Assembly: GCF_000151105.2 (NCBI RefSeq) | Contig: NC_014804.1 | Span: 682,001-746,000 of the forward strand | Direction of reading: 5' to 3' | Length of the DNA stretch: 64,000 bases | DNA from: Thermococcus barophilus MP | GTDB lineage: Archaea > Methanobacteriota_B > Thermococci > Thermococcales > Thermococcaceae | In this document: one piece after another, positions 1 to 64,000 of the stretch | How the letters are laid out: each line of letters begins with the position of its first letter | Numbering within the stretch: position 1 is the first letter of the stretch | Position numbers and translations under genes: made by a program | Notes under the pieces: model-generated | The model's input: the letters and a program-made list of their open reading frames with translations, nothing else | Database searches by the model: none | What the model was told of the DNA's origin: nothing

Positions 1-492
1 ATATCTTAATCCAACCCTGTACTGACTTATATCCCAGTTCTGGCAGAATACACATCTAAAATTGCACCCAGAAAAGAATATGGTGTACGATGGAATTAAT
101 TCAGGCTCCTCTCCAATGTGCAAAAAGTCGCTTGCAATTAATGTATCTTTAACTCGGCAGTAGCCAATACTCTCCTTTCTGTTTACATGGCACTTAATCT
201 CACAGAGCTCACATTTCTCAAGGATTCTGTCTGCTATTAAAGCTTTGAGATCAAGCAAACTTTTCTCAGGGCTCTCGCTTAGATCGTTTTCTCTCAGTTT
301 TTCCATACCTTCTTCATGGATATTCCATAGTTCTTCAAGTGGGTCATCTTTTGAAAAATCAACCTTCACCTGCTTGACATAGAAAAAGTTAGGCTTCTCT
401 TTGCCAGAGAGCACCTCAAAATAATGGGGCATTGCCCTCTTTGCTTTCTCAATTTCCCCGATATCTACTCTGCGGAACCACATATCCATCAT
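1..492 (-). CDS. Radical SAM protein, PflA-activase-like (C-terminus cut off by window edge)
   Basis: The frame is open from an ATG at 490-492 to the window edge, giving 164 residues without the C-terminus. A CxxxCxxC motif (C143, C147, C150), the [4Fe-4S] ligand set of radical SAM enzymes, is followed by the QNW seen in pyruvate-formate-lyase-activase-like proteins. Ahead of it is a second cysteine group (C94, C97, C101 and one near residue 113) of the kind found in archaeal homologues of this family. A TATA-like ATTTTTATAG lies about 25 nt before the ATG, so the mRNA may be leaderless. An ATG at 481-483 is an alternative start. The substrate cannot be read from the sequence. Confidence 0.85.
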   Translation of the reverse strand, partial: MMDMWFRRVDIGEIEKAKRAMPHYFEVLSGKEKPNFFYVKQVKVDFSKDDPLEELWNIHEEGMEKLRENDLSESPEKSLLDLKALIADRILEKCELCEIKCHVNRKESIGYCRVKDTLIASDFLHIGEEPELIPSYTIFFSGCNFRCVFCQNWDISQYRVGLRY

Positions 493-523
493 TAAAAAAT
501 AAGCAAAAACCTATAAAAATATT

Positions 524-724
524 TCAAACTTCCTCAAGCTTCTTCTTAACATCTTCAGTGTATCTCTTTGTTTCCTCTAATACATTCCTAAGGTTGCTGA
601 GTTCAAGTTTGAGCTCACTCAGAGTTTTATTCATCTGATAGAAAGCAAAAACGACAATGACAATGAGGATTAAACCTAAAATTATTGAAATCCATCCACT
701 TGGTGTTCCACCATATGCGGGCAT
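524..724 (-). CDS. Small membrane-anchored coiled-coil protein (66 aa)
   Basis: The protein has one hydrophobic segment at about residues 10-29, followed by a charged helical tail with heptad-like leucines, so it is probably a membrane-anchored coiled coil. Its ribosome-binding site (GGAGG) lies inside the end of the upstream HTH gene, and the start codon follows that gene's stop by a few bases, so the two are translationally linked. It resembles in size and layout the 73-aa protein at 3989-4210, which ends the second related operon. I do not recognise a named family. Confidence 0.75.
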   Translation of the reverse strand: MPAYGGTPSGWISIILGLILIVIVVFAFYQMNKTLSELKLELSNLRNVLEETKRYTEDVKKKLEEV

Positions 725-727
725 CCT

Positions 728-1024
728 TCACTCCTCCTTCAGATTTTTTATAATGTCATTATCTATTACGAACCTAAAAGGTTTTGCCCTGTAGTATTTT
801 TTAGCTCTTGGATCACCGGGTTCAAGCCGGAGCTCACTTTCAACGAGATTCGCTTTTTCAAGTTTTTTCAAATGGAGATACAAGAGTTGTCTTGAAATGT
901 TAAGCTCTTTTGCAAGCTCATAAACATACCACTCCTTTTCACAGAGCATCTTGAGTATTTTGACTCTTATCGGAACACTTAATGCCTCCGCAACCACTGT
1001 CAGTTCTTGTATGCTTCCAACCAT
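728..1024 (-). CDS. Winged-helix (ArsR-like) transcriptional regulator
   Basis: The 98-residue protein has an ArsR-type DNA-binding fold: an N-terminal helix, a recognition helix near residues 45-62 (NISRQLLYLHLKKLE) and a wing containing a lysine/tyrosine-rich strand. I chose the ATG at 1022-1024 because GTGGTGAA directly precedes it; two in-frame GTG codons (to 1033) have no ribosome-binding site. No metal-binding cysteines are visible. It is followed by the 66-aa membrane protein in the same transcription unit. It could control the adjacent secreted-protein operons, but that is only inference from position. Confidence 0.85.
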   Translation of the reverse strand: MVGSIQELTVVAEALSVPIRVKILKMLCEKEWYVYELAKELNISRQLLYLHLKKLEKANLVESELRLEPGDPRAKKYYRAKPFRFVIDNDIIKNLKEE

Positions 1025-1031
1025 TTTCACC

Positions 1032-1085
1032 ACGTAATCTAAATTATTGCATAAGCCAGAATTCCCTTACGTACTATTATAAAAA
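1032..1085 (-). promoter_or_regulatory. Promoter of the HTH gene with inverted ACGTAA / TTACGT half-sites
   Basis: On the minus strand a TATA element (TTTTTATAA, 1077-1085) lies about 55 nt before the HTH start codon. ACGTAA at 1032-1037 and TTACGT at 1067-1072 form a widely spaced inverted repeat on either side of the expected transcription start. Autoregulation by the encoded HTH protein is possible; the half-sites are short, so this is tentative. Confidence 0.4.
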
Positions 1086-1108
1086 GGGAAAATAAAAACT
1101 TTTCGAAA

Positions 1109-1258
1109 TCATTTTTTGGCGATTAGGTAGATCAGTACACCAATTAGTATGAACGGCAGCAGTAGGAAGGCTAACCTAAACAGCAGGAGGAATACTCCAA
1201 AGATTCCAAACCACCACCCCATTCTACCAAACATTGGGCCCCCAAATCCTCTGGGCAT
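1109..1258 (-). CDS. Small membrane protein (49 aa)
   Basis: The protein has a glycine-rich N-terminus followed by a long hydrophobic stretch (about residues 13-46) ending in two lysines, so it is almost entirely a membrane segment or a helical hairpin. I chose the ATG at 1256-1258 because GGTGA lies six bases upstream; an ATG at 1262-1264 immediately abuts the ribosome-binding site. It starts just after the 101-aa gene stops and is probably co-transcribed with it and with the DUF2202 gene. The family is not recognised. Confidence 0.65.
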   Translation of the reverse strand: MPRGFGGPMFGRMGWWFGIFGVFLLLFRLAFLLLPFILIGVLIYLIAKK

Positions 1259-1268
1259 TTTCATCACC

Positions 1269-1574
1269 CTACTCTGGTAGATACAACCAACCAACAATTT
1301 TATCATTATAATCAAGTGTAACCTTAATCCCAAAGGCAGTCTGATATGCACTTCCAATGCTCAGCTCTTCAATTGAGTAATCACCGACAATTTTTCCGAC
1401 ATAGTGACCATAATTATCACTGAGCTTTTGAACAATGCCTCTTGATGTCTGAAATTTCTCAACCTTTGTACTTCTCAAGACATTTAATGCATCTTCCTCA
1501 ACTTCTTCAACGGGAATTTCTTCAATTGGAAATTCCCCGTATTCAACGAAGTGAAACATTTTAACAGCTTCCAT
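1269..1574 (-). CDS. Protein with a domain shared with the secreted protein at 5018-5482 (101 aa)
   Basis: I chose the ATG at 1572-1574 because GGAGGGTGA lies immediately upstream. The last 60 residues align with the C-terminal half of the secreted protein encoded at 5018-5482: both contain SRG/PRG, then VQKL, then the block Y-x-GKIVGDY, then S-x-AYxT-x-x-GIKV and a final D-x-x-IVG. This copy has no signal peptide and carries an acidic N-terminal part. It lies between the DUF2202 gene and a small membrane protein gene, with short spacing, in what looks like one operon. Function unknown; the shared domain suggests that it works with the extracellular partners. Confidence 0.75.
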   Translation of the reverse strand: MEAVKMFHFVEYGEFPIEEIPVEEVEEDALNVLRSTKVEKFQTSRGIVQKLSDNYGHYVGKIVGDYSIEELSIGSAYQTAFGIKVTLDYNDKIVGWLYLPE

Positions 1575-1630
1575 ATTTTCACCCTCCACAATGCTTAACC
1601 ACAAAATGGAAATATGGAAAAAGAAAGAGT

Positions 1631-2344
1631 TCACCATCTTCCTCCTCTAAATCCTCTCATACTTCTACCTTTATCATCCATTCCAGTGTTCATAGGGCTC
1701 GAGATTATCTCATTGTACTCATCCTCGCTGATTACTTGGGGTTCATATGTTATACCATAGTTCTGAAGCACGCTTGTGAATGCTCTCAAATGATTTTCTG
1801 AACCCGCCATGAGGTTTTCATATACCTGGATTATGTCGGCATTGTCAGTCTTTGCAATCCACTCCTCCAGATCCTTGATATCTGTCTCCTCAATAAGTGC
1901 CCCAACTTTGAGTGCATCTTCAACGCTTTGGCTTCCCATTGCTATAAGCTGGTCATATAAAGCCTGAAGCTCTGGGTTTGTGAATACTCCAACTTCATCA
2001 ACTGCTGGATCCTCAATGCCGTACTTTTCGAGTAAGCTTAACACTGCATCCATGTGCATCTGCTCACTGCTTGCTATGTTCTGGAATATCTGCAAACCGT
2101 ACATTTCATAGAGTGTTAAATAGACATCCCTCGCAAGCTTTTCCTCTTCCCTCATCCAGAGCAATCCATCAATCTCTTCCTGTGTGAGTGTGTCGTTTCC
2201 ATAGATTGCAACGTATGGTCTATCCCATGTTGTGTTGCTCCCTCTGTCCCATGTATCTGCCCACCATGGCATTGCTGCTACACTGCCGAATATAATACCA
2301 AACATGAGACCCAACAGCCCTAAACTTAATATCTTCTTCCTCAT
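1631..2344 (-). CDS. Secreted DUF2202 (ferritin-like) protein
   Basis: This is a 237-residue protein with an N-terminal signal peptide (positive RKK, hydrophobic core, AxA-type site near residue 25). The mature part matches the DUF2202 family, a predicted four-helix ferritin-like fold. Two helix motifs stand out: EEEKLARDVY near residue 75 and, later, SENHLRAF; the acidic and histidine residues in them are candidate di-metal ligands. The ATG at 2342-2344 is preceded by GGAGGAGGT. The signal peptide and the whole promoter are nearly the same as those of the gene at 5018-5482. It probably heads an operon with the 101-aa and 49-aa genes. Metal storage or redox protection at the cell surface is a guess. 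Confidence 0.85.
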   Translation of the reverse strand: MRKKILSLGLLGLMFGIIFGSVAAMPWWADTWDRGSNTTWDRPYVAIYGNDTLTQEEIDGLLWMREEEKLARDVYLTLYEMYGLQIFQNIASSEQMHMDAVLSLLEKYGIEDPAVDEVGVFTNPELQALYDQLIAMGSQSVEDALKVGALIEETDIKDLEEWIAKTDNADIIQVYENLMAGSENHLRAFTSVLQNYGITYEPQVISEDEYNEIISSPMNTGMDDKGRSMRGFRGGRW

Positions 2345-2359
2345 GTTCTTGACCTCCTC

Positions 2360-2410
2360 CATATGTAACTTCATTATTACATATGTAGCTGAACTTTATA
2401 AAGTTTTCGG
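2360..2410 (-). promoter_or_regulatory. Promoter/operator, copy 1 of a 51-bp repeat (CATATGTAA inverted repeat)
   Basis: On the minus strand a TATA box (TTTATAAAG within 2394-2404) is followed by an inverted repeat, CATATGTAA at 2360-2368 and TTACATATG at 2377-2385, lying where transcription should start. The whole block matches 5498-5548 at 50 of 51 positions. Its location between TATA box and start codon suggests a repressor operator controlling both operons. Confidence 0.7.
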
Positions 2411-2590
2411 TGCAAGTTAATGCCTCTGGATAAAATCAGCGTTCTTGAAGATAATCAGGTTGCAATATCCTGAAGGATATACAAAAAAGCAGAACCTCTC
2501 AATCTACTTTGCTCTTTCTAATTTTAGCAGCTTATTTAAGCATCATGATTTAATCTGCTAATAACTAAGCTGAAAAATATAAAACTGGAT

Positions 2591-3763
2591 TCAGGGCTGT
2601 TCTCTTCTTCTAACGGGCATATGCACTTTTCCTTTTATGATACCTCTGCCAGCTAAATAGCAAGTTCTCAGTTCTTCCCTAAGCTTTATCATAAGCTCCT
2701 GGGCAGTGTCATAATCACCGTTTCTTACAGCTGCTTTTATTGCCTCCATCAGTTGCAACGCCGCTGTTACATTGACCCCCAATCTTTCCATGACCATGAG
2801 CTGAGCTTCGACTCTTATGATTTCCCTCTGTAGCTTCATCTTAATGTCGCTCATTATCATTTTTCTAATATCTTCACCGGCAAATCTGATGACAACCTCT
2901 GCTTTGGATTTTGCGGCTATTGCAAGACCATATGCCAGTCCATACTTTCCACTGCTGTATGCATCTTTTGCATCCTCAAGTTGCTTTTCTGCTATTCTTA
3001 AGAGAGTTTTAAGGGCAGGATTTGTTGCATTCTCAGCGAGCTCTTTTGCTGTGTTCACTTTTTCCTCAGCTATTTGTATTGCCTCAAGGGCCCTCTCAGC
3101 AGTTATGTTGAGATGGAGCTCTGTGCAGTTGCATTCCTGCTTTCTAAGCTGTTTCATAATGTGAAGCATTGTTTGATTCATGGCAGGGGTTCCGATTATT
3201 GTGAAGTTGCCTGCCCTGACGTGCAGCCGCTCCATAATTTTTGTAATGTTCGTGGTTTGGTTCACCAGCACTATCATTGCCCTCTCACGGATTGCGAGCT
3301 GCAGTGCCTTTTCAATTCCTGCCAAGTCGGTACCTGCCACAAGGACAACTCTGTTCTGCAGCTGAAGCTGAAACCTCACTGTGGCATTTTTTATTACCGC
3401 CAAATCCGTTTCATACCTGTTCTGTCCCCACCATCTTTCAACGTTAATGCCTAAATTCTGCAGATCTTCAACGTATTCCTCCGGAACTGCCACTGGTCCC
3501 CCAATAATAATGACCTCATCTGGGGCATAGCTGATTATCTCCGCAGTTACATTGGGATTGTAGATTCCCCAAGGAGTCTTAACTATTACAACATTCACGT
3601 TTACCGTTATATTCGCAATATAATCCGCCAATGCACAGTCTGCCTCATTGTCACTCACTAAAATGACTACTGTGGTTTCTGACGCATTTACAGGCGTAAA
3701 TGTCAATGGGAGACCTAAGATTATCATGCCAAACACCACTGACAGCATTTTTTTCCACATCAT
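2591..3763 (-). CDS. Secreted protein with cell-wall-binding repeat 2 domain and helical C-terminal half
   Basis: The 390-residue protein starts with a signal peptide (about residues 1-27). Residues 28-200 resemble the cell-wall-binding repeat 2 family: an IIIGGPVAV segment is followed by a WGQNRYETD segment, close to the family's GG..aV and RyeT signatures. Residues 210-375 are predicted helical and charged, rich in Ala, Glu and Lys. There are about ten N-x-S/T sequons, consistent with an N-glycosylated surface protein. The start (ATG ATG at 3758-3763) has a GGAGGTGG site, and an upstream CTTAAATATA is the likely TATA box. It stands alone, with no close neighbour upstream. An S-layer-associated role is plausible. 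Confidence 0.85.
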   Translation of the reverse strand: MMWKKMLSVVFGMIILGLPLTFTPVNASETTVVILVSDNEADCALADYIANITVNVNVVIVKTPWGIYNPNVTAEIISYAPDEVIIIGGPVAVPEEYVEDLQNLGINVERWWGQNRYETDLAVIKNATVRFQLQLQNRVVLVAGTDLAGIEKALQLAIRERAMIVLVNQTTNITKIMERLHVRAGNFTIIGTPAMNQTMLHIMKQLRKQECNCTELHLNITAERALEAIQIAEEKVNTAKELAENATNPALKTLLRIAEKQLEDAKDAYSSGKYGLAYGLAIAAKSKAEVVIRFAGEDIRKMIMSDIKMKLQREIIRVEAQLMVMERLGVNVTAALQLMEAIKAAVRNGDYDTAQELMIKLREELRTCYLAGRGIIKGKVHMPVRRREQP

Positions 3764-3988
3764 TCTCCACCACCTCCATTATTTTTAATAAACAAGATAT
3801 ATTTAAGCTTTTTTCACGAAATCGTCACTTATTGTTTCTGTTTGTTCAATTTGAGCCCAGTATTTTGTCCAATTCCTTGTTGATTGTTAAATAACGTTTG
3901 CAATCGTTTATCTATGTTTAAAACCACATCAAAAGTCAATTTAAAGACATCAAAAGAACATTAAAGAAGTCAGAAACAGTTAAGAACT

Positions 3989-4210
3989 TTAAACTTCTTG
4001 AAGGACTTCATTGATGTGTTTGCTCTGATCCCTTAACTGCTGTGCCACTGAATTAGTCTGCTTGACCTCTTCAAGGAGTGCATCCAAGGATCTCTTCAGC
4101 ATATACAGTGAAGATGCAACCACAATGACCAAGACTGCCCAAAAGCCAATTATCAAATAATCTATCCTTGTCATTTCAGGATAAAAGGAGGGAAAATATG
4201 GCCCAGGCAT
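3989..4210 (-). CDS. Small membrane-anchored coiled-coil protein (73 aa)
   Basis: An N-terminal PGPYFPSFYP stretch precedes a membrane helix (about residues 18-38) and a polar coiled-coil-like tail. Its GGGGGAGGTTGA ribosome-binding site overlaps the end of the DUF4405 gene, whose stop codon abuts this start. It is similar in size and layout to the protein at 524-724. It ends the operon that begins at 5482. Confidence 0.75.
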   Translation of the reverse strand: MPGPYFPSFYPEMTRIDYLIIGFWAVLVIVVASSLYMLKRSLDALLEEVKQTNSVAQQLRDQSKHINEVLQEV

Positions 4211-4855
4211 TCAACCTCCCCCCTGTTTTGCTTTTGCTATGGCTTCAGCTAAGATTTCCTTAAACTGCTCTCTGTCCAACTCATTGTTAACCTCTACCAT
4301 CTCAAGCAGCTGATCAGGCTGTGCTTCAATATTATAGTCTGCCTTTAAGATTTCAACGAGTTTTTGGGGATCGACATCATACATCTCAGCAAGTTGCTCT
4401 AATGTCAAACTCTTCAGCATAGAGCCCGTTATCTCTATTGTTGTGTTATCAACCGTTACCGATATCCCTTCAGATGATGTAGTCTCAGATGTAGTTTCTT
4501 CCTCGGCAGTTAATGCGGCAAATGCAAAATATCCACCAACAAGTACTAAGCTAATTAAGATTAGACTTCCAGCCACTTTAACCCTACTTTTCTTAAATGC
4601 AGATTTAAGCATGACAACCATGCTGTTGAATCCGATTATTAAATGAACTGCCACTAAACCAATCATGACAAATCCCAGATATGTATGTACTGTTTCCCAA
4701 GTGTCCTTAGTTACACCCAAGAACGTCCATCCAATGGCGTCTGCTATTCTGCCTGACGGGGCTTGATAAAGCGCAATTCCAGATACCGCTATGAGTATAA
4801 ACACTACTGTTAAAACTAAGTCAACTGCTCCTCTTAACCACGCTGGTGCCTTCAT
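4211..4855 (-). CDS. DUF4405-type membrane protein, possible heme b binder
   Basis: Residues 8-30, 55-76 and 95-115 are hydrophobic segments, followed by an acidic, probably external domain of about 95 residues. The first part resembles DUF4405, a cytochrome b-like family. H57 and H71 lie 14 residues apart on the second helix, a spacing used for heme b ligation, but a single pair in a small protein is weak evidence. The C-terminal domain contains repeated EQLAEMY/DQLLEMV-like motifs. I preferred the ATG at 4853-4855, five bases after GGTGA; the ATG at 4859-4861 is an alternative. The gene overlaps or abuts its neighbours on both sides. Confidence 0.75.
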   Translation of the reverse strand: MKAPAWLRGAVDLVLTVVFILIAVSGIALYQAPSGRIADAIGWTFLGVTKDTWETVHTYLGFVMIGLVAVHLIIGFNSMVVMLKSAFKKSRVKVAGSLILISLVLVGGYFAFAALTAEEETTSETTSSEGISVTVDNTTIEITGSMLKSLTLEQLAEMYDVDPQKLVEILKADYNIEAQPDQLLEMVEVNNELDREQFKEILAEAIAKAKQGGG

Positions 4856-4860
4856 TTCCA

Positions 4861-4983
4861 TCACCCACAATCCTTTTTAGTGCATTCTTCTTTTTGAGCC
4901 GTTACATGTACGGGGGTAGCATTTTCTTTCTTCTCAATGATTAAGGATGATAACAAAATTTCGAGTTTTTTCAGCAACTCCAC
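4861..4983 (-). CDS. Small protein with C-terminal cysteine pair (40 aa)
   Basis: This frame has a GTG start (4981-4983) six bases after a strong GGAGGTG site, runs 40 codons, and its TGA overlaps the ATG at 4859-4861 of the DUF4405 gene. The product begins with an amphipathic leucine-rich helix (VELLKKLEILLSSLIIEKK) and ends in ECTKKDCG. The tight packing between the secreted-protein gene and the DUF4405 gene, plus the good ribosome-binding site, argue that it is real. No family is recognised. The two cysteines, five residues apart, could bind a metal or form a disulfide. Confidence 0.55.
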   Translation of the reverse strand: MELLKKLEILLSSLIIEKKENATPVHVTAQKEECTKKDCG

Positions 4984-5017
4984 AAAGCCCACCTCCAAAA
5001 ATAAAAAAGAAGGGAAA

Positions 5018-5482
5018 TCATTTCATAAGGAAGAATCCCACAATGTTTCCATCGTAGCTCAAGAAGACTTTTATTCCGTTCTGAGTCTCATATGCTTTGT
5101 ACACTTCAAGTGAGCTGAGGTCGTAGTCACCAACTATCTTTCCAATGTATTCTCCATCAAGCACTAACTTTTGCACTGTAATTCCTCTTGGAGTTGTGAA
5201 CCCCTCAATGGTGACACCGCTTAAATATTCTTGTATCTGCTGCTCATCAACATTGGCTTCTCCAAGGTACTGCCCTTTAATTCCAAGCCCCATAAACTGA
5301 GGAGTTCCCTTTCCATGCTCACCATTTTGACCATGCATGTATCTTGCTTTGACAAAGTTTTCACATGGACATTCTGTTGTGTTTGCTGTTTCTGAAGGGG
5401 CACCCTGGTATGCTGCAGCTGCTCCAAATACCAAACCAACCACTAAAGCCAACAACCCAACGCCCAATATTTTCTTTCTCAT
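5018..5482 (-). CDS. Secreted protein sharing signal peptide, promoter and domain with the DUF2202 operon
   Basis: The 154-residue protein has a signal peptide (residues 1-23) nearly matching that of the DUF2202 protein (both begin MRKKIL). A short linker with a CPC motif (residues 38-42) follows, then a C-terminal domain of about 70 residues that aligns with the 101-aa protein at 1269-1574 (VQKL, GKIVGDY, GIKV blocks). The ATG is preceded by GAGGTGATT. It is the first gene of an operon with the 40-aa protein, the DUF4405 protein and the 73-aa membrane protein. The CPC pair suggests a redox or metal role outside the cell, which is unproven. Confidence 0.8.
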   Translation of the reverse strand: MRKKILGVGLLALVVGLVFGAAAAYQGAPSETANTTECPCENFVKARYMHGQNGEHGKGTPQFMGLGIKGQYLGEANVDEQQIQEYLSGVTIEGFTTPRGITVQKLVLDGEYIGKIVGDYDLSSLEVYKAYETQNGIKVFLSYDGNIVGFFLMK

Positions 5483-5497
5483 GTTGAATCACCTCTC

Positions 5498-5548
5498 CAT
5501 ATGTAACTTCATTATTACATATGTAGCTAAACTTTATAAAGTTTTCGG
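5498..5548 (-). promoter_or_regulatory. Promoter/operator, copy 2 of the 51-bp repeat
   Basis: The block matches 2360-2410 with one difference. TATA element TTTATAAAG lies around 5532-5541 (minus strand reading). The inverted repeat CATATGTAA (5498-5506) and TTACATATG (5515-5523) sits between it and the start codon at 5482. Confidence 0.7.
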
Positions 5549-5773
5549 TTCGAAAAAGAGAGCGCTGGATGTTCGAAATTAGCCATCAATGATCGCAAAC
5601 AATTCATGTTGTACCGTTTATTACGGAGAAGCTTCGAAAAAATTTGCTAAACAGAAAAATTTATTTGAATAAGGATCGTTAAATATTTATATTTTCTCAA
5701 GATGGAGCAGTTAAAGGTTTTTGTGAACTCAAAACTTTTATAGAATTTCACCATTATGAAATACGGTGGTTCT

Positions 5774-7636
5774 ATGAAAGGTTGGTGGGGAAGAATTTTA
5801 AGAGTCGATTTAACAAACAACAAAGTCAAAGTGCAGGAATATTCTCCAGAAATTGCTCAACTCTTCATCGGTGGAAGGGGATTGGCAGCAAAGATTCTCT
5901 GGGATGAAGTCAAGGGAGTTGATCCTCTTAGCCCAGAAAACAAGCTTGTCATAGCTGCTGGACCATTTAACGGCCTTCCAACGCCAAGCGGAGGAAAATT
6001 GGTTGTTGCAGCTAAGAGTCCACTTACTGGGGGATATGGGGACGGAAACATAGGAACAATGGCAACTGTGCATCTTAGAAAGGCTGGTTATGATGCCATT
6101 GTTATTGAAGGAAAAGCCAAAAAGCCCGTGTATCTTTACGTTGAAGATGATAATGTAAGTATTCTCAGTGCTGAAGGATTGTGGGGTCTTGACACCTTTA
6201 AGACAGAAGAAGAGCTGAAGAAGATCCACGGCAAGAATGTGGGCATATTAAGCATTGGACCGGGTGGCGAGAATTTAGTGAAATATGCAGTTATAATGTC
6301 ACAAGAAGGAAGAGCTGGAGGAAGACCCGGTATTGGTGCAGTAATGGGAAGCAAGAAGCTCAAGGCTGTTGTAATTAAAGGAACAAAGGAAATTCCAGTG
6401 GCAGATAAAGAAGAGTTAAGAAAACTAAGCAAAGAGGCTTATGATGAGATATTGAGCAAGCCAACCTATGAGTTCTGGCACCGTCAGGGAACGATGGCAG
6501 CTGTAGAATGGACAAATGAAAACTCAGCACTTCCAACATACAACTTCCAAGACGGTTCATTCAAGTTTGCAAGATCAATTGATGGTTACACCCTGGAGGG
6601 CATGAAGGTCAAGCAGCGTGGCTGTCCTTACTGTAACATGCCCTGTGGAAACGTTGTTCTTGACGCCGAGGGCTTGGAGAGCGAGCTCGATTATGAAAAT
6701 GTAGCATTGTTGGGCTCAAACCTTGGGATTGGACAGCTCAACAAGGTTGCAGTTTTGAACAGACTCGCCGACATGTACGGTCTTGACACAATATCTTTGG
6801 GTGGCTCAATAGCGTTTGTCATGGAAGCTGTTGAGAAAGGACTTCTCAAAGAAGGCCCAACATTCGGAGACTACAAGGGAGCAAAAGAACTTGTCAAAGA
6901 GATTGCATTCAGGAGTAGCGAGCTTGGAAACTTCGCCGCTGAAGGTGTAATGAGAATGGCTCAAAAAGTGGAAGGAGGAGAAAACTTTGCAATGCACGTT
7001 AAAGGATTGGAAGTAAGCGGTTACAACAGTTATATCTATCCCGCAATGGCACTTGCATTTGCAACATCATCAATCGGTGCCCACCACAAGGAAGCATGGG
7101 TTATTGCTTGGGAAATCGGTACAGCACCAATTGAAGGAGAGCAGGCAAAGAAGGTTGAGTACAAGATTACATATAGCCCAGAAAAGGCTGCAAAGGTTAT
7201 TGAGCTGCAGAGATACAGAGGTGGACTGTTCGAGATGCTCTCTGCATGTAGGTTGCCATGGATTGAGGTTGGGCTAAGCATTGACTATTATCCAAAGCTC
7301 CTGAAGGCAATAACTGGAGTCACATACACATGGGACGACCTCTTTGCAGCAGCTGACAGGCTATATGCATTGATTAGAGCTTACTGGGTTAGAGAGTTCA
7401 ACGGAAACTGGAGCAGAAGGATGGACTACCCACCAAAGAGATGGTTCATTGAGGGACTTAAGAGCGGACCATACAAGGGCAAGCACCTTGAGGAGGACAA
7501 GTACGACAAGCTGCTCAGTGAATACTACAAGATGCGCGGCTGGGACGAGAGAGGAATTCCAACTAAGGAAACACTCCAGAAGCTCAAGCTTGACTTCGTC
7601 ATTCCGGAGCTTGAGAAGGTTACGGAGCTTCATTAA
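5774..7636 (+). CDS. for: Formaldehyde:ferredoxin oxidoreductase (tungsten enzyme, AOR family)
   Basis: The 620-residue protein matches the length and sequence of Pyrococcus furiosus FOR as I remember it. It oxidises short aldehydes to acids and reduces ferredoxin, using a tungsten bispterin and one [4Fe-4S] cluster. Cysteines C284, C287 and C291 ([10 protein letters not shown]) plus the later SACRLPW cysteine are the cluster ligands. The N-terminal [11 protein letters not shown] and the GGRG, GPGGEN and GRAGGRPG stretches are typical of the family. I chose the ATG at 5774 because GGTGG lies four bases upstream; an earlier in-frame ATG at 5756 lacks a site. A TATA element (CTTTTATAG) lies about 40 nt upstream. 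The following MoaD-like gene fits a pterin-cofactor context. Confidence 0.95.
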
Positions 7637-7695
7637 TCTTCTCTTTTTGAAAACTTTTTATTTGCCTGTTGAAGATGTTCCTATAGGTGATACTC

Positions 7696-7926
7696 ATGAT
7701 AAGAATTAAACTCATGGGTGCTTTGGCTCATTTAGCTGGATCAAGAGAGATTTATATTGAAGTTGATAAACCGAAAACAGTGGATGAGATATTAAAGGAG
7801 ATCGTCAAGGGTTACGACAGATTACATGACAAGATAATTATGGTTAACGGAAAAGTGGCGAGAGGAGACGTTATTGTGAAAGATGGGGATGAAATAAAGG
7901 TAATGCCAGTGTTGAGTGGTGGGTAA
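7696..7926 (+). CDS. MoaD/ThiS-family sulfur carrier protein
   Basis: The 76-residue ubiquitin-like fold protein ends in GG, the C-terminus that is adenylated and thiocarboxylated in MoaD/ThiS carriers. The VMPVLSGG tail is typical. MoaD supplies the dithiolene sulfurs of molybdopterin or tungstopterin, which FOR, encoded 60 nt upstream, requires. The ATG at 7696 follows GGTGAT; a GTG at 7687 lies inside that ribosome-binding site. A T-rich stretch between FOR and this gene may allow partial termination. Confidence 0.9.
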   Translation: MIRIKLMGALAHLAGSREIYIEVDKPKTVDEILKEIVKGYDRLHDKIIMVNGKVARGDVIVKDGDEIKVMPVLSGG

Positions 7927-7927
7927 A

Positions 7928-8098
7928 GTGGATGAGAAGCTAAAAGCTTGCAAAAACTGTCGGTGGTTTGGTCCGATTGATTCTTACTTCCTAACACAGG
8001 GGATATGCCGAAAGCACATGAAAACAACCCACATGAACGCTATCTGTGATGACTGGGAGCCGTTATGGGGCAATAAAAATGAAGATAGCAGGGGTTGA
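7928..8098 (+). CDS. Small cysteine-rich protein of the FOR operon (56 aa)
   Basis: It starts with GTG one base after the moaD-like stop, with GGTGG inside the end of that gene. Four cysteines (CKNC near residues 8-11, then two single ones near 27 and 40) and several histidines and tryptophans suggest a small metal- or Fe-S-binding domain. Its last bases overlap the next gene by 20 nt. Position in the operon suggests a role linked to FOR, but the family is not recognised. Confidence 0.7.
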   Translation: MDEKLKACKNCRWFGPIDSYFLTQGICRKHMKTTHMNAICDDWEPLWGNKNEDSRG

Positions 8099-8888
8099 AG
8101 GATTGGACTTCAAAATTCCAAAAGAGGCATGGTTCAGCTTTTTTAATACTCCATATCCTGGACATAAGGTTGGAACCGCAATTGATATCTATTTTCTCAA
8201 AAAAGCTCTTTTTCCATTTGAAGAGGGAAAAATTCTGGAAATTAAAAAATTTAGAACTCCACGATATATCCCTGTTAGAGAGGACTACCTCATGATTTTT
8301 CAAGTTGATGGATTCTGCTTAAAAGTTCTTCATGTTAAACCCAGCATTAAAGTTGGAGATAAAGTCTATTTAGGAGATGAGATCGGTGAATTGGTTGTTT
8401 CAGGCTTTTTTAGGCCGTGGAGCGACAGACATGCTCACTTTGAACTGAGGGATTGCAAAGATAGATACAGAGCAAGAGGAGGCTTTTTAATGCATCCAAA
8501 AATTCTAAAACTCGTGCCCACAATTAAAGGGAACAAGTTTGAGGTTGTTGAGAAGACTGAACACTACTACTGGCTGAAGCCTCTAAAGAAAGGAAAGAAA
8601 AATCTAACGCCCTTATCTTTCGGTGGTCTTCCAATTGAAGGTGGCTTGCCTCACTACCACTACGGAGCAATTTTTGGCAAACGAAGAAAAGTTGAGATTC
8701 TTGAAGCAAAGTTTTCAGTAAGTCAAGAGCTTCCCAATGGAGTTGGGATTTTTAATGCCGATTTCCAGATATTTGCAAATCAACAAAAAGTGAAGGGCAT
8801 AGGGGTTTACTGCAACCAAGAGAAGATAAAGCTGATTGGGGGAGAGTTTGAGATTGGTGATGTTGTGGAGATCCGGTTCTTAAAATAA
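8079..8888 (+). CDS. M23/lysostaphin-fold-like protein of the FOR operon
   Basis: The 269-residue protein contains two motifs that recall M23 metallopeptidases: GHKVGTAIDIYF near residue 30 (H and D as in HxxxD) and HAHFELRD near residue 125 (the HxH motif). Between them is a G-D-x-V-x-x-G-x-x-I-G-E stretch typical of the barrel. The C-terminal 120 residues are beta-rich and unassigned. There is no signal peptide, which is odd for a wall hydrolase in an archaeon that has no peptidoglycan. The ATG at 8079 lies inside the preceding gene and has only a weak ribosome-binding site. It may have been co-opted for another role. Confidence 0.65.
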   Translation: MKIAGVEGLDFKIPKEAWFSFFNTPYPGHKVGTAIDIYFLKKALFPFEEGKILEIKKFRTPRYIPVREDYLMIFQVDGFCLKVLHVKPSIKVGDKVYLGDEIGELVVSGFFRPWSDRHAHFELRDCKDRYRARGGFLMHPKILKLVPTIKGNKFEVVEKTEHYYWLKPLKKGKKNLTPLSFGGLPIEGGLPHYHYGAIFGKRRKVEILEAKFSVSQELPNGVGIFNADFQIFANQQKVKGIGVYCNQEKIKLIGGEFEIGDVVEIRFLK

Positions 8889-8905
8889 TGTTACATAGAG
8901 CACTT

Positions 8906-9751
8906 TCACCTCTTATACACCTTCACATCTAAAACAACATGCCAGACTCCGGGGGCATAGCGCTTGATTATCCTGCTTTCCAAAAGCTCAGCCTCATAGC
9001 CGTACTCTTTTGCCGTTCTTTGGAAAGTTTCAAATGGTTCCTTGGGCATCAATTTTTCAGGAACAGTATTGTGATAGTGAATTACTGCCTCATCTTTCGC
9101 AATCTCCAAAGCTTTTGGGATAAATTCGTGAGTTTTAATTACATAACCCATAAGAATTCTGTCCGCAATGTTCTCTCCAGGAAAATTCCTATTATCGATG
9201 TTATAAGCAGTCATTCTATCCTGAACTTTATTGAGCTCAATGTTCTCCACCAAGAATTTGAACGTATATGGATTTTTCTCAATTGCAATGACCTTAGCAT
9301 TGCAGTGCTTTGCTATTGGGAGCGAGAGATGCCCAATTCCAGCAAACATATCCACGACGAGCTCATTGGATTTTGCTATGCTTGCCATTCTAACTCTCTC
9401 CTTAACATTTGCTGGGGAGAACATTACTCTTGCCACATCAAGCTTGTAGAAAATACCATTCTCTTTGTGAACCGTTACCGTGTCTTTGCCATAAATGATT
9501 TCATAGTGGGGCTCCCGAAATTCCCCTAAAATCCGGCCCTTCCTTAGGACGGTCTTTACTCCCAAAACTTCAGCATAGACTTTGGCTATTTCGTATTTGT
9601 ACGGTAAAAGCTCTTCTCTAAGCGGTAGGATCAAAACATCCCCAATTTGAACCCAGTGCTTGGGGAGAAGATCAACTAATCCCTTGGGAAGCCTTTTGCT
9701 CAGTATCTCCCTTATTCGAGGTTTTATGAGCTGGGTCTTTCTCTTCTTCAT
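8906..9751 (-). CDS. taw2: tRNA(Phe) 4-demethylwyosine aminocarboxypropyltransferase Taw2
   Basis: The 281-residue protein closely resembles P. horikoshii TYW2/Taw2 throughout, including IKPRIREILSK, the SAM-binding VVDMFAGIGHLSLP segment (about residues 128-141) and KRYAPGVWHVVLD near the C-terminus. It transfers the aminocarboxypropyl group of SAM to the wyosine base at position 37 of tRNA(Phe). The start at 9749-9751 matches the known homologue's N-terminus; an ATG 15 codons upstream would overlap a likely TATA element (GTTTTAAAC). It is a single gene on this strand. Confidence 0.9.
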   Translation of the reverse strand: MKKRKTQLIKPRIREILSKRLPKGLVDLLPKHWVQIGDVLILPLREELLPYKYEIAKVYAEVLGVKTVLRKGRILGEFREPHYEIIYGKDTVTVHKENGIFYKLDVARVMFSPANVKERVRMASIAKSNELVVDMFAGIGHLSLPIAKHCNAKVIAIEKNPYTFKFLVENIELNKVQDRMTAYNIDNRNFPGENIADRILMGYVIKTHEFIPKALEIAKDEAVIHYHNTVPEKLMPKEPFETFQRTAKEYGYEAELLESRIIKRYAPGVWHVVLDVKVYKR

Positions 9752-9902
9752 CAGATGTAAGCTCCTTATGAGATGTTTAAAACTCTTTGGTATCATAAAT
9801 CATTCGTAGTAACTTGTCGTTTCGGCAAAAAGCGATTGAAAAAGCTTAAAAAGAGGGAAGCCTATAAAGGTATTGAGAACAAAGCGGGGGTAGAGTTAAA
9901 CA

Positions 9903-10256
9903 ATGGATGATGAAGGCTCGAGTAGTTTTTGGCTCATGAATATATTTAAATCAAAGAAGAAAAAGAATGGAGTTCTTGAACAAAAAATCACAGAGGATGC
10001 CTATGAGGATTTGAAGGCTCTTTTAATGAGGGCAAAGCCCGAAGTTGAGGAAGATAGGATTGTTCTGAAACTGCCCAGGGGCGATGTTATTTTAACAAAA
10101 GACAGCCTCAGAATTATTGCAGAGAGCAGGGAAGATGCAGAAAAAATTTTAAGAAATCTGCACCACTACTCAATGCCCCCAGGACTCTGGCCTGCCTACG
10201 GATTAAGCTATTCCATAAAGAGAGATTCTGCAGTTTTAAGGAAGAGTAAAGCTTGA
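9903..10256 (+). CDS. Conserved hypothetical protein (117 aa)
   Basis: A lysine-rich segment after the N-terminus (near residues 15-25) is followed by a compact alpha/beta domain (about residues 27-90) and a PPGLWPAYGLSY stretch. There are no cysteines and no obvious catalytic motif. It has a G-rich GGGGGTAG site upstream and a CTTAAAAAG TATA-like element about 50 nt before the ATG. I do not recognise the family. Confidence 0.7.
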   Translation: MDDEGSSSFWLMNIFKSKKKKNGVLEQKITEDAYEDLKALLMRAKPEVEEDRIVLKLPRGDVILTKDSLRIIAESREDAEKILRNLHHYSMPPGLWPAYGLSYSIKRDSAVLRKSKA

Positions 10257-10333
10257 TTTTCTTATTTTTGTTTGTTCTCCTACTCTTTCAACACACCCCA
10301 AAGGTTTTAAGCTTAGTTTTAGATACTTTATTC

Positions 10334-10391
10334 AGCGGATGATGGGCCTTGCCCAGTCTGAACGGTGATGACGTCGGTATTAGCTGACGCT
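10334..10391 (+). ncRNA. C/D box sRNA (2'-O-methylation guide)
   Basis: All parts of an archaeal C/D sRNA are present at standard spacing. C box ATGATGG (10339-10345), 12-nt guide, D' box CTGA (10358-10361), 3-nt spacer, C' box GTGATGA (10365-10371), 12-nt guide, D box CTGA (10384-10387). The ends pair: AGCG (10334-10337) with CGCT (10388-10391). A BRE/TATA-like AAAGGTTTTAAGC lies about 27 nt before the predicted 5' end. The D' guide is 10346-10357 and the D guide 10372-10383; I could not assign their rRNA or tRNA targets. It lies just upstream of the Cas4-like gene. Confidence 0.85.
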
Positions 10392-10419
10392 ACTTTAACT
10401 TCCATCAGGAGGCACAACA

Positions 10420-11046
10420 ATGAGCGATGAACTTCTTGAGTTTTATGCAAGCGAAGCTCTAACATGTCCCCGGCGCATATACTTTAGACTTAAAGGATAT
10501 CCAGAGAAATGGCCTGAATTCGTTAGAGTTAGACTGAACCAAGGCGTCAAGACTCACAATGTTTTAGGTGAAATTTTAAGTAAGCAATTTGGCTTTGAAC
10601 TTGAAAAGCACATAGTTCTTCGCTCTTCTCGTCTCGGCTTTGAAATCCATGGGAGAATTGACGCCTATCGGGATTTCCCCATTGAGATAAAAGGCAAAAC
10701 TTCACTTCCAAGGCTGCCTTATGAGTACCACCTCGCCCAGCTAAACATCTATCTGAGATGGGCAGAAAGCGAGTATGGCTACCTCTATTATGTAAAACTT
10801 CATGAGAACCCCCACAGGGTCTTAAAATGGATAGACTTCTCAAGCTTTCCAATAGTCAAAGGGAAAAATTTCAAGGCTTTTGAGATCCCCTATGATGAAA
10901 AGCTGTTCAAGGAAACGATAAAGCAGTTCTACATTGTGAAAAAACATTACGAAAAAGACAAACCCCCCGATGGATGGAGAAATTATATGTGTAAGTTCTG
11001 CCCCTACTATTACATCTGCTACGGGGATAACGGCTACGAACTCTGA
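10420..11046 (+). CDS. Cas4-like / Dna2-type PD-(D/E)XK exonuclease with Fe-S cluster
   Basis: The 208-residue protein has the Cas4 arrangement: C16 near the N-terminus, and C191, C194 and C200 at the C-terminus as [4Fe-4S] ligands. A RecB-type nuclease core lies between: H46, D81 (GRIDAY) and E89-x-K91 (IEIKGK). Cas4 proteins trim single-stranded DNA, in CRISPR adaptation or in general repair. No cas gene or array lies within the window, so this is a stand-alone homologue whose role is open. GGAGG is seven bases before the ATG. The 3' end overlaps the convergent trmO gene by 13 nt. Confidence 0.85.
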   Translation: MSDELLEFYASEALTCPRRIYFRLKGYPEKWPEFVRVRLNQGVKTHNVLGEILSKQFGFELEKHIVLRSSRLGFEIHGRIDAYRDFPIEIKGKTSLPRLPYEYHLAQLNIYLRWAESEYGYLYYVKLHENPHRVLKWIDFSSFPIVKGKNFKAFEIPYDEKLFKETIKQFYIVKKHYEKDKPPDGWRNYMCKFCPYYYICYGDNGYEL

Positions 11047-11678
11047 GATTTCAGCTTATCTTTTATCTCCACTGGCAGTCTCTCATAGGTCTCGTTTAGA
11101 AATCTTATTAAGTCTGCAAGATCCTTGGCGGTTAAGTATATTGTCCTTGAGCCCAATTCAACTATTAAAGCCGTGAACTCCTCTGGAGATACTTCCTCAA
11201 GTTCATCTAAGTGCTCGCTTATTCTTGGAATTAAATTAAGCTTGCCAATTTGCCGTGCGTTCTCAATATCAAGCTCCCACTCTTCGAGTTCCCTTCTGGC
11301 TGGACAGTCCAAGCTCTCAACAAAGATCTTTATGTCAGCTATTGGTGTTCCATTCTCGGCATCAATAGGATCAATGTATATTCTGCCCTCCTCGATCCTG
11401 TGAATCCGGACAGTATATATGGCTAAGGGGTTAGGTCTCACGGGAGAGCGGGTAGCAAAGACTCCGGTTAGGGGATTCTGCGGATTGCCGTGGGGATGGA
11501 CTTTCAACACTCTTCTCTTTTCTAAAGTGTCGCTTTTATGAAACCAGAGGATAAGCTTGATAAAATCCCCCTCGTGTAAGCCATCAGCTGCGTCCCTAAA
11601 CCTTGGGAAAATCTCTAATATATCTTCCCCAGCATCTTTTCTAACAACTCCCACAGGTATAATCTTGAACTTCTCCAT
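11034..11678 (-). CDS. trmO: TrmO-family tRNA m6t6A37 methyltransferase (TsaA-like)
   Basis: Residues 1-140 form the TrmO/TsaA beta-barrel domain: IPVGVVRKD at the start, then the FATRSPVRPNPLA signature around residue 75-87 and a later D-x-x-D/T-P-I-x-DIK. The family uses SAM to N6-methylate t6A37 in tRNAs that read ACY codons. The C-terminal 70 residues are helical and not part of the core. The ATG follows GGTGAT and lies just after the MBL-hydrolase gene. Function is inferred from bacterial members; archaeal members are less studied. Confidence 0.8.
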   Translation of the reverse strand: MEKFKIIPVGVVRKDAGEDILEIFPRFRDAADGLHEGDFIKLILWFHKSDTLEKRRVLKVHPHGNPQNPLTGVFATRSPVRPNPLAIYTVRIHRIEEGRIYIDPIDAENGTPIADIKIFVESLDCPARRELEEWELDIENARQIGKLNLIPRISEHLDELEEVSPEEFTALIVELGSRTIYLTAKDLADLIRFLNETYERLPVEIKDKLKSQSS

Positions 11679-11682
11679 TTTA

Positions 11683-12555
11683 TCACCTCACTTTCCACTT
11701 CAAATCTTTCTCAATCACTGCTTCAATTACTCCCTTGTTGTAAAGCTCTGCTATGAATGCCCTTATTGGAACCTGATTCAACGCCAAAGATTGAGGGGTT
11801 ATCTTCGCTCCAAATGTCTTGGCTAAGCGGTAGCTCAGTTCACTTATGCTCATAGGTCTCTTCAGTAGCTCTAAAATTTTCTTCTCAGTTTCCTCAACTC
11901 TCTGAAGATTGAATTCAAGTAATTTTTCAGCTTCTTCTTCCTTAACAGGTCTTCCATGAGAGGGTATCAGCAGAAATCCTTCAATTGCATAATTATGTAA
12001 TTGAATAATTGAATCTTTAAATAGTGCTACATCGACCAAATAAGGCACACCGACAGCTTGAATTATCCTCTCCCCAAAGAAGCTGTCTCCGCTATAGACG
12101 ACACAGTTCTCTTCATCTACAAAACCCGTCATTCCCGGTGAATGTCCGCTGAGCTTTACTGTTTTTAGACCAAACAGTTCATCGTTCCACTCAAAAATAG
12201 CATGAACTTTAACCTCATGTGGGAACTGAAACACAAGGAAGCCTTCGGGGGCTTTTGAGCCAAAAGTTAGGAGCTCTCTATTAAGAGGGCTTTCTGCTAT
12301 AGAAAATTCAAAGCGGTGGATGAAAAGAGGTTTGTCAATTTTTGTAGCAACGCTTATGTGATCGGCATGCCCATGAGTTGCTAAAAGAGCCTTAACTTCA
12401 CTCCCGAGCTTCCTAACTTCCCTCAGCAGATCTTTATGTCTTCCGCTTCCATGTCCCACATCAACAAGAACAGCTTTTCCTTCATGAATTTTTATCATCG
12501 TTGAAGGACTTCCCGGGTAGAGATACAAATTTTCACCTAACTTTTTTGTTCCCAT
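11683..12555 (-). CDS. Metallo-beta-lactamase-fold hydrolase
   Basis: The 290-residue protein has the MBL signature ATHGHADH (about residues 60-67), a downstream SGHSPGM histidine, YSGDSFF aspartate and a PSHGRP histidine, giving a complete di-metal site. A C-terminal helical extension (after residue 215) resembles the winged-helix tail of LACTB2-like hydrolases. The ATG at 12553-12555 is chosen over an upstream in-frame codon because GGTGATTTTT directly precedes it. It is followed immediately by trmO. The substrate is not predictable. Confidence 0.85.
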   Translation of the reverse strand: MGTKKLGENLYLYPGSPSTMIKIHEGKAVLVDVGHGSGRHKDLLREVRKLGSEVKALLATHGHADHISVATKIDKPLFIHRFEFSIAESPLNRELLTFGSKAPEGFLVFQFPHEVKVHAIFEWNDELFGLKTVKLSGHSPGMTGFVDEENCVVYSGDSFFGERIIQAVGVPYLVDVALFKDSIIQLHNYAIEGFLLIPSHGRPVKEEEAEKLLEFNLQRVEETEKKILELLKRPMSISELSYRLAKTFGAKITPQSLALNQVPIRAFIAELYNKGVIEAVIEKDLKWKVR

Positions 12556-12590
12556 AAAAATCACCAAAGAAGTTAGGATGTCAGAAGTAA

Positions 12591-13139
12591 TTAATTTTTC
12601 CTAAGCTTCTCCACTTCCTCAATAAGCTCTTGGAAATACTTGTGAAATTCGCTTTTCTTTAGATATTCAAGTGCTGACCAAAATTCATCTAAATTGCCAA
12701 AACCAGCAACTTCGTATTCATATGCCTGAAGAGTCATCTCAAGCTTGTCCGCAAACTTGACTAATCTACCCTCCAAGCTGCTTTCTTCCTCATACTCCTC
12801 GAACAGCTTAAAATATTCTAAGCTTTTCTCCCCAACCTCAAGTAAAAGCTCCATAACAGCCTTTTTTTCAGCCTTTCTCTTATCCACGTATCTTTGAGCA
12901 TCTAAAGGGAGATCTGTAATTTTGGATTCTCCAAGGTCGTGGAGAAGGGCAATCTTGAGGGCTTTTTCTACATTGACATCAATACCCCTGCTCCTAAGAT
13001 CTTCTGCCAAGAAAAGGGTTATAAAAGCAACTCTAAAGCTGTGATCTGCAACACTTTCAGGATTCGGAACCCCTCTAAGCAACCATCCCATCCTGGGCAA
13101 GCGCTTAAGTTTTCCTGCTTCAATAAACAGCCTCAGCAT
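12591..13139 (-). CDS. HD-domain hydrolase, YfbR/HDDC2-like 5'-deoxynucleotidase
   Basis: The 182-residue protein carries an HD metal site: DHSFR (about residue 32), HDLGESKITD (about residue 68) and a later ADKLEM aspartate. This pattern and length match archaeal HDDC2/YfbR-like nucleotidases, which remove phosphate from deoxynucleoside monophosphates. It starts two bases after the stop of the 104-aa gene upstream, so the two form an operon. Confidence 0.85.
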   Translation of the reverse strand: MLRLFIEAGKLKRLPRMGWLLRGVPNPESVADHSFRVAFITLFLAEDLRSRGIDVNVEKALKIALLHDLGESKITDLPLDAQRYVDKRKAEKKAVMELLLEVGEKSLEYFKLFEEYEEESSLEGRLVKFADKLEMTLQAYEYEVAGFGNLDEFWSALEYLKKSEFHKYFQELIEEVEKLRKN

Positions 13140-13141
13140 AG

Positions 13142-13456
13142 CTACTCCTCCGAGACGTACAAAGCCTTTTCAGTTTCTATAGCCTTAGCTATGATTCCAT
13201 CTCCCACAAATCTGCCGTAGACTTTCACCTGTTCCCCTATCCCTATATGGGGAGTACCCGAAAATTCAATTTTCAAACCATTTATACGAAAAGTTGTTCT
13301 GTAGCTTGGCAGTTCCATCGGAAGGAATTCTATGAGTGGTTTGTCTTCCACGATTCCCTCAAGAACTACGTTTTTGCCTCGAAATTTATTATCTCTCAGC
13401 TCATCGGGAAGAACGATGTAATAGTAGTGATGACCGAACTTAACCCTCTTGGGCAT
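13142..13456 (-). CDS. Conserved hypothetical protein, probable OB-like fold (104 aa)
   Basis: The protein is mostly beta-strand by eye, with a GIGEQVKVYGRFVGDG segment of the sort found in OB-fold proteins. The ATG at 13454-13456 follows GGTGGTTGAG; an upstream GTG is part of that site. It is divergent from the GTPase gene, with 57 nt between starts, and is probably co-transcribed with the HD hydrolase. No named family is recognised. Confidence 0.65.
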   Translation of the reverse strand: MPKRVKFGHHYYYIVLPDELRDNKFRGKNVVLEGIVEDKPLIEFLPMELPSYRTTFRINGLKIEFSGTPHIGIGEQVKVYGRFVGDGIIAKAIETEKALYVSEE

Positions 13457-13513
13457 CTCAACCACCTTTATGCTTATATTACCCTCTGAGTGATATACTT
13501 ATCGGTGAGAAAC

Positions 13514-14080
13514 ATGATAAAGGTTGCGATCATTGGTGCCGAAAACGTAGGTAAGTCTACGCTCATGAATGCACTCCTGGGAAAGAGGGTCTCCGAAACT
13601 GCTGAGATTCCAGGAACCACAAAAAGTATCATAAGGAAAACTTTTGGAAAAATTAAGATTCCAAAGACTATGAAAAATCCATTCGGGGGAGCAGATGAGT
13701 TTGTATTAATTGATACGGCGGGGCTTTTTGATCCCAAATATGAGTTCAGAGGGAAGGTTTTAAGTGAGGAAAAGTTTAAGGAAATTTTAGATGAAATAAC
13801 ATCAGCCGATATCATTATTCACATGATCGATGCGCAATACGGTCTCCATAGGGGAATGGAAAAGCTCCACCATATATTGAAATTCAGATACGAAAAGCCG
13901 ATAATTGTTGTGATTAACAAAATCGATTTAGTTCCGAGAGAGAGGGTTGAGGAACTTAGACAAATTGTGAAAAAGCGCTTAGAGCAGGAACCCATACTCT
14001 TGTCTTTGGTCACATATGAAGGATTCAATGATCTCCTGAAAGCACTTGTATATTATGCCCAATACGCAAAGAAAAGCTAA
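13514..14080 (+). CDS. Era/EngA-like small GTPase
   Basis: The 188-residue protein has G1 GAENVGKST (residues 8-16), a PGTT G2 threonine, G3 DTAG, and G4 NKID, all in order. The size fits a single G domain without the KH domain of Era. The ATG at 13514 follows GGTGAGAAAC; the earlier ATG at 13490 lacks a site. The insertion between G2 and G3 is longer than usual. Role in ribosome assembly is a family-level guess. It ends four bases into the convergent gene. Confidence 0.85.
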   Translation: MIKVAIIGAENVGKSTLMNALLGKRVSETAEIPGTTKSIIRKTFGKIKIPKTMKNPFGGADEFVLIDTAGLFDPKYEFRGKVLSEEKFKEILDEITSADIIIHMIDAQYGLHRGMEKLHHILKFRYEKPIIVVINKIDLVPRERVEELRQIVKKRLEQEPILLSLVTYEGFNDLLKALVYYAQYAKKS

Positions 14081-14316
14081 GTTCTCCTTGTATATTTTAA
14101 GTACTTTGGAATTTTAACAAGAGCTTTTAATGAGATGATGTCATCGGGCAAAGCATATTCGTTTGCAAGTTCTTCAGCTAATTCCTTGGGAACACCGCTT
14201 TTTACCAATACCCTCTTAAATTTCCGTTTGCTCTTTCTTATTGTCCGTTTGATCCCTGCTAAGTTCCACAGAAGCTTAGGTATCAAAAATAAAAGTCTGA
14301 AAAAAGAAAGAACCAT
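14077..14316 (-). CDS. Small basic membrane-associated protein (79 aa)
   Basis: The first 20 residues are hydrophobic (a membrane anchor or amphipathic helix), then comes a strongly basic segment (RTIRKSKRKFKR) and a helical domain with KELAEELANEYA. Its ATG overlaps the stop of the coiled-coil gene (TAATG), so it is translationally coupled. It is the last gene of a three-gene unit with the coiled-coil and HTH genes. Family not recognised. Confidence 0.65.
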   Translation of the reverse strand: MVLSFFRLLFLIPKLLWNLAGIKRTIRKSKRKFKRVLVKSGVPKELAEELANEYALPDDIISLKALVKIPKYLKYTRRT

Positions 14317-14900
14317 TAAAGCTCCTCCTCAAAGTCTTTTGTCACCTTCTTTTTTCCAAATTTCTTTAGTTCCTCAAAATTCTTTATTTTGCCCATTTTC
14401 TCTTTCATGAATGCAGCTATCAGCGTTTTTATGAAGTTCATGCTCTCCATGTATTCTTTTGTAAGCTCAAACGCTTTATCTGGATCCATACCTGCCGCAA
14501 CGAGCTCTTTATAAAAATTGGCAACGTTTTTACCGAATTTTTCGGCTTTATCTGGGTCGTATGCTTCGTTTATTAATTCTTTTATTGGGCCAAATATGGA
14601 GTCCATTATTTTTGGAAGGCTCTCTGAGAGAACACCCATAACTTCCTTTAGCTCTTGTATGTCCTCCTCATCACCTTTGCTCTTTTCATATGTCTTCAGC
14701 ATGTCTCTCATTATCTCAATTTTTTCTTCTATAATCTCTAAGTCCTCCTCGCTTTTCGCTTCTTTGAGTTGCTGGGTGAGATCTTTTATTGTTTCTTCAA
14801 TCAGCTTCTTTATCTTGTCTTCGTTATCCACAGCTTTTTCCATTGCCTCAAGGACTTTTTTCTTTATTTCCTTTTCAAACTCTTTTTCATCAAACTCCAT
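14316..14900 (-). CDS. Acidic coiled-coil protein (194 aa)
   Basis: The product is highly charged, rich in Glu and Lys, with long heptad-like helices over residues 1-95 and a helical C-terminal half containing NFYKELVAAGMDPDKAFELT. I chose the ATG at 14898-14900 because GGTGAT precedes it by four bases. It lies between an HTH gene and a small basic membrane protein, suggesting a DNA- or membrane-linked complex. No known domain is recognised. Confidence 0.65.
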   Translation of the reverse strand: MEFDEKEFEKEIKKKVLEAMEKAVDNEDKIKKLIEETIKDLTQQLKEAKSEEDLEIIEEKIEIMRDMLKTYEKSKGDEEDIQELKEVMGVLSESLPKIMDSIFGPIKELINEAYDPDKAEKFGKNVANFYKELVAAGMDPDKAFELTKEYMESMNFIKTLIAAFMKEKMGKIKNFEELKKFGKKKVTKDFEEEL

Positions 14901-14920
14901 CTCTATCACCTCAACAATTA

Positions 14921-15376
14921 TTATCTCTGATCAAACCTAATTGGGATTCCGATTAAATCAAACCACTTATTGATCACTTCTTTTCTCAGTGTGTAGCACT
15001 TTCCTTTCTCGCCTTCCACCATTTCAAAAACGTTGAGCTTCAAAAGGAGCTCCACTTTCTCCCTGACGGTATTTCTCGAGCCTTTCCCACGTCTTGCTTT
15101 AAGTTCCCTCGCTATTTGACTTATGTTCGCTTTTTTGAGGTCAAACACTATCTTGACTATTTCTCTCGCAATAGGATCGTGTCTGATCTCGGGTATCACA
15201 ATATCAATGCTGAGCTCTCCATACTGTGCATAGATGTTTATGAGTCTGAGATAGTTCTGAGCCAGTTGGGAAACAAGTTCAAAGCTTTTCATGAGCTCAT
15301 CCAGTGCTTTTCTTAAGGTCTTTAGTTCCTCTGCAAGCTTCTCGACATCGTCGTTCTCTGCCATCGCTGTTCCCAT
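14921..15376 (-). CDS. HTH-containing protein (151 aa)
   Basis: The N-terminal 45 residues form a predicted coiled coil. Residues 75-135 look like a winged helix, with KANISQIARELKARRGKGSRNTVREKVELLLKLN as the HTH and a short wing around CYTLRKE. The start is uncertain: the ATG at 15376 and the one at 15364 both lack a strong ribosome-binding site. It probably heads the operon with the coiled-coil and basic proteins and may regulate it. Confidence 0.7.
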   Translation of the reverse strand: MGTAMAENDDVEKLAEELKTLRKALDELMKSFELVSQLAQNYLRLINIYAQYGELSIDIVIPEIRHDPIAREIVKIVFDLKKANISQIARELKARRGKGSRNTVREKVELLLKLNVFEMVEGEKGKCYTLRKEVINKWFDLIGIPIRFDQR

Positions 15377-15428
15377 AAATCCTTATGGTTGCTCAATTCA
15401 TATAGGTGTTTTGATTAAAATTGAACAA

Positions 15429-16178
15429 CTAAAGTATCTCTATATTCCCCTTGGCAACCCAATATCTAAAGCTCTTGAGCTCAAAATTCGGAAGAAGAGA
15501 TTTGGTTATTCTAAGCTTCCCACCAATCCTGTTTTCAACTTCATGGGATGTTATAGATATTACCTGATCAGCTATGCTGGACAACCATGCTGAGAACCTT
15601 GGTGAAATCTCATCCCTGTTAAGAAAGTAAATTCTCGTTGGAAATGCAATGCCCTTTTCAAGTTTTAACTTTTCATTAAACGCCATAGATTCTTCAATTA
15701 CCTTCATGTATCTTTCCTCACCGATACGCATTGCAAAAGAACCTGCCGTGAATATCGCAGCAATTGAGTTTTCAATTTGCTCTGGGGTTAAAATCTTCTC
15801 AAAGAGCTCAACCATCTTCGGGATATACATCCTTGGATCAAAGCTTCCAAATTGATGAACCCCCTCATACGAATATTTTATGCCATACAATGATCCAAAT
15901 ACATCAAGTATCTTCAGCCTGCCTTCTTTCAGCGTTGCCTCAGCATTTAAACCAACTACAGAAAGGCGGTTGAAAAGATTCGAAAGCGGGTATCTGTGGT
16001 TGATCAAAATTCCTAAATCCCCCTCATCAATTCTGTTCTTTAGAATCTTGAGCCCTAATATCCACCCAGCAGAGCCATTTAAATCACTTTCATACGAAAT
16101 TACAATAAGACCCCCTTTAATGAGCCCTCCTCCCAATGCCAAGTCCAGTTCGGGGATTCCTGTAGACACAACTCTCAT
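15429..16178 (-). CDS. RecA/KaiC-superfamily protein lacking a Walker A motif
   Basis: The 249-residue protein starts like a RadA/KaiC ATPase (STGIPELDLALGGGLIKGG), but where GxxGxGKT should follow it reads ISYESDLNGSAG, with no P-loop lysine. The rest keeps the alternating strand/helix pattern. It is therefore probably a nucleotide-independent relative, similar in nature to the DUF257 proteins elsewhere in the window. The ATG at 16176-16178 follows GGTGAATAGA. It lies downstream of a helical-repeat protein and a 105-aa protein on the same strand. Function unknown. Confidence 0.65.
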   Translation of the reverse strand: MRVVSTGIPELDLALGGGLIKGGLIVISYESDLNGSAGWILGLKILKNRIDEGDLGILINHRYPLSNLFNRLSVVGLNAEATLKEGRLKILDVFGSLYGIKYSYEGVHQFGSFDPRMYIPKMVELFEKILTPEQIENSIAAIFTAGSFAMRIGEERYMKVIEESMAFNEKLKLEKGIAFPTRIYFLNRDEISPRFSAWLSSIADQVISITSHEVENRIGGKLRITKSLLPNFELKSFRYWVAKGNIEIL

Positions 16179-16229
16179 TCTATTCACCTGCTAAGTGTAG
16201 TTACATCTAATAGTTCATAAGGTTTTAGC

Positions 16230-16547
16230 TCAAAGGCTGCCGCTTCGCTCTTTGAGCGTATTTAAAAGAACGGGCTTAATATCGCTGAGAGTTTTCCTAT
16301 CAAACACATTCTCCCTTTGAAGAGAATGCCTAAGAATTGCCATTTTTTCAAAAGCTGTTAAAAGATTTTCATCTTTTGAATTCAATGCCAGTTGCCGTAG
16401 TATGCGGTACATCTCTTCGATGGTATCCATAAGCAGAACTCTGTCATCGAAGATATCATCCCCTGCCAAAATCCTATCCACAAGCTTTAAAACAAATTCA
16501 ATTTTTTCGTATTTACCAGTTCTGGACAATCTGGTAATAATGGACAT
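16230..16547 (-). CDS. Small helical protein (105 aa)
   Basis: The product is all-helical by pattern and starts four bases after the alpha-solenoid gene ends, with GGGTG upstream, so the two are probably made together. It contains FVLKLVDRILAGDD and ENLLTAFEKMAILR helices reminiscent of the neighbouring repeat units. No family recognised. Confidence 0.65.
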   Translation of the reverse strand: MSIITRLSRTGKYEKIEFVLKLVDRILAGDDIFDDRVLLMDTIEEMYRILRQLALNSKDENLLTAFEKMAILRHSLQRENVFDRKTLSDIKPVLLNTLKERSGSL

Positions 16548-16551
16548 CTTT

Positions 16552-17817
16552 TTACACCCTATGTTCTTTTTTCAGCTCGTCTTCAATTACTTTCACCAAT
16601 ATTTCAGATATAAGCACCGAAGAGAGCTTTGGATCTTCAACATGCATTACAAGATCAAGAGCATCCCCGATCTTGTTATTCTTCAGAAGATAATGGGCAA
16701 TGTCCCCCAAAGCCAATGAACGAAGTTTCCTGCTTTTTAGTTTGCTTGTCATTCGAGCAGCTTCGACAACTTGTCCAATTTTAAGGTAATATTGAACCGC
16801 TTTAACAATGACCTCTTCTGACTCAATTTTTTCCGAAATATATCTTGCGATGGACGAGTATTTGGGAGAGGGGTTGTCTATAAGATAGTTCAGAACAGCC
16901 TTGCTTGCTATTTCAGAGTCCTTGGGATCGAGTGTTTGAAGATAAGGTATAACAGTACCGGGTCTTCTTTCCATGAGAGCTTTCATAATTTCAATGAGCT
17001 TCTGCTCTTTATCACTCACGTGTGAGAGTGCTTCCACTGAATGAGCTATGTCTCCGTTTATAGCAAATATCACAGCTAAATCCTCGTTTATGTCAATTCC
17101 AAGGTTATCAGAAATTTCAATTGCCACAGTTAGAAGGCGATCAGCATATTTTTTATCAAGATCCTTGTGTTTTAAATAAAATAGAACTTCTTTTACTGTC
17201 TGTTTGAGCCAGTACTTACTTTTAAGTTCTTTTATCATTAAAATCGCTCTATCATATTCACCAATTTTTAAATAGGACTTTATGATCTCTGCAATTGCAT
17301 ATGATCTGTAAGGTTCCTTATTAATGTGATCAAGAATCAACTCAATTTTTCTAATTCTGTATATAATCCTAATCTTCTCTCCAACAAGAGTACTTAGATA
17401 TTCTTTTAGGATGTTCACGAGTATCTCGTTCTTCAACTTTTCATTTGATATGTACTCAGAATAATAAAACGCCTCATCGATCTCACCAAGCTGGAGCATG
17501 TAAGATATTAGATCCCTAAACAGCTTATCACGGGTTTTCTTTGGCAAAATCATGATGTCCTCAGCAAGCTGTCTAAACATCTTTTTTGAGGATTTCATTT
17601 TTGCTTTTCCAAGGTAAAATGCAATAGCCAGAAGAGCCTTTAGGATTTCGATTGGATTGTCTATCTCTTCTGCAGCATCGAAAGCCTTTTTAAATGCTTG
17701 TTCATACAGAGGATTCTTAGCCAGCGCCAGTGTTGCCCCAATTCTTGCATAAGTAACGGCCCTAATATAGGGGCTTTGGATAACATCCACTGAAGCGAGT
17801 GCTTCTTTAATGAGCAT
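16552..17817 (-). CDS. Alpha-solenoid (TPR/HEAT-like) repeat protein (421 aa)
   Basis: The protein consists of repeated helix pairs of about 33-40 residues throughout, with recurring patterns such as YIRAVTYARIGATLALAK and ALALGDIAHYLLKNN-type pairs, which suits a protein scaffold. The shorter protein at 38608-39090 has the same style of repeat. I chose the ATG at 17815-17817 because GGTGAT lies six bases upstream; 14 further in-frame codons upstream lack a site. It heads a unit with the 105-aa protein and probably the RecA-like protein. Confidence 0.75.
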   Translation of the reverse strand: MLIKEALASVDVIQSPYIRAVTYARIGATLALAKNPLYEQAFKKAFDAAEEIDNPIEILKALLAIAFYLGKAKMKSSKKMFRQLAEDIMILPKKTRDKLFRDLISYMLQLGEIDEAFYYSEYISNEKLKNEILVNILKEYLSTLVGEKIRIIYRIRKIELILDHINKEPYRSYAIAEIIKSYLKIGEYDRAILMIKELKSKYWLKQTVKEVLFYLKHKDLDKKYADRLLTVAIEISDNLGIDINEDLAVIFAINGDIAHSVEALSHVSDKEQKLIEIMKALMERRPGTVIPYLQTLDPKDSEIASKAVLNYLIDNPSPKYSSIARYISEKIESEEVIVKAVQYYLKIGQVVEAARMTSKLKSRKLRSLALGDIAHYLLKNNKIGDALDLVMHVEDPKLSSVLISEILVKVIEDELKKEHRV

Positions 17818-17916
17818 ACATGCATCACCTGATTTAATTTGTTTTTGTTTGGGTGTCAATCCTTATTAATTTTCGGTTGCCAAATCTTTTTAAAGCATGG
17901 CTATTAGCTTCCCACT

Positions 17917-19011
17917 ATGTATGCATTAATACTTGGAAAGAATCCTAAGCTGAGCGAAGCAGAGTTTTACTCATTTGTAAGAAGATTCGGACTCAAAATT
18001 AATGTTATTGAAGCTTCCCACAACTGGATAATCTTTGAGAGCTCCAAAAAAGTAGAGCACCTTTTTCACAGACTTGGCGGTGCACTGAAGCTTGTAAGGA
18101 TCACAGGGAATGAAGAAAATGCAGTAAAAGAACTTACATATTCAAAGCTTTTTACAGTTAGCATCTACGGGAAAGAGGACTGGAAGCTCTGGAGAAAGCT
18201 TGGAAGCCAAATAAAGAAAATCTTTAAGGGTGAAGGTTCCGCTAAATTCTTTAAGCCAGCCAAGGTCTATGCTATGCCCTCTGAACTAATTCTAAAAGGA
18301 TTTCCAGAGACTAAGGATTTTGTGTTCATCTATGGAGAAAAACTCTGGGTGGGCGAGACGATAAAAATTACCGACCCATTTGAGCTGAAAAAGCTTGATG
18401 TTGAGAGACCAGTTCAAAGGGCAATTTTTTCAATCCCTCCCAGATTAGCGAGGATAATGGTTAATCTGACAGAGATTAGGCAAGGAAATTTCTTAGATCC
18501 CTTCTGTGGCATTGGAACAATAGTGCAGGAATTCCTCCTCCAAGGGCTGAACGCATATGGGAGTGACTCAGATCCTAAGGCAATTAAAGGAGCAAAAGAA
18601 AACCTGAAGTGGTTGAAGAAAGAATTTAAAGTCAAAAAAACCGCTCACTTAGAAGTGTGCGATGCCAGAAAGCTTAAGCGTTGCTTTAGAACTAAGTTCG
18701 ATGCCATAGTTACAGAACCCTGGCTGGGAAAGCCTCTTAAGTATAATCCCACAAGGGGAGAGGCCATACAAATGGCAAATCAACTTGACCGCTTTTACTA
18801 TCAGGTCTTCGACAGTTTTAGAGACGTGCTTAAAAGAAATGGGAGAGTGGTATTTGTATTTCCAGCATACAAGCTCAAGGATGGGAGAATATACAGGAAA
18901 GAAAGAAGATGGCTGGAAAAGCTTGGCTTTGAAGTCTTAGCGAAATACACTGACTTTGAGGAAAGGCATAGAGTGGTTAGAGATATTCACGTGCTGAGGT
19001 TTAAGGGCTAA
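17917..19011 (+). CDS. TRM11-family SAM-dependent tRNA methyltransferase
   Basis: The 364-residue protein has a C-terminal Rossmann methyltransferase domain with FLDPFCGIGTI (SAM site, about residue 191-201) and TEPWLGKPL, a variant of the N/D-PPY catalytic motif. The N-terminal 160 residues should be the RNA-recognition half, as in archaeal Trm11/Trm-G10 enzymes that methylate G10 N2. The E-P-W-L-G motif differs from the D-P-P-Y of Trm-G10, so the exact target base is uncertain. A TATA element (CTTTTTAAAG) lies about 27 nt before the ATG with no ribosome-binding site, so translation is probably leaderless. Confidence 0.8.
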   Translation: MYALILGKNPKLSEAEFYSFVRRFGLKINVIEASHNWIIFESSKKVEHLFHRLGGALKLVRITGNEENAVKELTYSKLFTVSIYGKEDWKLWRKLGSQIKKIFKGEGSAKFFKPAKVYAMPSELILKGFPETKDFVFIYGEKLWVGETIKITDPFELKKLDVERPVQRAIFSIPPRLARIMVNLTEIRQGNFLDPFCGIGTIVQEFLLQGLNAYGSDSDPKAIKGAKENLKWLKKEFKVKKTAHLEVCDARKLKRCFRTKFDAIVTEPWLGKPLKYNPTRGEAIQMANQLDRFYYQVFDSFRDVLKRNGRVVFVFPAYKLKDGRIYRKERRWLEKLGFEVLAKYTDFEERHRVVRDIHVLRFKG

Positions 19012-19013
19012 CA

Positions 19014-19448
19014 CTACAAATCTCCAAACAGTCTCTCGTGTTCTTGCTTTATACATCTATGGGCAACCGCAGTAAGTCCAGCCTCTTTTGCCTTTTTGAA
19101 TGCTTCTCTGTTGTAGGTGTTAAACTGAAACCACACAACTTTTGCACCTTTCTTAATCGCCTGCTCAACATACTCCATTGTAAACTCTGGCCTTACAAAC
19201 AGGTCAACAATATCCACTTCACCGGGAATATCAAGCACGGAAGGATAACATTTTCTACCAAGCACTTCCTCGTATCTTGGATTTACCGGGATAACATCGT
19301 ACCCATGATCCAGGAGATATTTCATGACATCATGGCTGGCTCTTTCGGGTTTTGGAGATGCTCCCACGAGAGCAATCCGCTTATATCTTGTGAGAATTTC
19401 TCGGATATCATCGTCTGTTAACCTATCCAAAGGCATCTTCTTAACCAT
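19014..19448 (-). CDS. CoA-binding domain protein (YccU-like)
   Basis: The 144-residue Rossmann-fold protein has ALVGASPKPERASHDV (about residues 25-40) and VIPVNPRYEEVLGRKCYPS, the signature of small stand-alone CoA-binding proteins. The ATG at 19446-19448 follows GGTGGTTCT. The longer upstream frame overlaps the divergent promoter region and is not used. Biological role of the family is unclear. Confidence 0.85.
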   Translation of the reverse strand: MVKKMPLDRLTDDDIREILTRYKRIALVGASPKPERASHDVMKYLLDHGYDVIPVNPRYEEVLGRKCYPSVLDIPGEVDIVDLFVRPEFTMEYVEQAIKKGAKVVWFQFNTYNREAFKKAKEAGLTAVAHRCIKQEHERLFGDL

Positions 19449-19542
19449 AGAACCACCTGAAACTAAGTTGGCATGAATAAATAAAACTATTGCGGTAATA
19501 ACATTTAAATTCATGAAAACTTTTTCATTAATAGGTGGTAAA

Positions 19543-19986
19543 ATGCTCTATGAAGAAAAAATAACCAGCAGATGGATCCCCGTTCTTGTAATATTGCCTG
19601 TTGTGCTTTCACTTTCTATCGGTTTTTGGGCAACGTATCAGGCTGGAGAGGGCATTGAAATTCCGCTTGCTGTTGGGGCATTTGTTGTTCCATTAACAAT
19701 CGATATCTCTTACATGAGGATCCAAATTGATGACAGAGAAATCAGGATTAGAGGCGCTTTAGGGCTGATAATACGTAAAACAGTAAAGCTTGAAGATATT
19801 ATAAGTTTTGAGGTGTACAGCGGATGGATGAGTTGCTCCGGATTCATCCACTTCAATATGCCCGCAAAAGGGTGCGTTGTTTTAAACACAAAACGATGGA
19901 GCATCTCATTTTCAACTAACAATCCAGAAGAGATAGCTCAGGTATTGGCTACTCTTGGCATTCCACGAGAAGCTTCAGACCTTTAG
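19543..19986 (+). CDS. Membrane protein with PH-like soluble domain (147 aa)
   Basis: Two hydrophobic segments (about residues 12-32 and 40-58) are followed by a soluble beta-rich part containing REIRIRGALGLIIRKTVKLEDIISFEVY, which resembles bacterial PH-like (bPH) domains attached to membrane hairpins. The ATG at 19543 follows GGTGGTAAA. The 3' end overlaps the convergent NfeD-like gene by 38 nt. Confidence 0.7.
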   Translation: MLYEEKITSRWIPVLVILPVVLSLSIGFWATYQAGEGIEIPLAVGAFVVPLTIDISYMRIQIDDREIRIRGALGLIIRKTVKLEDIISFEVYSGWMSCSGFIHFNMPAKGCVVLNTKRWSISFSTNNPEEIAQVLATLGIPREASDL

Positions 19987-20344
19987 CCCTTACAACTTTT
20001 ACCCTCTCTCCAGCTTTTGCATGTCCATTTATACATTTTGCTCTCCAGTATTCATTTCCGATTTTCACAATCCCTTCAGGGGTTAAATCCTCAACAACAA
20101 CTGCCTCTTTTCCCATTAATGCCTCGATGCCTACTTCTGCCTTCTTCCTTAAAATCTGCCCAAAAGATGGCACTATTGCGATGTCTTTTATAACGAGAAG
20201 CGCTATAACAGTGACAGATAATGATAAAGGAACCCTAACCCCAGCAGATGGAAGGACTACAAACAAGAATATCCCAACTACAATTTCATCTATCATCAAA
20301 AATACGAACTTCAGCACATCCTTTACCATCTCCCTTAATTTCAT
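19949..20344 (-). CDS. NfeD-like protein (short form)
   Basis: The 131-residue protein has two membrane helices (about residues 10-55) followed by a C-terminal OB-fold-like domain (residues 70-131) with GKEAVVVEDLTPEGIVKIGNEYWRA, the typical NfeD C-terminal sequence. NfeD proteins pair with membrane proteases or stomatin-like proteins, but no such partner lies here. The gene starts after the acyltransferase-like gene on the same strand at a distance of 9 nt. Confidence 0.8.
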   Translation of the reverse strand: MKLREMVKDVLKFVFLMIDEIVVGIFLFVVLPSAGVRVPLSLSVTVIALLVIKDIAIVPSFGQILRKKAEVGIEALMGKEAVVVEDLTPEGIVKIGNEYWRAKCINGHAKAGERVKVVRAKGLKLLVECQE

Positions 20345-20353
20345 TTAATCACC

Positions 20354-21109
20354 TCACAGGCTTAAATTCGGCAAAGAACCATAAATTAGCAGCAACAATC
20401 CCACAAGAACTGGCTGATGAACAATGTAAATCTTAAGGGTATGCCTACCAGCCCAGCATACAAATCTAACGGGCAATATTCTTGGAAAGTCCAGGTTAAA
20501 CCTTCTCATGCCCTCGGGATAGAGAAGAGAACCCATAGCCATGCCGAACAAATAAACACCTAACCAGGGGAATATCGGAAAATAATCAAGTGTGAAAAAT
20601 TCGGATGGAGTTATACCAAGAGGAAGCAAAGCTATCGTGTTCGCATGTATTTTGGATATAATCAAACTTCCCAACAAAAAGAATACTCCAAAAAAGATGT
20701 TCTTTTCCTTAAAGCGATAGAATGGTATTGCCAACAAACTTGCAACCCCAAGGAAGTGAAGAATTCCAAAATATATCGTTCCAGAGCTTAGGAGAACCTT
20801 TGTTGTAATTGTTATAAGGATGCCCAACCCAAAGAGCTTTGCAAACCTCCTTAAGTACTTCTTATACGGTCTCGGGTTCTTCTTTATGCTTCGCGAATAG
20901 CTTATCCAAAATGATAGCCCAGAGATAAAGACGAATATTGATGCTGTTGTATAGGCAAAAACTTTCCAAAACACCTGATGCCCTGAATAATTGAGAAAAT
21001 ACTGCAAATCGGTGATAAAGTTCGAAATAACCATCATTATGATTCCAATTCCTCTTGCAAGGTCTACCTCCCAAAAGCGTCCAGATGAATAAATTTCACT
21101 GCCAAACAT
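20354..21109 (-). CDS. DUF1624 / heparan-alpha-glucosaminide N-acetyltransferase-like membrane protein
   Basis: The protein has about seven membrane helices. RFWEVDLARGIGIIMMV near the N-terminus, and later GILHFLG and PWLGVYLFGMAMG, are family signatures of DUF1624 acyltransferase-3-related proteins. The start at 21107-21109 is about 30 nt after a CTTAAATAT TATA element and lacks a close ribosome-binding site, so it may be leaderless. The in-frame extension upstream overlaps the divergent radical SAM gene. The substrate is unknown; surface glycan acetylation is a family-level possibility. Confidence 0.75.
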   Translation of the reverse strand: MFGSEIYSSGRFWEVDLARGIGIIMMVISNFITDLQYFLNYSGHQVFWKVFAYTTASIFVFISGLSFWISYSRSIKKNPRPYKKYLRRFAKLFGLGILITITTKVLLSSGTIYFGILHFLGVASLLAIPFYRFKEKNIFFGVFFLLGSLIISKIHANTIALLPLGITPSEFFTLDYFPIFPWLGVYLFGMAMGSLLYPEGMRRFNLDFPRILPVRFVCWAGRHTLKIYIVHQPVLVGLLLLIYGSLPNLSL

Positions 21110-21151
21110 CCTTATCAAAAATGTATTAACCTCCCATGGATATTTAAGTTT

Positions 21152-21958
21152 GTGGTGCATGTGAGGATAGTAAAAACAAAAGCCAAGAGCATCTACACAA
21201 AAAGCAGAATTCCCGGCGTTGATTATGTTATCAACCAATACGTTGGGTGTCAATTTGCCTGTAAATACTGTTATGCAAAGTTTATCTGCAAGTGGAAGCC
21301 CTACGGGGAGTGGGGAAGCTGGATTGAAGTAAAAGTCAATGCTCCAGAACTTGCGAGGAAATATGTAGAGGGGGGAGTTGTAATGTCAAGCATTTCTGAC
21401 CCCTATCAACCAATCGAAGCAAAAGTGAAACTAACACGAAGGGTTTTGCAAAATATGAGCAAGCGAACAAACCTAAGCATTCTTACAAAGTCCCCTCTTG
21501 TTACGAGAGACGTTGATATTTTTAGGCAGTTTAAAAACATCGAAGTTGGCCTGACAGTTAACAGCTTTGAAGGAAAAGAAAAGAAGCTTTTTGAGCCGTT
21601 GACTCCAATCCAGAGGGCGAGAATTAATGCCCTAAAACTTCTCCATGAAGAAGGGATAAAGACATACGCATTTATAAGTCCCATAATTCCAGGGATCACA
21701 GATGTTGAGGCAATTGTTAGGGAAACAAAATCCTATGCAGACTACTTTTTCTTTGAGGTGTTAAACTTAAGAGCAAGCGGGAAAGAGTTTCAGCAGATTT
21801 TGAGAGATAACTATCCAGAAAGCTATGAAACTATGGTTAACGATGAGAAGTTTTGGAGATTCATAAAGCAACTAAAAGAGGAAATCAAAAGGCTGAATGT
21901 AAAAACAGAAGGGATTGAGATTCATAAAAGAGGATGGGAGTTTATTCAACTCCAATAA
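21152..21958 (+). CDS. SPL-family radical SAM protein
   Basis: The 268-residue protein has the radical SAM CxxxCxxC motif in QFACKYCYAKF (about residues 33-43), followed by SSISDPYQP and ILTKSPLVTRD, as in the spore photoproduct lyase-like archaeal family. Start uncertain: GTG codons at 21152, 21155 and 21161 are all in frame, and GGTG at 21154-21157 could serve as a site for the last. It is divergent from the membrane acyltransferase-like gene and convergent with glycerate kinase, overlapping it by 17 nt. Function unknown. Confidence 0.8.
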   Translation: MVHVRIVKTKAKSIYTKSRIPGVDYVINQYVGCQFACKYCYAKFICKWKPYGEWGSWIEVKVNAPELARKYVEGGVVMSSISDPYQPIEAKVKLTRRVLQNMSKRTNLSILTKSPLVTRDVDIFRQFKNIEVGLTVNSFEGKEKKLFEPLTPIQRARINALKLLHEEGIKTYAFISPIIPGITDVEAIVRETKSYADYFFFEVLNLRASGKEFQQILRDNYPESYETMVNDEKFWRFIKQLKEEIKRLNVKTEGIEIHKRGWEFIQLQ

Positions 21959-23291
21959 CTGCTATAAAAATCGAATTAACATTCGTTCTTGTTGGTCCCG
22001 TAATGAGCAAAGCCTTCGCCTTTTTCAAGGCATCATAAGTGCTGTGAGTTGCTAAATACTCATCGACATCAGTCCCTCCTTTTTTCAAAACATCGAGAGT
22101 GTAGCTATCAACCAATCCTCCAGCAGCGTCTGTAGGACCGTCAGTTCCATCTGTGTCCATTGCCAAGACTGCCGTCCCTCTCAATCCAGATATTTTCCGG
22201 CTTATGCTTAGGGCAATCTCTTGATTAGGCCCACCCATGCCTGCTTTTCCCAAAATTGTAACTGTCGTTTCCCCTCCAGCTATTAAAACCACGGGCTTCT
22301 CAAAGGGCCTGTTTTTATTGTAGATCTCTTCTATAATTGAGCCCAAAGCTAAAGCAACATCTTTCGCCTCCCCCTCAAGTGTCGTCGTTAATATGTATGC
22401 TTTCAGACCAAGCTCTTCAGCCTTCCCCCTTGCACTCTCACAAGCCTTTGAGACACTGCCGATTATGAAGTTGTGGACATTCGGCAAATTCTCCTTGAGC
22501 GTCTCCTCAACTTCTCCTTTGAGACCTTTTTCTATGTGTCTTTTTACACCCTCTGGAATCTCTTCCCATATCCCATAGACTTTCAAAATTCTGTAAGCAT
22601 CTTCAAAAGTCGTTGGGTCTTTAACCGTTGGTCCAGACGCTATTGCCTCTAAAGGATCTCCAACGACATCTGAGAGAATTAAGCTTATCAGCGTCCCTTT
22701 CACCAGTTTGGCTAATTTTCCACCCTTGACTTTTGAGATGTGCTTCCTCACGGTGTTAATCTCATAAATTTTCGCACCGCTTTTCAGCAGAAGTTCATTT
22801 GTCTTTATCTTGTCCTCTAAGCTTATTCCATCCTCCGGAAGGCAGAATAGGGCAGAACCGCCGCCGGATATGAGCACCAAAAGGATATCATCTTTATCAA
22901 CTTTCTTGGCAAGTTCAACACCAGCTAAAGCTCCCTTCATTGAGTTTTCATCTGGTATCGGATGTCCCGCTTCAATGACTTCTATTTTTTTCAGTGGGAG
23001 TGCATAGCCATACTTTGTAACAGCGATTCCTTCTTCAAGTTTATCCCTAAGAATCTCTTCAACAGCTTTTGCCATTGAACATGCAGCTTTTCCAAATGCC
23101 AGAACGTAGATTTTGCCTTTAATTGGAAATTCTTTTCCCATAACAATAAGCTTATCGTCTTTCATTTTCAGAGCTCTTTTGACGGCCTCATAGGGATCTG
23201 AACTTTTTATGGCTTCTTCCATCAGGGTTAGGGCTATTTCTTTGGCTTTAACATCTCCATAGCTTAGAAGTTCGTCTTTGTTAATATTCAT
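21942..23291 (-). CDS. Glycerate 2-kinase (MOFRL family)
   Basis: The 449-residue protein matches class II glycerate kinases: AFGKAACSMA, GHPIPDENS, LVLISGGGSALFCLP (about residue 130), SDVVGDPLEAIASGPTV and the C-terminal MOFRL domain with AGGETTVTILGKAGMGGPNQE and AMDTDGTDGPTDAAGG. It phosphorylates glycerate to 2-phosphoglycerate, which enters glycolysis. The ATG at 23289-23291 follows GGTGGTGGCCC. It is downstream of a GntP-type permease, suggesting that glycerate is taken up and then phosphorylated. Confidence 0.93.
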   Translation of the reverse strand: MNINKDELLSYGDVKAKEIALTLMEEAIKSSDPYEAVKRALKMKDDKLIVMGKEFPIKGKIYVLAFGKAACSMAKAVEEILRDKLEEGIAVTKYGYALPLKKIEVIEAGHPIPDENSMKGALAGVELAKKVDKDDILLVLISGGGSALFCLPEDGISLEDKIKTNELLLKSGAKIYEINTVRKHISKVKGGKLAKLVKGTLISLILSDVVGDPLEAIASGPTVKDPTTFEDAYRILKVYGIWEEIPEGVKRHIEKGLKGEVEETLKENLPNVHNFIIGSVSKACESARGKAEELGLKAYILTTTLEGEAKDVALALGSIIEEIYNKNRPFEKPVVLIAGGETTVTILGKAGMGGPNQEIALSISRKISGLRGTAVLAMDTDGTDGPTDAAGGLVDSYTLDVLKKGGTDVDEYLATHSTYDALKKAKALLITGPTRTNVNSIFIAVIGVE

Positions 23292-23340
23292 GGGCCACCA
23301 CCAAGGAAAAGTTAGAAAAAGAAGGCTAAAAAATTTAGGT

Positions 23341-24690
23341 TTAAAGCAAGACTGCACCCATTATCAGGATCACTATCGCTGCCACAATGCCCTCAACAAA
23401 TGTTGCAACCGTTTGCAGTTTGTATCCCTGCATCACGTCCATATTAGAGAACTGTGTAACCACCCAGAAATAGCTGTCGTTTGCGTGGCTTACAACCATC
23501 GAACCTGCACCAATTGCAAGAACTGTCAATGCCCTTCCATAAGGAGTGGATAGACCAAGTGAAGGTAACAGCGGTGCCAAAAGGGCTGAAGTTGTTATTA
23601 TGGCTACTGTTGAGGAACCTTGGGCAGTTTTCAATAAAGCTGCTATTATGAAGGGCAGAATTAAGCCGAGATGATATGATGAGAGCGTTGTTCCTATGTA
23701 GTCTCCGATTCCAGTTTGTCTGAGAACGTATCCAAATGATCCTCCAGCACCAGTTATCAAGATTATAATGGCTGCATTTTTTAATCCCTCTGCAACCCAG
23801 CCAGTTGGTCCATATACATGCTCATCAAGCTTATCGACGAGCTTAAATGACAACAGAACTCCCAGTAGAAGGGCAGTTATTGGATGTCCAATGAAGTCGA
23901 AGAATTCTTTTGCCATACCAGTGCCAAAGGGGTGAGATGGAAAGTCTGCTATTGATTTTAGAACTATCAGAATTATTGGGACTACTAAAGGAGCAAAAGC
24001 CCATTTTGCTGGTGGAAGCTTTCCGTATTTCTTAATTAAATCCTCATATGATTCCTCTATATCTGGCTCGATATATATCTTGCTGCCAACTTTAAGACCA
24101 TAGTACAAACCAGCTAAGGCAGCGGGAATTGATGCAATAAGTCCAAGCAGGATGACTAACCCAAGGTCTGCGTTTAAATTAGCGGCGGCGGCAATTGGCC
24201 CAGGAGTTGGTGGAACAAGAGTATGTGTGGCGTACAATCCGGTACTTAATGCCACAGCCGTAACTGCCAGAGATATTCCTGCTCTTTTGGAAAGGGCTTT
24301 GTTCAATGGGGACAAAATCACAAATCCAGAATCACAGAAAACTGGAATTGAAACTATGTATCCGATGATACTCATTGCGTGAGGGACTCTGTGTTTTCCA
24401 ACGATCTTTAAGACAGCTTCAGCCATTGATATTGCTCCACCTGATTTTTCCAAGATGTAGCCGATTATGGTACCCGCGGCAATCACTATTCCAATGGACT
24501 TTAAAGTTCCACCAAAGCCAGCCGCAATGGCATCTACTGTTTTTGCAAGCCCAAGACCTGAGAATATTCCCACAAAGTATGCTGCTGCTAGCAAAACCAA
24601 AAATGCATGCACTCTGTACTTTCCTGTAAATAGTATAATCAACCCTACTGCTATCGCCAAAAGCAACAACAAAATTGAGCCAGGAACCAT
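23341..24690 (-). CDS. GntP-family organic acid permease
   Basis: The 449-residue protein has 12 or so hydrophobic segments and GntP features: SIPVFCDSGFVILSPL, THTLVPPTPGPIAAA (about residue 155) and KTAQGSSTVAIITTSA near the C-terminus. GntP proteins import gluconate, glycerate or related acids with protons. The ATG at 24688-24690 follows GGAGGG. The glycerate kinase gene follows, so glycerate is the likely substrate. A regulated promoter with repeats lies upstream (24741-24812). Confidence 0.9.
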   Translation of the reverse strand: MVPGSILLLLLAIAVGLIILFTGKYRVHAFLVLLAAAYFVGIFSGLGLAKTVDAIAAGFGGTLKSIGIVIAAGTIIGYILEKSGGAISMAEAVLKIVGKHRVPHAMSIIGYIVSIPVFCDSGFVILSPLNKALSKRAGISLAVTAVALSTGLYATHTLVPPTPGPIAAAANLNADLGLVILLGLIASIPAALAGLYYGLKVGSKIYIEPDIEESYEDLIKKYGKLPPAKWAFAPLVVPIILIVLKSIADFPSHPFGTGMAKEFFDFIGHPITALLLGVLLSFKLVDKLDEHVYGPTGWVAEGLKNAAIIILITGAGGSFGYVLRQTGIGDYIGTTLSSYHLGLILPFIIAALLKTAQGSSTVAIITTSALLAPLLPSLGLSTPYGRALTVLAIGAGSMVVSHANDSYFWVVTQFSNMDVMQGYKLQTVATFVEGIVAAIVILIMGAVLL

Positions 24691-24740
24691 TGAGTTTCCC
24701 TCCTGCCCATAAAGGGCATCTATCAATATGCACAATGTTG

Positions 24741-24812
24741 TATATAACAGTTACGATTAGGAAAATATTGTTGAAATTTTATAACAAAATGTTACATAAC
24801 AGTGCGAGTAAC
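24741..24812 (-). promoter_or_regulatory. Promoter region of the glycerate operon with repeated ATAACAGT and GTTAC/GTAAC elements
   Basis: ATAACAGT occurs twice (24744-24751 and 24796-24803), 52 bp apart, about five helical turns. GTTAC (24791-24795) and GTAAC (24808-24812) form an inverted repeat around the second copy. TATA-like GTTATATAC (24741-24749) and TTATAAAA (around 24778-24786) are both present on the minus strand. The layout suggests a regulator site, probably responding to glycerate; no regulator gene is adjacent. Confidence 0.4.
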
Positions 24813-24972
24813 ATAGTATACATATGACAAAAATATAACACAAACTTTGAAAGATTTTAAACAATAACACCTAAAAGTTATATTAAATATCTCACGATAT
24901 TTGCAAAGTTAGTCTAAACAAACATCTGCTCAAACAAAATCAGAAAGTGAATAACAAAAACATAAGAATCAC

Positions 24973-25641
24973 TCAATCCAGCATCCCCAAAATTTTGTCA
25001 ACTTCATTTGCTATCTCAACATCAAACAGATAAATTGTCGGCAAAAGCCACCAGAGACGGTAGTTATGCATTTTGTCTTCTTCCCCATAGTATTGGAATA
25101 CAAACCTGCCAAAACCCGTTAAATCTCTGTGAATGTCTCTAACTTCTCTCAAAACACGCCTAACCTTTGGTGGATACTCTTCATAGGGTAAAGGAACACT
25201 CTTTGTAAACACATTGTCCTTATAAAAATCTGTTGTTAAACCCACACTGTTGACATGTTTCAAAAGCTGCTTAAACTTCTTTGTGTCCCAGAAACGCTTG
25301 AGGATGATTCGCGGATCTTCTTTTGCCAAGGGAAAAGTTTGCTCTTCTTCTTCGAGCCAGAAAACCAGGTAAGGCTGACCTCTCTCAATGACTATCTTGG
25401 CTAAAAGCCTTGCATTTGGAGGAATCTCCTGTTGAGTTTCTGTGATACGATACTCTTTTCCTTTTACGGTGTAGCTTTCCCCTTCTCTTTTCTCCCCAGC
25501 TCCTGAAACGAAATAAGCTCTCTTACCCTCTATTGTCCCCAAATGCAAATCGTAACCCCATGCTTTTAAGTCCTTGAACTTAAATCTCCTTTCTGCTGGC
25601 ACTACCCCTGAATTTTCAATAATGTAATACCCTTCAAGCAT
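24973..25641 (-). CDS. Conserved hypothetical protein (222 aa)
   Basis: A soluble protein with a beta-rich N-terminal half (residues 1-90) and a helical C-terminal half containing LLKHVNSVGL and RRVLREVRDIHRDLTG. No membrane segment, cysteine cluster or catalytic motif is visible. It stands alone between the glycerate operon and DUF371. I do not recognise the family. Confidence 0.65.
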   Translation of the reverse strand: MLEGYYIIENSGVVPAERRFKFKDLKAWGYDLHLGTIEGKRAYFVSGAGEKREGESYTVKGKEYRITETQQEIPPNARLLAKIVIERGQPYLVFWLEEEEQTFPLAKEDPRIILKRFWDTKKFKQLLKHVNSVGLTTDFYKDNVFTKSVPLPYEEYPPKVRRVLREVRDIHRDLTGFGRFVFQYYGEEDKMHNYRLWWLLPTIYLFDVEIANEVDKILGMLD

Positions 25642-25719
25642 TTTTCTTCACCAAAAGTTAATAAAAAGGATGGATATTTAAATCTTTGGTCAGCACTTAA
25701 AATCCTCATCATCCTTCCA

Positions 25720-26154
25720 TCAGCGCTGCGCGGGGTCATCATATACAATTAGCTCAATGACCGCTTTTTGGTTTGGGTTTTTTAACTTTTCAATTATTCT
25801 CCTGTCAATATCTTTAGCCGCTTTGTTGGCTTTAACAGCAAGGGTTCGCCCGTCAATATAGGTGCTTTTTCGTATGACCATCGAAACATCGTTTTCAAAA
25901 GTTAACCGCTCATCTCCTGAGGCAAAGATTTCATCGACGAGATCATCAACGATAATCCTGATCCTGATCTTTTTTCCTGATTTAAGAGCCTGTTTAAATT
26001 CGTCGCTTAGATCTCTGAGAGACTTATCTGCCTTAATGCAGATTATACAATCCCCTCTGGGGGTTAAGAAATCTTCTTTTGTAATCTCCAAAGTCGATTT
26101 ATGGGTAGCTTTGATATTCTCATGACCGTAACAGTGAATTACCTCTCTTGTCAT
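25720..26154 (-). CDS. DUF371 family protein
   Basis: The 144-residue protein opens with HCYGHENIKATHKSTLEITKEDFLTPRGDCIICIKADK, the defining sequence of DUF371, an archaeal family of unknown function with a beta-barrel-like core. The length is normal. It is divergent from S17e. Confidence 0.85.
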   Translation of the reverse strand: MTREVIHCYGHENIKATHKSTLEITKEDFLTPRGDCIICIKADKSLRDLSDEFKQALKSGKKIRIRIIVDDLVDEIFASGDERLTFENDVSMVIRKSTYIDGRTLAVKANKAAKDIDRRIIEKLKNPNQKAVIELIVYDDPAQR

Positions 26155-26311
26155 AATCAGAGTAGTGAACTTTGGGATTTATAAATCTAACATCAAACTG
26201 CGGGATATCAGTGCAGCTTTATCTAACAATTAGCAAATCCACGAAAAGTTTAAAACAGATTTACTTGATTGAGCTATTGGATGTAATGTCAAGATTATCG
26301 GAGGGATGAAA

Positions 26312-26515
26312 ATGGGAAACATAAGGCAAGGTTTCATTAAGAGAGTCGCAAGGGAGCTTTTGGACAGATATCCAAATGAGTTTACAACAGACTTCGAGCA
26401 CAATAAAAGAAAAGTTCAGGAGCTAACAACAGTACAGAGCAAAACTATAAGGAACAGAATTGCCGGCTATTTGACAAAACTCGTTAGAATGAAGCAGGAA
26501 GGAAAGATACTCTAA
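26312..26515 (+). CDS. rps17e: Ribosomal protein eS17
   Basis: The 67-residue protein is a full-length archaeal S17e (MGNIRQ start, VKELT-like centre, [19 protein letters not shown]-like C-terminus), a small-subunit protein also found in eukaryotes. The ATG at 26312 follows GGAGGGATGAAA; an in-frame ATG six bases earlier sits too close to the site. TATA-like GTTTAAAAC lies about 65 nt upstream. The stop overlaps the convergent ArsR gene by four bases. Confidence 0.95.
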
Positions 26516-27126
26516 ACCTCATACAGCTCTTTCTTTATTCTTTTCAGTTCAGCCATAAGCTCAGTTGGTAGGTATTCCTCGAGCTCTTTGAGGATTTCCT
26601 CAAATTCGCTTTCACTCTCCTGGGCTATCCTGCGCATGAGATTTTCTATGTATGCCTCTGCGAGCAGTCTTACCTCTTCAAGTTCTTGCTTTGCCCGCAT
26701 ATGCTCAGCTATCTTTTCTTCAATGTCTTTTAGAAACTCTGCGAGCTCTTTAATTTTAGTCTCTACGGGTTCCTGAGATTTTATCAGTTCCTTTGCCTGT
26801 TCATATTCAGCCGTTCTCCTTGGAGCTTTCGGCTCATACATTTCTGTTCCGAAAATGTACGGCGTTAGCAGGACTTCAAGCCTAAAACCTCTTTTAATCG
26901 TATAGTACTTTCTTGGTCTGCCACGGGGAATCTTTTCAACCCTTCCTTCAATCAATCCCGCTCTTTCCAAGATCCTTAAGTGTTCTAAAACAGCTTTTTG
27001 TCCCACACCCAGCTCTTGGGAAAGCTCACTAACAAAGTAGGGTCTTTTGGTGAGAAGTAAGAGTATTCTACGCCTTGTCTCATTTCCCAGCACATCCAGC
27101 AGTTTTCCCATCTCATTATTTAACAT
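26512..27126 (-). CDS. ArsR-family regulator with long coiled-coil C-terminus
   Basis: Residues 1-80 form a winged helix ([46 protein letters not shown], then a basic wing PRGRPRKYY). Residues 105-204 are a long acidic coiled coil, probably a dimerisation arm. No cysteines are available for metal sensing. The ATG at 27124-27126 follows GGGTGAGAAG. A perfect inverted repeat lies directly upstream at 27145-27161, so autoregulation is likely. Confidence 0.85.
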
Positions 27127-27144
27127 TCTTCTCACCCCCACTTA

Positions 27145-27161
27145 TCTAACTTAATGTTAGA
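27145..27161 (-). promoter_or_regulatory. Likely autoregulatory operator: TCTAAC-N5-GTTAGA
   Basis: A perfect 6-bp inverted repeat with a 5-bp AT-rich centre lies about 20-35 nt before the ArsR start codon, downstream of a GCTTAAG TATA-like element. A repressor bound there would cover the transcription start. Confidence 0.55.
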
Positions 27162-27282
27162 AAAGTTCAAACTTAAGCTTTTCGGTTTAAACTATCTCAA
27201 ATGAACCTTAACTCTGGATGAAATTTAAGCAGAGGAATTACAATCGCCTAAAATGATAAAAGGGCATGACCAAACCTAAAAG

Positions 27283-27861
27283 TCATGGAACCACATGATG
27301 CTTTCTGCATCTTGCTTCATAACTTTCCAGCCCGCCAACCAAGATTACGGGCGAATCTCTTGGGGCAGGTTTACCGTTGATTAAGCGCTGGCTTCTCGTT
27401 GCTGGGGCTCCGCAGACAGTGCAGATTGCAGTTAGATAAACTATGTTATCAGCTCTAACCAAAAGCTCCTTGGTAACTGGAAAAGGATCGCCTTTGAAAT
27501 CAAGATTAAGCCCAGCAGCAATGACATAAACACCTTCATCCGCCAGTTTGTTCAAAGTCTCAACAATTGAGAACGGGAAAAACTGGACTTCATCAACACC
27601 TATAACTTCAAGTCGTTCCCTTTCTGTTATCTCATAAATCATCTTGACCCCTTCCTCCGTAGTTGGAATGACATACGCCTCATATCTCAGCCCGTTATGA
27701 GCAACAACCTCGCTTTCGCTGTATCTGTTGTCTATTGAGGGCTTAAAGAGCGCTGCCTTTCTTTTTGCAAAAATCTGCCTTTCAATCCGTTTTATCAGCT
27801 CTGTTGTTTTCCCAGCAAACATTGGGCCAGTGATAACTTCCAAAAATCCTTCTGGATGCAT
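27283..27861 (-). CDS. tdk: Thymidine kinase (TK1-like)
   Basis: The 192-residue protein has the type II thymidine kinase features: P-loop GPMFAGKT (residues 12-19), DEVQFF (Walker B), and a zinc-ribbon lasso with CTVC and later C-x-x-H. It phosphorylates thymidine to dTMP. The ATG at 27859-27861 follows GGTGAGTCTA. Length is normal. Confidence 0.95.
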   Translation of the reverse strand: MHPEGFLEVITGPMFAGKTTELIKRIERQIFAKRKAALFKPSIDNRYSESEVVAHNGLRYEAYVIPTTEEGVKMIYEITERERLEVIGVDEVQFFPFSIVETLNKLADEGVYVIAAGLNLDFKGDPFPVTKELLVRADNIVYLTAICTVCGAPATRSQRLINGKPAPRDSPVILVGGLESYEARCRKHHVVP

Positions 27862-28008
27862 TAGACTCACCGATGCTAAATGAAAAGTAAGGTGTTAAAA
27901 CTTCTTTTCCTCAAAAGTTTGACGAATAGGCAACAAACAACAAGGAATGTTGGAGTTTATGTGCAACCATTTATAATCCCCTAAACATTTAAGAAAAAGG
28001 AAGAAACA

Positions 28009-29343
28009 TCAAACTGGAGTCACATGGCCCCACTTTTCCAGAGCTCTTGCAAGCTCCTCATGAGTCTTTGCATACTCATCAAGCGGAATTCCCTGCATGT
28101 AGGCATCGATTGCCTGCCGGACTGCCCTTGCTCCTGCTGCTGGCCCGTCTGGGTGACCAAGGGTTCCTCCACCAACTTGAATAACTATATCAGTTCCAAG
28201 AGCATCAAAGACTATCGGCAAGTTGCCTGGATGTAATCCACCAGAGCTGGTCGGGAATCCTGCTTTTATATGATAGAACTTCTGCTCAAGGTGGAAGACA
28301 TCGTTTTCATCGGGCTTGTAGTGGCTTTCCCTGAATATCCTTGCATTCTGAATAACATCCCATTTTCCTCCCTCAAGCTTCCCCGCTCCAGCCGTTCCGA
28401 CATGGAGCTGGTCTATGCCTATGAGCCTGTAGAGCTTGGCAAGGACGAACATCGAGATGCCGTGGTACTTGTTCCTCGTAAAGGCAGCGTGCATCGCTCT
28501 GTGGCCGTGGATAGCCAAGCCGTAGTCAGCTGCCAAATCACGGATGTACTGCAGTGCTCCCCATCCGGTTATGACAACATCAACCATCGCATGTTTGAGG
28601 CCGAGATCCGCTAAGATTTCAAGCCTCTCCTCCATCTCGGGAACGTTGGCGGTTATGTTGGCGAACCAGGTCTTCTTCTCGCCAGTTTCGTTCTCGACTT
28701 TCTCGATGATTCTCGCGATTATCTCAGCCCTTTCTTCGAAACGATTATACCAGGGGCTTGTTAGGTTTTCATCGTCCTTCATGTAGTCAGCACCGTTCAT
28801 GAGCAACTCTGTAGCGAGCTTCTCGAACTCCTCCGGAGAGTAGCCGACCTTGGGCTTTGGAACGACACCATAGATTGGCCTGTCCTTTATCTCAAGCATC
28901 TTCCTGACGCCTTCCATACCGAAGGCAGGCCCGTCAAATTCCCTAATGAGTTTCTCCGGGAAGTAAATATCCTCAAGGCGAAGTGCCTTGGCACGCCTCA
29001 TTCCAAAAATGTTTCCTGCTATACTCGCGAGAAGTCCTGGAAGGTTGGCCTCCTCAAAGGCGTGGAACGGATATGCTATCTTTACTATCCAGCTACCATC
29101 GCCCATGTCATGGAAGTCATAGGCCTTGGCAGAAAGGTCCGCCCATCGCTCCTCCTCATACCAGTTGTAGAGCGTTGTCCAGGTTCCAGTTGAGCTCTCG
29201 GCAGCAACACCACCTGCAACAGCCTCTATGGAGTAACCTTCTGCCGGAGTTATACGAAACACTGCTATGATGTCCCTCTTTTTGTTCGGTTCATAACTCT
29301 TGTCCACATAGTAGTCATATATCTTGTCAAATTTCTCAGACAT
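28009..29343 (-). CDS. rbcL: Ribulose-bisphosphate carboxylase, type III
   Basis: The 444-residue protein has all catalytic parts: PKPK with K163, the carbamate lysine K189 with metal ligands D191 and E192 (GADYMKDDE), HGHRAMHAAF near residue 281 and the C-terminal SSGGLHPG and GGGTLGHPDG phosphate-binding loops. Type III enzymes in Thermococcales work in AMP salvage, turning ribulose-1,5-bisphosphate from nucleosides into 3-phosphoglycerate. The AMP phosphorylase and isomerase partners are not in this window. GGAGGG precedes the ATG by six bases. The central coding region is more GC-rich than its flanks. Confidence 0.97.
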   Translation of the reverse strand: MSEKFDKIYDYYVDKSYEPNKKRDIIAVFRITPAEGYSIEAVAGGVAAESSTGTWTTLYNWYEEERWADLSAKAYDFHDMGDGSWIVKIAYPFHAFEEANLPGLLASIAGNIFGMRRAKALRLEDIYFPEKLIREFDGPAFGMEGVRKMLEIKDRPIYGVVPKPKVGYSPEEFEKLATELLMNGADYMKDDENLTSPWYNRFEERAEIIARIIEKVENETGEKKTWFANITANVPEMEERLEILADLGLKHAMVDVVITGWGALQYIRDLAADYGLAIHGHRAMHAAFTRNKYHGISMFVLAKLYRLIGIDQLHVGTAGAGKLEGGKWDVIQNARIFRESHYKPDENDVFHLEQKFYHIKAGFPTSSGGLHPGNLPIVFDALGTDIVIQVGGGTLGHPDGPAAGARAVRQAIDAYMQGIPLDEYAKTHEELARALEKWGHVTPV

Positions 29344-29390
29344 CTTAACTCCCTCCGTTTTTGAGGTAATAATAGGATTGGCTCGAGAGG

Positions 29391-29399
29391 TATATAAAC
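29391..29399 (-). promoter_or_regulatory. rbcL TATA box (GTTTATATA)
   Basis: On the minus strand GTTTATATA lies about 48-56 nt before the rbcL start codon, placing transcription start some 20-25 nt before the ATG. Confidence 0.6.
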
Positions 29400-29785
29400 G
29401 TTATTGATCAAAAATGTGACAAAATTAAACGGTATAATTAACATGATACGGGGATCTCCTGACTGTGGGTTTTTGCTGAACTCCAATGGTACTAAAAGAC
29501 TTAACACTACGAGGTGGCAGATTTTGATTTAAAATCGGTATATCTCTTCTGTATGCTCAAAACCGCCACATTTAAGAATAAAAGTTTTAAAAATAACGAT
29601 GATACCATTACAAAAACATGCCCAATTAGGAGAGTATCCAGCACAAGAAAAGCATTTTGACTAATACATCAATATAATACACAAAGCCTAAAAATTCGCA
29701 ACTTTGTTCTATCTGCAGCAGTTTGCCTTAACTCTCAATAATTATAAGGATGATAAGCGTATAATCAGAGGAAAACGGCGTTTTT
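29400..29785. other. Non-coding AT-rich spacer between rbcL and histone promoters
   Basis: No open frame with a ribosome-binding site was found on either strand, and no tRNA or complete C/D box layout. Only short A/T-rich runs are visible. Confidence 0.5.
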
Positions 29786-29801
29786 CCGAAAGGTTTATAT
29801 A
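29786..29801 (+). promoter_or_regulatory. Histone gene promoter (BRE plus TATA)
   Basis: CCGAAAGG followed by TTTATATA is a near-ideal archaeal BRE/TATA pair, about 62 nt before the histone ATG. Transcription should start near 29825, giving a leader of about 40 nt with GGAGGTAGGG. Confidence 0.75.
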
Positions 29802-29862
29802 GGACTTCTTTCAAAGAATAAAATGCAAATATTAGTAAAACAACTTTAAGGAGGTAGGGAAA

Positions 29863-30066
29863 ATGGCTGAGTTGCCAATTGCCCCGGTTGATAGATTGAT
29901 TAGAAAGGCAGGTGCACAGAGAGTCAGCGAGGAAGCAGCCAAGCTCTTAGCCGAGCACCTCGAGGAGAAGGCTGTTGAGATCGCAAAGAAGGCTGTTGAC
30001 CTCGCAAAGCACGCCGGCAGAAAGACAGTCAAGGCTGAGGACATTAAGCTCGCTATTAAGAGCTGA
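29863..30066 (+). CDS. Archaeal histone
   Basis: The 67-residue protein is a single histone fold (three helices), starting [17 protein letters not shown] and ending [14 protein letters not shown], like HpyA/HTk histones of Thermococcales. It wraps DNA as dimers that stack into longer filaments. A strong promoter and a GGAGGTAGGG site suit a highly expressed gene, and a T-rich terminator follows. Confidence 0.97.
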
Positions 30067-30106
30067 AGCTCTTTCGTTTTTGGCTTTTCTAATTTTTGCT
30101 TTTCTA
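30067..30106 (+). terminator. T-rich terminator of the histone gene
   Basis: Several runs of four or five T occur within 40 nt after the histone stop codon, the usual archaeal intrinsic terminator pattern. Confidence 0.55.
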
Positions 30107-30622
30107 TGGATATTGCCATTGAGTTTTCCAAGGCTTGAAGATATTGAAATTGAGATTTCTGTCTTTGATCTCCGCAATTACAAAAGTCGGATCACTCCTC
30201 CTTGGTACCGTTGGAGAACCGGGGTTTAAGAGAGCTATCTTTTTCCCCATGAATTCATAGACCTCGTAGAAGAACCTGTGAGTGTGTCCAAAGATCAAAA
30301 TGTCAACCTCCATATCAAGGGCTTTATACTTAAGCGTCTGGGTATCCAGGGAAAGAAACTGATGTCCATGAATAATTCCAATTTTGAGTTCTTCCACTTC
30401 TAAGATTCTTTCTTCAGGAAAAATTGGCTCATCTAAGTTTCCTCTAACAGCAACAACAGGAGCAACATTCTCCAAAACCTCTTTAACGCTTGGAGATGTT
30501 AAATCTCCAGCATGAATAATAAGCTCCACATTCTCTTCTTGAAATTTTTCAAAAATTAGATTTGGGAGATAGGAGGTTTTATCCGGATAATGGGTATCAC
30601 TTAAAATACCAATCCGAACCAT
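30104..30622 (-). CDS. YfcE/MJ0936-type metallophosphoesterase
   Basis: The 172-residue protein has the calcineurin-like metal site in order: GILSDTHYPD (residues 4-13), HAGDLT, VRGNLD, GIIHGHQ and FGHTHRF. Members hydrolyse phosphodiesters, in vitro at least. It follows the TFB gene at a distance of 58 nt on the same strand. Its ATG is overlapped by the 3' end of a candidate C/D sRNA (30617-30677), so expression of the two would interfere. Confidence 0.88.
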   Translation of the reverse strand: MVRIGILSDTHYPDKTSYLPNLIFEKFQEENVELIIHAGDLTSPSVKEVLENVAPVVAVRGNLDEPIFPEERILEVEELKIGIIHGHQFLSLDTQTLKYKALDMEVDILIFGHTHRFFYEVYEFMGKKIALLNPGSPTVPRRSDPTFVIAEIKDRNLNFNIFKPWKTQWQYP

Positions 30623-30677
30623 CGGCGAGGTCCCCTCTCATCATCAATCAGCGACGGGTTTGAATCCTCATCTGGTT
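30617..30677 (-). ncRNA. Candidate C/D box sRNA overlapping a start codon
   Basis: Minus strand order: 5' stem AACCA (30673-30677), C-like ATGAGGA (30665-30671), 13-nt guide, D' CTGA (30648-30651), 3-nt spacer, perfect C' ATGATGA (30638-30644), 12-nt guide, D-like CCGA (30622-30625), 3' stem TGGTT (30617-30621). The stem pairs perfectly and the spacing equals that of the sRNA at 10334-10391. The C and D boxes each carry one mismatch, so this is less sure. It lies between the TFB and phosphoesterase genes. Confidence 0.5.
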
Positions 30678-30680
30678 CTG

Positions 30681-31601
30681 TTATAGGCTTAATCTTATGT
30701 TAAGTCTTTCTACAAGTTCCTTGTATCTGTTCCTCACCGTAACTTCAGTTACGTGAGCTACTTCAGCAACCTCTCTCTGAGTCTTTTTCTCTCCTTCAAG
30801 AACGCTCGCAATATATAATGCAGCGGCAGCAACCCCCATAGGTCCTCTCCCGCTGGTAAGACCAAGTTTGATGGCTTTTTGAAGTATCTTAACCGCTCTA
30901 TTTTTTGTTCTTTCGCTCAAACCCAGCTGATCAGCAAATCTACTTACATAATCGATTGGACTCGTTGGGGTAAGCCTTAAATGAAGCTCCCTTGCTATAA
31001 ATCTGTAGCTCCTGCCTATTTCTTTCTTGTCAACCCTTGCAACTTCTTCAATTTCATCCAAGGTTCTTGGGACCTTTGCCATTCTACATGCTGCATACAA
31101 ACATGCAGCTGTCACTCCTTCAATTGACCTCCCCCTTATGAGCCTTTCCATAACAGCTTTTCTATAAAGAGCAGCCGCCATCTCTTTGATATTTCTTGGA
31201 AGACCCAGTTGGGATGCCATTCTGTCTAACTCACTTAGAGCAAATGCCAGATTTCTCTCCGCAGCATCACTGACCCTAATTCTCCTCTGCCATTTCCTAA
31301 GACGATACATTTTTGCCCTCATTGTACCCGAGATATCGTGACCATGAATGTCTTTGTTCTTCCAATCAATGGTGCTGGAAAGACCCTTATCATGAATCAT
31401 CATTGTCATTGGAGCCCCAACTCTACCCCTCTTCACCCTTTGATCGGCATCAAATGCTCTCCACTCTGGACCCGAATCAATTATGTTCTGAGCAACCACA
31501 TAACCGCATGCTGTGCACACGATTTCTCCTCTTTCGGGGTCGTAGATAAGCCTAACTGACCCACAGACAGGACATTTCTTAAAGTCTTCGGCAGAAATCA
31601 A
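30681..31601 (-). CDS. tfb: Transcription initiation factor TFB
   Basis: The 306-residue protein has an N-terminal zinc ribbon (C10, C13, C29, C32), the B-finger region (GPEWRAFD) and two cyclin repeats, with an HTH near the C-terminus ([23 protein letters not shown]). It recruits RNA polymerase to TBP-bound promoters and reads the BRE. The start is unusual: a TTG at 31599-31601, four bases after GGGGGTGA. An ATG 38 codons upstream lies in the overlapping gar1 frame and would add a sequence unlike any TFB. It follows gar1 by four bases. Confidence 0.93.
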
Positions 31602-31605
31602 ACAA

Positions 31606-31908
31606 TCACCCCCTCCTTCTGGGGGCAGGGCGCTTTCTCTTGAATTTTTTTCCTTTCTTTTTCTGAGTCTCTTTCTTTCTCTTTCTCTCGTCAATGTAAA
31701 GAACCTGTCCAACATACTTCTCAGGAGCCTTTACCTTTGGTTTTACCGCTATATATGGCATCTTCACTGGGCCAAATACATCCTTAACGATGCCCACAAG
31801 CTGAAGATCCTTATCCACAACTGGATCGTTTAATGATGGGATCCAATTAGAACGGAGTATCAGAAAACCCTGCTTTGCATAATGAGAAACCCTACCTAAA
31901 CGCTTCAT
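31606..31908 (-). CDS. gar1: H/ACA RNP protein Gar1
   Basis: The 100-residue protein has the Gar1 core ([36 protein letters not shown]) and a basic [11 protein letters not shown] tail. It is a subunit of the pseudouridylation and rRNA-processing complex with Cbf5, Nop10 and L7Ae. The ATG at 31906-31908 follows GGGGTGGGG. gar1 and TFB adjacent in an operon is seen in other Thermococcales as far as I recall. Confidence 0.93.
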
Positions 31909-31930
31909 AGCCCCACCCCGAACCAAAATC

Positions 31931-31968
31931 TTTTTAAATCTTTCGCTTTTTTATTTTTAAATCTTTCG
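31931..31968 (-). promoter_or_regulatory. Tandem BRE/TATA elements upstream of gar1-tfb
   Basis: A 15-bp direct repeat (31931-31945 and 31954-31968) reads CGAAAGATTTAAAAA on the minus strand, each copy a BRE-like CGAAAG followed by TTTAAAAA. Two promoters 23 bp apart, or a duplicated control element, would drive the gar1-tfb-phosphoesterase operon. Confidence 0.55.
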
Positions 31969-32144
31969 TATTATTATCTTAAGTCGTAAATTCGGACGAA
32001 AAAGTTTTAAGAAAGAAGGTTCATATCCAGTGGAATCTTATGTTGTATAAATGAAACTCTTTCTCGAACAAAAACCTTCGCCCGTTAATCTTTTAAAGCA
32101 ACCTCCATTTTAATAACAAAATGGTATTTTAAGGGGGTGATGGG

Positions 32145-33470
32145 ATGGCAGTTATAGAGGAAATTGCAAAGGTAAGCTTCGAGAGAGTAGGAAGTCATTC
32201 CCATATCAAAGGTCTCGGACTGGATGAAAATGGAAAGGCAAAGTTCATTGCAGATGGCATGGTCGGGCAGATTAAAGCAAGAGAGGCAGCAGGAATTGCA
32301 GTTAAGCTGATAAAGAGGGGCAAACTTGCTGGAAAGGGCATACTCCTTGTTGGGCCAACCGGAAGCGGAAAAACAGCAATCGCTATAGGTATCGCCAAAG
32401 AGCTTGGCGAAGATGTACCATTCGTTCAAATCTCTGGAAGTGAGATATACTCAGCTGAAATAAAGAAGACAGAATTCCTAAAGCAGGCATTGAGAAGGGC
32501 TATAGGAGTTAGAATAAGTGAAGAAAGAAAAGTGTATGAAGGAAAAGTTGAGAAAATTGAAATCAGAAGAACAAGGCACCCATTCAATCCATATGTTGAG
32601 ATTCCGGAATCTGTGATACTGACGCTTAGAACAAAGGATGATGAAAAAACGATTAGGGCAGGAAGGGAGATTGCATACCAACTCCTCGATCTTGGAATTG
32701 AAGAGGGTGATGTAATCCAGATCGATGCAGAAAGTGGAAGAATTTCAAAAATCGGAACAACAAAGGAAGAAGAAGGAATCTTCCTAAAGAAAAAGGTTGA
32801 AATGCCAAGTGGTCCGGTGCTGAAAATCAAGGAGTTTACATATACTGTTACACTTCACGACCTGGACGTTGTAAACGCAAGAGCCGGAGGAATATTTACC
32901 CTGATTTTTGGAGGAGGACTGGAGATAACAGACGAGGTCAGGGAAAGGGTTGATGAGACCGTTAAGGGATGGGTGGAAGAAGGGAAAGCCGTGCTCGTTC
33001 CGGGTGTATTGTTCATTGATGAATGCCACATGCTTGATATAGAGGCATTTTCATTCCTTGCAAGAGCTATGGAAAGTGAGCTGGCACCGATTTTGATCCT
33101 TGCAACCAACAGGGGGAAGACAAAGATTAGAGGAACTGACATTGAAGCCCCTCATGGCATTCCAATTGACATGCTGGATAGACTGCTTATCATCAACACA
33201 GAACCTTACAAAAAAGATGAAATCAGGGAAATCGTGAAAATTAGAGCCAGAGAAGAAGGCATCGATATAAGCGATGAAGCAATTGAGTACCTCGCAGAGC
33301 TCGGGGAAAAAACAAGTCTGAGGTATGCTGTTCAGTTGCTTGCCCCTTCAAGCATAATTGCCCAAGGACAGAAAGTCAAAAAAGAGCACATAATGAAAGC
33401 ACAGGGATACTTTGCTGATATAAAAAGAAGCATTAGTTATGTGGAGAAACTTGAGGGCATGCTCCGCTGA
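32145..33470 (+). CDS. TIP49/RuvB-like AAA+ ATPase
   Basis: The 441-residue protein has Walker A GPTGSGKT (70-77), an inserted OB-type domain (about 115-230), Walker B FIDECHML and sensor regions, matching RuvBL1/2 (TIP49). In eukaryotes these act in chromatin remodelling and snoRNP assembly; the archaeal role is not settled. The location next to gar1 and a histone gene fits either. The ATG follows GGGGGTGATGGG. Confidence 0.92.
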   Translation: MAVIEEIAKVSFERVGSHSHIKGLGLDENGKAKFIADGMVGQIKAREAAGIAVKLIKRGKLAGKGILLVGPTGSGKTAIAIGIAKELGEDVPFVQISGSEIYSAEIKKTEFLKQALRRAIGVRISEERKVYEGKVEKIEIRRTRHPFNPYVEIPESVILTLRTKDDEKTIRAGREIAYQLLDLGIEEGDVIQIDAESGRISKIGTTKEEEGIFLKKKVEMPSGPVLKIKEFTYTVTLHDLDVVNARAGGIFTLIFGGGLEITDEVRERVDETVKGWVEEGKAVLVPGVLFIDECHMLDIEAFSFLARAMESELAPILILATNRGKTKIRGTDIEAPHGIPIDMLDRLLIINTEPYKKDEIREIVKIRAREEGIDISDEAIEYLAELGEKTSLRYAVQLLAPSSIIAQGQKVKKEHIMKAQGYFADIKRSISYVEKLEGMLR

Positions 33471-34472
33471 TTATCTTTCTATTTTTAGTTCTTTCAGCTT
33501 CCTGCTGAGCTTCAAATGGAATGTGAATTCGTGGTAGATTGAGTTTTTCAAGAATTTCAGTTTAAGGTCATTTAGCTTTACCTTTCCGCCAAATTCTCCA
33601 AAAATCAGGACATCTTCAACCCGTATTACACCAAACACCGCTGCAAGGTTAAAGAGCAGAGTTCTCATCTGGTACGGAGTTGCATGGTGAGTTGAAATCT
33701 TTTCATGGGGATACTCAAATAGGAAGTATTCAACCCCTTCAAGCTCCGCTATATCGGTCATCGCAATATCTGCTGTTAAAAGAACTACAAGAGAAGGCGT
33801 TTCTTTGTCGAACTGCTTAAGTGATTTGACAATAAGCTCATCATTAGTTCCCGACTCTTCATGAACCCTTCTAACTTCTATTATCCTGTCCTTTAATGCT
33901 TTAAATTCCTTAAGAGCAATATATGCTGCTTTTCTTGATTTTTTCATTCTCCTGTTGTGGAATTCATCCAGAAGGTATGAGTTGGGGAGGATGCGTTTCA
34001 GAGCATTTATGTGCCCCAAATGGTACTTATAGTTCATTGACTGTTCAATTTCCCAGATAACAACGTCAACCACTGCAAGCTCATACCTCTGGAGGGGGAT
34101 GTAAGAGGACACGAACCTGTGATAGAAGATATTCGTATCCAAAGCAAAGATAACTCTTTTGCTTAAGAGTGCATAGCTTTCCAGATGTTTCTCAAAATCG
34201 TCAAGATTGCTGTATTTTAGAATACCAGAAGCTAAAACACACTCATGAAAATCTCTGTAGGTTGGGAGGTCGTGAAAACTGTCCTTTTTCTCTGACAGAA
34301 TTCGAGAGAAATCCTCCGGCTGTGTCAATGCCTCTATCCCGTATCCATATCCTTCTCTTCTGAACTTCAAAAGAGGGAAGTTCCCATAAAGCGGATATGA
34401 TACAACAGCATCGTCGGGAAGAAGGTTGAGCAGAATTTGGACTTCAGGCTTATCAATAATAATTTCCACCAC
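33471..34472 (-). CDS. PIN-domain protein with N- and C-terminal extensions
   Basis: Residues 106-245 form a PIN-type nuclease domain: D112 (FALDTNIFYHRF), E141, D211 and a TADIAMTD strand with D235 and D240, giving the acidic cluster of metal-dependent RNases. The N-terminal 100 residues and the C-terminal 80 residues are unassigned. The GTG start overlaps the stop of the CARF-like gene upstream by one base. A single PIN protein without antitoxin suggests a processing or defence RNase rather than VapC. Confidence 0.8.
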   Translation of the reverse strand: MVEIIIDKPEVQILLNLLPDDAVVSYPLYGNFPLLKFRREGYGYGIEALTQPEDFSRILSEKKDSFHDLPTYRDFHECVLASGILKYSNLDDFEKHLESYALLSKRVIFALDTNIFYHRFVSSYIPLQRYELAVVDVVIWEIEQSMNYKYHLGHINALKRILPNSYLLDEFHNRRMKKSRKAAYIALKEFKALKDRIIEVRRVHEESGTNDELIVKSLKQFDKETPSLVVLLTADIAMTDIAELEGVEYFLFEYPHEKISTHHATPYQMRTLLFNLAAVFGVIRVEDVLIFGEFGGKVKLNDLKLKFLKNSIYHEFTFHLKLSRKLKELKIER

Positions 34473-34942
34473 TATCCCTCCATAAAGTCCTCCAACTTTT
34501 GAGAATGGATAGGGATCATCATGTAAGGCCTGTTCGCAAACTGAAGATCTTTCTCTGCAAGGGCGAGGTAGAAAACATGGTCCACCTTCAGCGGCACCCC
34601 ATGGACAAGTGCTCCAGCCACTAATGCCTTTCTTCCAGAAGTTATGTCTATAGCTATTTCAAATCCTTTATCTTTAAGCTTTCTCAAAAGGCTCTCAACT
34701 TTTCTCCTTGCTTCCTTGAAGTTAGCCTCTTCTATGGTTATCACTTCAACCTTTGGTGAGAACCCGAAGGCAGCAGATATTATTTTAAGCGCCTCAACTG
34801 CAACTGGAATCTTGTCTTGATATATGTCTTCAAGGAAAATGTAGATCTCATTGGGCCTGTACTTTTTCTCCATAACCACAGCGTAATATGCATTTATCAT
34901 TGCCCATGTGGAACGACCGAGCATTGTTATATATGCCTTCAT
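34472..34942 (-). CDS. CARF-like Rossmann protein (156 aa)
   Basis: The protein is an alternating strand/helix fold with LGRSTWAMINAYYAVV near the N-terminus and DITSGRKALVAG at residues 99-110. The D-x-[ST]-x-G-x-K motif is the ligand-binding signature of CARF domains in Csm6/Csx1-type proteins. No effector domain is fused, but the next gene encodes a PIN nuclease and overlaps it. The ATG at 34940-34942 is preferred; a GTG six bases earlier is possible. CARF assignment rests on one motif and overall pattern. Confidence 0.6.
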   Translation of the reverse strand: MKAYITMLGRSTWAMINAYYAVVMEKKYRPNEIYIFLEDIYQDKIPVAVEALKIISAAFGFSPKVEVITIEEANFKEARRKVESLLRKLKDKGFEIAIDITSGRKALVAGALVHGVPLKVDHVFYLALAEKDLQFANRPYMMIPIHSQKLEDFMEG

Positions 34943-34950
34943 TTTCACTC

Positions 34951-35412
34951 TTACCCCACTAATATCAACCCATACAAAACACTTTCGCCGAAGTTCAGAT
35001 CAACAATTTTGGAAAGCTCTATTCCTATAGCATCAATGGAGGGTCTTACCTTTGTTGGCATTTTGCATTGTTTGCTCTTTTCAAACTCACACACCTCACA
35101 GAGATTGCAGTTTCCTGGAAAGAGAGCTAACACATAGGGGTTCCCTTTTCTAAAAAGTTCCTCTTCTTTCTGAAGCAGATACAACAGGACTTTTCTCTTT
35201 TCTTCCTCAAAGTCCTCATAGTCAAGCTGGAACTTGAGCAGAAGGGCCTTCTTAAAATGCTTTATCCACTCTTTGCTCTCTTTCCATGAGGGAACATATG
35301 GAGGGCATGAAGGGCTTTTACCATAAACTGGACAAGTTCTACATTTCCAAACGGGTCTGGGAGAGACAACAATACTCTCAGTGTCTATTTCCCTTTCGTA
35401 TATGAGCTTCAT
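34951..35412 (-). CDS. DUF2284-type metal-binding protein
   Basis: The 153-residue protein has the DUF2284 cysteine layout: WKCRTCPVYGKSPSCPPY (about residues 22-38) and GNCNLCEVC with a later QCKMP (about 100-115). These probably bind a metal or an Fe-S cluster. The ATG at 35410-35412 is about 30 nt after a GTTTTTATCC TATA-like element and lacks a clear ribosome-binding site. The CARF-like gene follows after a few bases. Confidence 0.8.
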   Translation of the reverse strand: MKLIYEREIDTESIVVSPRPVWKCRTCPVYGKSPSCPPYVPSWKESKEWIKHFKKALLLKFQLDYEDFEEEKRKVLLYLLQKEEELFRKGNPYVLALFPGNCNLCEVCEFEKSKQCKMPTKVRPSIDAIGIELSKIVDLNFGESVLYGLILVG

Positions 35413-35455
35413 GGCTATCAAAGAGAAAAAGAAATTTGAGGATAAAAACTTTGTC

Positions 35456-36178
35456 TCAATCCATCAGCCTGCCGCCGTTCACATCTATGAGCTCCCCAGT
35501 TATGTGGTCGTTCTCTAAGAGAAAAATCACAGCATGAGCGACATCTTCCGGCTTTGCTATCTCCCCAGTTAAGGAAAGCTTTCTGAGCTTCTCCTTTATT
35601 TCTGGAGGTATAAGCTCTGTATCAACTGGACCTGGTGCAACTGCATTCACCAAAATGTTTGGTGCTAAGTGTCTTGCTAAGTTAAAAGTTAGGGCTATAA
35701 GACCGCCTTTTGAAGCAGCATAGTGTGCCCCAACGGTTCCTCCATCTTTTCCTGCGATTGATGTTATGTTCACGATCTTCCCTTTTTTCATATATCTCAG
35801 AACCTCTTGAATAACCAGAAAGGCACCTTTTAGGTTTATGCTTATTACCTTATCCCACTCCTCTTCTGTTATCTCCAGGGGATTTATAGAATTTCCAAGA
35901 ATGCCAGCATTGTTAACCAGGATGTCTATTCTGCCGAATTTTTTGATCACAGCCTCTACCATCTTTCTTACTTCTTCCCTGCTGCTTACATCAGCTTTTA
36001 TAACCAGTGTTTCAACACCATATTCCCTACACAACTCTTCAGTTCTCTTTGCCTCTTCCTCATTGCGAACATAATTTATCACTACATTTGCTCCTTTTTG
36101 TGCCAATGCAACTGCTATTGCCCGCCCAATTCCCCTTGATGCTCCGGTAACAAGGGCAACTTTACCGGCGAGCTTCAT
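35456..36178 (-). CDS. Short-chain dehydrogenase/reductase (FabG-like)
   Basis: The 240-residue protein has the NAD(P) site TGASRGIGRA, NNAG, the catalytic S-Y-K (ITSIAG... YAASK) and PGPVDTEL. The Ala-Arg-Asn context after strand 2 (NYVRNEEE) suggests NADPH. Sequence resembles 3-oxoacyl-ACP reductases, but archaea lack the standard fatty acid pathway, so the true substrate is open. The ATG at 36176-36178 follows GGTGAT. Confidence 0.88.
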   Translation of the reverse strand: MKLAGKVALVTGASRGIGRAIAVALAQKGANVVINYVRNEEEAKRTEELCREYGVETLVIKADVSSREEVRKMVEAVIKKFGRIDILVNNAGILGNSINPLEITEEEWDKVISINLKGAFLVIQEVLRYMKKGKIVNITSIAGKDGGTVGAHYAASKGGLIALTFNLARHLAPNILVNAVAPGPVDTELIPPEIKEKLRKLSLTGEIAKPEDVAHAVIFLLENDHITGELIDVNGGRLMD

Positions 36179-36269
36179 TTTTATCACCTTATAAATTTAC
36201 AACGCAAGGGTTAAAAATACTTGCTCAATTTCCGAAATATTTTTACGTTTAAAAAGTGAAAAGATCATC

Positions 36270-36812
36270 ATGAAGGAACTGCTTGTCCTATTTATCTCAG
36301 CTTTTGTTTTGATATCGGGGTGTGTAGGGCATGGAGATGATAGGATGAGTCTTAAGGTGACTTCCGTTTTTAAGAACGGTGAGCCTATTCCAAGCAGGTA
36401 TACTTGTGAAGGGGCAGACATAAGTCCACCTCTAAGAGTCGAAGGTCTCAGTGACAAAGCCGTCAGCATTGCAATAATCGTTGACGATCCTGACGCTCCA
36501 ATAGGAACTTTTGTCCACTGGGTTGCATGGAACATCCCTCCTGTCAATGAAATACCCGAGAATATACCCAAAAAAGGCGTTGTCGAGTCACCAATACATG
36601 TTGTTCAAGGGAGGAATGATTTCGGGAGAATTGGATACAACGGCCCTTGTCCTCCTCGCGGACACGGGATTCACCATTACCACTTTAAGATCTACGTTCT
36701 TGACACCCAGCTGAATTTGAAGCCGGGGGCTACTAAGAGAGATCTGGAAAAAGCTATGAAAGGACATATTATCCAATATGGTGAACTTATTGGTATTTAC
36801 GAACGAAAATAA
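36270..36812 (+). CDS. Lipoprotein of the PEBP / YbhB (Raf kinase inhibitor-like) family
   Basis: The 180-residue protein starts with a lipoprotein-type signal ending in LISGC (cysteine about residue 18). The PEBP domain follows: CEGADISPPL, DDPDAPIGTFVHWVAWNIP and GYNGPCPPRGHGIHHYHFKIY. YbhB family members bind phosphate-containing ligands; no activity is established in archaea. A GTTTAAAAAG TATA-like element lies about 30 nt before the ATG. Confidence 0.88.
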   Translation: MKELLVLFISAFVLISGCVGHGDDRMSLKVTSVFKNGEPIPSRYTCEGADISPPLRVEGLSDKAVSIAIIVDDPDAPIGTFVHWVAWNIPPVNEIPENIPKKGVVESPIHVVQGRNDFGRIGYNGPCPPRGHGIHHYHFKIYVLDTQLNLKPGATKRDLEKAMKGHIIQYGELIGIYERK

Positions 36813-36900
36813 ATGCCTAATTTTTCTGTTTTCGTTTTTCAGCTTTGTTCCATAACATTTTTAACAATCGAGGGTAGAGTTAATTAGGGGGGTGTTCTGC

Positions 36901-37593
36901 GTGGTAGAAAAGGTTTCATACCTGATGGAACACTTTTCAAAGATCAAACCAGGAGAGATCGTTCTTATAGAGTACACACCCGACTCGTTTTACCCCATAG
37001 CATTCTACGTCCTTGCTACATACTCATTGAAGCTTGGACTCCCTCTTCTAATCGATGATATCTTAGACACACTACATCTTTATAAGACGTATCTCGATTT
37101 TGCTGGTCTGAATACTGACTTCCTGTACAGCGAGGATGTCTTTGTACTGAAAATTGGAGGGCATAAAGAAGTCGGCAACGTAGTCTCTGAAATCAGACTT
37201 ACCGGTGAGTTCTACATTCAGTATGAAAACTATAAAGCAGCTTTTGATTCAATACTGAGCCAGAGAGATTTCTTTATAAACATTGTTCTTGGGTTTGACA
37301 GGTTAACAGACCTTTATCCCTCTTACCAGCGGTATCTATTCCTTCTTACCCGAACACATTACCTCGGGAATAAACGAAGGACAGCCTTTTATTTTGTTAA
37401 CAGAGAACTGTTAAAGAAAACACCTCTTGTGCTCCCAATTTTTGAAGAGATATCAACAAGTGTCGTAAGACTTGAGAAAGAGGGCAACACCATCTTGGTG
37501 ACATTCCTAAAGTCGCCCTATCCTTCCCTTGTTGGTTCCCAATTCAAATTCAGCATAGAGGAAATGCTGAACTACCTGAAGGAGGGACTTTAA
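36901..37593 (+). CDS. DUF257 family protein (copy 1)
   Basis: The 230-residue protein belongs to DUF257, a Thermococcales family related to RecA/KaiC folds but without a P-loop. It has PGEIVLIEYTPDSFYPIAFY at the N-terminus and a LIDDILDTLHLYKTYL helix in common with the copies at 37595-38236 and 53182-53820. I chose the GTG at 36901 because GGGGGGTG lies six bases upstream. It is in tandem with a second copy, one base apart. Function unknown. Confidence 0.85.
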   Translation: MVEKVSYLMEHFSKIKPGEIVLIEYTPDSFYPIAFYVLATYSLKLGLPLLIDDILDTLHLYKTYLDFAGLNTDFLYSEDVFVLKIGGHKEVGNVVSEIRLTGEFYIQYENYKAAFDSILSQRDFFINIVLGFDRLTDLYPSYQRYLFLLTRTHYLGNKRRTAFYFVNRELLKKTPLVLPIFEEISTSVVRLEKEGNTILVTFLKSPYPSLVGSQFKFSIEEMLNYLKEGL

Positions 37594-37594
37594 G

Positions 37595-38236
37595 ATGGAA
37601 GTTTTTGAACTACTTGAGAGCTTTAAACGGGGAGAAACGGTTCTATTCCTATATCCTCCAATCTCTCCATCGTATATCCTCCTGAGAAAAGTAGTGGAAT
37701 ACTGCAAAAAGAGAGGTCTCGATCTTTATGTGGCGGACATATTTGACATGCTGTACACATACAAAACGCAGTTGGAGTATATTGACATAGAACTCGATCT
37801 CGATGACGATAGGATATCCGTTATCAAAGAAGGCGGCAAGATACATGTGGGAAATGTTATCAGCAGAATCAGCGTAGATGAAGACGCAGCAATTCACCTG
37901 CGAAAATACGAAGAGGCATTTGAGAGCTCACTGCAGGATAAGGAATTCGTCTTTGATGTAACGCTTGGATTTGATAAGCTCTTAGCATTCTACTCAGAAA
38001 GTCCAAAAGATTTGAAGATGATCCTGATGGCAGTTAAGGATTTTGTTGGAAACAAAAAACGTACTGCGATATATTTCGTTAATCAGGAAGTTGTCGCAAA
38101 TATAGGAAATGCCCTGGAATTCCTAATAGATTCAGCAACTTCTGTGATAAAACTCGAAAAAGATGCGGATGGATGGTATATTCGAGTCTTAAAATCTCCA
38201 AAAATAGAGATAGTGGGAGCAAAAGTCAAAATTTAA
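37595..38236 (+). CDS. DUF257 family protein (copy 2)
   Basis: The 213-residue paralogue of the preceding gene shares the GETVLFLYPP N-terminus, the VADIFDMLYTYKTQL helix, VTLGFDKLL and NKKRTAIYFVNQE blocks. Its ATG follows the first copy's stop by one base, with GGAGGG inside that gene's end, so the pair is co-translated and the products may form a hetero-oligomer. It abuts a convergent SemiSWEET-like gene. Confidence 0.85.
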   Translation: MEVFELLESFKRGETVLFLYPPISPSYILLRKVVEYCKKRGLDLYVADIFDMLYTYKTQLEYIDIELDLDDDRISVIKEGGKIHVGNVISRISVDEDAAIHLRKYEEAFESSLQDKEFVFDVTLGFDKLLAFYSESPKDLKMILMAVKDFVGNKKRTAIYFVNQEVVANIGNALEFLIDSATSVIKLEKDADGWYIRVLKSPKIEIVGAKVKI

Positions 38237-38488
38237 TCAGCCGTATCTCACTTTAACATATAAGTTCACAGCACTTTGAAAAGCTGCAAGGGCGTTCAGC
38301 ATTAAAAATATCCAGTCTCCGATTATGTAGGAGTATATCGTGAGCAGAGTTGATGCCGTCACATAGATGAGTATAAACCTAAAGTTTAGAGGGCATTGCT
38401 TCGTCCTTATTGTCTCGATTGTCTGAGGAACCCAGGAGCTTACCAGAAGCAACATTCCCATTAAACCTATTATCTCTCCCCCTACCAT
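38237..38488 (-). CDS. SemiSWEET / PQ-loop membrane protein
   Basis: The 83-residue protein has three hydrophobic helices and the PQ-loop SSWVPQTIETI near residue 20, matching SemiSWEET half-transporters that dimerise to move sugars. The stop codon is directly adjacent to the convergent DUF257 gene. A GGGGGTGAAATG stretch serves the start. Confidence 0.8.
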   Translation of the reverse strand: MVGGEIIGLMGMLLLVSSWVPQTIETIRTKQCPLNFRFILIYVTASTLLTIYSYIIGDWIFLMLNALAAFQSAVNLYVKVRYG

Positions 38489-38607
38489 CTCATTTCACCC
38501 CCTTATTTTTAAGGCTTCACGAACCTCTGAGAAAAGGTTAAAAAAACATTGTGAATTTAATTGAATCAAAAATAGTAAACGAAAAGTGAAAGTTTAACAA
38601 GATAATG

Positions 38608-39090
38608 TCAATCCTCCCGCTTTTGGTTAATCTCTGCAGCCAATCTTGAAGTCGCCCATGTTTTGACATCATCATCCAAGATATCGTTAATAAGTTTAAG
38701 TGCTTCCGGAATCTTTCCCTTCTTTGCGAGAGATATGGCAACCTCTGCCTGAATTTTGGAGCGATTGGAAACATCTTTAATCATCGATGCAATCCTAAGA
38801 CTCTCATCGATCATATCAAGATTCAGAAATTCAAAGGCAAGACTCATAAGTGCCTTTGTTATGCTGTCCTCATTTTCCATTTCAAAAATGGCATCAAGCG
38901 TCTTTTTCAAGACCTCCCGATAGTCTTCACCCATCTTGGCCATTTCAACTGTTATTTTTGAAAATGCTTTTGCTTTTATGCCTTTATCAGGTATTGTCTC
39001 AGCAATTTGAACTGCGGTTTTGAAATCCCGATTACCTATGAGCTTTGAAATTGCTTCATACAGAGCCCTTGACTGATACCATTCCTGCAT
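38608..39090 (-). CDS. Short alpha-solenoid repeat protein (160 aa)
   Basis: The protein consists of helix pairs of the same kind as the 421-aa protein at 16552-17817, such as FKTAVQIAETIPDKGIKAKAFSKITVEMAK. The ATG at 39088-39090 follows GGTGTTATTG. Both repeat proteins lie near DUF257- or RecA-like genes, which may be a functional link. No known family name. Confidence 0.75.
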   Translation of the reverse strand: MQEWYQSRALYEAISKLIGNRDFKTAVQIAETIPDKGIKAKAFSKITVEMAKMGEDYREVLKKTLDAIFEMENEDSITKALMSLAFEFLNLDMIDESLRIASMIKDVSNRSKIQAEVAISLAKKGKIPEALKLINDILDDDVKTWATSRLAAEINQKRED

Positions 39091-39149
39091 CAATAACACC
39101 AAGTTGAGTTTTGTTTTTAGTAAATTTAAGCTTTCTCAAGATTTGAGAG

Positions 39150-39887
39150 TTAATAAAAGAATAGAACATAAACACCGAGGAGCATTAAGACAAAACCAGC
39201 TATCATTGAAAGTTCCCTTGACCTTCTAACGATTTTTTGGGATAGACTTTTACTTTCGGCTATACTGCTCACTGTAAAAAGGATTATAAGGAGCGGCAGA
39301 ACAAATATGAGGTTATAGAGCCCCAGTAGAATCCAGGTCAATGTTCTTCCAATCTTTGAGATCAAAATCGCATATATAAGATAGCTTCCAGCAGAACACG
39401 GCAGGAGAGTAAATGAAACCATCACACCTAAGGCAAATGCCCCAAACAACGTTGCTTCCTGTCTGAAGATAGATTTTCTGACATTTTTCTTTCCTGCAAC
39501 TCTTGACTTCTCAAAGTATCCGGTAAAGAATGTGTAAAAACCGAAAATTAGAGATACAACTCCCGCTATCCATGTTGGAATGCTCCTTGTAAACACAACA
39601 AGTCCAATTCCAAGGATGTAGTAGGATATGTAAATCGCAACTACAAACGCCATGCCTATTTCATAAATTTTCCTTTTTGAAATTCCCTCTTTGAGCGACA
39701 AGGCAATGAGAAACATGGTATAGATGACAAAGGTGCATGGGTTTATGGAATCTGACACCGCCAGAGAGATAAGGGGGAATATCATCGATTGAAGGTTTAC
39801 GAGAAAAAGCACCAGAATAGTTAGTCCAAAAGATAAAGAAATTATCAACAGAAGGGTTTTGATTTCATCCTTCACTTGGCTCACCAT
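39150..39887 (-). CDS. CcdA/DsbD-like membrane thiol transporter
   Basis: The 245-residue protein has six to seven membrane helices, with a cysteine in the first (C51, SINPCTF) and one in the fourth (C164, LLPCSAG), the two redox cysteines that carry electrons across the membrane in CcdA. The gene overlaps the upstream exported thioredoxin gene by 23 nt. Together they should form a system that reduces extracytoplasmic disulfides. Confidence 0.9.
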   Translation of the reverse strand: MVSQVKDEIKTLLLIISLSFGLTILVLFLVNLQSMIFPLISLAVSDSINPCTFVIYTMFLIALSLKEGISKRKIYEIGMAFVVAIYISYYILGIGLVVFTRSIPTWIAGVVSLIFGFYTFFTGYFEKSRVAGKKNVRKSIFRQEATLFGAFALGVMVSFTLLPCSAGSYLIYAILISKIGRTLTWILLGLYNLIFVLPLLIILFTVSSIAESKSLSQKIVRRSRELSMIAGFVLMLLGVYVLFFY

Positions 39888-40416
39888 TCATGAAAATATT
39901 TTCAAGCTTCTTAATAGTTTCTGTTTGATTTAACGGTATTAAATATGTTTTATCAGTTATGAAAAGAACTCCTTTCTCCTTTATTGCAGTCTCCACGATT
40001 ATTGGGACATTTTTGGAAGGTTCTGGGATTTCTCCTTCGACAATAGCCACCAAGCGGTTATCATAGAATATTCCTATAACAGGAACTCCAGTAACACCGA
40101 GCATAGAATACAGCTCAGAAAAAAGATTGCTGTTGTGATCATTCCCTTGAAGCTCATAGTAGGTGAGTGAGTTTTTTCCAAAAGCCTCTGGCAATAACTG
40201 TTTCATTTTCTTACAGTGGGGGCATGTTGCAAGTCCAAACATGTAAAAGTGGAGCTTTGAAACATCAATTTGATTTTGTGACTGAGTTTGTGTATTCACA
40301 GATGAACTCTGCATGGCTGATGGGGAGGTCATAGTATTATTATTTGAAATACACAGACTGGCAAACACACCGAGGATAACCACAGCGAAAACTACTCCAG
40401 CAACAATCCTTTTCAT
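39865..40416 (-). CDS. Exported thioredoxin-like protein (CPHC active site)
   Basis: The 183-residue protein has an N-terminal hydrophobic signal/anchor (residues 4-22), a Ser/Thr/Gln-rich linker (about 25-50) and a thioredoxin fold with CPHC at 65-68 and the cis-proline in TGVPVIGIF. The ATG at 40414-40416 follows GGTGATTTTA. Overlap with the CcdA gene indicates that they function together, CcdA recharging this protein. Confidence 0.88.
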   Translation of the reverse strand: MKRIVAGVVFAVVILGVFASLCISNNNTMTSPSAMQSSSVNTQTQSQNQIDVSKLHFYMFGLATCPHCKKMKQLLPEAFGKNSLTYYELQGNDHNSNLFSELYSMLGVTGVPVIGIFYDNRLVAIVEGEIPEPSKNVPIIVETAIKEKGVLFITDKTYLIPLNQTETIKKLENIFMNGEPSEG

Positions 40417-40550
40417 TAAAATCACCTATGGATGAGTATCGGGATATGCTAATTTAAGTATTTGGGTATTGCATATAAACGCCCACGAATGCATGTCTTT
40501 TTACAAAAACCATTAAATAGCTGGAAAACTTAGAGCTGGTTGGTGATAGG

Positions 40551-41075
40551 ATGAGTGAGGTTGAAAAGGCACTTCAGACATTCCACTCATTGAAAGTTAA
40601 GCAGGTGATGCCTCCATTAGCTTCAATGCCAATTGTAACAAAGGACTCCCCAGTAGTTGACGTCTTAAAATTGCTCAGAACCCGACATCATGTGTGGGTG
40701 GTCAATAACAGAGATGATATGAAGCTTGAGGGAGTTATCAGATACATCAACATTGTGGATGTTCTCCTACCTCCCGAGCTTCAGAAAGCAAGACTTGGAA
40801 ACATCAGTCATCTCTTTAAGTCGATCCTTGGAGGGGCAGATCGGGCAGAACATGTGATGGAGCGCAACGTTCTTACAATAAACGAGGATGCAAGTGTCCT
40901 TGAAGCATTAACAAAGATGAAACGATATAAAGTGCCTTTACTGGCAATCATTGACGAAAATGGGAAACTTGTAGGAGAAATAAGCCTCAGGATACTGGTC
41001 AACGAGTTTATGAGACTGATGCGCATAGGTGGTGCCCAATGGAGCCAGAGTGGATCCTCTTCACAATCGGAGTAG
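40551..41075 (+). CDS. CBS-domain pair protein
   Basis: Two CBS domains (about residues 15-75 and 98-160) with the V-x-D-V/L start motifs and a VMERNVLTINEDASVLEAL second unit. CBS pairs bind adenine nucleotides and gate membrane transporters. It overlaps the antiporter gene by 37 nt in a different frame, so it is probably the antiporter's regulatory subunit. GGTGATAGG precedes the ATG. Confidence 0.9.
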   Translation: MSEVEKALQTFHSLKVKQVMPPLASMPIVTKDSPVVDVLKLLRTRHHVWVVNNRDDMKLEGVIRYINIVDVLLPPELQKARLGNISHLFKSILGGADRAEHVMERNVLTINEDASVLEALTKMKRYKVPLLAIIDENGKLVGEISLRILVNEFMRLMRIGGAQWSQSGSSSQSE

Positions 41076-42295
41076 CACTAATTGTGGGAAAGATCGGCGA
41101 CAACATAATGGAGCGTTTTGAGCTTCCAGGTGTTTTGGGAGAAATTCTGATGGGTATGATTTTGGGGAATCTGATATATTTTGGAGTTATCAGTCCAGAG
41201 TACTTAACTTTACATTCAAATGAAACTTTCGAGTTTTTGGCAAAGCTTGGGATAATCTTCCTGCTCTTCTTGGGAGGTCTTGACACTGACATGGAAATGA
41301 TCAAGAGAACTGGGAAAGTTGCCACGGTCTCCACGCTTATGGGTGTATTTGCTCCCTTAATAATGGGATATTTTGGGCTTAAATTAATGGGATACCCCTC
41401 CAGAGAGGCATTTGCTGGCGGTGTTCTGCTTACAGCAACGAGCATTGGGATAACAGTTAGGGTCATGATGGATTTGGGTGTCTTGAGGAGCGAAGTGGGT
41501 GCAGCGTCGCTGAGTGCAAGTGTTATGGATGACTTTCTGGGCATAGCACTGATAATATTTGCCGTTGGAACAGGTAGCATTTTGGGGTTAATTGGAAAGA
41601 TGACTGCCTTCTTTATAATCACAGGTGTCGTTGCATGGTATTCCATCGATAAATACATCCGATTCTCTGAATGGCTTCATGTAGAAAAAGGTGTCCTGGC
41701 TATGGTTCTGGCGTTAATGTTCCTCTTCTCCGCACTTGCTGAAAAATGGTTCGCAGCTGCAATTGAAGGTGCATTTATGGCGGGCCTTGTTTTATCAAAG
41801 CTTCCAGAAGGGAGAAAAATAGCAGAAGACGTTAAAGCCATCGGATATGGCTTTTTAATCCCAATATTTTTCGTGTACACGGGGGCAATGCTTGATTTAA
41901 AGGTTTTCATGAGTAGAGATGCACTGGCACTGGCAGCAGTTCTAACAAGTATAGCTGTAATAGGAAAGGTAGTCGGAAGGGGAATCGGAGCAATGATGAT
42001 GGGCTGGAACTTTAAGAAATCTCTTCAGATGGGAATAGGATCAATCCCAAGAACTGAAGTTGCTCTCGTTGATCTCATGGTTGCAATTCACGGAGGTGCA
42101 ATACCCCAAAGCGATGCACAAAAGTTTATAGCCGCAACGCTTATTTTCATCACCGTTTCTGTGCTGATAACTCCCCCACTGCTGAAGTGGGCATTTAAAG
42201 AGGATGTTGAGAAAATGAAAAAGGAGAAAGCAGAAATTAGGAAAGAGAAAGTTAAAGAGACTAAAAGAAAAATTGCGGAGATCAGGCAGAGCTGA
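41039..42295 (+). CDS. CPA2-family cation:proton antiporter
   Basis: The 418-residue protein has about 12 membrane helices with the GxLGGxL/M and FLGGLDTD segments, and the ASVMDDFLGI motif (about residue 160) whose aspartates carry the ion in NapA/KefB-like antiporters. A charged Lys/Glu tail of some 30 residues follows the last helix. It is coupled to the CBS protein. It probably exchanges Na+ or K+ for protons. Confidence 0.9.
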   Translation: MEPEWILFTIGVALIVGKIGDNIMERFELPGVLGEILMGMILGNLIYFGVISPEYLTLHSNETFEFLAKLGIIFLLFLGGLDTDMEMIKRTGKVATVSTLMGVFAPLIMGYFGLKLMGYPSREAFAGGVLLTATSIGITVRVMMDLGVLRSEVGAASLSASVMDDFLGIALIIFAVGTGSILGLIGKMTAFFIITGVVAWYSIDKYIRFSEWLHVEKGVLAMVLALMFLFSALAEKWFAAAIEGAFMAGLVLSKLPEGRKIAEDVKAIGYGFLIPIFFVYTGAMLDLKVFMSRDALALAAVLTSIAVIGKVVGRGIGAMMMGWNFKKSLQMGIGSIPRTEVALVDLMVAIHGGAIPQSDAQKFIAATLIFITVSVLITPPLLKWAFKEDVEKMKKEKAEIRKEKVKETKRKIAEIRQS

Positions 42296-42632
42296 GCTTT
42301 TCTTTCACTTTTCTTTCAAATTCCACAAATGGAGGAACTCCAATAAATTCCACCTTGTTGTTTATTAGAATTGTTGGTGTTCCCAAGATGTTATGTTCCA
42401 TTGCCTTTTTTCTTCCTTCTGGAGTCGCAACGCTCAGCTCTTTTACTATCACTCCAGGATGCCTCCTCGCTATCTCTTTAGCCATTTGAAGTGCTATTGG
42501 ACAGTAAGGACATGTTGGTGAGGTAATAACTTCAATAACAACTCTTGGTCCCTTTGGTTTAACCTCAACCATCCCCATCCTCTTCATGAGCTCAAGCATC
42601 TTTTTTCTCCTAATCATCTCAAGCTCGTCCAT
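42282..42632 (-). CDS. Thioredoxin/glutaredoxin-like protein (CPYC)
   Basis: The 116-residue protein has a basic helical N-terminus (residues 1-27), then a thioredoxin fold with CPYC at 41-44 and the cis-Pro of NILGTPTILIN. It is cytoplasmic, with no signal peptide. It overlaps the antiporter 3' end by 14 nt and lies downstream of the isc genes, though with a gap. A general thiol-disulfide role is probable. Confidence 0.85.
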   Translation of the reverse strand: MDELEMIRRKKMLELMKRMGMVEVKPKGPRVVIEVITSPTCPYCPIALQMAKEIARRHPGVIVKELSVATPEGRKKAMEHNILGTPTILINNKVEFIGVPPFVEFERKVKEKLSSA

Positions 42633-42689
42633 GTTCTCACCGAGAAGAGCTTAGAAAAAGGGTTTAAAAAGAAATTGTTGAAGAAAATT

Positions 42690-43340
42690 TCATGATTCCG
42701 TAAATTCAATCTCTAAATCAACATCAAGTCCTTCAAAAGCTTCTCTTATCTGTTCTTCGAAAACTTCAGCCTCTGGACTGTCCTTGGGAATATTAAGCAT
42801 TATCTTAACTTTTCTGCCTTCAATCTTACATCCCTTATACTTATCCCCCCTAAGAACGCTTTCCCCAGTAAGCGGATCAATAACCGCTGCAAGAATAAGC
42901 TTGACAAATTTCTCATCGATCTGTCTCTTTCCCGTAATAACGTCCCATTTAGCCAATGCCTGCTTAAGTCCTTCAGCTGCTAAAACTGCACAGTGATATT
43001 TGATCTGCGGCAAACCCCCAAGCTCCTCCACAATGTCTTTAAATTTAATTTTCTTAGCTTCTTCAACAGTCTTTCCTATGATCATTTCCGTAAGCACTGA
43101 GGCAGTTGCAATATTTGCAGCACAACCATAGCTCCTAAATTTAGCATCAACTATTTTATCATTTTCAATCTTTAAATAGAGCTTTATCATGTCTCCACAT
43201 GCTGGACTTCCTGCTTTTGCCGTGACGCTTGGATTCTCTATTTCTCCAACATTTTTTGGATGAAGAAAATAGTAAAGAACCTTTCTTGAGTAGCCTATCC
43301 TCTTTTTCTCGTCCCATTTTCTACCATCAAATCTTTCCAT
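42690..43340 (-). CDS. iscU: Fe-S cluster scaffold IscU/NifU-like with C-terminal extension
   Basis: Residues 1-135 are the IscU fold with the three ligand cysteines in SPACGD, SYGCAAN and YHCAVL. Residues 140-216 form an extra domain with DLEIEFTE at its end, not part of bacterial IscU. The scaffold assembles [2Fe-2S] or [4Fe-4S] clusters. Its ATG directly follows the TusA-like stop, so the two are coupled. It belongs to the iscS-tusA-iscU set. Confidence 0.88.
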   Translation of the reverse strand: MERFDGRKWDEKKRIGYSRKVLYYFLHPKNVGEIENPSVTAKAGSPACGDMIKLYLKIENDKIVDAKFRSYGCAANIATASVLTEMIIGKTVEEAKKIKFKDIVEELGGLPQIKYHCAVLAAEGLKQALAKWDVITGKRQIDEKFVKLILAAVIDPLTGESVLRGDKYKGCKIEGRKVKIMLNIPKDSPEAEVFEEQIREAFEGLDVDLEIEFTES

Positions 43341-43562
43341 TTATCTCACCTTTTTTACGACAATTCTCCAAATACCGTCCTTCTCATCAATTTCGAGGAT
43401 TTCCTGCCCAGTTTCGTCTGCTGCCAGTGCTATCTCCCCCTTGCTCAGCTCATGAGTTCCGACAATTTCTATTACTTCTCCAACCTTGGCTTTTCTCAGC
43501 GCCTTTCTGAATTCATTAAGCGGAATTGGACATTCCTTCCCGATGACATTGATTTTTATCAT
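43341..43562 (-). CDS. TusA-like sulfur carrier protein
   Basis: The 73-residue protein has the TusA/SirA signature ECPIPLNEFRKAL (cysteine about residue 10), which accepts persulfide sulfur. It overlaps the iscS 3' end by four bases and is directly followed by iscU, so sulfur probably passes through it. Confidence 0.88.
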   Translation of the reverse strand: MIKINVIGKECPIPLNEFRKALRKAKVGEVIEIVGTHELSKGEIALAADETGQEILEIDEKDGIWRIVVKKVR

Positions 43563-44707
43563 CTCTTCCCACCATAAATACTGATTTCCCTCAGTTTTTC
43601 AACGACATCCCTTATAATCTCGTATGCTTTTACTATCTCCTCTTCAGTCGTCCACTTGCTTAGGCTCAGCCTCACTGAACCGTGGGCATCTTCAAATGAA
43701 CCTCCAATGGCTCTAATCACATGACTCGGCAAAAGTTCTTGCGAATAGCATGCGGAACCAGTTGAGAACACTAACCCCCTTAGATCACAGTGAAGCAAAA
43801 TGCTCTCTCCTTCAACGTAAGCGAATGAAACGTTTACATTATTGGGAAGCCTTTTCTCTCCTCTTGGGCCGTTGAGCTTTGTATCGGGGATGCCTAAGAG
43901 CAGATCAATTAGCTTATCTCTAAGCTTTGCCATTCTCTTAGCGTCATCATAGTTTATCAGCTCTACAGCCTTTCCAAAGCCAGCTATTGCTGGAACATTT
44001 ATCATTCCCGGTCTTATTCCCCTTTCTCTCACATCTCCATCGAGAAGAGGTTTGAGCTTAACCCCATCCCTTATATAAAGTGCGGCAATTCCCTTAGGGC
44101 CGTGGATTAAGTGGGCAGTAATGCTCATTAAGTCAACATCCAGCTTTTTGACATCAATTTTGACTTTACCAAAGGCATGATTTGCGTCCAGATAAAGGAG
44201 AGCACCTTTATCGTGGACTATCTCAGATATTGCTTTGATATCTTGAATAGTTCCAATTTCAAAGTTTCCTAAGTGAGTGGCGAAGAGAATTGCGTCTTTT
44301 AAGTTGCCCTGGAGATTATCAAGGTTGATAAAACCCTCTTTATCAACACTAACTTCATAAGCTTGGAAGCCCCACTCTCCCAATCTTTTGACTGTGTTAA
44401 GAATTGCTTTTCTCTCAATTTTGCTTGCCAGGACTTTTCCTTTACCCTTAGCCCATGCTACACCTTTTATCGCCAAATTATCTGCTTCAGTTTCATCGGA
44501 GACAAAGATAATTTCCTCTGGAGAGGCATTTATTTCCCTCGCTATTTTTTCCCTCGCTTCTTCAACAGCTTCTCTGGATTCTTCGTCAAATATATGCCCA
44601 AATTCCCCTCCAGGAGTTCCATATTTTCTCTCAAAATATTCAAGCATTACCCTAATTACCTCGGGGTCTGGCTTAGTCGTGTTTGCATTGTCTAAATAAA
44701 TAACCAT
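43559..44707 (-). CDS. iscS: Cysteine desulfurase homologue (IscS/NifS) without the PLP lysine
   Basis: The 382-residue protein is a class V aminotransferase fold with YLDNANTT at the start, the H145 loop (ATHLGNFEIGTIQD) and the persulfide cysteine C320 (STGSACYS). At the PLP Schiff-base position, where IscS reads HK-x-x-GPKG, this protein reads H199-L200-IHGPKG: the lysine is replaced by leucine. The DNA around 44110 supports this reading. It may be an inactive partner of IscU or use another mechanism. The ATG at 44705-44707 follows GGGTGG. A TATA-like ACTTAAAAG lies upstream, but read-through from the regulator gene is also possible. Confidence 0.9.
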   Translation of the reverse strand: MVIYLDNANTTKPDPEVIRVMLEYFERKYGTPGGEFGHIFDEESREAVEEAREKIAREINASPEEIIFVSDETEADNLAIKGVAWAKGKGKVLASKIERKAILNTVKRLGEWGFQAYEVSVDKEGFINLDNLQGNLKDAILFATHLGNFEIGTIQDIKAISEIVHDKGALLYLDANHAFGKVKIDVKKLDVDLMSITAHLIHGPKGIAALYIRDGVKLKPLLDGDVRERGIRPGMINVPAIAGFGKAVELINYDDAKRMAKLRDKLIDLLLGIPDTKLNGPRGEKRLPNNVNVSFAYVEGESILLHCDLRGLVFSTGSACYSQELLPSHVIRAIGGSFEDAHGSVRLSLSKWTTEEEIVKAYEIIRDVVEKLREISIYGGKR

Positions 44708-44771
44708 CTTTTCCACCCGCTTATCACTAAACAAAGACCACTTTTAAGTATTGCTGGACAGAGCTGTATAG

Positions 44772-45161
44772 CTACCCAAATAAATCTATGCATATCCTGC
44801 ATTTTGATGGGTCTAATTCGGGATCAATCTTCTCATGAATAGGGCAGAGATACCCTTTTCCAAGCATTTTAAGGGCAATTTCAACGAGTTCTGCATGTAT
44901 TTGGTATTCTGTAAGCTTTTCTTTTATTATTTTATCTGCAAGTTCTTTCAGGTAATTATCTATATCCTGAAAATTGGAGATGTCAATAAAACTTCCCCTG
45001 TTCATTCTTAAATACCTTGAAACAGCTGATTGGGTAATATGTAGAAGTTCAGCGACTTGAGTTTGAGTCAATTTATGATCTCTGTACAGAATCTCAACTA
45101 ATCTCCTCCTCAGTGAGGGGTATACATACTTTGAAGCAACTTCGAAAGCATTTATCTTCAT
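44772..45161 (-). CDS. HTH regulator with C-terminal cysteine cluster
   Basis: The 129-residue protein has a TrpR/sigma-like HTH at residues 31-53 (LTQTQVAELLHITQSAVSRYLRM), a helical middle and a C-terminal C106-P-I-H109...C121-R-I-C124 group that could bind Fe-S, zinc or react with NO. A TATA box and a TATGACA-type palindrome lie directly before its ATG (45172-45187), with almost no leader, so it probably represses itself. The same palindrome is at the hcp, DUF2249 and FDP promoters. It is upstream of iscS on the same strand. I infer that it senses nitrosative or oxidative stress. Confidence 0.8.
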   Translation of the reverse strand: MKINAFEVASKYVYPSLRRRLVEILYRDHKLTQTQVAELLHITQSAVSRYLRMNRGSFIDISNFQDIDNYLKELADKIIKEKLTEYQIHAELVEIALKMLGKGYLCPIHEKIDPELDPSKCRICIDLFG

Positions 45162-45171
45162 AGTTGTTTAT

Positions 45172-45187
45172 TATGACACATGACATA
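45172..45187. promoter_or_regulatory. Operator at the regulator's own promoter (TATGACA-CA-TGACATA)
   Basis: A near-palindromic copy with one mismatch lies between the TTATATATG TATA box and the regulator start codon at 45161. Binding would block its transcription. Confidence 0.65.
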
Positions 45188-45292
45188 TATAAGGGTTTCG
45201 AAAAGAGGGTAAATTTATCCTTTATGAAAATCAAGACAAAATTTGAGACTTCTGCTAAAGCAAGAGAGTACTTGTTAGTTTATCAAAGATAT

Positions 45293-45308
45293 TATGACAC
45301 TTGTCATA
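45293..45308. promoter_or_regulatory. Orphan operator copy between regulator and hcp (TATGACA-CT-TGTCATA)
   Basis: A perfect 7-bp inverted repeat lies about 130 bp from the regulator start and 205 bp from the hcp start, with no gene of its own. The rest of 45162-45514 holds only AT-rich sequence and the two flanking promoters. It may support looping between the other sites. Confidence 0.55.
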
Positions 45309-45482
45309 TCAGACAGCACGTTAATTAATGTTTTGTTATATTATATTCCATAAAAATTCACTTTTTGCTAAATAGATGTCGGATTTTTGTTCTATAAGTT
45401 CCATTTACACACGGAAATTTTCTCTTTATGTTAAACAACCAAAAAGTTTTTATGAAGAGAAATTCATAGATAATCTTGAAAT

Positions 45483-45498
45483 TATGACACATGTCATA
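45483..45498. promoter_or_regulatory. Operator at the hcp promoter (TATGACA-CA-TGTCATA)
   Basis: A perfect 7-bp inverted repeat lies about 17 nt before the hcp GTG and about 30 nt after a GTTTTTATG TATA-like element, so it overlaps the transcription start. Confidence 0.75.
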
Positions 45499-45514
45499 GA
45501 AGGAGGGATTGAAA

Positions 45515-46882
45515 GTGATAAAGGTACCTGAGAATTTAGATATGCTCTGCAACCAGTGTTCGATGAGTTTGGCGGGAGGGTGTACTATAAGGGGAGTCTG
45601 CGGCAAGGATCCTGACCTCAACTCGCTCCAGGAGGCCCTGCTCTACGGCATAAAGGGAACATCGGCCTACTACTACCACGCCCTTGAGGTCGGCTACGAC
45701 GACCCGAGGATAGGCCACTTTTTGGCTGAGGCCCTCTACTCGACCCTGACCAACGTCAACTTCGACAAGAACCGCTTCCTTGAGCTCATCCTTGAGAACG
45801 GAAGGGTTCACCTTGAGGCGATGAAGCTCCTCGATAAGGCCTACGTTGAGACCTTCGGAAGGCCGGAGCCGGTTGAAGTCCCGACCGGAACTGCGGAGGG
45901 ACACAGCATACTCGTCACCGGCCACAGCTACAAAGCTCTCTATGAACTCCTCAGGCAGATCGAGGAGATGAGCCTTGAGGATGAGCTCAAGGTCTACACC
46001 CACGCGGAGATGTTTCCGGCACATGCATACCCCGAGCTGAGGAAGTTCAAAGCGCTCTACGGCAACTGGGGAGGCTCATGGCTCTACCAGAAGAAGGAAT
46101 TCGCGGAGTTCCCGGGCGTCATTCTGGGCACAAGCAACTGTGTCCAGCAGCCGACGAAGGCTTACGCCGACAGAATCTTCACCGTTGGGATAGCGGGCCT
46201 TGAAGGGGTTCGCCACATCGAGGACTACAACTTCGAGCCGCTCATAAAGCGCGCCCTTGAAACCCCCAGGATGGAGGCTTACGACGGCGGAAAGCTCCTC
46301 ACCGGCTTCCACCACGCCAACGTCCTTGCCATGAAGGATAAGCTCATCGAACTCATTCAGGAGGGCAAGATAAGGCACATCTTCGTCGTGGGCGGTTGTG
46401 ACACCCCGCACAAGGGTATGGGGTACTATGAAAAGCTAACCGAGCTGATTCCAAAGGATGCGCTGATACTCTCTGCGGCATGCGGCAAGTTCCGCTACAA
46501 CGCGAGGGACTACGGCACCATTGAGGGCATTCCGCGCTTTTTGGACTTCGGCCAGTGCAACAACGTGTACTCGATAATCGAGATTGCAATAGCACTCGCC
46601 AATGAACTCGGGACGGATGTGAACTCCCTGCCGGTGAGCATAGTCCTGAGCTGGATGGAGCAGAAAGCCATAGCGATACTCTACTCGCTCCTCTACCTGG
46701 GAATCAAGGGCATCTACATCGGACCAAGGCCGCCAGAGTTCCTGACTCCCAATGTGTTTGAGATCCTCAGGAGGCAGTTTGACCTCAGATTAATAAGCGA
46801 TCCAGAAAGAGATTTAAGAGAGATGCTCAACAAAGGTGTAAAAATAGAAGAGGGCTCACCTCTTGCGGAGGAGCTCGACTGA
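45515..46882 (+). CDS. hcp: Hybrid cluster protein (hydroxylamine reductase), short form
   Basis: The 455-residue protein has the N-terminal cluster cysteines C12, C15, C23 and C29, and hybrid-cluster ligands in EGHS/H, GTSNCVQQP, VVGGCDTPH, LSAACGKFRYN and GQCNN segments. It is shorter than the enterobacterial form, lacking an N-terminal helical insert, as in archaeal class III Hcp. Hcp detoxifies NO and hydroxylamine. I chose the GTG at 45515 because GGAGGG is seven bases upstream; the TTG at 45509 overlaps it. About 45600-46790 is distinctly GC-rich (60% in one 60-nt line) compared with its ends and neighbours. Confidence 0.95.
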   Translation: MIKVPENLDMLCNQCSMSLAGGCTIRGVCGKDPDLNSLQEALLYGIKGTSAYYYHALEVGYDDPRIGHFLAEALYSTLTNVNFDKNRFLELILENGRVHLEAMKLLDKAYVETFGRPEPVEVPTGTAEGHSILVTGHSYKALYELLRQIEEMSLEDELKVYTHAEMFPAHAYPELRKFKALYGNWGGSWLYQKKEFAEFPGVILGTSNCVQQPTKAYADRIFTVGIAGLEGVRHIEDYNFEPLIKRALETPRMEAYDGGKLLTGFHHANVLAMKDKLIELIQEGKIRHIFVVGGCDTPHKGMGYYEKLTELIPKDALILSAACGKFRYNARDYGTIEGIPRFLDFGQCNNVYSIIEIAIALANELGTDVNSLPVSIVLSWMEQKAIAILYSLLYLGIKGIYIGPRPPEFLTPNVFEILRRQFDLRLISDPERDLREMLNKGVKIEEGSPLAEELD

Positions 46883-46884
46883 GC

Positions 46885-47370
46885 TCATTCTTTCAATTTT
46901 TTAAGCTTTTCTAATAGTTCCCCGAACTTCTCATCTGAAAGATTGCCCAGTTCTTTGGCCTCTTTCAGTGTTATTGTCTTTGCCAGGGTCTTTCTCAGGG
47001 TCTCATCTTTGAGCGGTGTGAAGCCGTACTCGATGAGCACTTCAAGAGCTTCGGGATACCTCTCTATGAGCATCCCGACGTTTGTGTTCTCGTTTATCTC
47101 GATTTCTTTTGCACACTCCACATCGTCAAGTCCTGAAATTTCCCCGGCACTCCCATCGTTCCATATCCTCAAGATGTAGGCATCTCCAGCTTTTTTCAGC
47201 TCGTGTCTATAGCTCGCCTCCTCAAGCTTTGGGAGGATGCCTTTGAACGGTTTGTCACCTATTGCCTCGATGCCCTCTCCTTCTTTCAGATCCTTCAATG
47301 CCTCAACTATCCTTACAGCAGGTTCCGGGGGGTTTAGCCCCCTCAGGTCCAGCACAGCTTTAATCTCCAT
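46885..47370 (-). CDS. DUF2249 plus DUF1858 protein
   Basis: Residues 1-80 are a TusA-like DUF2249 domain (VLDLRGLNPPEPAVRIVEAL) that has lost the CP cysteine. Residues 95-130 are a DUF1858 domain (INENTNVGMLIERYPEALEVLIEYGF), also found at the N-terminus of ScdA/RIC iron-sulfur repair proteins. The ATG at 47368-47370 follows GGTGAAGCGA. An operator lies between its TATA box and start. It is convergent with hcp and divergent from the FDP operon. A role in Fe-S repair after NO damage is plausible. Confidence 0.85.
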   Translation of the reverse strand: MEIKAVLDLRGLNPPEPAVRIVEALKDLKEGEGIEAIGDKPFKGILPKLEEASYRHELKKAGDAYILRIWNDGSAGEISGLDDVECAKEIEINENTNVGMLIERYPEALEVLIEYGFTPLKDETLRKTLAKTITLKEAKELGNLSDEKFGELLEKLKKLKE

Positions 47371-47390
47371 TCGCTTCACCATAAACCTAT

Positions 47391-47406
47391 AATGACAAGT
47401 GTCATA
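47391..47406. promoter_or_regulatory. Operator at the DUF2249 promoter (ATGACA-AG-TGTCAT)
   Basis: A 6-bp inverted repeat (7-bp arm mismatch only at the outer base) lies just after a GTTTATATG TATA box and 20 nt before the start codon of the DUF2249 gene. Confidence 0.7.
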
Positions 47407-47453
47407 TAAACTTTGCTGGACATGAATGGGTAGAAAGGTTTAAAAGTATTGAA

Positions 47454-47469
47454 TATGACATACGTCATG
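47454..47469. promoter_or_regulatory. Operator at the flavodiiron operon promoter (TATGACA-TA-CGTCATG)
   Basis: A copy with two mismatches in the second arm lies after a GTTTAAAAG TATA-like element (about 47438-47446) and 14 nt before the FDP ATG. It is the weakest of the five copies. Confidence 0.6.
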
Positions 47470-47482
47470 AAGGTGTGTAATT

Positions 47483-48664
47483 ATGAAAGCTGTAAAAATT
47501 GTTGAAGATGTTTACTGGGTTGGAGTTAAAGACTGGAACAGGAGAATTTTTGATTCTCTAATTCCCCTTCCAGAAGGAACTTCATATAATGCCTATCTGG
47601 TAGTAGGAAGAGAAAAAACCGCCCTCATAGACACCGTAAATCCCGGTTTTGAGAGGGAGCTTGAGGAAAAAATAAACGAAATCGTAGATGTAGCCGATAT
47701 TGATTACATAGTGATGAATCACGCCGAGCCCGATCATTCCGGTGCAATTCCATACCTACTGGAGAGAAACAAAAAGGTCATCCTCATTGCAACCGAAAAA
47801 GGCGCGAACATGGCTAAAGCATACTATGATGTCCCCGATGAGAGGATTATGGTAGTGAAGGATGGCGACACCGTCTCGCTGGGAGGGAAGACCCTCAGGT
47901 TCATAGAGGCACCTTGGCTTCACTGGCCGGAGACAATGTTTACCTACCTCGTCGAGGACAAAATACTCTTTCCCTGTGACTTCTTTGGGGCTCACCTTGC
48001 TGGGGGCTTTTACGACGATGACGTGCCCGACCTTCTAACGCACGCCCAGAGGTACTTCGGGGAGATAATGATGCCCTTCTCGGCCATGGCGAAGAAAGCA
48101 CTCAAAAAGATCGAGGGGCTTGAGATTAAGATAATCGCCCCGAGCCACGGCCCGATATACAGGAATCCCAGGAGGATAATCGAGGCGTATAAAAAGTGGA
48201 GCAGTGGAGAGACGAAGGAGAAGGTTATCATAGCCTATGTCAGCATGTGGGGGGCAAACGAGACAATGGTGAGGGAGCTCGCAGCTCTCCTGACCGCTGA
48301 GGGGATAGATGTTAAGGTCTACAACCTCGTGAGCTCGGATATAGGGGAAATCGCTAAAGACCTCGTGGACTCGAGGGTGATAGTTTTAGCAGCTCCCACA
48401 GTCCTTGGAGGTGCCCACCCTCTTGCAATTTATGCCGCATACCTCGTAAAGGCACTTAGACCGCCTGCAAAATATGCAGTGATAATGGGCTCCTATGGGT
48501 GGCACGGGCGAAGTAAAGATTCCCTCCTTGAAGTGCTGAAAGGCTCAAATATAGAGCTCCTCGGGAGCCTTGAGGTTCGTGCGAGGCCGAAGAATGAAGA
48601 TTATGAAAAGCTCCGCAGGCTTGCGCTTCTTATTCAAGAAAAGGTTAGGGGTGATGCTGAATGA
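47483..48664 (+). CDS. Flavodiiron protein (NO/O2 reductase, FprA-like)
   Basis: The 393-residue protein has an MBL-type di-iron domain (H80, E82, D84, H85 in NHAEPDHSG; H147; D166; a later PSHGP histidine) followed by a flavodoxin domain (about residues 250-390). FDPs reduce O2 to water or NO to N2O using FMN and di-iron. It heads an operon with the DUF438, cupin and M24 genes, under a regulated promoter. Its middle (about 47860-48420) is more GC-rich than its ends. Confidence 0.95.
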   Translation: MKAVKIVEDVYWVGVKDWNRRIFDSLIPLPEGTSYNAYLVVGREKTALIDTVNPGFERELEEKINEIVDVADIDYIVMNHAEPDHSGAIPYLLERNKKVILIATEKGANMAKAYYDVPDERIMVVKDGDTVSLGGKTLRFIEAPWLHWPETMFTYLVEDKILFPCDFFGAHLAGGFYDDDVPDLLTHAQRYFGEIMMPFSAMAKKALKKIEGLEIKIIAPSHGPIYRNPRRIIEAYKKWSSGETKEKVIIAYVSMWGANETMVRELAALLTAEGIDVKVYNLVSSDIGEIAKDLVDSRVIVLAAPTVLGGAHPLAIYAAYLVKALRPPAKYAVIMGSYGWHGRSKDSLLEVLKGSNIELLGSLEVRARPKNEDYEKLRRLALLIQEKVRGDAE

Positions 48665-49998
48665 CCGAACTCCTAAAAAACCGTGAATATAAGAAAGAAA
48701 AAATGAAAGAACTTTTGAAGAAAATCCACAGCGGCGAGGATGTTGAAAAGCTCAAGGAGGAGTTTAAGGAACTCTTAAGGAGCATTTCTCCCCTTGAAAT
48801 ACCTCTCATTGAACAGGAGCTCGTTAAGGAAGGCATTTCAGCGAGGGACATAGCTAAGATGTGCGACATCCATGTTGAGCTCTTCAGAGAAGCAGTCGCT
48901 GGTGTTGAAAAGGAGGAAATAAAGGATATCCCCCCTGGACATCCTCTCCATACGCTCTATGAGGAGAACAGGGAAATAATGAAAGATGCGGAAATGCTGA
49001 ATCTCTATGCATCCACTCTCGCAAACACGAAGGATGAGAAGATGAGACAGGAAATTCTTGGTGTTCTCAAAGGAATAGCCAACCAACTCAGAGCTGTTGG
49101 TTTTACCCACTACAACAGGGAAGAGATGCTTATCTTCCCATACCTTGAGAGGAGAGGGATTACAGCTGTTCCAACAGTACTCTGGACAAAGCATGATGAG
49201 ATAAGAGCAATGATAAAGCAGCTAATCGAAATATTAAACAGAGAAAACGAAATGGAGTGGGAGCAATTTGTAAGTAAAGTGAAAGAAAAAGCCTCAGAAC
49301 TTTCAAGAGCTTTAGTTGACATGGTGTTCAGGGAAAACAACATACTGTATCCAACATTGAAAGCCCTGCTCTCCGAGGGAGAGTGGGTTGCCATTAAGCA
49401 GCAGGAAGAGGCAATAGGGTATTACAAAGTTAAGCCCGGAGATGAGTGGAAGCCAAGGGCAAAGCCTCTTCATCCTTATGAGATTGACCCAACCTTAACA
49501 GCTGAACAGATTTTGAGCCTACCAAAGGAAGTTCAGATGGCACTGAGGGGACAGAAGCTTGAAGGAGACAGAACTAAAGTAAAGAGGGAAGGCGACTTGG
49601 AGTTAGACACTGGCTATCTCTCACCAAAAGAAATAAACGCGATTTTCAAGCATCTTCCAGTTGATATAACCTTCATAGACAAAGATGATAGGGTGAGGTT
49701 TTTCTCAGGCGGGGACAGAATATTCACAAGAACACCCTCAGTTATCGGAAGACCTGTACAGCTCTGCCATCCACCGAAAAGTGTTCATGTAGTAAACAAG
49801 ATTCTTAGGGCTTTTAAGGAGGGCAAAAAAGACGTTGCAGAGTTTTGGATTCAGATGGGGGGGAGATTTATACATATCCGCTATTTTGCGGTCAGAGATG
49901 AAAATGGAGAGTACTTGGGAACACTTGAAGTTGTTCAAGATGTGACTGAAATCAGAAAACTTGAAGGAGAGAAAAGGCTTTTAGACTGGAGGGACTAA
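48661..49998 (+). CDS. DUF438-hemerythrin-PAS protein
   Basis: The 445-residue protein has an N-terminal DUF438 domain (about 1-80, HSGEDVEKLKEEFKELL), a hemerythrin-like domain (about 95-245; HTLYEENREI, FTHYNREEMLIFPYLE, TKHDEI and NNILYPTL give the metal-binding His/Glu) and a PAS domain (about 320-440; LPVDITFIDKDDRVRFFSGGD). Hemerythrins bind O2 or NO; PAS domains sense ligands. It overlaps the FDP by four bases, so it probably senses or delivers gas to it. Confidence 0.9.
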   Translation: MTELLKNREYKKEKMKELLKKIHSGEDVEKLKEEFKELLRSISPLEIPLIEQELVKEGISARDIAKMCDIHVELFREAVAGVEKEEIKDIPPGHPLHTLYEENREIMKDAEMLNLYASTLANTKDEKMRQEILGVLKGIANQLRAVGFTHYNREEMLIFPYLERRGITAVPTVLWTKHDEIRAMIKQLIEILNRENEMEWEQFVSKVKEKASELSRALVDMVFRENNILYPTLKALLSEGEWVAIKQQEEAIGYYKVKPGDEWKPRAKPLHPYEIDPTLTAEQILSLPKEVQMALRGQKLEGDRTKVKREGDLELDTGYLSPKEINAIFKHLPVDITFIDKDDRVRFFSGGDRIFTRTPSVIGRPVQLCHPPKSVHVVNKILRAFKEGKKDVAEFWIQMGGRFIHIRYFAVRDENGEYLGTLEVVQDVTEIRKLEGEKRLLDWRD

Positions 49999-50000
49999 AT

Positions 50001-50312
50001 GTGATTGTTGTAAAAGTGGGAGAGGCTGAGCGAATTGACAACCCTCATGGGGTTGATGTTAAAAAGCTGATTGGTATGGAGAATGTCCAGATACTCCACG
50101 TAACCCTGAAGCCTGGGGAGGGGCTTAAAAAGCACGCCACTCCTGTGGATGCCTTCCTGTACGTCATAAAGGGCAAAGGGATGGTTGAAGTTGGGGATGA
50201 AAAAGAAGAGGTTAGGAAGGCAACCCTCGTTTACCTTCCAAAGGAGGTCCCCCACAGCGTTGAGAACACGGGAAGTCTGGAGATGAAGTTCCTTGTGATT
50301 AAGGTGGGGTAA
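50001..50312 (+). CDS. Small cupin protein
   Basis: The 103-residue single-domain cupin has LKPGEGLKKHATPVDAFLYVIKGKG with H, and a later PKEVPHSVENTG histidine; the metal set is incomplete (Ala where a second His is usual). It starts with GTG at 50001, eight bases after GGAGGG. It ends where the M24-like gene begins, so it is co-translated. In this operon it may bind a metal or small ligand. Confidence 0.85.
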   Translation: MIVVKVGEAERIDNPHGVDVKKLIGMENVQILHVTLKPGEGLKKHATPVDAFLYVIKGKGMVEVGDEKEEVRKATLVYLPKEVPHSVENTGSLEMKFLVIKVG

Positions 50313-51410
50313 ATGAGGGAAAAAGCAGAGATATTTAAAAAGAGAGTTGAGAAGTTTCAAAGGCTCTTAAAGGAAAACGAGATAGATGGAGCCGTTATAA
50401 GGACACTCTCCACCTTTATTTACTTTACAGGTACCAAATGGCTTCGCCCGAGCCTCCTCATTCCTGCAGAAGGGGAGCCGGTAGTTATTGTTGCCAAAGG
50501 TGAAAAGGAACTATTTATGCAAAAGAGCTGGATTGAGAACGTTAAGGAGTTCCAAAAGACGGAAGACCTGATGGCAATGGTGACGATGTGGATTGCAAAG
50601 AACGGCTACAGCACCATCGGCATGGAGTTCTCCATCGAGAGGGATGCCTACATTCTGTTCTATGAGCTTTTCAAAAAGCTCAATCCGGGAGTGCAGATCG
50701 AAGACATCAGGCACCTTTCAATGCAGCTGAGGATGATAAAGGACGACTGGGAGCTTGAGAACATAAGAAAAGCGGGAAAAATTGCGGTAAAGGGAATGGA
50801 AGTGGCAATGGAGGAGATAAAGCCCGGGAAGAGCGAGCTTGAGATAGCTGCCGAGATTTACCGTGAGCTGATGCTCAACGGGAGCGAGGACCCGAAGGTC
50901 TATGTATCCGCAACACCGAGGGCACATGCCGAGCCCTTTAGAGACGTTAGGGTTGAGAAGGGCAGGTTTGTAACCGTGGTAATTGGCGCCGACTACAACC
51001 ATTATTATGCAAACCTGACGAGGAGCTTTTTCATCGGAGAGCCAAACGAGAGAGCAAAGAACGCCATTGAGGCAATGGAAGAAGTTCACAAAATCGCTTT
51101 GGAAAAGACCCTGCCAGGAGTAACTTTTTCCAGAGTGGAGAGAGACATAGCTGCGGTTTACAGGGAGAAGGGACTCCAAGAATACTATATAACAGGATAC
51201 ACACACGGAGTTGGACTGCTGATTGAGGAGGACCCAATAACAACCATAGTAGTTCCCCACAGGGCAATGAAAGCACGAGAAGGAATGGCGCTGGCGATTG
51301 TGCATGCACCGCTCATGGTTCCAGAGGGTGCAGTAAAGAAGGAAGACACTGTGATACTTGGCAAAAAGGTTGAAAATGTTACTCCTTTTGAGGCACCCGT
51401 GTTTCTTTAG
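50313..51410 (+). CDS. M24 fold (Xaa-Pro peptidase-like) protein lacking metal ligands
   Basis: The 365-residue protein has the prolidase layout: a creatinase-like N-domain (1-125) and a pita-bread domain. Of the five metal ligands of prolidase, only two remain (H298 in THGVG, E344 in KKEDTV). The two aspartates are V223 and N234, and the other glutamate is A332. It is probably not a metallopeptidase and may be a creatinase-like hydrolase or a binding protein. It closes the FDP operon. The DNA is locally GC-rich. Confidence 0.8.
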   Translation: MREKAEIFKKRVEKFQRLLKENEIDGAVIRTLSTFIYFTGTKWLRPSLLIPAEGEPVVIVAKGEKELFMQKSWIENVKEFQKTEDLMAMVTMWIAKNGYSTIGMEFSIERDAYILFYELFKKLNPGVQIEDIRHLSMQLRMIKDDWELENIRKAGKIAVKGMEVAMEEIKPGKSELEIAAEIYRELMLNGSEDPKVYVSATPRAHAEPFRDVRVEKGRFVTVVIGADYNHYYANLTRSFFIGEPNERAKNAIEAMEEVHKIALEKTLPGVTFSRVERDIAAVYREKGLQEYYITGYTHGVGLLIEEDPITTIVVPHRAMKAREGMALAIVHAPLMVPEGAVKKEDTVILGKKVENVTPFEAPVFL

Positions 51411-51474
51411 TTTTCTATTGCTTAAATTCCATTTTCAGGAAGAATAGAAATAGTTGGAGGGAGTATTTGAAAGA

Positions 51475-52041
51475 TTAATCTACAAAGATAACATGGAGCA
51501 CAAGAATAATGTACATGACAACAGTCCAAGCGATGTGGAACTCCCTCCACCTTCTGAATTTTTTTAACGCTTCTTTCAGGTAGGGGTTACTGATTTCTCT
51601 CCTCAGCTTTTCAACCTTCGCATGAAGATAACGCCCATAGAAACCACTTATGTTTTCAATGAGCAGTATGAAACCGAGTAAAAGACCGGTTAGGCCAGCA
51701 GGTGTGCTGTAGTCCTGGCACGATATGAAGTGAGGTAGGGTCATGAGCGAGCCCAGAATCACTAATAGGTGGTGTATGTCGAGCAGGGAAAGCGGGGCAC
51801 GGAGCCTTAAAAAGGGCATTTCCGGATTCACAGCAATGAAAAAATGCCCCTTTTTGTATTCTATGAAAGGTGTTCTCTTGACTACAGAATAGAGGACTAT
51901 TCCAGCGGTTATCACAGCAAATCCCACCTCTGCAAGTCCTCCAAATTGGGCTTCCTCACTCTCATAATCATCGTCTGCAGCGACCAGCGGCAGAACTATG
52001 AGCATAATAAAGAGTACCACTATCATCTTGTTTTTTTGCAT
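51475..52041 (-). CDS. Predicted di-heme membrane cytochrome-like protein (188 aa)
   Basis: The protein starts with a signal peptide or helix (residues 6-22), then has about four membrane helices. Two histidine pairs lie 14 residues apart within them: H90/H104 and H169/H183, the spacing used for heme b ligation in cytochrome b and b561-like proteins. No CxxCH is seen. I chose the ATG at 52039-52041, which follows GGTGAGG. A TTGAGGTACCTCAA palindrome lies upstream. Thermococcales usually lack cytochromes, so heme binding needs a test. Confidence 0.65.
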   Translation of the reverse strand: MQKNKMIVVLFIMLIVLPLVAADDDYESEEAQFGGLAEVGFAVITAGIVLYSVVKRTPFIEYKKGHFFIAVNPEMPFLRLRAPLSLLDIHHLLVILGSLMTLPHFISCQDYSTPAGLTGLLLGFILLIENISGFYGRYLHAKVEKLRREISNPYLKEALKKFRRWREFHIAWTVVMYIILVLHVIFVD

Positions 52042-52062
52042 GATCCTCACCAGATTGTTACC

Positions 52063-52076
52063 TTGAGGTACCTCAA
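52063..52076. promoter_or_regulatory. Perfect palindrome TTGAGGTACCTCAA before the cytochrome-like gene
   Basis: A 14-bp perfect palindrome lies between a TATA-like AAATTTATT (minus strand) and the start codon at 52041, where a repressor would act. No second copy was noticed in the window. Confidence 0.45.
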
Positions 52077-52093
52077 TAAATTTGAAGAAGAGA

Positions 52094-52909
52094 CTAAAAA
52101 GCTCCGCTTCCGATTCCACAGATTTTTGCAAATGGACAGTTCTCACAGTTCTCAGTGTAAGGCTTAAGGTAGGGTTCTCCCTTTATCTGCTTCGTGATTT
52201 CCTTGGCTTTCTTCATGTCCTCATCGTCACCTTCCAAAACCAAAGTTACGCTCCCTTCTGCTCCTCCCGCTCCTCCAGCAGCTATTGGAATTGCATCAAC
52301 GTTAGCCAAGATGTCATATGCTTCAACCTCAGTTACTGGAACTGCATGGGGAATTGGCACCAGTGCAGAGTAAAGCCCAGTTCCCCAATCAAATGAGTGA
52401 ATTCCTGTTATTTTTGCACTGTATTCAACGGGAGTTGGAACAAACTTCTCAAGGCTTATTGGGGTAATCGTTAAGACGCCTTTTGTTATTGTCCACCCAA
52501 ATGTCCTGCCTATTGTTCCTCCATCTGGAGCTGCTGCGAAAACTGCGACGTTCCAGTTCGGATCAATTGCGTTTGCCCCTTTAATGAAAACATCTTCTGG
52601 TCCCATCTCTTTCAGCGCCTCCACTGGATCGCCTTCAAAGGGTTTCCCTTTGTAGAGGACAAGATGCTTGGGCCAGGTTTTCTTCGGCGTGACACATGTT
52701 CTCCCTTTGCTTATAACTCCAACAGTCCACTTCTCCTTCTCAATTTTCTTCCCCAAAATCTCCTCTGCAATGTATGCCGCTGTAGTACCTGTTGCAATGT
52801 AAACAAAGCCGTGCTTTAATGCATATTGAACTTCATCTAAGGCAACAACCGCTTTGGCAATTAAGCGCTTGCTTTCTGGAGGAGTAAGAGTCACCAGCGC
52901 TCTCATCAT
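52094..52909 (-). CDS. Conserved archaeal protein with C-terminal Cys cluster (271 aa)
   Basis: Residues 1-200 form a Rossmann-like domain with FVYIATGTTAAYIAEEIL, VFAAAPDGGTIGRTFGWT and AVPVTEVEAYDIL. A ferredoxin-like part with AAGGAGGAEGSVTLVLEGD follows, and the C-terminus has C-x2-C-x5-C in ENCENCPFAKICG. The cysteine group may bind an Fe-S cluster. The ATG at 52907-52909 follows GGTGATAGAG. I do not recognise a named function. Confidence 0.7.
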   Translation of the reverse strand: MMRALVTLTPPESKRLIAKAVVALDEVQYALKHGFVYIATGTTAAYIAEEILGKKIEKEKWTVGVISKGRTCVTPKKTWPKHLVLYKGKPFEGDPVEALKEMGPEDVFIKGANAIDPNWNVAVFAAAPDGGTIGRTFGWTITKGVLTITPISLEKFVPTPVEYSAKITGIHSFDWGTGLYSALVPIPHAVPVTEVEAYDILANVDAIPIAAGGAGGAEGSVTLVLEGDDEDMKKAKEITKQIKGEPYLKPYTENCENCPFAKICGIGSGAF

Positions 52910-53181
52910 CTCTATCACCATGTCAAAATTGGTGAGCAGGTTTTATTAATATTGTGAAAAAACTTTCAAAGCAATCAGGAGGTATATGGTATTTTGTCAA
53001 GTTATTTGAACTTCTTCATCCAAAAATCAGCTTTTTATATTTCCTTCAAATGAAAATTAAAATTCTGACTTAATCTTTGGCAAGACTCTGAAATAAAAAG
53101 CCTCTAAAAATAAAAAATGTAAATAGTTGTAAACAAAGCGGTTGATGATTTCCTTCATATACCATGGGCTCCCAGCATGTC

Positions 53182-53820
53182 CTACACTTTTATCTCCATG
53201 CCGTCAATTTCGTTGTTTATGGACTTCACAACTGCAAATCTGAAGCTCCTTCCGTCTTTCGTTATCCTAACAACGGTCGTTGCAATTTCCTCCAGCAATG
53301 GCAAAACCCTTGGAGTTATGCTCTCCAGCACGTCAACATTTATGAAGTAAAACGCTATCCTTCTCTCATCCCCAACAAAGGAGAGAATGTTATTTAGGGT
53401 CGTTATGATTTCCCTCTTGGAATTAGTCAGAAGAAGCAATTTCTCAAAGCCCACAACTGGATTAACAACTTTTGTCTCTTCCAACAGAGGACCAAAGACC
53501 CTCCTATACTCCTGCTCCTGAATTACCGGCTCTTTTATTGAGAGCCTTTCGATGACTTTTCCAACCTCCAGCCTGCCGCCGGTTTTGATAACTCTAACAT
53601 TGTCCAAGATTTCGTCTCCACATCCAGAGAGTTTCATGTGCATCTTGTACAGGTAAAGAGAGTCGAGAATGTCATCTATCAATACGTCATACTCCTTTCC
53701 TTTAGCCCATTTTATCAGGTGGCACAACCCCAGAGCAGTGGGGGTTGTTGCAGAATGCTCTAACAAGACAGTTTCTCCAAACTTGAGGCTGTCCCAAATC
53801 CTCCCAAGCATTATCTTCAT
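53182..53820 (-). CDS. DUF257 family protein (copy 3)
   Basis: The 212-residue protein is a third DUF257 member, with FGETVLLEHSATTPTALGL, LIDDILDSLYLYKMHM, VGFEKLL and ERRIAFYFINVD in common with the tandem pair at 36.9-38.2 kb. It stands alone. The ATG at 53820 follows GGTGCAGG; an ATG nine bases later is possible. Spacer 52910-53181 upstream of the previous gene holds only AT-rich sequence. Confidence 0.85.
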   Translation of the reverse strand: MKIMLGRIWDSLKFGETVLLEHSATTPTALGLCHLIKWAKGKEYDVLIDDILDSLYLYKMHMKLSGCGDEILDNVRVIKTGGRLEVGKVIERLSIKEPVIQEQEYRRVFGPLLEETKVVNPVVGFEKLLLLTNSKREIITTLNNILSFVGDERRIAFYFINVDVLESITPRVLPLLEEIATTVVRITKDGRSFRFAVVKSINNEIDGMEIKV

Positions 53821-53989
53821 ATACCTGCACCTCAGCGTTATTTAATCATCAGGTACACTTAACATAAAAACAGATATTTATTTTTTGCGCTTTGTATCAA
53901 AAATTTTTGATGAGAATAACAGAGTTTTTAACAACAAAATGTTACTTTCAATGAACAGCATAAAATTGAAATCGCTATAGAGAGCATTG

Positions 53990-54211
53990 TTATTTGGCTA
54001 TTTTAACCCCCTCCAAAGCCTTTATGAAATCGTCAAAGTTCTCAACGGAAATTTCTTTTTCTCCTATTTTAACGTTAATCCTCCCGCAGCCATATTTGGC
54101 ACACAAACCGATGCACTTAATGATTTCAACTCCATACTTCTTTTCCTCTAAGAGGGCTTTTATTTCGTTAAGATGCCTACCCGCACAGTACTCACAGACC
54201 TGAGCCTCCAT
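53990..54211 (-). CDS. Small thioredoxin-like cysteine protein, possible [2Fe-2S] (73 aa)
   Basis: The protein has C-x2-C near the N-terminus (VCEYCAG) and a later KCIGLCAKYGCG group, with helices and strands resembling a thioredoxin-like ferredoxin. The ATG at 54209-54211 follows GGTGACGGTC. It lies downstream of the mbs operon on the same strand, 142 nt away, but is probably separate. Family not certain. Confidence 0.65.
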   Translation of the reverse strand: MEAQVCEYCAGRHLNEIKALLEEKKYGVEIIKCIGLCAKYGCGRINVKIGEKEISVENFDDFIKALEGVKIAK

Positions 54212-54352
54212 GACCGTCACCAAACTGAGAGAACTCATCTGTGTTTATAGGGTTCACTCTTGACAAAATGGACAATTGGCATCTCAGAGTTTTTCAGGAT
54301 AAAAAGGATTTTTTCTCATGTAAGAAAAGCCTAAGAAAAGAGAAAAAGATAA

Positions 54353-54994
54353 TCAACCCTGCTCTTTCTTTGCTTCTCCTGTTTTTGGAGCTGCTGGTTT
54401 GGGCTTAGCTGCTGCCGGTGGTCTAACTCCATAGCCAAGAATCCTAAACTTGAACACCTCGCCATCCCTGAGGTAGTATGTTACCTCTTTGGTCTCCTTG
54501 TTGAATTCAATTTTTGAAACTGGAAATCTATAGTCCGGATACTTTTCGTTGATTTCTTTGATTTTGTCGGGATGAATAGGAACCCAGTCATAAAGCAACA
54601 GTTCCTCTTCTCTCCATTCCGTTGTAAGCATGTAATTTGAGACAAAGCCAAGTGCCCCCGTTGGACAAACATCCACACAGAACTGGCAGAAGGTGCATCT
54701 TCCATAATCAATCTTCGGATGCGGTCTCTTTTCAGCTTTGCCGTTAACTTCAATCCATGTCATCTCAATTGCCCTCGCCGGGCATATCTGGCCACAGAAG
54801 TTACAGCCAATGCACTTTTTCCAGTCAAGTGAATGGAATCCTCTGTATTTTTCAGCGATTTGAGTTTTCTCATAGGGTATTTTGATTGTCACGGGCTTTT
54901 TGAAGAGGTACTTTAACCCAAGCCAAGGCTTAATATATGAGGGTTTTTTCTTGATTTTGCTCTCAGGTGCAACCTTAAAATCAATCTCTTCCAT
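54353..54994 (-). CDS. mbsN: Mbs subunit N: 2x[4Fe-4S] ferredoxin (NuoI-like)
   Basis: The 213-residue protein has two ferredoxin motifs: CIGCNFCGQICP and CTFCQFCVDVCP (about residues 60-110), and an Ala/Lys/Pro-rich C-terminal tail. It passes electrons from ferredoxin to MbsJ in the sulfane sulfur reductase complex. The ATG at 54992-54994 follows GGTGATGAAA and overlaps the mbsL stop. Last gene of the operon. Confidence 0.9.
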   Translation of the reverse strand: MEEIDFKVAPESKIKKKPSYIKPWLGLKYLFKKPVTIKIPYEKTQIAEKYRGFHSLDWKKCIGCNFCGQICPARAIEMTWIEVNGKAEKRPHPKIDYGRCTFCQFCVDVCPTGALGFVSNYMLTTEWREEELLLYDWVPIHPDKIKEINEKYPDYRFPVSKIEFNKETKEVTYYLRDGEVFKFRILGYGVRPPAAAKPKPAAPKTGEAKKEQG

Positions 54995-54999
54995 TTTCA

Positions 55000-56175
55000 T
55001 CACCTGTCAATGTCGGGTGGACAGTTATCAAGGCTAACCAATATGACTGGAACATCTGCTATTCTCGCCCCGACTAACAGCTGTTCAAGGACTCTGATAC
55101 CATGGGCAATGCTCGGTCCTCTTATCTGCACTCTGTATGGTTTGTTACCCCCATCACTAACCACATATGCGCCAAAGTCTCCTTTTGTAGATTCAACATG
55201 GGCAAAAGCATCGCCCGCTGGAACTTTGAACCTCGGTAAGTTCTTCAGCCTCGGATCTTGGATCTTATAAGGTCCGCTTGGTGGCCCCATTTCAAGGAGC
55301 TGCTCAAGAATGTAGAGATCCTGTTCAAGCTCATACCTCCTGATCAAAGCCCTTGATAGAGCATCTCCTTCTTTTAACACAGGAACCTCAAAGTCAAGTT
55401 CTGGATAAAGGAGGTATGGATCAGCTCTTCTTACATCATACGGCACTCCAGTGGCTCTCAGGTTTGGCCCGGTCACACCTTCCTCTAACGCAAATTTTTT
55501 ATCCATAACGCCGATACCTTCCATTCTTCTAAATGTTATGTAGTTCTCGAATATTAAATGGTCAAAATCAGGCAGCTTGCTCTTTACGTATTCAACAGTA
55601 TCCTTCAGTTGGCGGAGCCACTTATCTCCAGGGATATCTCTTCTAACTCCTCCAGGAATCGTGTAGATGTGATAAACTCTTGCTCCAGTTAGCTCTTCGA
55701 AGAGTGCCATAAACCTCTCTCTGTATGCTGCAGCCCATTGACCTGCAGTGTAGACACCAAGTTTAAATGCCATACCCATTGTCCAGAAGAGATAAGCAGA
55801 GACCCTTGCCATTTCAAGTACAACAGTTCTTATCCACTGCGCCCTTTCGGGAACTTCCCATCCCATTATCTCCTCAACTGCCATGGAATATATCATCTCG
55901 GGGACATCCGGTTCGGGAACGCAGATTCTCAGGAGTAGGGCAATGTTTGTGTACCACGGTCTGAGCTCCGCTAATTTTTCAAAGCCTCTATGCAAAAAGC
56001 CAGGATTTGCTATCGCCTTAACAACCCTGTGACCATCCATCTTCAGAATTATGCTGAAGTTTTCGGTTGCCATGTGCTGGGGACCGAAGAATAATTCATA
56101 GGTGTCTTTATCCAGAGGCAACAGATCCATACCGTTTTCTCTCGCTTCTTTAATCAATTCACTTTGTGAAACCAT
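55000..56175 (-). CDS. mbsL: Mbs subunit L: large subunit (NuoD-like, no Ni-Fe site)
   Basis: The 391-residue protein is homologous to [NiFe] hydrogenase large subunits but keeps only one cysteine of each pair: C85 (RICVPEP instead of RICGIC) and C385 (DNCPPDI instead of DPCxxC). This matches Mbx/Mbs, which reduces polysulfide with ferredoxin, and excludes a hydrogenase. Other signatures are normal (GPQH, HRGFEK). The ATG at 56173-56175 follows GAGGTGGGAG. Confidence 0.93.
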   Translation of the reverse strand: MVSQSELIKEARENGMDLLPLDKDTYELFFGPQHMATENFSIILKMDGHRVVKAIANPGFLHRGFEKLAELRPWYTNIALLLRICVPEPDVPEMIYSMAVEEIMGWEVPERAQWIRTVVLEMARVSAYLFWTMGMAFKLGVYTAGQWAAAYRERFMALFEELTGARVYHIYTIPGGVRRDIPGDKWLRQLKDTVEYVKSKLPDFDHLIFENYITFRRMEGIGVMDKKFALEEGVTGPNLRATGVPYDVRRADPYLLYPELDFEVPVLKEGDALSRALIRRYELEQDLYILEQLLEMGPPSGPYKIQDPRLKNLPRFKVPAGDAFAHVESTKGDFGAYVVSDGGNKPYRVQIRGPSIAHGIRVLEQLLVGARIADVPVILVSLDNCPPDIDR

Positions 56176-56185
56176 TTCTCCCACC

Positions 56186-56701
56186 TCAAATCACATAATT
56201 GTCTTTGTTCTCATCAAACCTGTCAAGGATTTTGTACTTCTTTTTGACATAGCTCAGCATGTCAAAGTCTTTTCTAAGTGGATAAGTTCCACGCTCAGTG
56301 TCGTCAAGTATCCAAGGCATTTCCATCTTTTCATTTCCCTCAAAGTAGACTCCAAAGAATTCATGTGCATCTCTCTCATATGTTTCAGCGGCTGGATAAA
56401 TGTCCTTGACAGTTGGCATTCTTGCCTTCTCAAGCTCCCTTGGAATCCTTGTTTTGACCATTGCATGAATTTTGTGGGTAACACTCCATATCTGGTATAT
56501 AAGCTCAATCTCTCCCTCTTTGATCCAATCGACCGGTGTTATCTGGAGCATGAGTTCAAACCCACTCTCTTTCATTAGGGTCAAAAAATCTCTTATCCTA
56601 TCTGCTGGAACTTTAAATTCAATCCTCCGCTCTCTTCTAACCTTCCCCTCTGCATATGGAGCTTTTTTAAGGATCATCTCAACAATTTCCTGCTCCTTCA
56701 T
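56186..56701 (-). CDS. mbsK: Mbs subunit K (NuoC-like)
   Basis: The 171-residue protein has the NuoC signature YPAAETYERDAHEFFGVYFEGN and TYPLRKDF. It joins MbsL to the rest of the peripheral arm. I chose the ATG at 56699-56701 because GGAGG lies about seven bases upstream; upstream codons in frame precede that site. The gene overlaps the mbsJ end. Confidence 0.9.
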   Translation of the reverse strand: MKEQEIVEMILKKAPYAEGKVRRERRIEFKVPADRIRDFLTLMKESGFELMLQITPVDWIKEGEIELIYQIWSVTHKIHAMVKTRIPRELEKARMPTVKDIYPAAETYERDAHEFFGVYFEGNEKMEMPWILDDTERGTYPLRKDFDMLSYVKKKYKILDRFDENKDNYVI

Positions 56702-56703
56702 GG

Positions 56704-57276
56704 TCATTCCTCCCTCCTCTTGTCCATCAGCCATGGTATCCATTTTCTCGCCTCTTTCTCACGCCATCCCTCTCCAAACAGCTCATCTTGGTTTTTCTTG
56801 TAGTATTCATAGTTCTCCTTGTATCTTTTCCACCCATCTGCAGTTCCGTTTTCGATCATCTCCATGATCTTTTTGATCCCATCCATTACTGCCTCTGGCC
56901 TTGGCATGCAACCGGCTATGTAAACATCCACTGGAATGTACTTATCAAGATGCTTGATTGCATTGTATGCATCCCAGTAGATACCTCCATTCAACGGACA
57001 TGAACCGTGAGCCATCACGTATTTCGGATCAGGCTGCATTTCATACGTAATTATTATTCTCTTCAGCGTCTTTGGAGTCACATATCCAGTAATAAGGAAC
57101 AGATCTGCCATTCTTGGGGCTGGATTTGGCATCATACCAAATCTTTCGAGGTCGTATCTTGAGGTCATTAAAGGCGGCATCTCTATTCCACCGCATCCTG
57201 TACAAAATGCCACAATCCACAGACTTCTCTTTCTCGCGAATTCAAAGAGAGGTTCAAATAAACGCCAGTCTACCAT
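56704..57276 (-). CDS. mbsJ: Mbs subunit J: small subunit (NuoB-like)
   Basis: The 190-residue protein has the proximal [4Fe-4S] ligands in FCTGCGGIE, GSCPLNGG and AGCMPRPEA, the NuoB layout. It accepts electrons from MbsN and passes them to the site near MbsL. The ATG at 57274-57276 follows GGTGATGAAG. Confidence 0.93.
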   Translation of the reverse strand: MVDWRLFEPLFEFARKRSLWIVAFCTGCGGIEMPPLMTSRYDLERFGMMPNPAPRMADLFLITGYVTPKTLKRIIITYEMQPDPKYVMAHGSCPLNGGIYWDAYNAIKHLDKYIPVDVYIAGCMPRPEAVMDGIKKIMEMIENGTADGWKRYKENYEYYKKNQDELFGEGWREKEARKWIPWLMDKRREE

Positions 57277-57286
57277 CTTCATCACC

Positions 57287-58216
57287 TCACAGAGCTGCTA
57301 ATATAGCTCCCGTAGCCGCTATTATGGTTGGCCACTTCCAGTAGAATCTTGCAGCTTGGTCGATTGTGAATCTTGGGAATATTGCCCCGATGAATATGGC
57401 AATCATCAGCACTGCAATTTGCTTGATCAAGAGCACTGCTAAGCTCGCTATGGTGTTGAGGATTGGGCTTGCAAATGCCGTGATAACTGCACCCCCGAGG
57501 AATATATTTGAGAAGAATAATGTTTCAGCGAAGAGTGCTATAGCATGCTGTATCTGGAGGATTCCCATGTGCTTGCCCCCAAATTCAACCATTGGACCCA
57601 ATGAGATTTCACCCGGAGCAATCATGATGTCAAATGGCTCTTTACCAAACATTGCCTGCAGAACGATGTCATAGGCTATTGCCGCCAAGAGCAGGGGCAG
57701 ATGGGTTATGCTCCATCCCATGCTCTGCTGAGCCATCACTATCTGGTAAGTGCTGAATGTTCCGTAGAATTCTGCCAAGGCTACTATTGCAAAACCTAAT
57801 GGAACTTGAATTGCCAGCAGCGTAAGTAAAGCTCTCTGTGCTCCTAAGCCAGCCCAAGGGTTACCGGAGCTCATGGCGGCAAACATTATGCCAAGCATTG
57901 GGATTTCAAGGAGGAATGTGATGAGGATTAAGTCACCATATGCCCTGAGGATGCTTATGCTTCCAAGGGGTATGAACATCAGGGCGAGTATTGTTGCTCC
58001 TAATGCATAGATGATTCCAAAGTCATAGATGAGTCCGTGTGTTATGTTGCTCTTCTTCGAAAGGAGCTTTATTGTATCAAGGATAGGCTGATAAATTGGC
58101 GGCCCAACTCTTCTGTGAATTCTTGCAGTGACAATCCTAATTATTCCCATGAACATGAAACCTACAAAAGTTGCATAAAGCAGGATTAAAAACGCTTTCA
58201 AGACTGTTTCGAGCAT
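57287..58216 (-). CDS. mbsM: Mbs subunit M (NuoH-like)
   Basis: The 309-residue protein has about eight membrane helices with RRVGPPIYQPILDTIKLLSKK (about residue 35) and GKEPFDIMIAPGEISLGPMVE, the NuoH motifs. It anchors the peripheral arm to the membrane arm and guides proton or sodium movement. Its position after H' and before J is the Mbx/Mbs order, unlike Mbh. Confidence 0.93.
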   Translation of the reverse strand: MLETVLKAFLILLYATFVGFMFMGIIRIVTARIHRRVGPPIYQPILDTIKLLSKKSNITHGLIYDFGIIYALGATILALMFIPLGSISILRAYGDLILITFLLEIPMLGIMFAAMSSGNPWAGLGAQRALLTLLAIQVPLGFAIVALAEFYGTFSTYQIVMAQQSMGWSITHLPLLLAAIAYDIVLQAMFGKEPFDIMIAPGEISLGPMVEFGGKHMGILQIQHAIALFAETLFFSNIFLGGAVITAFASPILNTIASLAVLLIKQIAVLMIAIFIGAIFPRFTIDQAARFYWKWPTIIAATGAILAAL

Positions 58217-58219
58217 CTT

Positions 58220-60082
58220 TCACACCCCCCATAATGCAAGGATTAACAGAATTATCGCCAGATACCAAGCGTAGGCTTGAACATTCCCATTGTACACATA
58301 GTGCCTCAGTGTTTCTGCCAAGTCTTCAACCCAGTTTCCAATGTCCTGATAAAGCCTGTCAAAACTCATTCTGAGCCAGAATGCCAGGGTTTCCTTCAAT
58401 GGAAGGAAAAAGTTTCTTCTGATTGTTAAGTTGTACTCCATTGTTACGGGATTACCTGCTTGGTAGGTGTCTGTAACCGGGACTTTCCTCACCTTTGCTC
58501 CGAGGAAGTAGATTATTGCAGCAATCACTATGCCAACTACAAGCCATATTGTAATGAACAGACCATTGTATCTACCAAAGCCGAGGTTAAGCTCGTATAT
58601 AGTTCCCCCAATGACCTCCTTGCCAAATATCTTGTTGAGCTCTTTAGCGACTAAGCCCGGTGCAATTCCAAAGACAACGTTGAGCAATGCAAGAATTCCC
58701 ATAGCTATTGCAAGCGGAAGCGGAGCATCCTTCGTGTCATCCAACTCTGTGGGTCTCTGACCGAACCACACCGCATAGGTGAACCTGATTAGGTAAACGA
58801 AACCTATCGCACTGCCGAAGAAGATCATGCCACCAAGGATTGGCATGTTCTCGTGAATTACTGCTTCAAAGAGCAGCCACTTGCTTGCAAATCCAACGAG
58901 TGGGGGAATTCCAGCTAAGCTAAGGATTGCAACGAATGCCATTGCAAAGGTTATCGGCATCTTTTCAGCTAAACCGCCCATGTCTTTAAACTCTGTCTTA
59001 CCGGTTCTCAGCACTATCGTTGCCACTATGAGGAAGAAGAGCCCCTTGAAGAGTGCGTGACTTATTGCGTGATAGATTGCAGCTTCAATGCTCAGTGCTG
59101 TTCCAACTCCTATACCTACAAGGATATATCCAATCTGACTTATGCTTGAATAAGCGAAGAGCTTTCTAATGTCTTCCTGCAGAGCAGCTAAAAGACCACC
59201 GACTATTATGGTGAGACCTCCAAGAAGGGCTATTATATAGCCGAACTTTGGAGCTGCACCAATTCTTCCAAATTGATAAACAAGCCTTGTTCCAAGGAGA
59301 ATGTATATCACAAGCATTCCATAAACTCCAGCTTTGCTTAAAACACCGCTGAACATTGCCGTATAGCTCTGGTTGGTTTCGCTGTACGCATCAGGCGCCC
59401 ATACATGAAGCGGGAACATTCCAGCCTTGACACCAAATGCTACAAGGAACAGCCCAAAGACCAGCAGCATATCATTTCTGCTGAAGAGGGTATCAGCTCC
59501 AAAAGTTCCCCTCATGGCGTCTTGATAAAACGCCTGTTGAATTGTCGCGAAGTCTAAAGCGCCAACCTTTGCATAGATAATACCTATTGCTATGAGCATG
59601 GCGTAGGCTCCAAAGACGCTGAGCAGGAAGTATTTAAGAGAGGCTTTCCTGTTGTACTTGAGCACCATCATAAATGATCCAAATGTCATTATTTCCCAGA
59701 AGATGAAAAAGCTCGCCAGATCATCAGCAAGGAATACTCCATAGACACCTGTTAGGCTCATCAAAGCAAACAGCCACTCGTAGCTGTCCCTTGCTGTGGA
59801 TACCATTCCCAGCACTGCGGCAAAGCCTACAACTCCAGCAATCATTGCAAATATCCAGTTGATTTGATAGAGGAGGAACTCAAACTTGAATCCTGCGAGG
59901 AGTATTGAATACTGGATGCTCGATTGGGTTCCTAAGGTCTGATATGCCTGGATGAGATATGCCAAGGGGAGTGCAGCACCAATGACTCCCAAGCCTTCTC
60001 TGACTCCCTTGATGTCAAGCAACCATGCCAGAACTCCAGCCAACAATGGTGCGAAAATTATTATCATGAGCTCGTTGATCAT
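58220..60082 (-). CDS. mbsH': Mbs subunit H': antiporter-like (NuoL/MrpA type)
   Basis: The 620-residue protein has about 15-16 membrane helices with LVAFGVKAGMFPLHVWAPDAYSE and the key lysines and histidines of the family (AAIYHAISHALFKG). The long C-terminal helix seen in NuoL appears partly present. Two antiporter-like subunits (H and H') in a row are the mark of Mbs. GGGTGAGCCC precedes the ATG. Confidence 0.93.
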   Translation of the reverse strand: MINELMIIIFAPLLAGVLAWLLDIKGVREGLGVIGAALPLAYLIQAYQTLGTQSSIQYSILLAGFKFEFLLYQINWIFAMIAGVVGFAAVLGMVSTARDSYEWLFALMSLTGVYGVFLADDLASFFIFWEIMTFGSFMMVLKYNRKASLKYFLLSVFGAYAMLIAIGIIYAKVGALDFATIQQAFYQDAMRGTFGADTLFSRNDMLLVFGLFLVAFGVKAGMFPLHVWAPDAYSETNQSYTAMFSGVLSKAGVYGMLVIYILLGTRLVYQFGRIGAAPKFGYIIALLGGLTIIVGGLLAALQEDIRKLFAYSSISQIGYILVGIGVGTALSIEAAIYHAISHALFKGLFFLIVATIVLRTGKTEFKDMGGLAEKMPITFAMAFVAILSLAGIPPLVGFASKWLLFEAVIHENMPILGGMIFFGSAIGFVYLIRFTYAVWFGQRPTELDDTKDAPLPLAIAMGILALLNVVFGIAPGLVAKELNKIFGKEVIGGTIYELNLGFGRYNGLFITIWLVVGIVIAAIIYFLGAKVRKVPVTDTYQAGNPVTMEYNLTIRRNFFLPLKETLAFWLRMSFDRLYQDIGNWVEDLAETLRHYVYNGNVQAYAWYLAIILLILALWGV

Positions 60083-61569
60083 GGGCTCACCCCCTGCAGA
60101 AGGGGAACATTTTTGACATATTGAGCCACATCATAAAGATCAGCCGATGCCTTCTGAACGATTCCCCATACGAAATCTGGATAAACTCCTATGACAACTA
60201 TTAGAGCAACTAACAGGAGCATTATGACACCCAACGCCAAGTCCTCCTCAACTTTTTCTCCCTTCCCTTCTTCAAACCACATTAAGTGGAGCAATCTAAA
60301 GTAATAAACCGCCTCAACCAGACTTGCACCAAGAATTAATGCCACTATGCCAGTCTTCCCCACTTGAAGTGCTGCGAGTAAGAGCTTGAACTTGCTCCAG
60401 AATATGTTGAACAGTGGTATTCCTACAATGCTTATTGCTCCAACTGTGATGGCAAAAGCAGTTAGTGGCATTCTCTTCCCCAAACCTCGGAAGTTTTCTA
60501 TTTGTGGGCTTCCAAATTTTACTGCAACATAGCCAACAGCCAAGAACATCAATGTTTTGACTATTGCATGGTTGAGCATGTGGAATACGGCAGCATCAAT
60601 GGCTTGAGGCGTTGCAACTCCAAAGCCCACTGCTATGAGACCAATCTGAGCTATACTCGAGTAGGCAAGCATTCTCTTAACGTTTGTTTGCCTCAGTGCA
60701 GAAAGCTCACCGACAATGACTGTGAGGGTACCGAGTATTAGGAGCAGACTGAGTATTCCCATAAATGCCTGGGTATCCTTAAAGAGATAGACAATTCTGA
60801 TCATTGCATATATGCCGGCTTTAACGACAAAGGCTGAAAACATTACTGTTACTGGATGAGGGGATGCCTGATAAGCATCTGGTGCCCAAGCGTTAAGCGG
60901 AAATAGTTCGGCTTCAACTGCCAATCCAAAGACAAGCAATGCCAATGCTGCCTGAGCCACTGTAGGATTGATCTTTGAAGCAAGCATGGCAATTTGCGCT
61001 AAGTTTAATGTACCTAAGCTCCCGTAGAGCAATGCTATACCAACCAAGAAGAAGCTTGAACCAATACCACCCAGAACTATATACTTCATTGCAGCTTCGC
61101 TGGCTTCTCCGGTCTTGTTATAACCCGTCAGGGCATAAGCGCTGATGGCTGTGATCTCCATGAATACGAAGAGGTTGAATATATCCCCTGTTGCGATCAT
61201 TCCAGTTGAACCGAGCATCAAGAGAAGGAACAGCATCGCATATTTGTCAATTGGTTCAACAGCAATCGCTTTAATGCTGAACACTGTCATGAAAAAGCTC
61301 ACTATTGCGATAATTAGGATAAACAGTGCTGCAAAGTGTCCAATATAGAGGTTTATTCCAACGGGTGGCTTAAATCCACCAGCAATGACTATTATCGGCT
61401 TTCCGGTTGTGTAAACCTCCTTGAAGACCCAAGCTGCTATCCCTGTCTGGATTAGAGTTACTAAACTCAGGTAATACAAGATGACTTTTTTGCCTGCCCT
61501 CTTAATAAGCGGAACGAGGAATGCACTGAAGAGAGGTAAAGCTATGAGAAGTGAAGCGTACTGCATCAT
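60079..61569 (-). CDS. mbsH: Mbs subunit H: antiporter-like (NuoN/MrpD type)
   Basis: The 496-residue protein has about 14 membrane helices with LFVFMEITAISAYALTGYNK, FPLNAWAPDAYQASPHPVTVMFSA and AAVFHMLNHAIVKTLMFL. It exchanges Na+ for H+ driven by the redox reaction. It overlaps mbsH' by four bases. Confidence 0.93.
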   Translation of the reverse strand: MMQYASLLIALPLFSAFLVPLIKRAGKKVILYYLSLVTLIQTGIAAWVFKEVYTTGKPIIVIAGGFKPPVGINLYIGHFAALFILIIAIVSFFMTVFSIKAIAVEPIDKYAMLFLLLMLGSTGMIATGDIFNLFVFMEITAISAYALTGYNKTGEASEAAMKYIVLGGIGSSFFLVGIALLYGSLGTLNLAQIAMLASKINPTVAQAALALLVFGLAVEAELFPLNAWAPDAYQASPHPVTVMFSAFVVKAGIYAMIRIVYLFKDTQAFMGILSLLLILGTLTVIVGELSALRQTNVKRMLAYSSIAQIGLIAVGFGVATPQAIDAAVFHMLNHAIVKTLMFLAVGYVAVKFGSPQIENFRGLGKRMPLTAFAITVGAISIVGIPLFNIFWSKFKLLLAALQVGKTGIVALILGASLVEAVYYFRLLHLMWFEEGKGEKVEEDLALGVIMLLLVALIVVIGVYPDFVWGIVQKASADLYDVAQYVKNVPLLQGVSP

Positions 61570-61910
61570 CCTCTCAACCCCCTAATCTTTTCGATATCCA
61601 AAGTCTTGTACTTCTCGTAGAGGTTTATAGCAACGGTTAAAGCTAAAGCCATGGTTGCGACTCCAATAACAATTGCCGTGAGAACAAGTGCCTGCGGTAT
61701 TGGATCGACTGTCGTTTGAGGTGTTGCTCCTTCCGTTAGAATAGGTGCAGTTCTACCGCTTACATATCCAACGCTTATTAGGAGCAAGTTCACACCAGTC
61801 TCCATTATGCTAAGTCCTACGAGGATTTTAAGCAGATTCCTCTTTGTCAAAACAGCATAAAGCCCAATCAAAATGAGTGAGATTGCTCCGAAGTAATAGG
61901 CACTGATCAT
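61566..61910 (-). CDS. mbsG: Mbs subunit G (MnhC/MrpC-like)
   Basis: The 114-residue protein has three membrane helices with LVGLSIMETGVNLLLISVGYVSG and DPIPQALVLTAIVIGVATMALALT, the NuoK/MrpC pattern. The stop overlaps mbsH by four bases. Confidence 0.9.
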   Translation of the reverse strand: MISAYYFGAISLILIGLYAVLTKRNLLKILVGLSIMETGVNLLLISVGYVSGRTAPILTEGATPQTTVDPIPQALVLTAIVIGVATMALALTVAINLYEKYKTLDIEKIRGLRG

Positions 61911-62620
61911 TGCCCTCCCTCCTTGGGCTCTTTAACCATGTTGTCAACGATTCCAGTAAGCTCGGTTCCAACCTTGAGACCAATCAGCGTGTAGATTATC
62001 GGTATGAAGCCAGCACTGAAGAGCCTCCCTATGTTGGCATGACCGAGTTGCCACGTTTGCCATATCCAATCAAAGAGGAAGTACCCACCAATTATCAAGC
62101 CAATAAGACCAACTGCAACGTATCCCATTCCAGCCAAACCTTCAAGAGGCTCAAAGACGTTGTGCGGAATTTCATACTCCCTGAACGCTAAGTAGAGCAT
62201 TAAGAATGCAGTTGCAATTGTTGCCCCACCTGGAAATCCTCCTCCCGGTGTTAAGTGACCATGAATGAATATGTAAGCACCGAAGAGCATTATGAATGGC
62301 AACAGCAGTTTTGAACCGGTCTGGAGGACAACACTGCCTTCGCTCTTGGCTGTTCTCTCCCTTTTCTTCCTCCAGAGCAGAGCAGCAACCCCTGTAGCTG
62401 CTATGAACAGAACAGTGACCTCACCAAGTGTATCGAGACCTCTGTAGTTAACGACAACAGCTGTAACGGCATTTACGGCACCAGTCTGTTCCTTCACATT
62501 CTCAAGGTAATACTTTCCAACGAGCATCTTATCAGCACCAAAGGGAACCTGAGCAAGTGCATTTGCAAGCCAGTATCCAGTAATCAGTATAAGGATGATA
62601 GCCAGTACCCTCTTCACCAT
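61907..62620 (-). CDS. mbsF: Mbs subunit F: fused E/F (DUF4040-type plus MnhB-like)
   Basis: The 237-residue protein combines an N-terminal part with YRGLDTLGEVTVLFIAATGVAALL, corresponding to MbhE, and a C-terminal MnhB-like part with HGHLTPGGGFPGGATIATAFLMLYLAF, corresponding to MbhF. This explains why the cluster has 13 genes rather than 14. It overlaps its neighbours by a few bases. Confidence 0.88.
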   Translation of the reverse strand: MVKRVLAIILILITGYWLANALAQVPFGADKMLVGKYYLENVKEQTGAVNAVTAVVVNYRGLDTLGEVTVLFIAATGVAALLWRKKRERTAKSEGSVVLQTGSKLLLPFIMLFGAYIFIHGHLTPGGGFPGGATIATAFLMLYLAFREYEIPHNVFEPLEGLAGMGYVAVGLIGLIIGGYFLFDWIWQTWQLGHANIGRLFSAGFIPIIYTLIGLKVGTELTGIVDNMVKEPKEGGQ

Positions 62621-62898
62621 CTAACCCACCACCCTGTTCCTTCTTCCTCGCTCTCATACCTCTCGGTCCTCTTTATTGCAAAGATAAACACGGCAGCGCT
62701 CATTGCTGCACCTATAGCTGCCTCAACCATGGCAACATCTGGAGCTTGGAGCAGGAAGAAAGCGATTGACGCGAATAAGCTCACTGCAGCCATTCCAACC
62801 ACTGCTGCCAATAAATCCCTCCACTCTACTGCGAAAATTGCTGAAACTATCATGAGGATGACAATTAGATACTCAATACATTGAACACAATTAATCAT
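62614..62898 (-). CDS. mbsD: Mbs subunit D (MrpA C-terminal-like, DUF4040)
   Basis: The 94-residue protein has three membrane helices with FLLQAPDVAMVEAAIGAAMSAAVFIFAI, equal to a conserved part of MrpA. It belongs to the sodium-translocating arm. It overlaps mbsF by seven bases. Confidence 0.88.
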   Translation of the reverse strand: MINCVQCIEYLIVILMIVSAIFAVEWRDLLAAVVGMAAVSLFASIAFFLLQAPDVAMVEAAIGAAMSAAVFIFAIKRTERYESEEEGTGWWVRW

Positions 62899-63278
62899 TG
62901 CTCTCCCTCCTTTGTCTCCTCAGAAGCCTCTTTCTCCTTTTTTAGATACTCCCCGTACTTATCAACAATGCTGCCTTCCCACAGGGGAATTCCGCTCTTA
63001 TATGCCGCTCTGATTAATGCATGTGCACTTATCGGGTTAGTTAACAGCAGAAACACTGCAATCACGAGGGTTTTTGGGAGCCATGCATAGGAACCAACAT
63101 ATCCAATTGCCCAAATGCCAACTCCAATGATGACGCCAAGTGAACCAAGTGTAGCACTCTTAGTTGCAGTCTGCATTCTGTTGTAAACATCGGGCATTCT
63201 GATAAGACCAAGAGATGACAGGAAGTAGAATATCGTTCCAAAGAGAACTAAAAACTCCCCAACAATTTCCGCGATCAT
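62895..63278 (-). CDS. mbsC: Mbs subunit C (MnhG-like)
   Basis: The 127-residue protein has three membrane helices with IGLIRMPDVYNRMQTATKSATLG-like MnhG signature and a charged C-terminal tail of about 25 residues. It overlaps mbsD by four bases. Confidence 0.9.
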   Translation of the reverse strand: MIAEIVGEFLVLFGTIFYFLSSLGLIRMPDVYNRMQTATKSATLGSLGVIIGVGIWAIGYVGSYAWLPKTLVIAVFLLLTNPISAHALIRAAYKSGIPLWEGSIVDKYGEYLKKEKEASEETKEGEQ

Positions 63279-63529
63279 ATCCCTCCCTCCAAGTATCTTG
63301 CGAATGCTATGACACCTAAAAACGCTAAAACTGCATAGACCAGTGCGACATCAAGGAATATTGCTCTCCTGTAGTAAAGTGCAAACAGAACCATTAGTCC
63401 AGTCGTTATTGTGGTCATGATATCAACAGCAACCAGTCTGTCAACTGTCGTCGGTCCTCTAAAAAATCTGTACATACTGAGGAGCGTCGCTACTACTATA
63501 ACCGCAAGATAAACGTTAATTCCTATCAT
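63275..63529 (-). CDS. mbsB: Mbs subunit B (MnhF-like)
   Basis: The 84-residue protein has three membrane helices with RFFRGPTTVDRLVAVDIMTT, the MnhF signature. It overlaps mbsC by four bases. Confidence 0.9.
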   Translation of the reverse strand: MIGINVYLAVIVVATLLSMYRFFRGPTTVDRLVAVDIMTTITTGLMVLFALYYRRAIFLDVALVYAVLAFLGVIAFARYLEGGI

Positions 63530-64000
63530 TCGAAGATCACCTTTAAGAATTTTTCAAATGGTTTTGTGATATTCTCAGATGCTCCTTCAACAGTGGCATC
63601 TTTAACATCAATCCAGTGAATGAAGTAGCGATCCCCTTTTACGTCCAAGGTTATCGTACCTGGGGTTAAGGTTATCGAGTTAGCCAGGGTGAGCTTGCCA
63701 ACGTTGTTCCTTAGAACCGTTTTGCACTCAACAATTCCCGGGTTTATTGGTCTCTTTGGATGCAGCACTCTGTAGGCAACATCCAGATTTGCCATTATCA
63801 TTGCCCAAAGAAAATAGGGCACATATGCTACAGCATATGCAATCCTCTTAGGGTGAAGATTTGCAAGACCCTTCTCCGTGAATACTTCGTAAGTTAGCGC
63901 TGCCACAATTAGGGAAAACAATGCGCCTATTATCAATTCTTGCGGATCAAGGCTGCTCGTCAGGAAAAGCCAAATCACAAAAAGCACAATCACGGTGTAT
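63526..64000 (-). CDS. mbsA: Mbs subunit A (MnhE-like), 5' end beyond the window
   Basis: The frame stays open to the right edge, so the N-terminus is missing; a GTG at 63991-63993 is only an internal possibility. Membrane helices are followed by a soluble part with LLRNNVGKLTLANSITLTPGTITLDVKGDRYFIHWIDV-like MnhE signature. It is the first known gene of the mbs operon, whose promoter lies outside. Confidence 0.88.
   Translation of the reverse strand, partial: YTVIVLFVIWLFLTSSLDPQELIIGALFSLIVAALTYEVFTEKGLANLHPKRIAYAVAYVPYFLWAMIMANLDVAYRVLHPKRPINPGIVECKTVLRNNVGKLTLANSITLTPGTITLDVKGDRYFIHWIDVKDATVEGASENITKPFEKFLKVIFE

Follow-up and report, generated by a model that had tools for sequence, protein, structure and literature searches.

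The window analysed here is a stretch of 64,000 nucleotides from Thermococcus barophilus MP, and towards its beginning lie two operons that are both read from the minus strand. The first operon encodes, in this order, a DUF2202 protein, a 101-aa protein, a small membrane protein, an ArsR-type protein (fourth of the five genes) and a 66-aa membrane coiled-coil protein. The second begins with the gene for a 154-aa secreted protein. The features, in coordinates of the window, are as follows.

524..724, minus strand: protein of 66 aa with a membrane helix and a coiled coil, adjoining the ArsR gene; possible signalling partner
728..1033, minus strand: candidate regulator, a winged-helix protein of ArsR type that starts with GTG at 1033 or ATG at 1024 (HTH_5, E=2e-13)
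1109..1264, minus strand: small membrane protein of 51 aa in the first operon
1269..1574, minus strand: 101-aa protein (no Pfam match; a homologue of the secreted 154-aa protein's C-terminal half)
1631..2344, minus strand: DUF2202 ferritin-like protein with a signal peptide (PF09968, E=9e-65; relative of MJ0754, PDB 3q4n, E=3e-63)
2360..2385, minus strand: operator 1, a perfect 9-8-9 inverted repeat at the point where transcription of the DUF2202-ArsR operon is predicted to start
2395..2410, minus strand: promoter 1, with TATA box 2395-2402 and BRE 2403-2410 (from the sequence and the family-wide consensus)
3989..4210, minus strand: membrane coiled-coil protein of 73 aa with weak similarity to the 66-aa one
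4211..4855, minus strand: DUF4405 membrane protein of the half cytochrome b561 type (PF14358, E=8e-17; PMC5898192)
4861..4998, minus strand: small Cys-containing protein of 45 aa in operon 2
5018..5482, minus strand: 154-aa secreted protein with a C-terminal all-beta domain (no Pfam match; structure model)
5498..5523, minus strand: operator 2, identical in sequence to operator 1
5533..5548, minus strand: promoter 2, with TATA box 5533-5540 and BRE 5541-5548 (from the sequence and the family-wide consensus)

We compared the two promoter regions and found that the blocks at 2360-2410 and 5498-5548 are identical at 50 of 51 bases, the sole mismatch lying in the linker between TATA box and operator. 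On the minus strand both blocks read CCGAAAAC (the BRE), TTTATAAA (the TATA box), GTTYAGCTA (a 9-bp linker) and CATATGTAATAATGAAGTTACATATG (the 26-bp repeat); a Shine-Dalgarno sequence and ATG come next. The 26 bp that end each block are a perfect 9-8-9 inverted repeat, CATATGTAA-N8-TTACATATG, and the operator core is the six bases CATATG, downstream of the TATA box. Since the TATA centre would lie at about -27 in the standard archaeal promoter geometry, the dyad of the repeat is expected at about +1. The likeness ends at the BRE, and in the 60 bp above it 13 of 60 positions are identical, which is about chance. Thus the original prediction of a near-identical 51-bp block, with a TATA box and an inverted repeat at the expected transcription start, is borne out.

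The coding parts had been described as diverged except at the beginning of the signal peptide. The likeness at the signal-peptide start stands, but no homology links the first gene of one operon to that of the other: one encodes a DUF2202 protein, the other the 154-aa protein without Pfam match. In the structure model of the 154-aa protein, residues ~75-154 have a pLDDT of about 90, and a fold search with this protein against the PDB gave no match below E=0.1. We also observed that the two operons, which are probably co-regulated, each encode a form of one all-beta domain that no Pfam family matches: a cytosolic form in the 101-aa protein at 1272-1574, which has no signal peptide, and an exported form in the 154-aa protein at 5021-5482.

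Searching the whole genome (2.06 Mb) for the repeat returned exactly three copies, all at promoters, and a reversed-pattern control returned no match in the same 2.06 Mb. The third copy (G000:C1:1098409) occupies the same position before another DUF2202 gene, which encodes a predicted lipoprotein. This rejects the possibility that the block is a common repeat unrelated to promoters. Two more genes near the third operator (L007 10717-11769), a short one for DUF4405 and another for DUF2202, have no operator of their own.

We then looked for the block in 94 Thermococcaceae genomes representing six genera. The exact repeat was found in 37 of the 94 when spacers of 6-10 were allowed, and every spacer found was 8. 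With the spacer fixed at 8 and up to 2 mismatches, 62 of the 94 genomes contain the repeat. A BRE-TATA match of 12 of 16 positions or better stands just upstream of 84 of the 87 distinct sites (0.9% of random 50-mers have one), and 76 of the 87 begin 8-9 bp after the BRE-TATA. BRE, TATA box and operator are kept in relatives across six genera. At the loci examined the gene downstream of the site nearly always encodes DUF2202, the 154-aa secreted protein or DUF4405. There is in addition a weaker class of site before a ~100-aa gene; the gene adjoining it resembles glycine dehydrogenase subunit 2. A variant site with a AATATGTAA arm occurs in Thermococcus genomes (L135 2181, L138 2315, L148 2491, L152 1881 and L172 2056) and precedes a conserved ~100-aa gene without Pfam match, possibly a further target.

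A strong orthologue of the ArsR-type protein is encoded in 61 of the 94 genomes, and its distribution follows that of the site: both are present in 59 genomes and neither in 30, with 2 genomes having the ArsR gene only and 3 the site only (agreement in 89 of 94). The Fisher p value for this co-occurrence is 8e-19, and that for DUF2202 and the site is 3e-20; both overstate the association, as the genomes were counted as independent though they are related. Presence and absence were both seen within each of the five genera having more than one genome. In the three genomes with the site only, contig ends fall in the operon, and the two with the ArsR gene only are 77% and 85% complete.

The ArsR-type protein scores 50.5 bits against PF01022 (cut-off 22), which identifies an ArsR winged-helix domain. 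Its AlphaFold model (pLDDT 93) is a confident winged helix, closest to Phr and the ArsR/SmtB proteins. Homologues share the motif LA-x(2)-L-x-ISR-x-LL-x-LHL-x-KLE; S47, R48, L50, L51, H54 and L55 are invariant, as is the recognition helix. No conserved Cys was found in the homologue alignment, and the sole conserved His is H54, in the recognition helix. With no Cys conserved at all and no His conserved beyond that helix, the protein is unlikely to sense metal directly as ArsR/SmtB proteins do. The protein also falls below the cut-offs of the metalloregulator profile NF033788 (45.2 bits against 55) and the Phr profile NF053602 (35 bits against 320).

A small membrane coiled-coil gene usually adjoins the ArsR gene. 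It has 66 to 97 codons and encodes a membrane helix and a coiled coil in Thermococcales, Archaeoglobales, Bacillota, Alphaproteobacteria and Actinomycetota; at least one Bacillota locus (L066) has it in front of the ArsR gene instead. One bacterial partner shows a weak likeness to the PspB-like profile TIGR02976 (19.7 bits against a cut-off of 51.7), and the archaeal 66-aa partner gave no match to this profile.

The exact pattern was next scanned over 84,980 genomes, blind to any protein, and 42 sites were found outside the Thermococcaceae. Fifteen of these are placed immediately at the start of an ArsR homologue's gene (E<1e-12), where random positions in the same DNA would give 0.4, and 23 of the 42 lie within 2 kb upstream of such a gene. 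The other 19 have no ArsR homologue nearby, by our own estimate roughly the chance number in AT-rich DNA. The linked sites span Bacillota, Alphaproteobacteria, Actinomycetota, Archaeoglobales and Methanophagales, and the hosts include Brevibacillus, Bacillus, Lysinibacillus, Syntrophomonas, a Bradyrhizobium MAG, a Micromonosporaceae MAG, a Methanophagales archaeon and two Archaeoglobales; many of the outside hosts are MAGs, so some of these names could be wrong. In 20 of 22 linked genomes the ArsR-adjacent site is the only one with up to 2 mismatches. Both Archaeoglobales loci bring together the site, DUF4405, the ArsR gene and the membrane coiled-coil gene. Two more bacterial homologues, found by protein, have degenerate repeats upstream, with 3 and 5 mismatches, and the ArsR subfamily occurs in only 3 of 150 genomes surveyed of one bacterial order. 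What computation establishes is the operator, where it lies and which target genes it has, together with the tie between it and this ArsR in both archaea and bacteria.

The bacterial sites share the operator alone and not the archaeal promoter. About half of them have TTGACA, or a sequence close to it, 8 bases ahead of the repeat, so that in Bacillota the -10 hexamer falls in the spacer, inside the operator. The apparent ATG of the ArsR gene coincides with the final three bases of the operator in several Bacillota (L064 4521-4546, L075 7515-7540, L086 6271-6296, L079 2021-2046 and L062 610-635). If transcription starts within the operator there, a ribosome-binding site would not fit in front of this ATG, and the mRNA may be leaderless. 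A Methanophagales contig (L040) has operators at 4275 and 6194, 1.9 kb apart with nearly identical upstream sequence; only one is followed by an intact-looking ArsR start, which suggests a local duplication. A Thermoactinomycetaceae MAG has, between operator and ArsR gene, a gene (L060 1287-1724) that is weakly like cytochrome oxidase subunit I, below the cut-off, and whose product is again a possible membrane haem protein.

Our preferred reading, to which we assign a probability of roughly 0.8, is that the shared block is the core promoter plus the operator of an autoregulated ArsR-type repressor (728-1033) that controls the secreted DUF2202, 154-aa and DUF4405 proteins. A likely controller can be named because the switch adjoins the gene for the same small DNA-binding protein across Thermococcaceae, unrelated archaea and bacteria. 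The original prediction had placed both operons under one regulator, which the co-occurrence within the family and the ArsR homologues at outside sites make very probable, and had proposed the HTH protein at 728-1024 as one candidate; with the association described above (Fisher p=8e-19 in the family; 15 of 42 outside sites at the start of a homologue) this protein is the likely regulator. The repeat and the gene order fit the behaviour of the ArsR family, in which a dimer sits on an inverted repeat in its own promoter and represses it, and autoregulation is suggested by the position of the ArsR gene in the first operon. From this we infer that the ArsR-type protein would bind the operator over the transcription start, a dimer on the palindrome covering about -13 to +13 and keeping RNA polymerase off. 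The bound dimer would occlude the core promoter in Thermococcales and bacteria alike, and the genes would stay repressed until a signal frees the protein from the operator. The protein could conceivably activate instead of repressing. Since the ArsR-type protein has no metal site, our leading guess, based on gene adjacency, is that the signal reaches it through the adjoining small membrane coiled-coil protein.

The near-identity of the two blocks had originally been attributed to a recent copy or gene conversion. If a promoter cassette had been copied recently, or were still being converted, no special shared regulator would be needed, and the linker between TATA box and operator, which is not conserved between genera, is indeed identical at 12 of 13 positions here and at 13 of 13 in genome G002. 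However, the linkers of paralogues differ in other genomes (8 of 13 identical in G087 and 9 of 13 in G089), BRE, TATA box and operator are conserved over six genera and also at sites that are not linked, the third copy among them, and the bacterial sites have the operator without the archaeal promoter. We consider copying an improbable account of the identity as a whole. The conservation across six genera means that a recent copy is not needed, and shared function explains the identity of BRE, TATA box and operator since these were kept throughout. The best reading is that most of the identity comes from shared function; occasional local gene conversion of the linker is possible, though it is not what keeps the operator.

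It is similarly improbable that another, unlinked regulator reads the operator and that the ArsR-type gene is just one more target. Autoregulated targets and regulators do look alike in co-occurrence, but outside the family the neighbours vary while an ArsR homologue, often with its membrane partner, recurs at the site. Nor do published motifs of other regulators fit. The CopR motif TTNNCAWWWTGNNAA lies upstream of the BRE, and here the CATATG core is downstream of the TATA box; the SurR pattern GTTn3AACn5GTT does not fit the conserved arms. We find it scarcely credible that the inverted repeat acts as RNA, in a leader hairpin, even though the palindrome is near the beginning of the transcript and stops shortly before the Shine-Dalgarno sequence. 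With the start predicted at the dyad, the transcript would contain only half of it, and no Rfam match was found in the region. Moreover an RNA hairpin would allow compensatory changes, whereas the sequence of the arms does not vary, and in Bacillota the -10 hexamer lies inside the repeat. An ArsR-type repressor acting at its own operator remains our interpretation.

Judging from its domain types, the regulon resembles an iron or redox response of the envelope: its targets, ferritin-like DUF2202 and half cytochrome b561 DUF4405 proteins, suggest iron or electron traffic there. A two-protein switch common to archaea and bacteria, in which an adjoining membrane coiled-coil protein, rather than metal, governs an ArsR-type repressor and the same 18 operator bases lie over the core promoter in each domain, is a tentative proposal that we hold at a little under even odds. 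If the bacterial pairing holds, it would be an uncommon case of one repressor lineage and one operator serving the promoters of archaea and bacteria alike, and perhaps an instance in which an ArsR protein takes its signal from the membrane. Genes of unknown function that about two thirds of Thermococcaceae genomes carry now have a candidate regulator, a precisely defined operator and a brief list of targets.

The gene neighbourhood itself was described in 2015: for Thermococcus CL1_0239-CL1_0246, Makarova et al. proposed iron-dependent electron transfer (PMC5898192). That neighbourhood likewise has DUF4405 (arCOG04002), two ferritin-like proteins (arCOG03957), an ArsR protein (arCOG01679) and secreted and coiled-coil proteins, and the passages found on it mention no operator or shared regulon (PMC5898192). 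We found no account of the operator, the regulon or the cross-domain pairing in the open-access literature, which leaves out most subscription papers, and no open-access paper on DUF2202 in Thermococcus or on MJ0754; we regard operator, regulon and pairing as provisionally new. Among ArsR proteins, T. gammatolerans tg0841 is encoded by a gene induced by metals (PMC3407056) and is a lead only, not an established orthologue. CdsR of Bacillus thuringiensis, another ArsR protein, was set aside, as it has no reported binding motif and a different gene setting.

The window protein resembles the ArsR/SmtB repressors (CzrA, SmtB, NolR and BigR) in being a small winged-helix HTH_5 protein with an inverted-repeat operator at the promoter and its gene in its own operon. 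In contrast to them it has no conserved Cys, no conserved His outside the recognition helix and a score below the NCBIfam metalloregulator cut-off, and it has an adjoining membrane coiled-coil gene. Phr, the ArsR-related heat-shock regulator of Pyrococcus and thus also of Thermococcales, is the best PDB match by sequence (2p4w, E=1e-6) and by fold. However, Phr has ~200 aa and an extra C-terminal domain, only the winged helix aligns, and the window protein belongs to an unrelated orthologous group. TrmBL1 has a different motif and governs a sugar regulon. Its sites in Pyrococcus lie downstream of BRE-TATA and overlap the transcription start, so that TrmBL1, though of a different protein family, matches our operators in placement and provides a precedent for repression from there (PMC6316755).

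Follow-up and report, generated by a model that had tools for sequence, protein, structure and literature searches.

Within the window, i.e., the 64-kb stretch of DNA that was analysed as a whole, five copies of the palindrome TATGACA-N2-TGTCATA accompany a small group of genes. One of these encodes a helix-turn-helix (HTH) regulator of 129 amino acids, designated REG (44772..45161, minus strand; Pfam HTH_24/HTH_3), which is related to the HTH half of ThiR but stands alone, and which has an iscS-like cysteine desulfurase gene as its neighbour (43559..44734, minus strand, likely ATG start at 44707; PF00266). The others are hcp (45509..46882, plus strand; PF03063, TIGR01703), a gene for a DUF2249/TusA-like protein with a DUF1858 domain (46885..47382, minus strand; PF08984, PF10006, PF01206), and a plus-strand operon. 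This operon comprises the genes for a flavodiiron protein, FDP (lactamase-like plus flavodoxin; 47483..48664; PF19583 and, weakly, PF00258), and for a DUF438-hemerythrin-PAS protein (48661..49998; PF04282, PF01814, PF13596), with a cupin (50001..50312; PF07883) and a PepQ-like M24 peptidase (50313..51410; PF00557) as downstream members. The gene assignments of the initial annotation hold for prismane/Hcp, TusA/DUF2249 plus DUF1858, the ODP-type flavodiiron protein, DUF438-hemerythrin-PAS, NifU_N and the class-V cysteine desulfurase; the match of FDP to NF008887 (E = 2e-84) is below the cut-off. The 457-amino-acid hybrid cluster protein is of the class III-like short form, with an N-terminal helical part that is about 100 residues shorter; its best TIGR01703 stretch begins at profile position 121, and its cluster reads C-x2-C-x7-C-x5-C in the translation. 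The DUF438 protein shares hemerythrin with YtfE/ScdA (Repair of Iron Centres) proteins, but a Pfam search revealed no ScdA_N match in it.

All five palindromes lie where they had originally been located. Operator 1 (TATGACACATGACATA; 45172..45187; one mismatch to the consensus) overlaps the REG TATA box (TTATATAT; 45185..45192, minus strand), an arrangement that points to autoregulation. As had been claimed, two copies are perfect over their 7-bp arms (zero mismatches each): operator 2 (TATGACACTTGTCATA; 45293..45308), the middle site of the REG-hcp intergenic region, and operator 3 (TATGACACATGTCATA; 45483..45498), which is positioned between the TATA box and the start codon of hcp, over the expected transcription start. 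The hcp TATA box (TTTTTATG; 45447..45454, plus strand) is conserved in alignments, and just upstream of the hcp BRE the upstream alignments display a further conserved element (GTTAAACAACC, family version GGTTAAGAAACC; 45430..45440, plus strand). Operator 4 (AATGACAAGTGTCATA; 47391..47406; one mismatch) overlaps the TATA box of the DUF2249/DUF1858 gene (47403-47410, minus strand), and operator 5 (TATGACATACGTCATG; 47454..47469; two mismatches) occupies the interval between the TATA box of the FDP operon (TTTAAAAG; 47439..47446, plus strand) and the start codon; the TATA boxes of REG, hcp and FDP were read in the sequence. Four sites had been placed between TATA box and start codon, which is correct for 45483 and 47454 (28 and 7 bp downstream of their respective TATA boxes), but the sites at 45172 and 47391 share bases with the TATA box itself. 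Since the site is found over the TATA box or between it and the start codon in every target, its placement has the geometry of steric repression.

Operators 4 and 5 are exactly 63 bp apart, a spacing that recurs in 33 of 37 regions. Operator 2, separated from the start of REG by about 130 bp, is conserved as well, and in the hcp upstream alignments the distance between this middle site and the hcp operator is 77-81 or 190-194 bp; simple repression does not account for it. Looping between sites in a common helical phase was dropped as an idea, since spacings of 63, 87, 77-81 and 190-194 bp have no common phase.

The window contains eight matches to the palindrome at up to three mismatches, while 100 shuffled versions contained 2.9 on average and six at most. 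With no more than one mismatch allowed, the motif occurs four times in the whole 2.06-Mb genome, each time at the REG-hcp-FDP locus, and across 94 Thermococcaceae genomes 152 matches compare with five for the reversed motif. By a tally of the places listed, about 136 of these 152 fall at REG, hcp, DUF1858, FDP or DUF438 targets. An operator within 45 nt of the start codon precedes all DUF1858 gene orthologues (37/37), all FDP genes (11/11), 35 of 41 hcp genes (27 of them with a perfect site) and 33 of 53 REG genes, where it is found 9-10 nt from the start in 32 loci; such a site was present at a single one of 130 neighbouring control genes. Where FDP is missing, the operon starts with the DUF438 gene, and the operator is retained in all 39 operons of this type. 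Sites elsewhere are few, and we regard these additional regulon members as chance or unproven: those near a cdc6/orc1-like gene (genomes G005 and G007), an FTR1 permease (G038, G070), an encapsulin-type ferritin/hydrogenase protease (G009) and a radical-SAM-like gene (G007), as well as those inside coding sequences (G047, G067). The sole addition that looks real is a second flavodiiron gene, which is directly preceded by a site in G093 and, in group g3, where it adjoins REG, has weaker sites nearby.

The motif was found in 55 of 63 good genomes that possess REG and in none of the 11 without it (p = 1.8e-8, this and the other co-occurrence p-values being inflated by kinship among the genomes). 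The prediction that motif and regulator track each other in relatives is thus borne out, and a loss of the motif upstream of orthologous genes where REG is present, which would speak against the proposal, was looked for and the proposal survived. The targets follow the same pattern, with the DUF438 gene in 61/63 genomes with REG versus 1/11 without, and hcp in 47/63 versus 0/11. In genome G028, hcp has been relocated away from REG and the operator has moved along with it, while in G017, a natural knock-out of REG, the DUF438 gene and its BRE/TATA have been kept and the operator has decayed. Hence, genome comparison supports one operator, an autoregulated and co-occurring HTH protein, and a compact regulon of hcp, the DUF2249/DUF1858 gene and the flavodiiron/DUF438 operon, and REG is very probably an autoregulated repressor that acts through TATGACA-N2-TGTCATA.

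The C-terminal cysteines of REG had been described as C-x14-C-x2-C; these residues are present, but a histidine had been overlooked, and the cluster actually reads C106-x2-H109-x11-C121-x2-C124. All four ligand-type residues are invariant in an alignment of 53 REG orthologues. Related clusters also occur in distant ThiR-type proteins, and the C-x2-H / C-x2-C spacing is equally compatible with a structural zinc site. REG shares its N-terminal HTH and the helices that follow with the ThiR-N-type HTH family, which we take to be COG2522-like; hhalign gave probabilities of 97.6 for the ThiR paralogue and 98.4 for a distant stand-alone homologue. REG is not ThiR proper, as the ThiN domain (PF10120) of its paralogue is absent from it. 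An AF2 model attained a pLDDT of 84.7, with only moderate confidence for the cluster tail (blocks of 63-75), and a fold search against the PDB gave no match at E<=0.001. A single-protein scan of genome contigs returned three loci only. Distant stand-alone homologues (L165, L169, L170) carry CTTAACA-AT-TGTTAAG, a palindrome of the same build, beside their own start.

The position of REG upstream of iscS had suggested an IscR-like layout. IscR possesses a Cys3-His ligand set; REG resembles it in this set, in its autoregulation and, in the window's genus, in being located upstream of iscS. REG is, however, not an Rrf2 protein, its operator was found upstream of none of six iscS, six tusA and six iscU genes, and the layout is not conserved, since among the loci examined the iscS operon adjoins REG only in the window's genus and G002. 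Control of iscS through the REG operator is therefore rejected; iscS has its own operator-free promoter (TGTCCAGCAATACTTAAA; 44743..44760, minus strand), composed of a half-site of a second element, BRE and TATA box. This element 2 (TGGACATGAATGGGTA; 47417..47432; family consensus TGGnCA-N4-TGnCCA) lies between the divergent DUF2249/DUF1858 and FDP promoters, stands out in the information profile of 33 orthologous regions, and apparently has not been described before. It sits directly upstream of BRE/TATA and is common to the DUF1858/DUF438, iscS and sufC promoters (19/30 of the latter versus 0.03 expected), and no REG operator was seen in the sufC promoters inspected by eye. The proposed link to Fe-S assembly consequently exists, but through element 2 and not through the REG operator. 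A small TrmB-type HTH protein, encoded at G000:C1:1747906-1748112, has element 2 in its own promoter.

Bacterial NO regulons contain hcp, dnrN/ytfE-type di-iron proteins and norVW (PMC1274295, PMC9268430). NsrR, an Rrf2-family protein, likewise governs a compact repressor-type regulon that includes hcp as well as a di-iron protein of the hemerythrin type (dnrN/ytfE) (PMC1274295, PMC9268430), and its sensor is a cysteine-ligated cluster (PMC1274295, PMC9268430, PMC4432287). The regulon of REG has the same character, with hcp, FDP and DUF438/hemerythrin genes under an operator in repressor position at the frequencies given above (35/41, 11/11 and 39/39), but protein family and motif differ, the REG promoter is archaeal, and the Rrf2 domain (PF02082) was not detected in REG by Pfam at E<=0.001. 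HcpR (CRP/FNR) often adjoins hcp, its core target (PMC1274295), as REG does; its known motifs (wTGTGA-N6-TCACAw and GTAAC-N4-GTTAC) are unlike the REG operator, and REG does not belong to this family, since neither a cyclic-nucleotide-binding nor a Crp-type HTH domain was matched in Pfam. ThiR of archaea (HTH plus ThiN) possesses the same N-terminal HTH, a homology recovered in sequence and profile searches and with hhalign, but REG is devoid of ThiN, has other targets and retains the full C/H/C/C cluster, which Thermococcus ThiR has lost. Proteins with DUF1858 and DUF2249 are known from nitrate-respiration clusters of Thermus (PMC6282519). The best reading is that REG functionally resembles NsrR and HcpR, yet stems from the ThiR-N-type HTH family, and because the content of its regulon is like that of bacterial nitrosative-stress regulons, a stress role is plausible.

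While operator, targets, site position, co-inheritance and the invariant residues are read directly from the genomes, we infer DNA binding, repression, a bound metal and NO as the signal. A REG dimer would bind the operator at the promoters of REG, hcp, the DUF2249-DUF1858 gene and the (flavodiiron)-DUF438/hemerythrin operon, and would there block TBP/TFB or RNA polymerase. NO, or Fe-S/redox damage by reactive nitrogen species, would strike a metal centre in the Cys3-His cluster and release REG, so that NO/O2-scavenging and di-iron repair-type proteins are produced; Hcp, FDP and hemerythrin would lower NO/O2, and autoregulation would then reset the switch. A separate factor at element 2, upstream of BRE, would connect the DUF1858/DUF438 promoters with the SUF/ISC assembly genes. 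Taken as a whole, this chain of events has in our view an even chance of being correct, and for NO, reactive nitrogen species or Fe-S damage as the signal we put it slightly lower.

Much of this scheme would persist if O2 or reactive oxygen species were sensed instead, with oxidation of the cluster or its thiols freeing the DNA for a microaerobic defence. Flavodiiron proteins reduce O2 too, hemerythrin proteins also handle it, and the sites at the second flavodiiron gene in G093 and group g3 fit this signal; nevertheless, we consider it unlikely, as no operator at up to three mismatches occurs in 3.3 kb around the superoxide reductase gene of the window's genome, and the gene with the most perfect sites is hcp, whose product the reviewed literature describes as a nitrogen-oxide enzyme. 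Somewhat less probable still is an IscR-like response to Fe-S supply, in which apo-REG would derepress repair proteins under Fe-S shortage. The invariant Cys3-His set, the iscS neighbour, distant stand-alone homologues adjoining nadA and a cysteine desulfurase, and the shared element 2 would all suit such a sensor, but the operator is missing from the isc and sufC promoters as described, and the Fe-S link rests on the other element.

To a purely structural, zinc-filled cluster combined with a small-molecule effector we assign a similarly low likelihood: the cluster spacing fits zinc, a paralogue fuses the same HTH to the ThiN ligand domain, and distant homologues found in other contexts have similar clusters, but apart from two helices and the cluster the 129 residues of REG offer no ligand domain, and its targets are all redox or metal proteins. 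That another regulator reads the palindrome and REG is a mere neighbour is highly improbable; the strict co-occurrence of operator and REG, the autoregulatory site, the decay of the operator in G017 and the similar palindromes beside distant homologues all speak against a bystander.

The searched literature yielded nothing on REG or its motif, no archaeal transcription factor for hcp or NO defence, no NO regulation of hcp in Thermococcales, and no transcription factor for Fe-S assembly genes in this order. In its most ambitious form, which we consider doubtful, the proposal describes REG as an NO-sensing Cys3-His metalloregulator from a family new to NO sensing that would act with element 2, possibly read by the small TrmB-type protein, at the DUF1858/DUF438 promoters, a two-input circuit for nitrosative defence and SUF/ISC control in Thermococcales. 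The NsrR/HcpR-like reading would mean that archaea drew on an unrelated HTH family to assemble such a circuit. Element 2 is a candidate cis-element through which Thermococcales may control SUF/ISC. The outcome is a defined regulator with a precise operator and a short list of targets, together with one genome that is a natural knock-out; genetic tools exist for this order. OxsR from Haloferax (TrmB family) resembles REG as a small HTH protein of archaea that regulates a response to redox stress, but it uses a single cysteine, and its motif, located upstream of BRE/TATA, is CG-rich (PMC9426492); both its family and the position of its site are closer to the element-2-linked TrmB-type protein than to REG.

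Judged from comparative sequence data, the REG regulon is real, compact and well conserved in archaea, and both its regulator, a 129-amino-acid HTH protein (REG; window 44772..45161, minus strand), and its operator, the palindrome TATGACA-N2-TGTCATA, can be named. The five palindrome positions listed in the initial annotation are correct, two of the five copies being perfect, and its gene calls were upheld by Pfam and NCBIfam. With no more than one mismatch, the operator has four matches in the entire 2.06-Mb genome, all at the REG/hcp locus, and 152 matches across 94 Thermococcaceae genomes versus five for a reversed control. Most of these 94 genomes possess a REG orthologue. Among 74 good genomes, the operator is present in 55 of the 63 that carry REG and in none of the 11 that lack it (Fisher p = 1.8e-8; such p-values are inflated by shared ancestry, but the REG-less genomes belong to two genera). 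The hcp gene (47/63 versus 0/11) and the DUF438-hemerythrin-PAS gene (61/63 versus 1/11) likewise track REG. In these counts, REG fragments (G011, G027) and a paralogue match (G058) were scored as absent, and a REG gene cut by a contig end (G066) as present.

Individual losses and relocations follow the same pattern. Genome G017 has lost REG and retains DUF438 together with its BRE and TATA elements, while the operator is gone, with no match at up to three mismatches across 10 kb. When hcp was relocated away from REG (G028), it kept a perfect operator; where REG is reduced to a remnant (G011, G027), both hcp and DUF438 are missing.

Counting operators with at most three mismatches and no more than 45 nt from the start codon, we found one at hcp (window 45509..46882, plus strand) in 35/41 cases, at the DUF2249/DUF1858 gene (46885..47382, minus) in 37/37, at the flavodiiron gene FDP (47483..48664, plus) in 11/11, at operons missing FDP and beginning with DUF438 (48661..49998, plus) in 39/39, and at REG itself in 33/53, versus just 1 of 130 neighbouring cupin, peptidase, isc, thioredoxin and antiporter genes. 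At the REG and DUF1858 promoters the left operator arm overlaps the TATA box and is degenerate, with an invariant GTCAT in the right arm; for hcp, FDP and DUF438 the full, almost invariant palindrome lies between TATA and start codon. On sequence grounds, this is the geometry of a repressor. A spacing of exactly 63 bp separates the operators of the divergent DUF1858 and FDP-DUF438 promoters in 33 regions, and one of 87 bp in four; between REG and hcp, a middle operator, perfect at window 45293-45308, is conserved at one of two alternative distances from that of hcp, 77-81 or 190-194 bp. Directly 5' of the hcp BRE, a further conserved palindrome, GGTTAAGAAACC (window 45430-45440), differs from both the operator and the second element discussed below.

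REG consists of an HTH domain, two long helices and a tail carrying C106-x2-H109-x11-C121-x2-C124, whose four ligand-type residues are invariant among 53 orthologues; the metal bound may be zinc. Its AF2 model (pLDDT 84.7, the tail being less certain) has no significant match in the PDB. REG belongs to a family whose HTH also occurs fused to ThiN in ThiR, and distant stand-alone homologues within the same taxonomic class retain the C/H/C/C cluster partly or wholly and have palindromes adjoining their own start codons. One of these, CTTAACA-AT-TGTTAAG (L165, L169, L170), shares the 7-2-7 architecture of the Thermococcales operator, which supports assigning the latter to REG; stand-alone REG relatives from two other families of the class have TATAAC-N3-GTTATA between their gene and a divergent nadA (L166:7667-8982, L167:6514-7823, L168:5879-7168).

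The REG regulon is a functional analogue of those of NsrR and HcpR, although REG stems from another HTH family. As to its sensing mechanism, which we infer, NO or Fe-S damage would by analogy be the likeliest signal, since bacterial NO regulons have Hcp, flavodiiron proteins and hemerythrin-type di-iron proteins at their core (PMC1274295; PMC9268430; PMC10210160), proteins containing both DUF1858 and DUF2249 occur in Thermus nitrate-respiration clusters (PMC6282519), and no operator was found in the superoxide reductase neighbourhood of the T. barophilus MP genome. O2 and the supply of Fe-S clusters are credible alternatives as signals. The Fe-S link proposed initially, partly from the position of REG beside iscS, does stand, via a second element at iscS, sufC and other genes; it does not hold via the REG operator.

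This element, TGGnCA-N4-TGnCCA, is a conserved palindrome that separates the oppositely oriented promoters of DUF1858 and DUF438/FDP (window 47405-47432), immediately upstream of the BRE, and recurs in the iscS promoter (44743-44760, minus). Joined to TATA, its half-site (TGnCCAGMAAnnnTTAwA) matches the genome exactly at just two places, the DUF1858 and iscS promoters, and occurs 56 times across the window plus 51 retrieved loci, versus 0-4 for five permuted controls. With at most two mismatches it precedes 19 of 30 sufC-sufB operons (L236-L265; 0.03 expected), and it also lies 5' of genes for a SufS-type desulfurase (L195) and FeS_assembly_P (L097, L104, L143). A small TrmB-type HTH gene (G000:C1:1747906-1748112, L268), found in 91/94 genomes, has it in its own promoter in 13/30 cases (L266-L295; 0.01 expected); both expected values derive from mononucleotide shuffles of sets containing related genomes and are indicative. 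We suggest the element as a candidate Fe-S-biogenesis regulatory site and the TrmB-type protein as its candidate regulator. Matches are also seen in some PfpI-like, RuBisCO-like and rubrerythrin-like promoters.

Operator-like sites also occur at other genes. A one-mismatch operator between MTA-phosphorylase-like and cdc6/orc1-like genes is conserved in two genomes (L123:8056, L126:7988); no promoter is evident at these sites, and the region is likely a replication origin. Others precede a second flavodiiron gene, which adjoins REG in group g3 and lies apart from it in G093 (L080:8976, L083:10452, L141:3006), and two genomes have a one-mismatch operator about 127 bp 5' of an FTR1-type iron permease gene (L135:2969, L138:2981). 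In G009, one is located between encapsulin-type ferritin-like and hydrogenase maturation protease-like genes (L130:8198).

Follow-up and report, generated by a model that had tools for sequence, protein, structure and literature searches.

In cytochrome b of the bc1 complex, the second and the fourth of four helices run in parallel and each carries an HX13H motif, and helix 3 contains glycines spaced 14 residues apart; helix residues at this spacing share nearly one face. HX13H motifs also occur in a membrane helix of the DUF4405 proteins (PF14358; arCOG04002), which one study places in the cytochrome b family, as a group that is expanded in Thermococci and fused to cytochrome b5 in Thermococcus barophilus (PMC5898192). 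Heme b binding in vitro is described for bacterial DUF4405 and for FezC, the latter being tied to iron (PMC11334425).

The window analyzed here, a 64,000-nucleotide stretch of the T. barophilus MP genome (G000), contains on its minus strand a gene (positions 51475–52041; hereafter T) for a predicted di-heme b-type membrane cytochrome of 188 amino acids. Its ATG start at 52041 is the approximate start in most homologs; the list of open reading frames gives an alternative GTG start at 52146, which overlaps the neighboring gene 3. The protein combines a probable signal peptide (residues 1–22) with helices at about residues 34–54, 86–107, 114–147 and 153–187. Its histidines occupy positions 66, 90, 91, 104, 140, 169 and 183; two HX13H pairs, H90/H104 in the hydrophobic stretch ~83–106 and H169/H183 in ~166–186, confirm the 14-residue spacing within membrane helices from which the original prediction had started. 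The gene is unannotated, no title or abstract opening was found that names its family, and heme binding is predicted from the sequence itself. Neither Pfam nor NCBIfam returned a match over cut-off for the T protein; DUF4405 reached 11.7 bits, below its gathering cut-off of 26.7, and for prokaryotic cytochrome b561 (PF01292), likewise below its curated cut-off, no match to the window protein was listed. When 21 members of the family were scanned at E ≤ 1, these same two Pfam families were matched by the most members (DUF4405 by 9/21, best E 0.0027; cytochrome b561 by 6/21, best E 0.0026), all of the matches being weak. The lowest E-value in the 21 members, 0.0012, was to a transporter family, and assignment of T to a known Pfam or NCBIfam family was rejected. 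FezC, MsrQ and ferric-reductase-like cytochromes resemble T as small bis-His membrane cytochromes, and an SpNOX chain is found at a VIA-align Z-score of 8.7; yet neither the Pfam nor the NCBIfam matches listed for T include any of these families.

The four paired histidines are invariant in all 35 distinct full-length homologs (28–98% pairwise identity), which were drawn from 44 loci covering 150 or more model positions, partial copies being left out; they are equally invariant in the 21 full-length sequences of a first, smaller alignment. The other histidines are less constant (H91 kept in 33/35, H140 in 22/35, H66 in 1/35). Altogether 23 of 185 columns are invariant, including four of the seven histidines (hypergeometric p = 0.005); among the 19 others are G40, G47, G97, Y111, G116, G119, N130, G133, G136, R137 and W165, and C108 is kept in 34/35 homologs. 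The double motif is also rare: two hydrophobic HX13H motifs were found in 31 of 810 non-redundant open reading frames, all of them T family members, and a single one in 22, of which 20 came from loci fetched for DUF4405 and two from elsewhere; 191 of the 810 have two or more hydrophobic peaks. Since this sample was mostly fetched for the T and DUF4405 families, only the near-absence of the double motif elsewhere is informative.

Mean net charges over the 35 sequences (with region edges shifted by one residue) are −5.1 for the N-terminus, +3.5 for loop 1, −0.5 for loop 2 and +8.1 for loop 3; by the positive-inside rule, this would leave the N-terminus outside and place loops 1 and 3 on the inner side, with helices 2 and 4 both running from inside to outside. 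Because these helices would be parallel, H90 (51772–51774, minus strand) and H169 (51535–51537, minus strand) are the predicted heme ligands near the cytoplasm, and H104 (51730–51732, minus strand) and H183 (51493–51495, minus strand) those near the outside. The loop charges thus suggest a two-heme layout as in cytochrome b, in which G119 and G133 of the antiparallel helix 3 would sit at the same two depths as the histidine pairs. What is found, then, is conservation of the candidate ligands and a predicted placement of each pair at one depth, rather than the variable histidines or the ligands on opposite sides of the membrane that would be at odds with the original prediction.

With the N-terminal domain of cytochrome b from bc1 and b6f complexes, T shares the four predicted helices, the HX13H motifs in helices 2 and 4, and the helix-3 glycines 14 residues apart; it differs in its length of only 188 residues, in having neither a second domain nor, by inspection, a PEWY motif, and in having no sequence relative in the PDB, where an hmmsearch with the family up to E = 10 gave a single hit, FXYD6. 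An AlphaFold2 model of the apo protein places helices at 86–107, 114–147 and 153–187 with moderate confidence (mean pLDDT 76.5; block means of 71–93 from residue 81 onward). A Foldseek search with this model gave nothing at E = 0.001 and listed mostly unrelated or designed bundles. VIA-align listed cytochrome b6, chains of the designed di-heme protein 4D2, and also many unrelated bundles that scored equally high or higher; the four cytochrome b6 rows have Z-scores of 9.6–10.6 over 132–139 residues, which lie in the chance range for helix bundles, where about 13 is wanted. The structural matches of the model to known folds are suggestive only. An internal duplication of the two HX13H hairpins was considered but not supported, the score of the N-terminal against the C-terminal half (14.1) falling within the shuffled range (95% at 16.5).

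A further comparison with DUF4405 concerns the C-terminal half of T. Aligned by hhalign against 19 Thermococcaceae DUF4405 proteins, this half scores 24.4 with both histidines in register, H169 with the first and H183 with the second DUF4405 histidine, at an HHalign probability of only 26%; 200 block-shuffled controls average 11.4 with a maximum of 19.2, and the reversed sequence scores 12.8. The N-terminal half gives no signal against DUF4405 (14.2). The C-terminal hairpin of T resembles a family already called cytochrome b in Thermococci (PMC5898192), and the two have in common an HX13H motif in a membrane helix; unlike DUF4405, T has two HX13H helices per chain and a probable signal peptide. 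The window also contains a genuine DUF4405 protein (4211–4855, minus strand; E = 8.5e-17), near an aldehyde:ferredoxin oxidoreductase-like gene (named by eye); its histidine pair H57/H71, again with HX13H spacing, had been noticed in the original prediction and is invariant in the 19/19 Thermococcaceae homologs aligned. Conservation, the spacing of the motifs, the topology prediction and the hairpin that resembles DUF4405 together support well the prediction of T as a di-heme b-type membrane cytochrome.

The original prediction had placed this cytochrome in an order that is generally regarded as not making heme and that usually lacks cytochromes, a premise that is half right. ALAD (PF00490) was found in none of the 61 Thermococcaceae searched (G000–G060), against 19 of all 101 genomes, and the part of a table available from PMC3004389 has dashes for three Pyrococcus and four Thermococcus in gene columns whose headings lie outside that part; both sources support the absence of heme synthesis in Thermococcales. 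AhbD (TIGR04545) passed its cut-off in 0 of 61 genomes searched, 37 of them Thermococcaceae, which is weaker evidence because only one of 14 control genomes passes. An AhbD-like radical SAM protein of T. barophilus (243 bits against a cut-off of 500) is encoded in what appears, by eye, to be a hydrogenase maturation cluster, and was not counted as a heme synthesis enzyme. Ferrochelatase was found in 2/37 Thermococcaceae searched (G017 and G036) and not in the window genome. Since these searches revealed no heme-synthesis pathway, the window organism should need external heme; its genome has two FecCD-type permeases of no assigned substrate. The claim that the order usually lacks cytochromes was, in contrast, too strong: DUF4405 is matched (E ≤ 0.001) in 29/37 Thermococcaceae and at four places in the window genome, a cytochrome b5 domain occurs in 19/94 Thermococcaceae, and CydA of cytochrome bd in 18/94, all of one genus; a 2009 report describes CydAB in T. 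gammatolerans (PMC2718504).

The cytochrome bd genes lie in an island (L121:5797–19077 in G036, L120:5745–19021 in G017, and L135–L141). All nine cydAB loci examined, out of the 18 CydA genomes, combine a ferrochelatase homolog (over the TIGR00109 cut-off in L121) with an SQR-like flavoprotein and a polyprenyl synthase-like gene, as judged by eye; seven of the nine also contain a radical SAM gene (TIGR04053 in L121), a FecCD permease, a flavodoxin-like gene (by eye), an ABC ATPase and two substrate-binding proteins, one of which has IsdE as its best, sub-cut-off match. The contig of L139 breaks off behind the radical SAM gene, and L135 has none of the extra genes apart from an ABC match at 34%. 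The ALAD search covered six of the nine genomes and found no ALAD in them. The island looks like a system for porphyrin or heme salvage that feeds the oxidase; as these loci carry ferrochelatase, six of them in ALAD-less genomes, it is suggested that some Thermococcus obtain porphyrin or heme externally. Cytochrome bd shows no association with T (9/18 genomes, p = 0.16), and was dropped as a candidate partner.

A first sequence search found relatives of T in 24/101 genomes and 6/31 genera. A profile built from 21 sequences matched 41/115 genomes of the phylum; 39 were retained, all of them Thermococcaceae (39/94), and two candidates for an occurrence outside this family, G079 (E = 6.5e-4; a partial match in another family) and G027 (E = 0.009), were dropped as weak. 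A scan of genome contigs gave four loci, all in Thermococcus. In these searches the T family was found only in Thermococcaceae, and within them it is dispensable, since 55/94 genomes have no detectable copy and four have a broken or partial one (G002, G004, G024, G132); the gene is intact in 35 of the 39 genomes, the copy of G056 having no recognizable signal peptide. The disrupted or partial copies, at L037, L053, L054 and L111, point to repeated loss.

The genomic context of T was surveyed in 38 loci, including four broken copies, L105–L111 with short flanks, and L038, which is cut by a contig end. Directly upstream of T, across a gap of 52 bases, lies gene 3 (52094–52921, minus strand; 275 aa), a possible operon partner that is found upstream on the same strand within at most 250 bases in 24/38 loci. 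Gene 3 matches no family over cut-off, and shows a remote likeness to ribose-5-phosphate isomerase (E = 0.002) and a C-terminal CxxCPFAxxCG motif; its predicted structure has a pLDDT of 51.8. It is 82–96% identical within the Thermococcaceae and ~32–43% identical to relatives in other archaea, and it also occurs in genomes without T. Downstream of T, a small thioredoxin gene (PF13192) follows on the same strand at 64–76 bases in 20/38 loci, many of them in Thermococcus; in these 20 loci, the other strand carries a gene for a CcdA-like membrane protein in 18 and a secreted thioredoxin gene in 17. The window homologs of the small thioredoxin (42291–42635, minus strand, end approximate; 76%) and of the CcdA-like protein found near T in other Thermococcus (39162–39872, minus strand, G000:C1:721162–721872; 56%, assigned by eye, the query having no Pfam match) lie ~9 and ~12 kb from T. 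On the opposite, plus strand, the convergent neighbor of T is an M24-type peptidase-like gene (50313–51410; named by eye), and beyond it lies a stress gene set consisting of a DUF438-hemerythrin-PAS protein (48661–49998), a flavodiiron-type protein (47483–48664; named by eye from its sequence) and a hybrid-cluster-protein-like (HCP-like) gene (45509–46882; named by eye).

Cytochrome b5 and the iron permease FTR1 provide signals that are more specific for T than these stress neighbors; the p-values given for them, like the one for cytochrome bd, ignore shared ancestry. Of the 19 genomes that encode a cytochrome b5 domain, 16 have T (Fisher p = 3.9e-6); for b5 genomes at least 90% complete, the counts are 11/12 inside the largest genus and 5/6 outside. 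The co-occurrence is also seen within FTR1-bearing genomes (15/18, p = 0.0009). FTR1 itself occurs in 41/94 genomes; these include 22/35 genomes with an intact T (p = 0.0036) and 18/19 b5 genomes. In eight of 25 genomes having both, FTR1 lies within ~5 kb of T or its remnant (G010, G005, G009, G002, G004, G132, G133, G052), and within 20 kb in 11/25, contig breaks occurring in others; in 5/38 loci it is convergent with T within 23 bases. Two contexts can be distinguished, one next to gene 3 or the stress genes, the other in loci that show no gene 3 (G132, G133, G052); in the window genome, FTR1 is ~490 kb from T. In ten gene 3 loci from genomes without T, the 13 kb fetched contained no FTR1. 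Genus g6 includes five T-less genomes with FTR1 at ~10–22 kb from gene 3, so the looser proximity is partly regional; for this reason, and because of the contig breaks, the argument rests on the eight genomes with FTR1 within ~5 kb.

The b5 domain of the window genome (C1:1224982–1225194) is situated behind a DUF4405-like hairpin with an HX13H motif (H49/H63); its own part of the fusion contains H154 and H177, which we take to be the two heme-ligand histidines. This b5-DUF4405 fusion (L149:6617–7240) is encoded in the same genome as T and, like it, predicted to be a membrane heme protein; in contrast to T, with its two HX13H helices and no b5 domain, it has one HX13H helix and a b5 domain. In five more genomes, DUF4405 and b5 lie side by side, judging from their coordinates. 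The fusion closes a gene series (L149:3025–7240; G000:C1:1221024–1225239) in the order DUF302, CoA-binding protein, FTR1 iron permease, peroxiredoxin, regulator and b5-DUF4405 fusion; some genes of this module also occur near T in several relatives.

The reading preferred here, with a probability of roughly 0.58, is that T is a transmembrane electron conduit that runs on scavenged heme and probably takes part in iron or stress redox. After the signal peptide, the four helices would form a bundle in which helices 2 and 4, each with its HX13H motif, are parallel; of two hemes b, the one near the cytoplasm would be ligated by H90 and H169, the one near the outside by H104 and H183. The invariant glycines, G119 and G133 at their 14-residue spacing in helix 3 and G40 and G47 in helix 1, would leave space for the hemes; the invariant R137 and W165 at the inner face, and Y111 and C108 at the outer face, may contact the hemes or partner proteins. 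Electrons would then cross the membrane along the two hemes as along a wire, and the preferred job, in iron handling, would be to link the cytoplasm by redox exchange to an extracytoplasmic partner such as the FTR1 permease or the cytochrome b5-DUF4405 protein. As no synthesis pathway was found, the heme would come from outside. For this scheme we infer heme binding, from sequence features, as well as the direction of electron flow, the partners and heme import.

The main rival to the iron-related job, though not to the chemistry of T, is a di-heme cytochrome that serves the adjacent NO/O2 stress response, for instance by donating electrons at the membrane for defense against oxygen or nitric oxide. 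The proximity noted in the original prediction is conserved: in 31 T loci with ~6 kb on each side (one side less in L038), HCP-like or hemerythrin-PAS genes lie within ~6 kb of T in 26 (hemerythrin-PAS in 23, HCP-like in 21), across genera and in both arrangements, and the FTR1-b5 locus of the window genome includes a peroxiredoxin. This proximity is, however, independent of T. Among 11 genomes with gene 3 and no trace of T, ten were evaluated, and in all ten gene 3 has HCP-like or hemerythrin-PAS genes as neighbors, joined in two of them by the CcdA-like and secreted thioredoxin genes. The set of HCP-like, hemerythrin-PAS, cupin and M24 genes (45509–51410 in the window; L153–L162) keeps its place next to gene 3 in different genera, whether T is present or absent. 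Gene 3, the stress genes and thioredoxin are thus best seen as a conserved region with T as a variable member, and the T-less control weakens every functional argument drawn from gene 3, stress or thioredoxin neighbors; thioredoxin was dropped as a T-specific partner in the light of this control. In the window, moreover, the stress genes are convergent with T on the opposite strand and share no operon with it, five of the 31 loci are without them, and flavodiiron enzymes take their electrons from rubredoxin. A dedicated stress role is rather unlikely.

The chemistry itself would be different if the histidines of T bound no heme and served another metal, or quinone or proton handling, in heme-less cells. 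The missing ALAD fits this idea, as does the retention of T in genomes without ferrochelatase or cytochrome bd, the window genome included. Against it stand the cytochrome b layout, with two parallel HX13H helices and matching helix-3 glycines, the co-occurrence of T with a b5 domain whose copy in T. barophilus keeps both presumed ligand histidines, and the cydAB loci, where ferrochelatase in nine of nine suggests a supply of external porphyrin or heme even in genomes without ALAD; a heme-free T appears quite improbable. The same holds, even more strongly, for a decaying, functionless remnant that is merely carried along by linkage. Broken and partial copies in four genomes and the lack of a copy in more than half of the family could be read in this way, but the substitution rates make it very unlikely indeed: dN/dS is 0.063–0.143 in five intact pairs (Nei–Gojobori script; a sixth pair is saturated), T is under purifying selection, and its four putative ligand histidines do not vary.

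As a more specific and rather doubtful extension of the preferred electron-conduit reading, T, the b5-DUF4405 protein and FTR1 might together form a heme wire that runs on heme of neighboring organisms and reduces or oxidizes iron at the cell surface, and relatives might import porphyrin and finish the heme with ferrochelatase for their cytochrome bd. Thermococcus and Pyrococcus are widely used models of heme-free life. If the preferred reading is true, the existence of a conserved two-heme protein in an ALAD-less family would imply that vent communities include organisms using heme as a scavenged cofactor, and that archaeal surface redox chemistry in the Thermococcaceae can depend on such scavenged heme.
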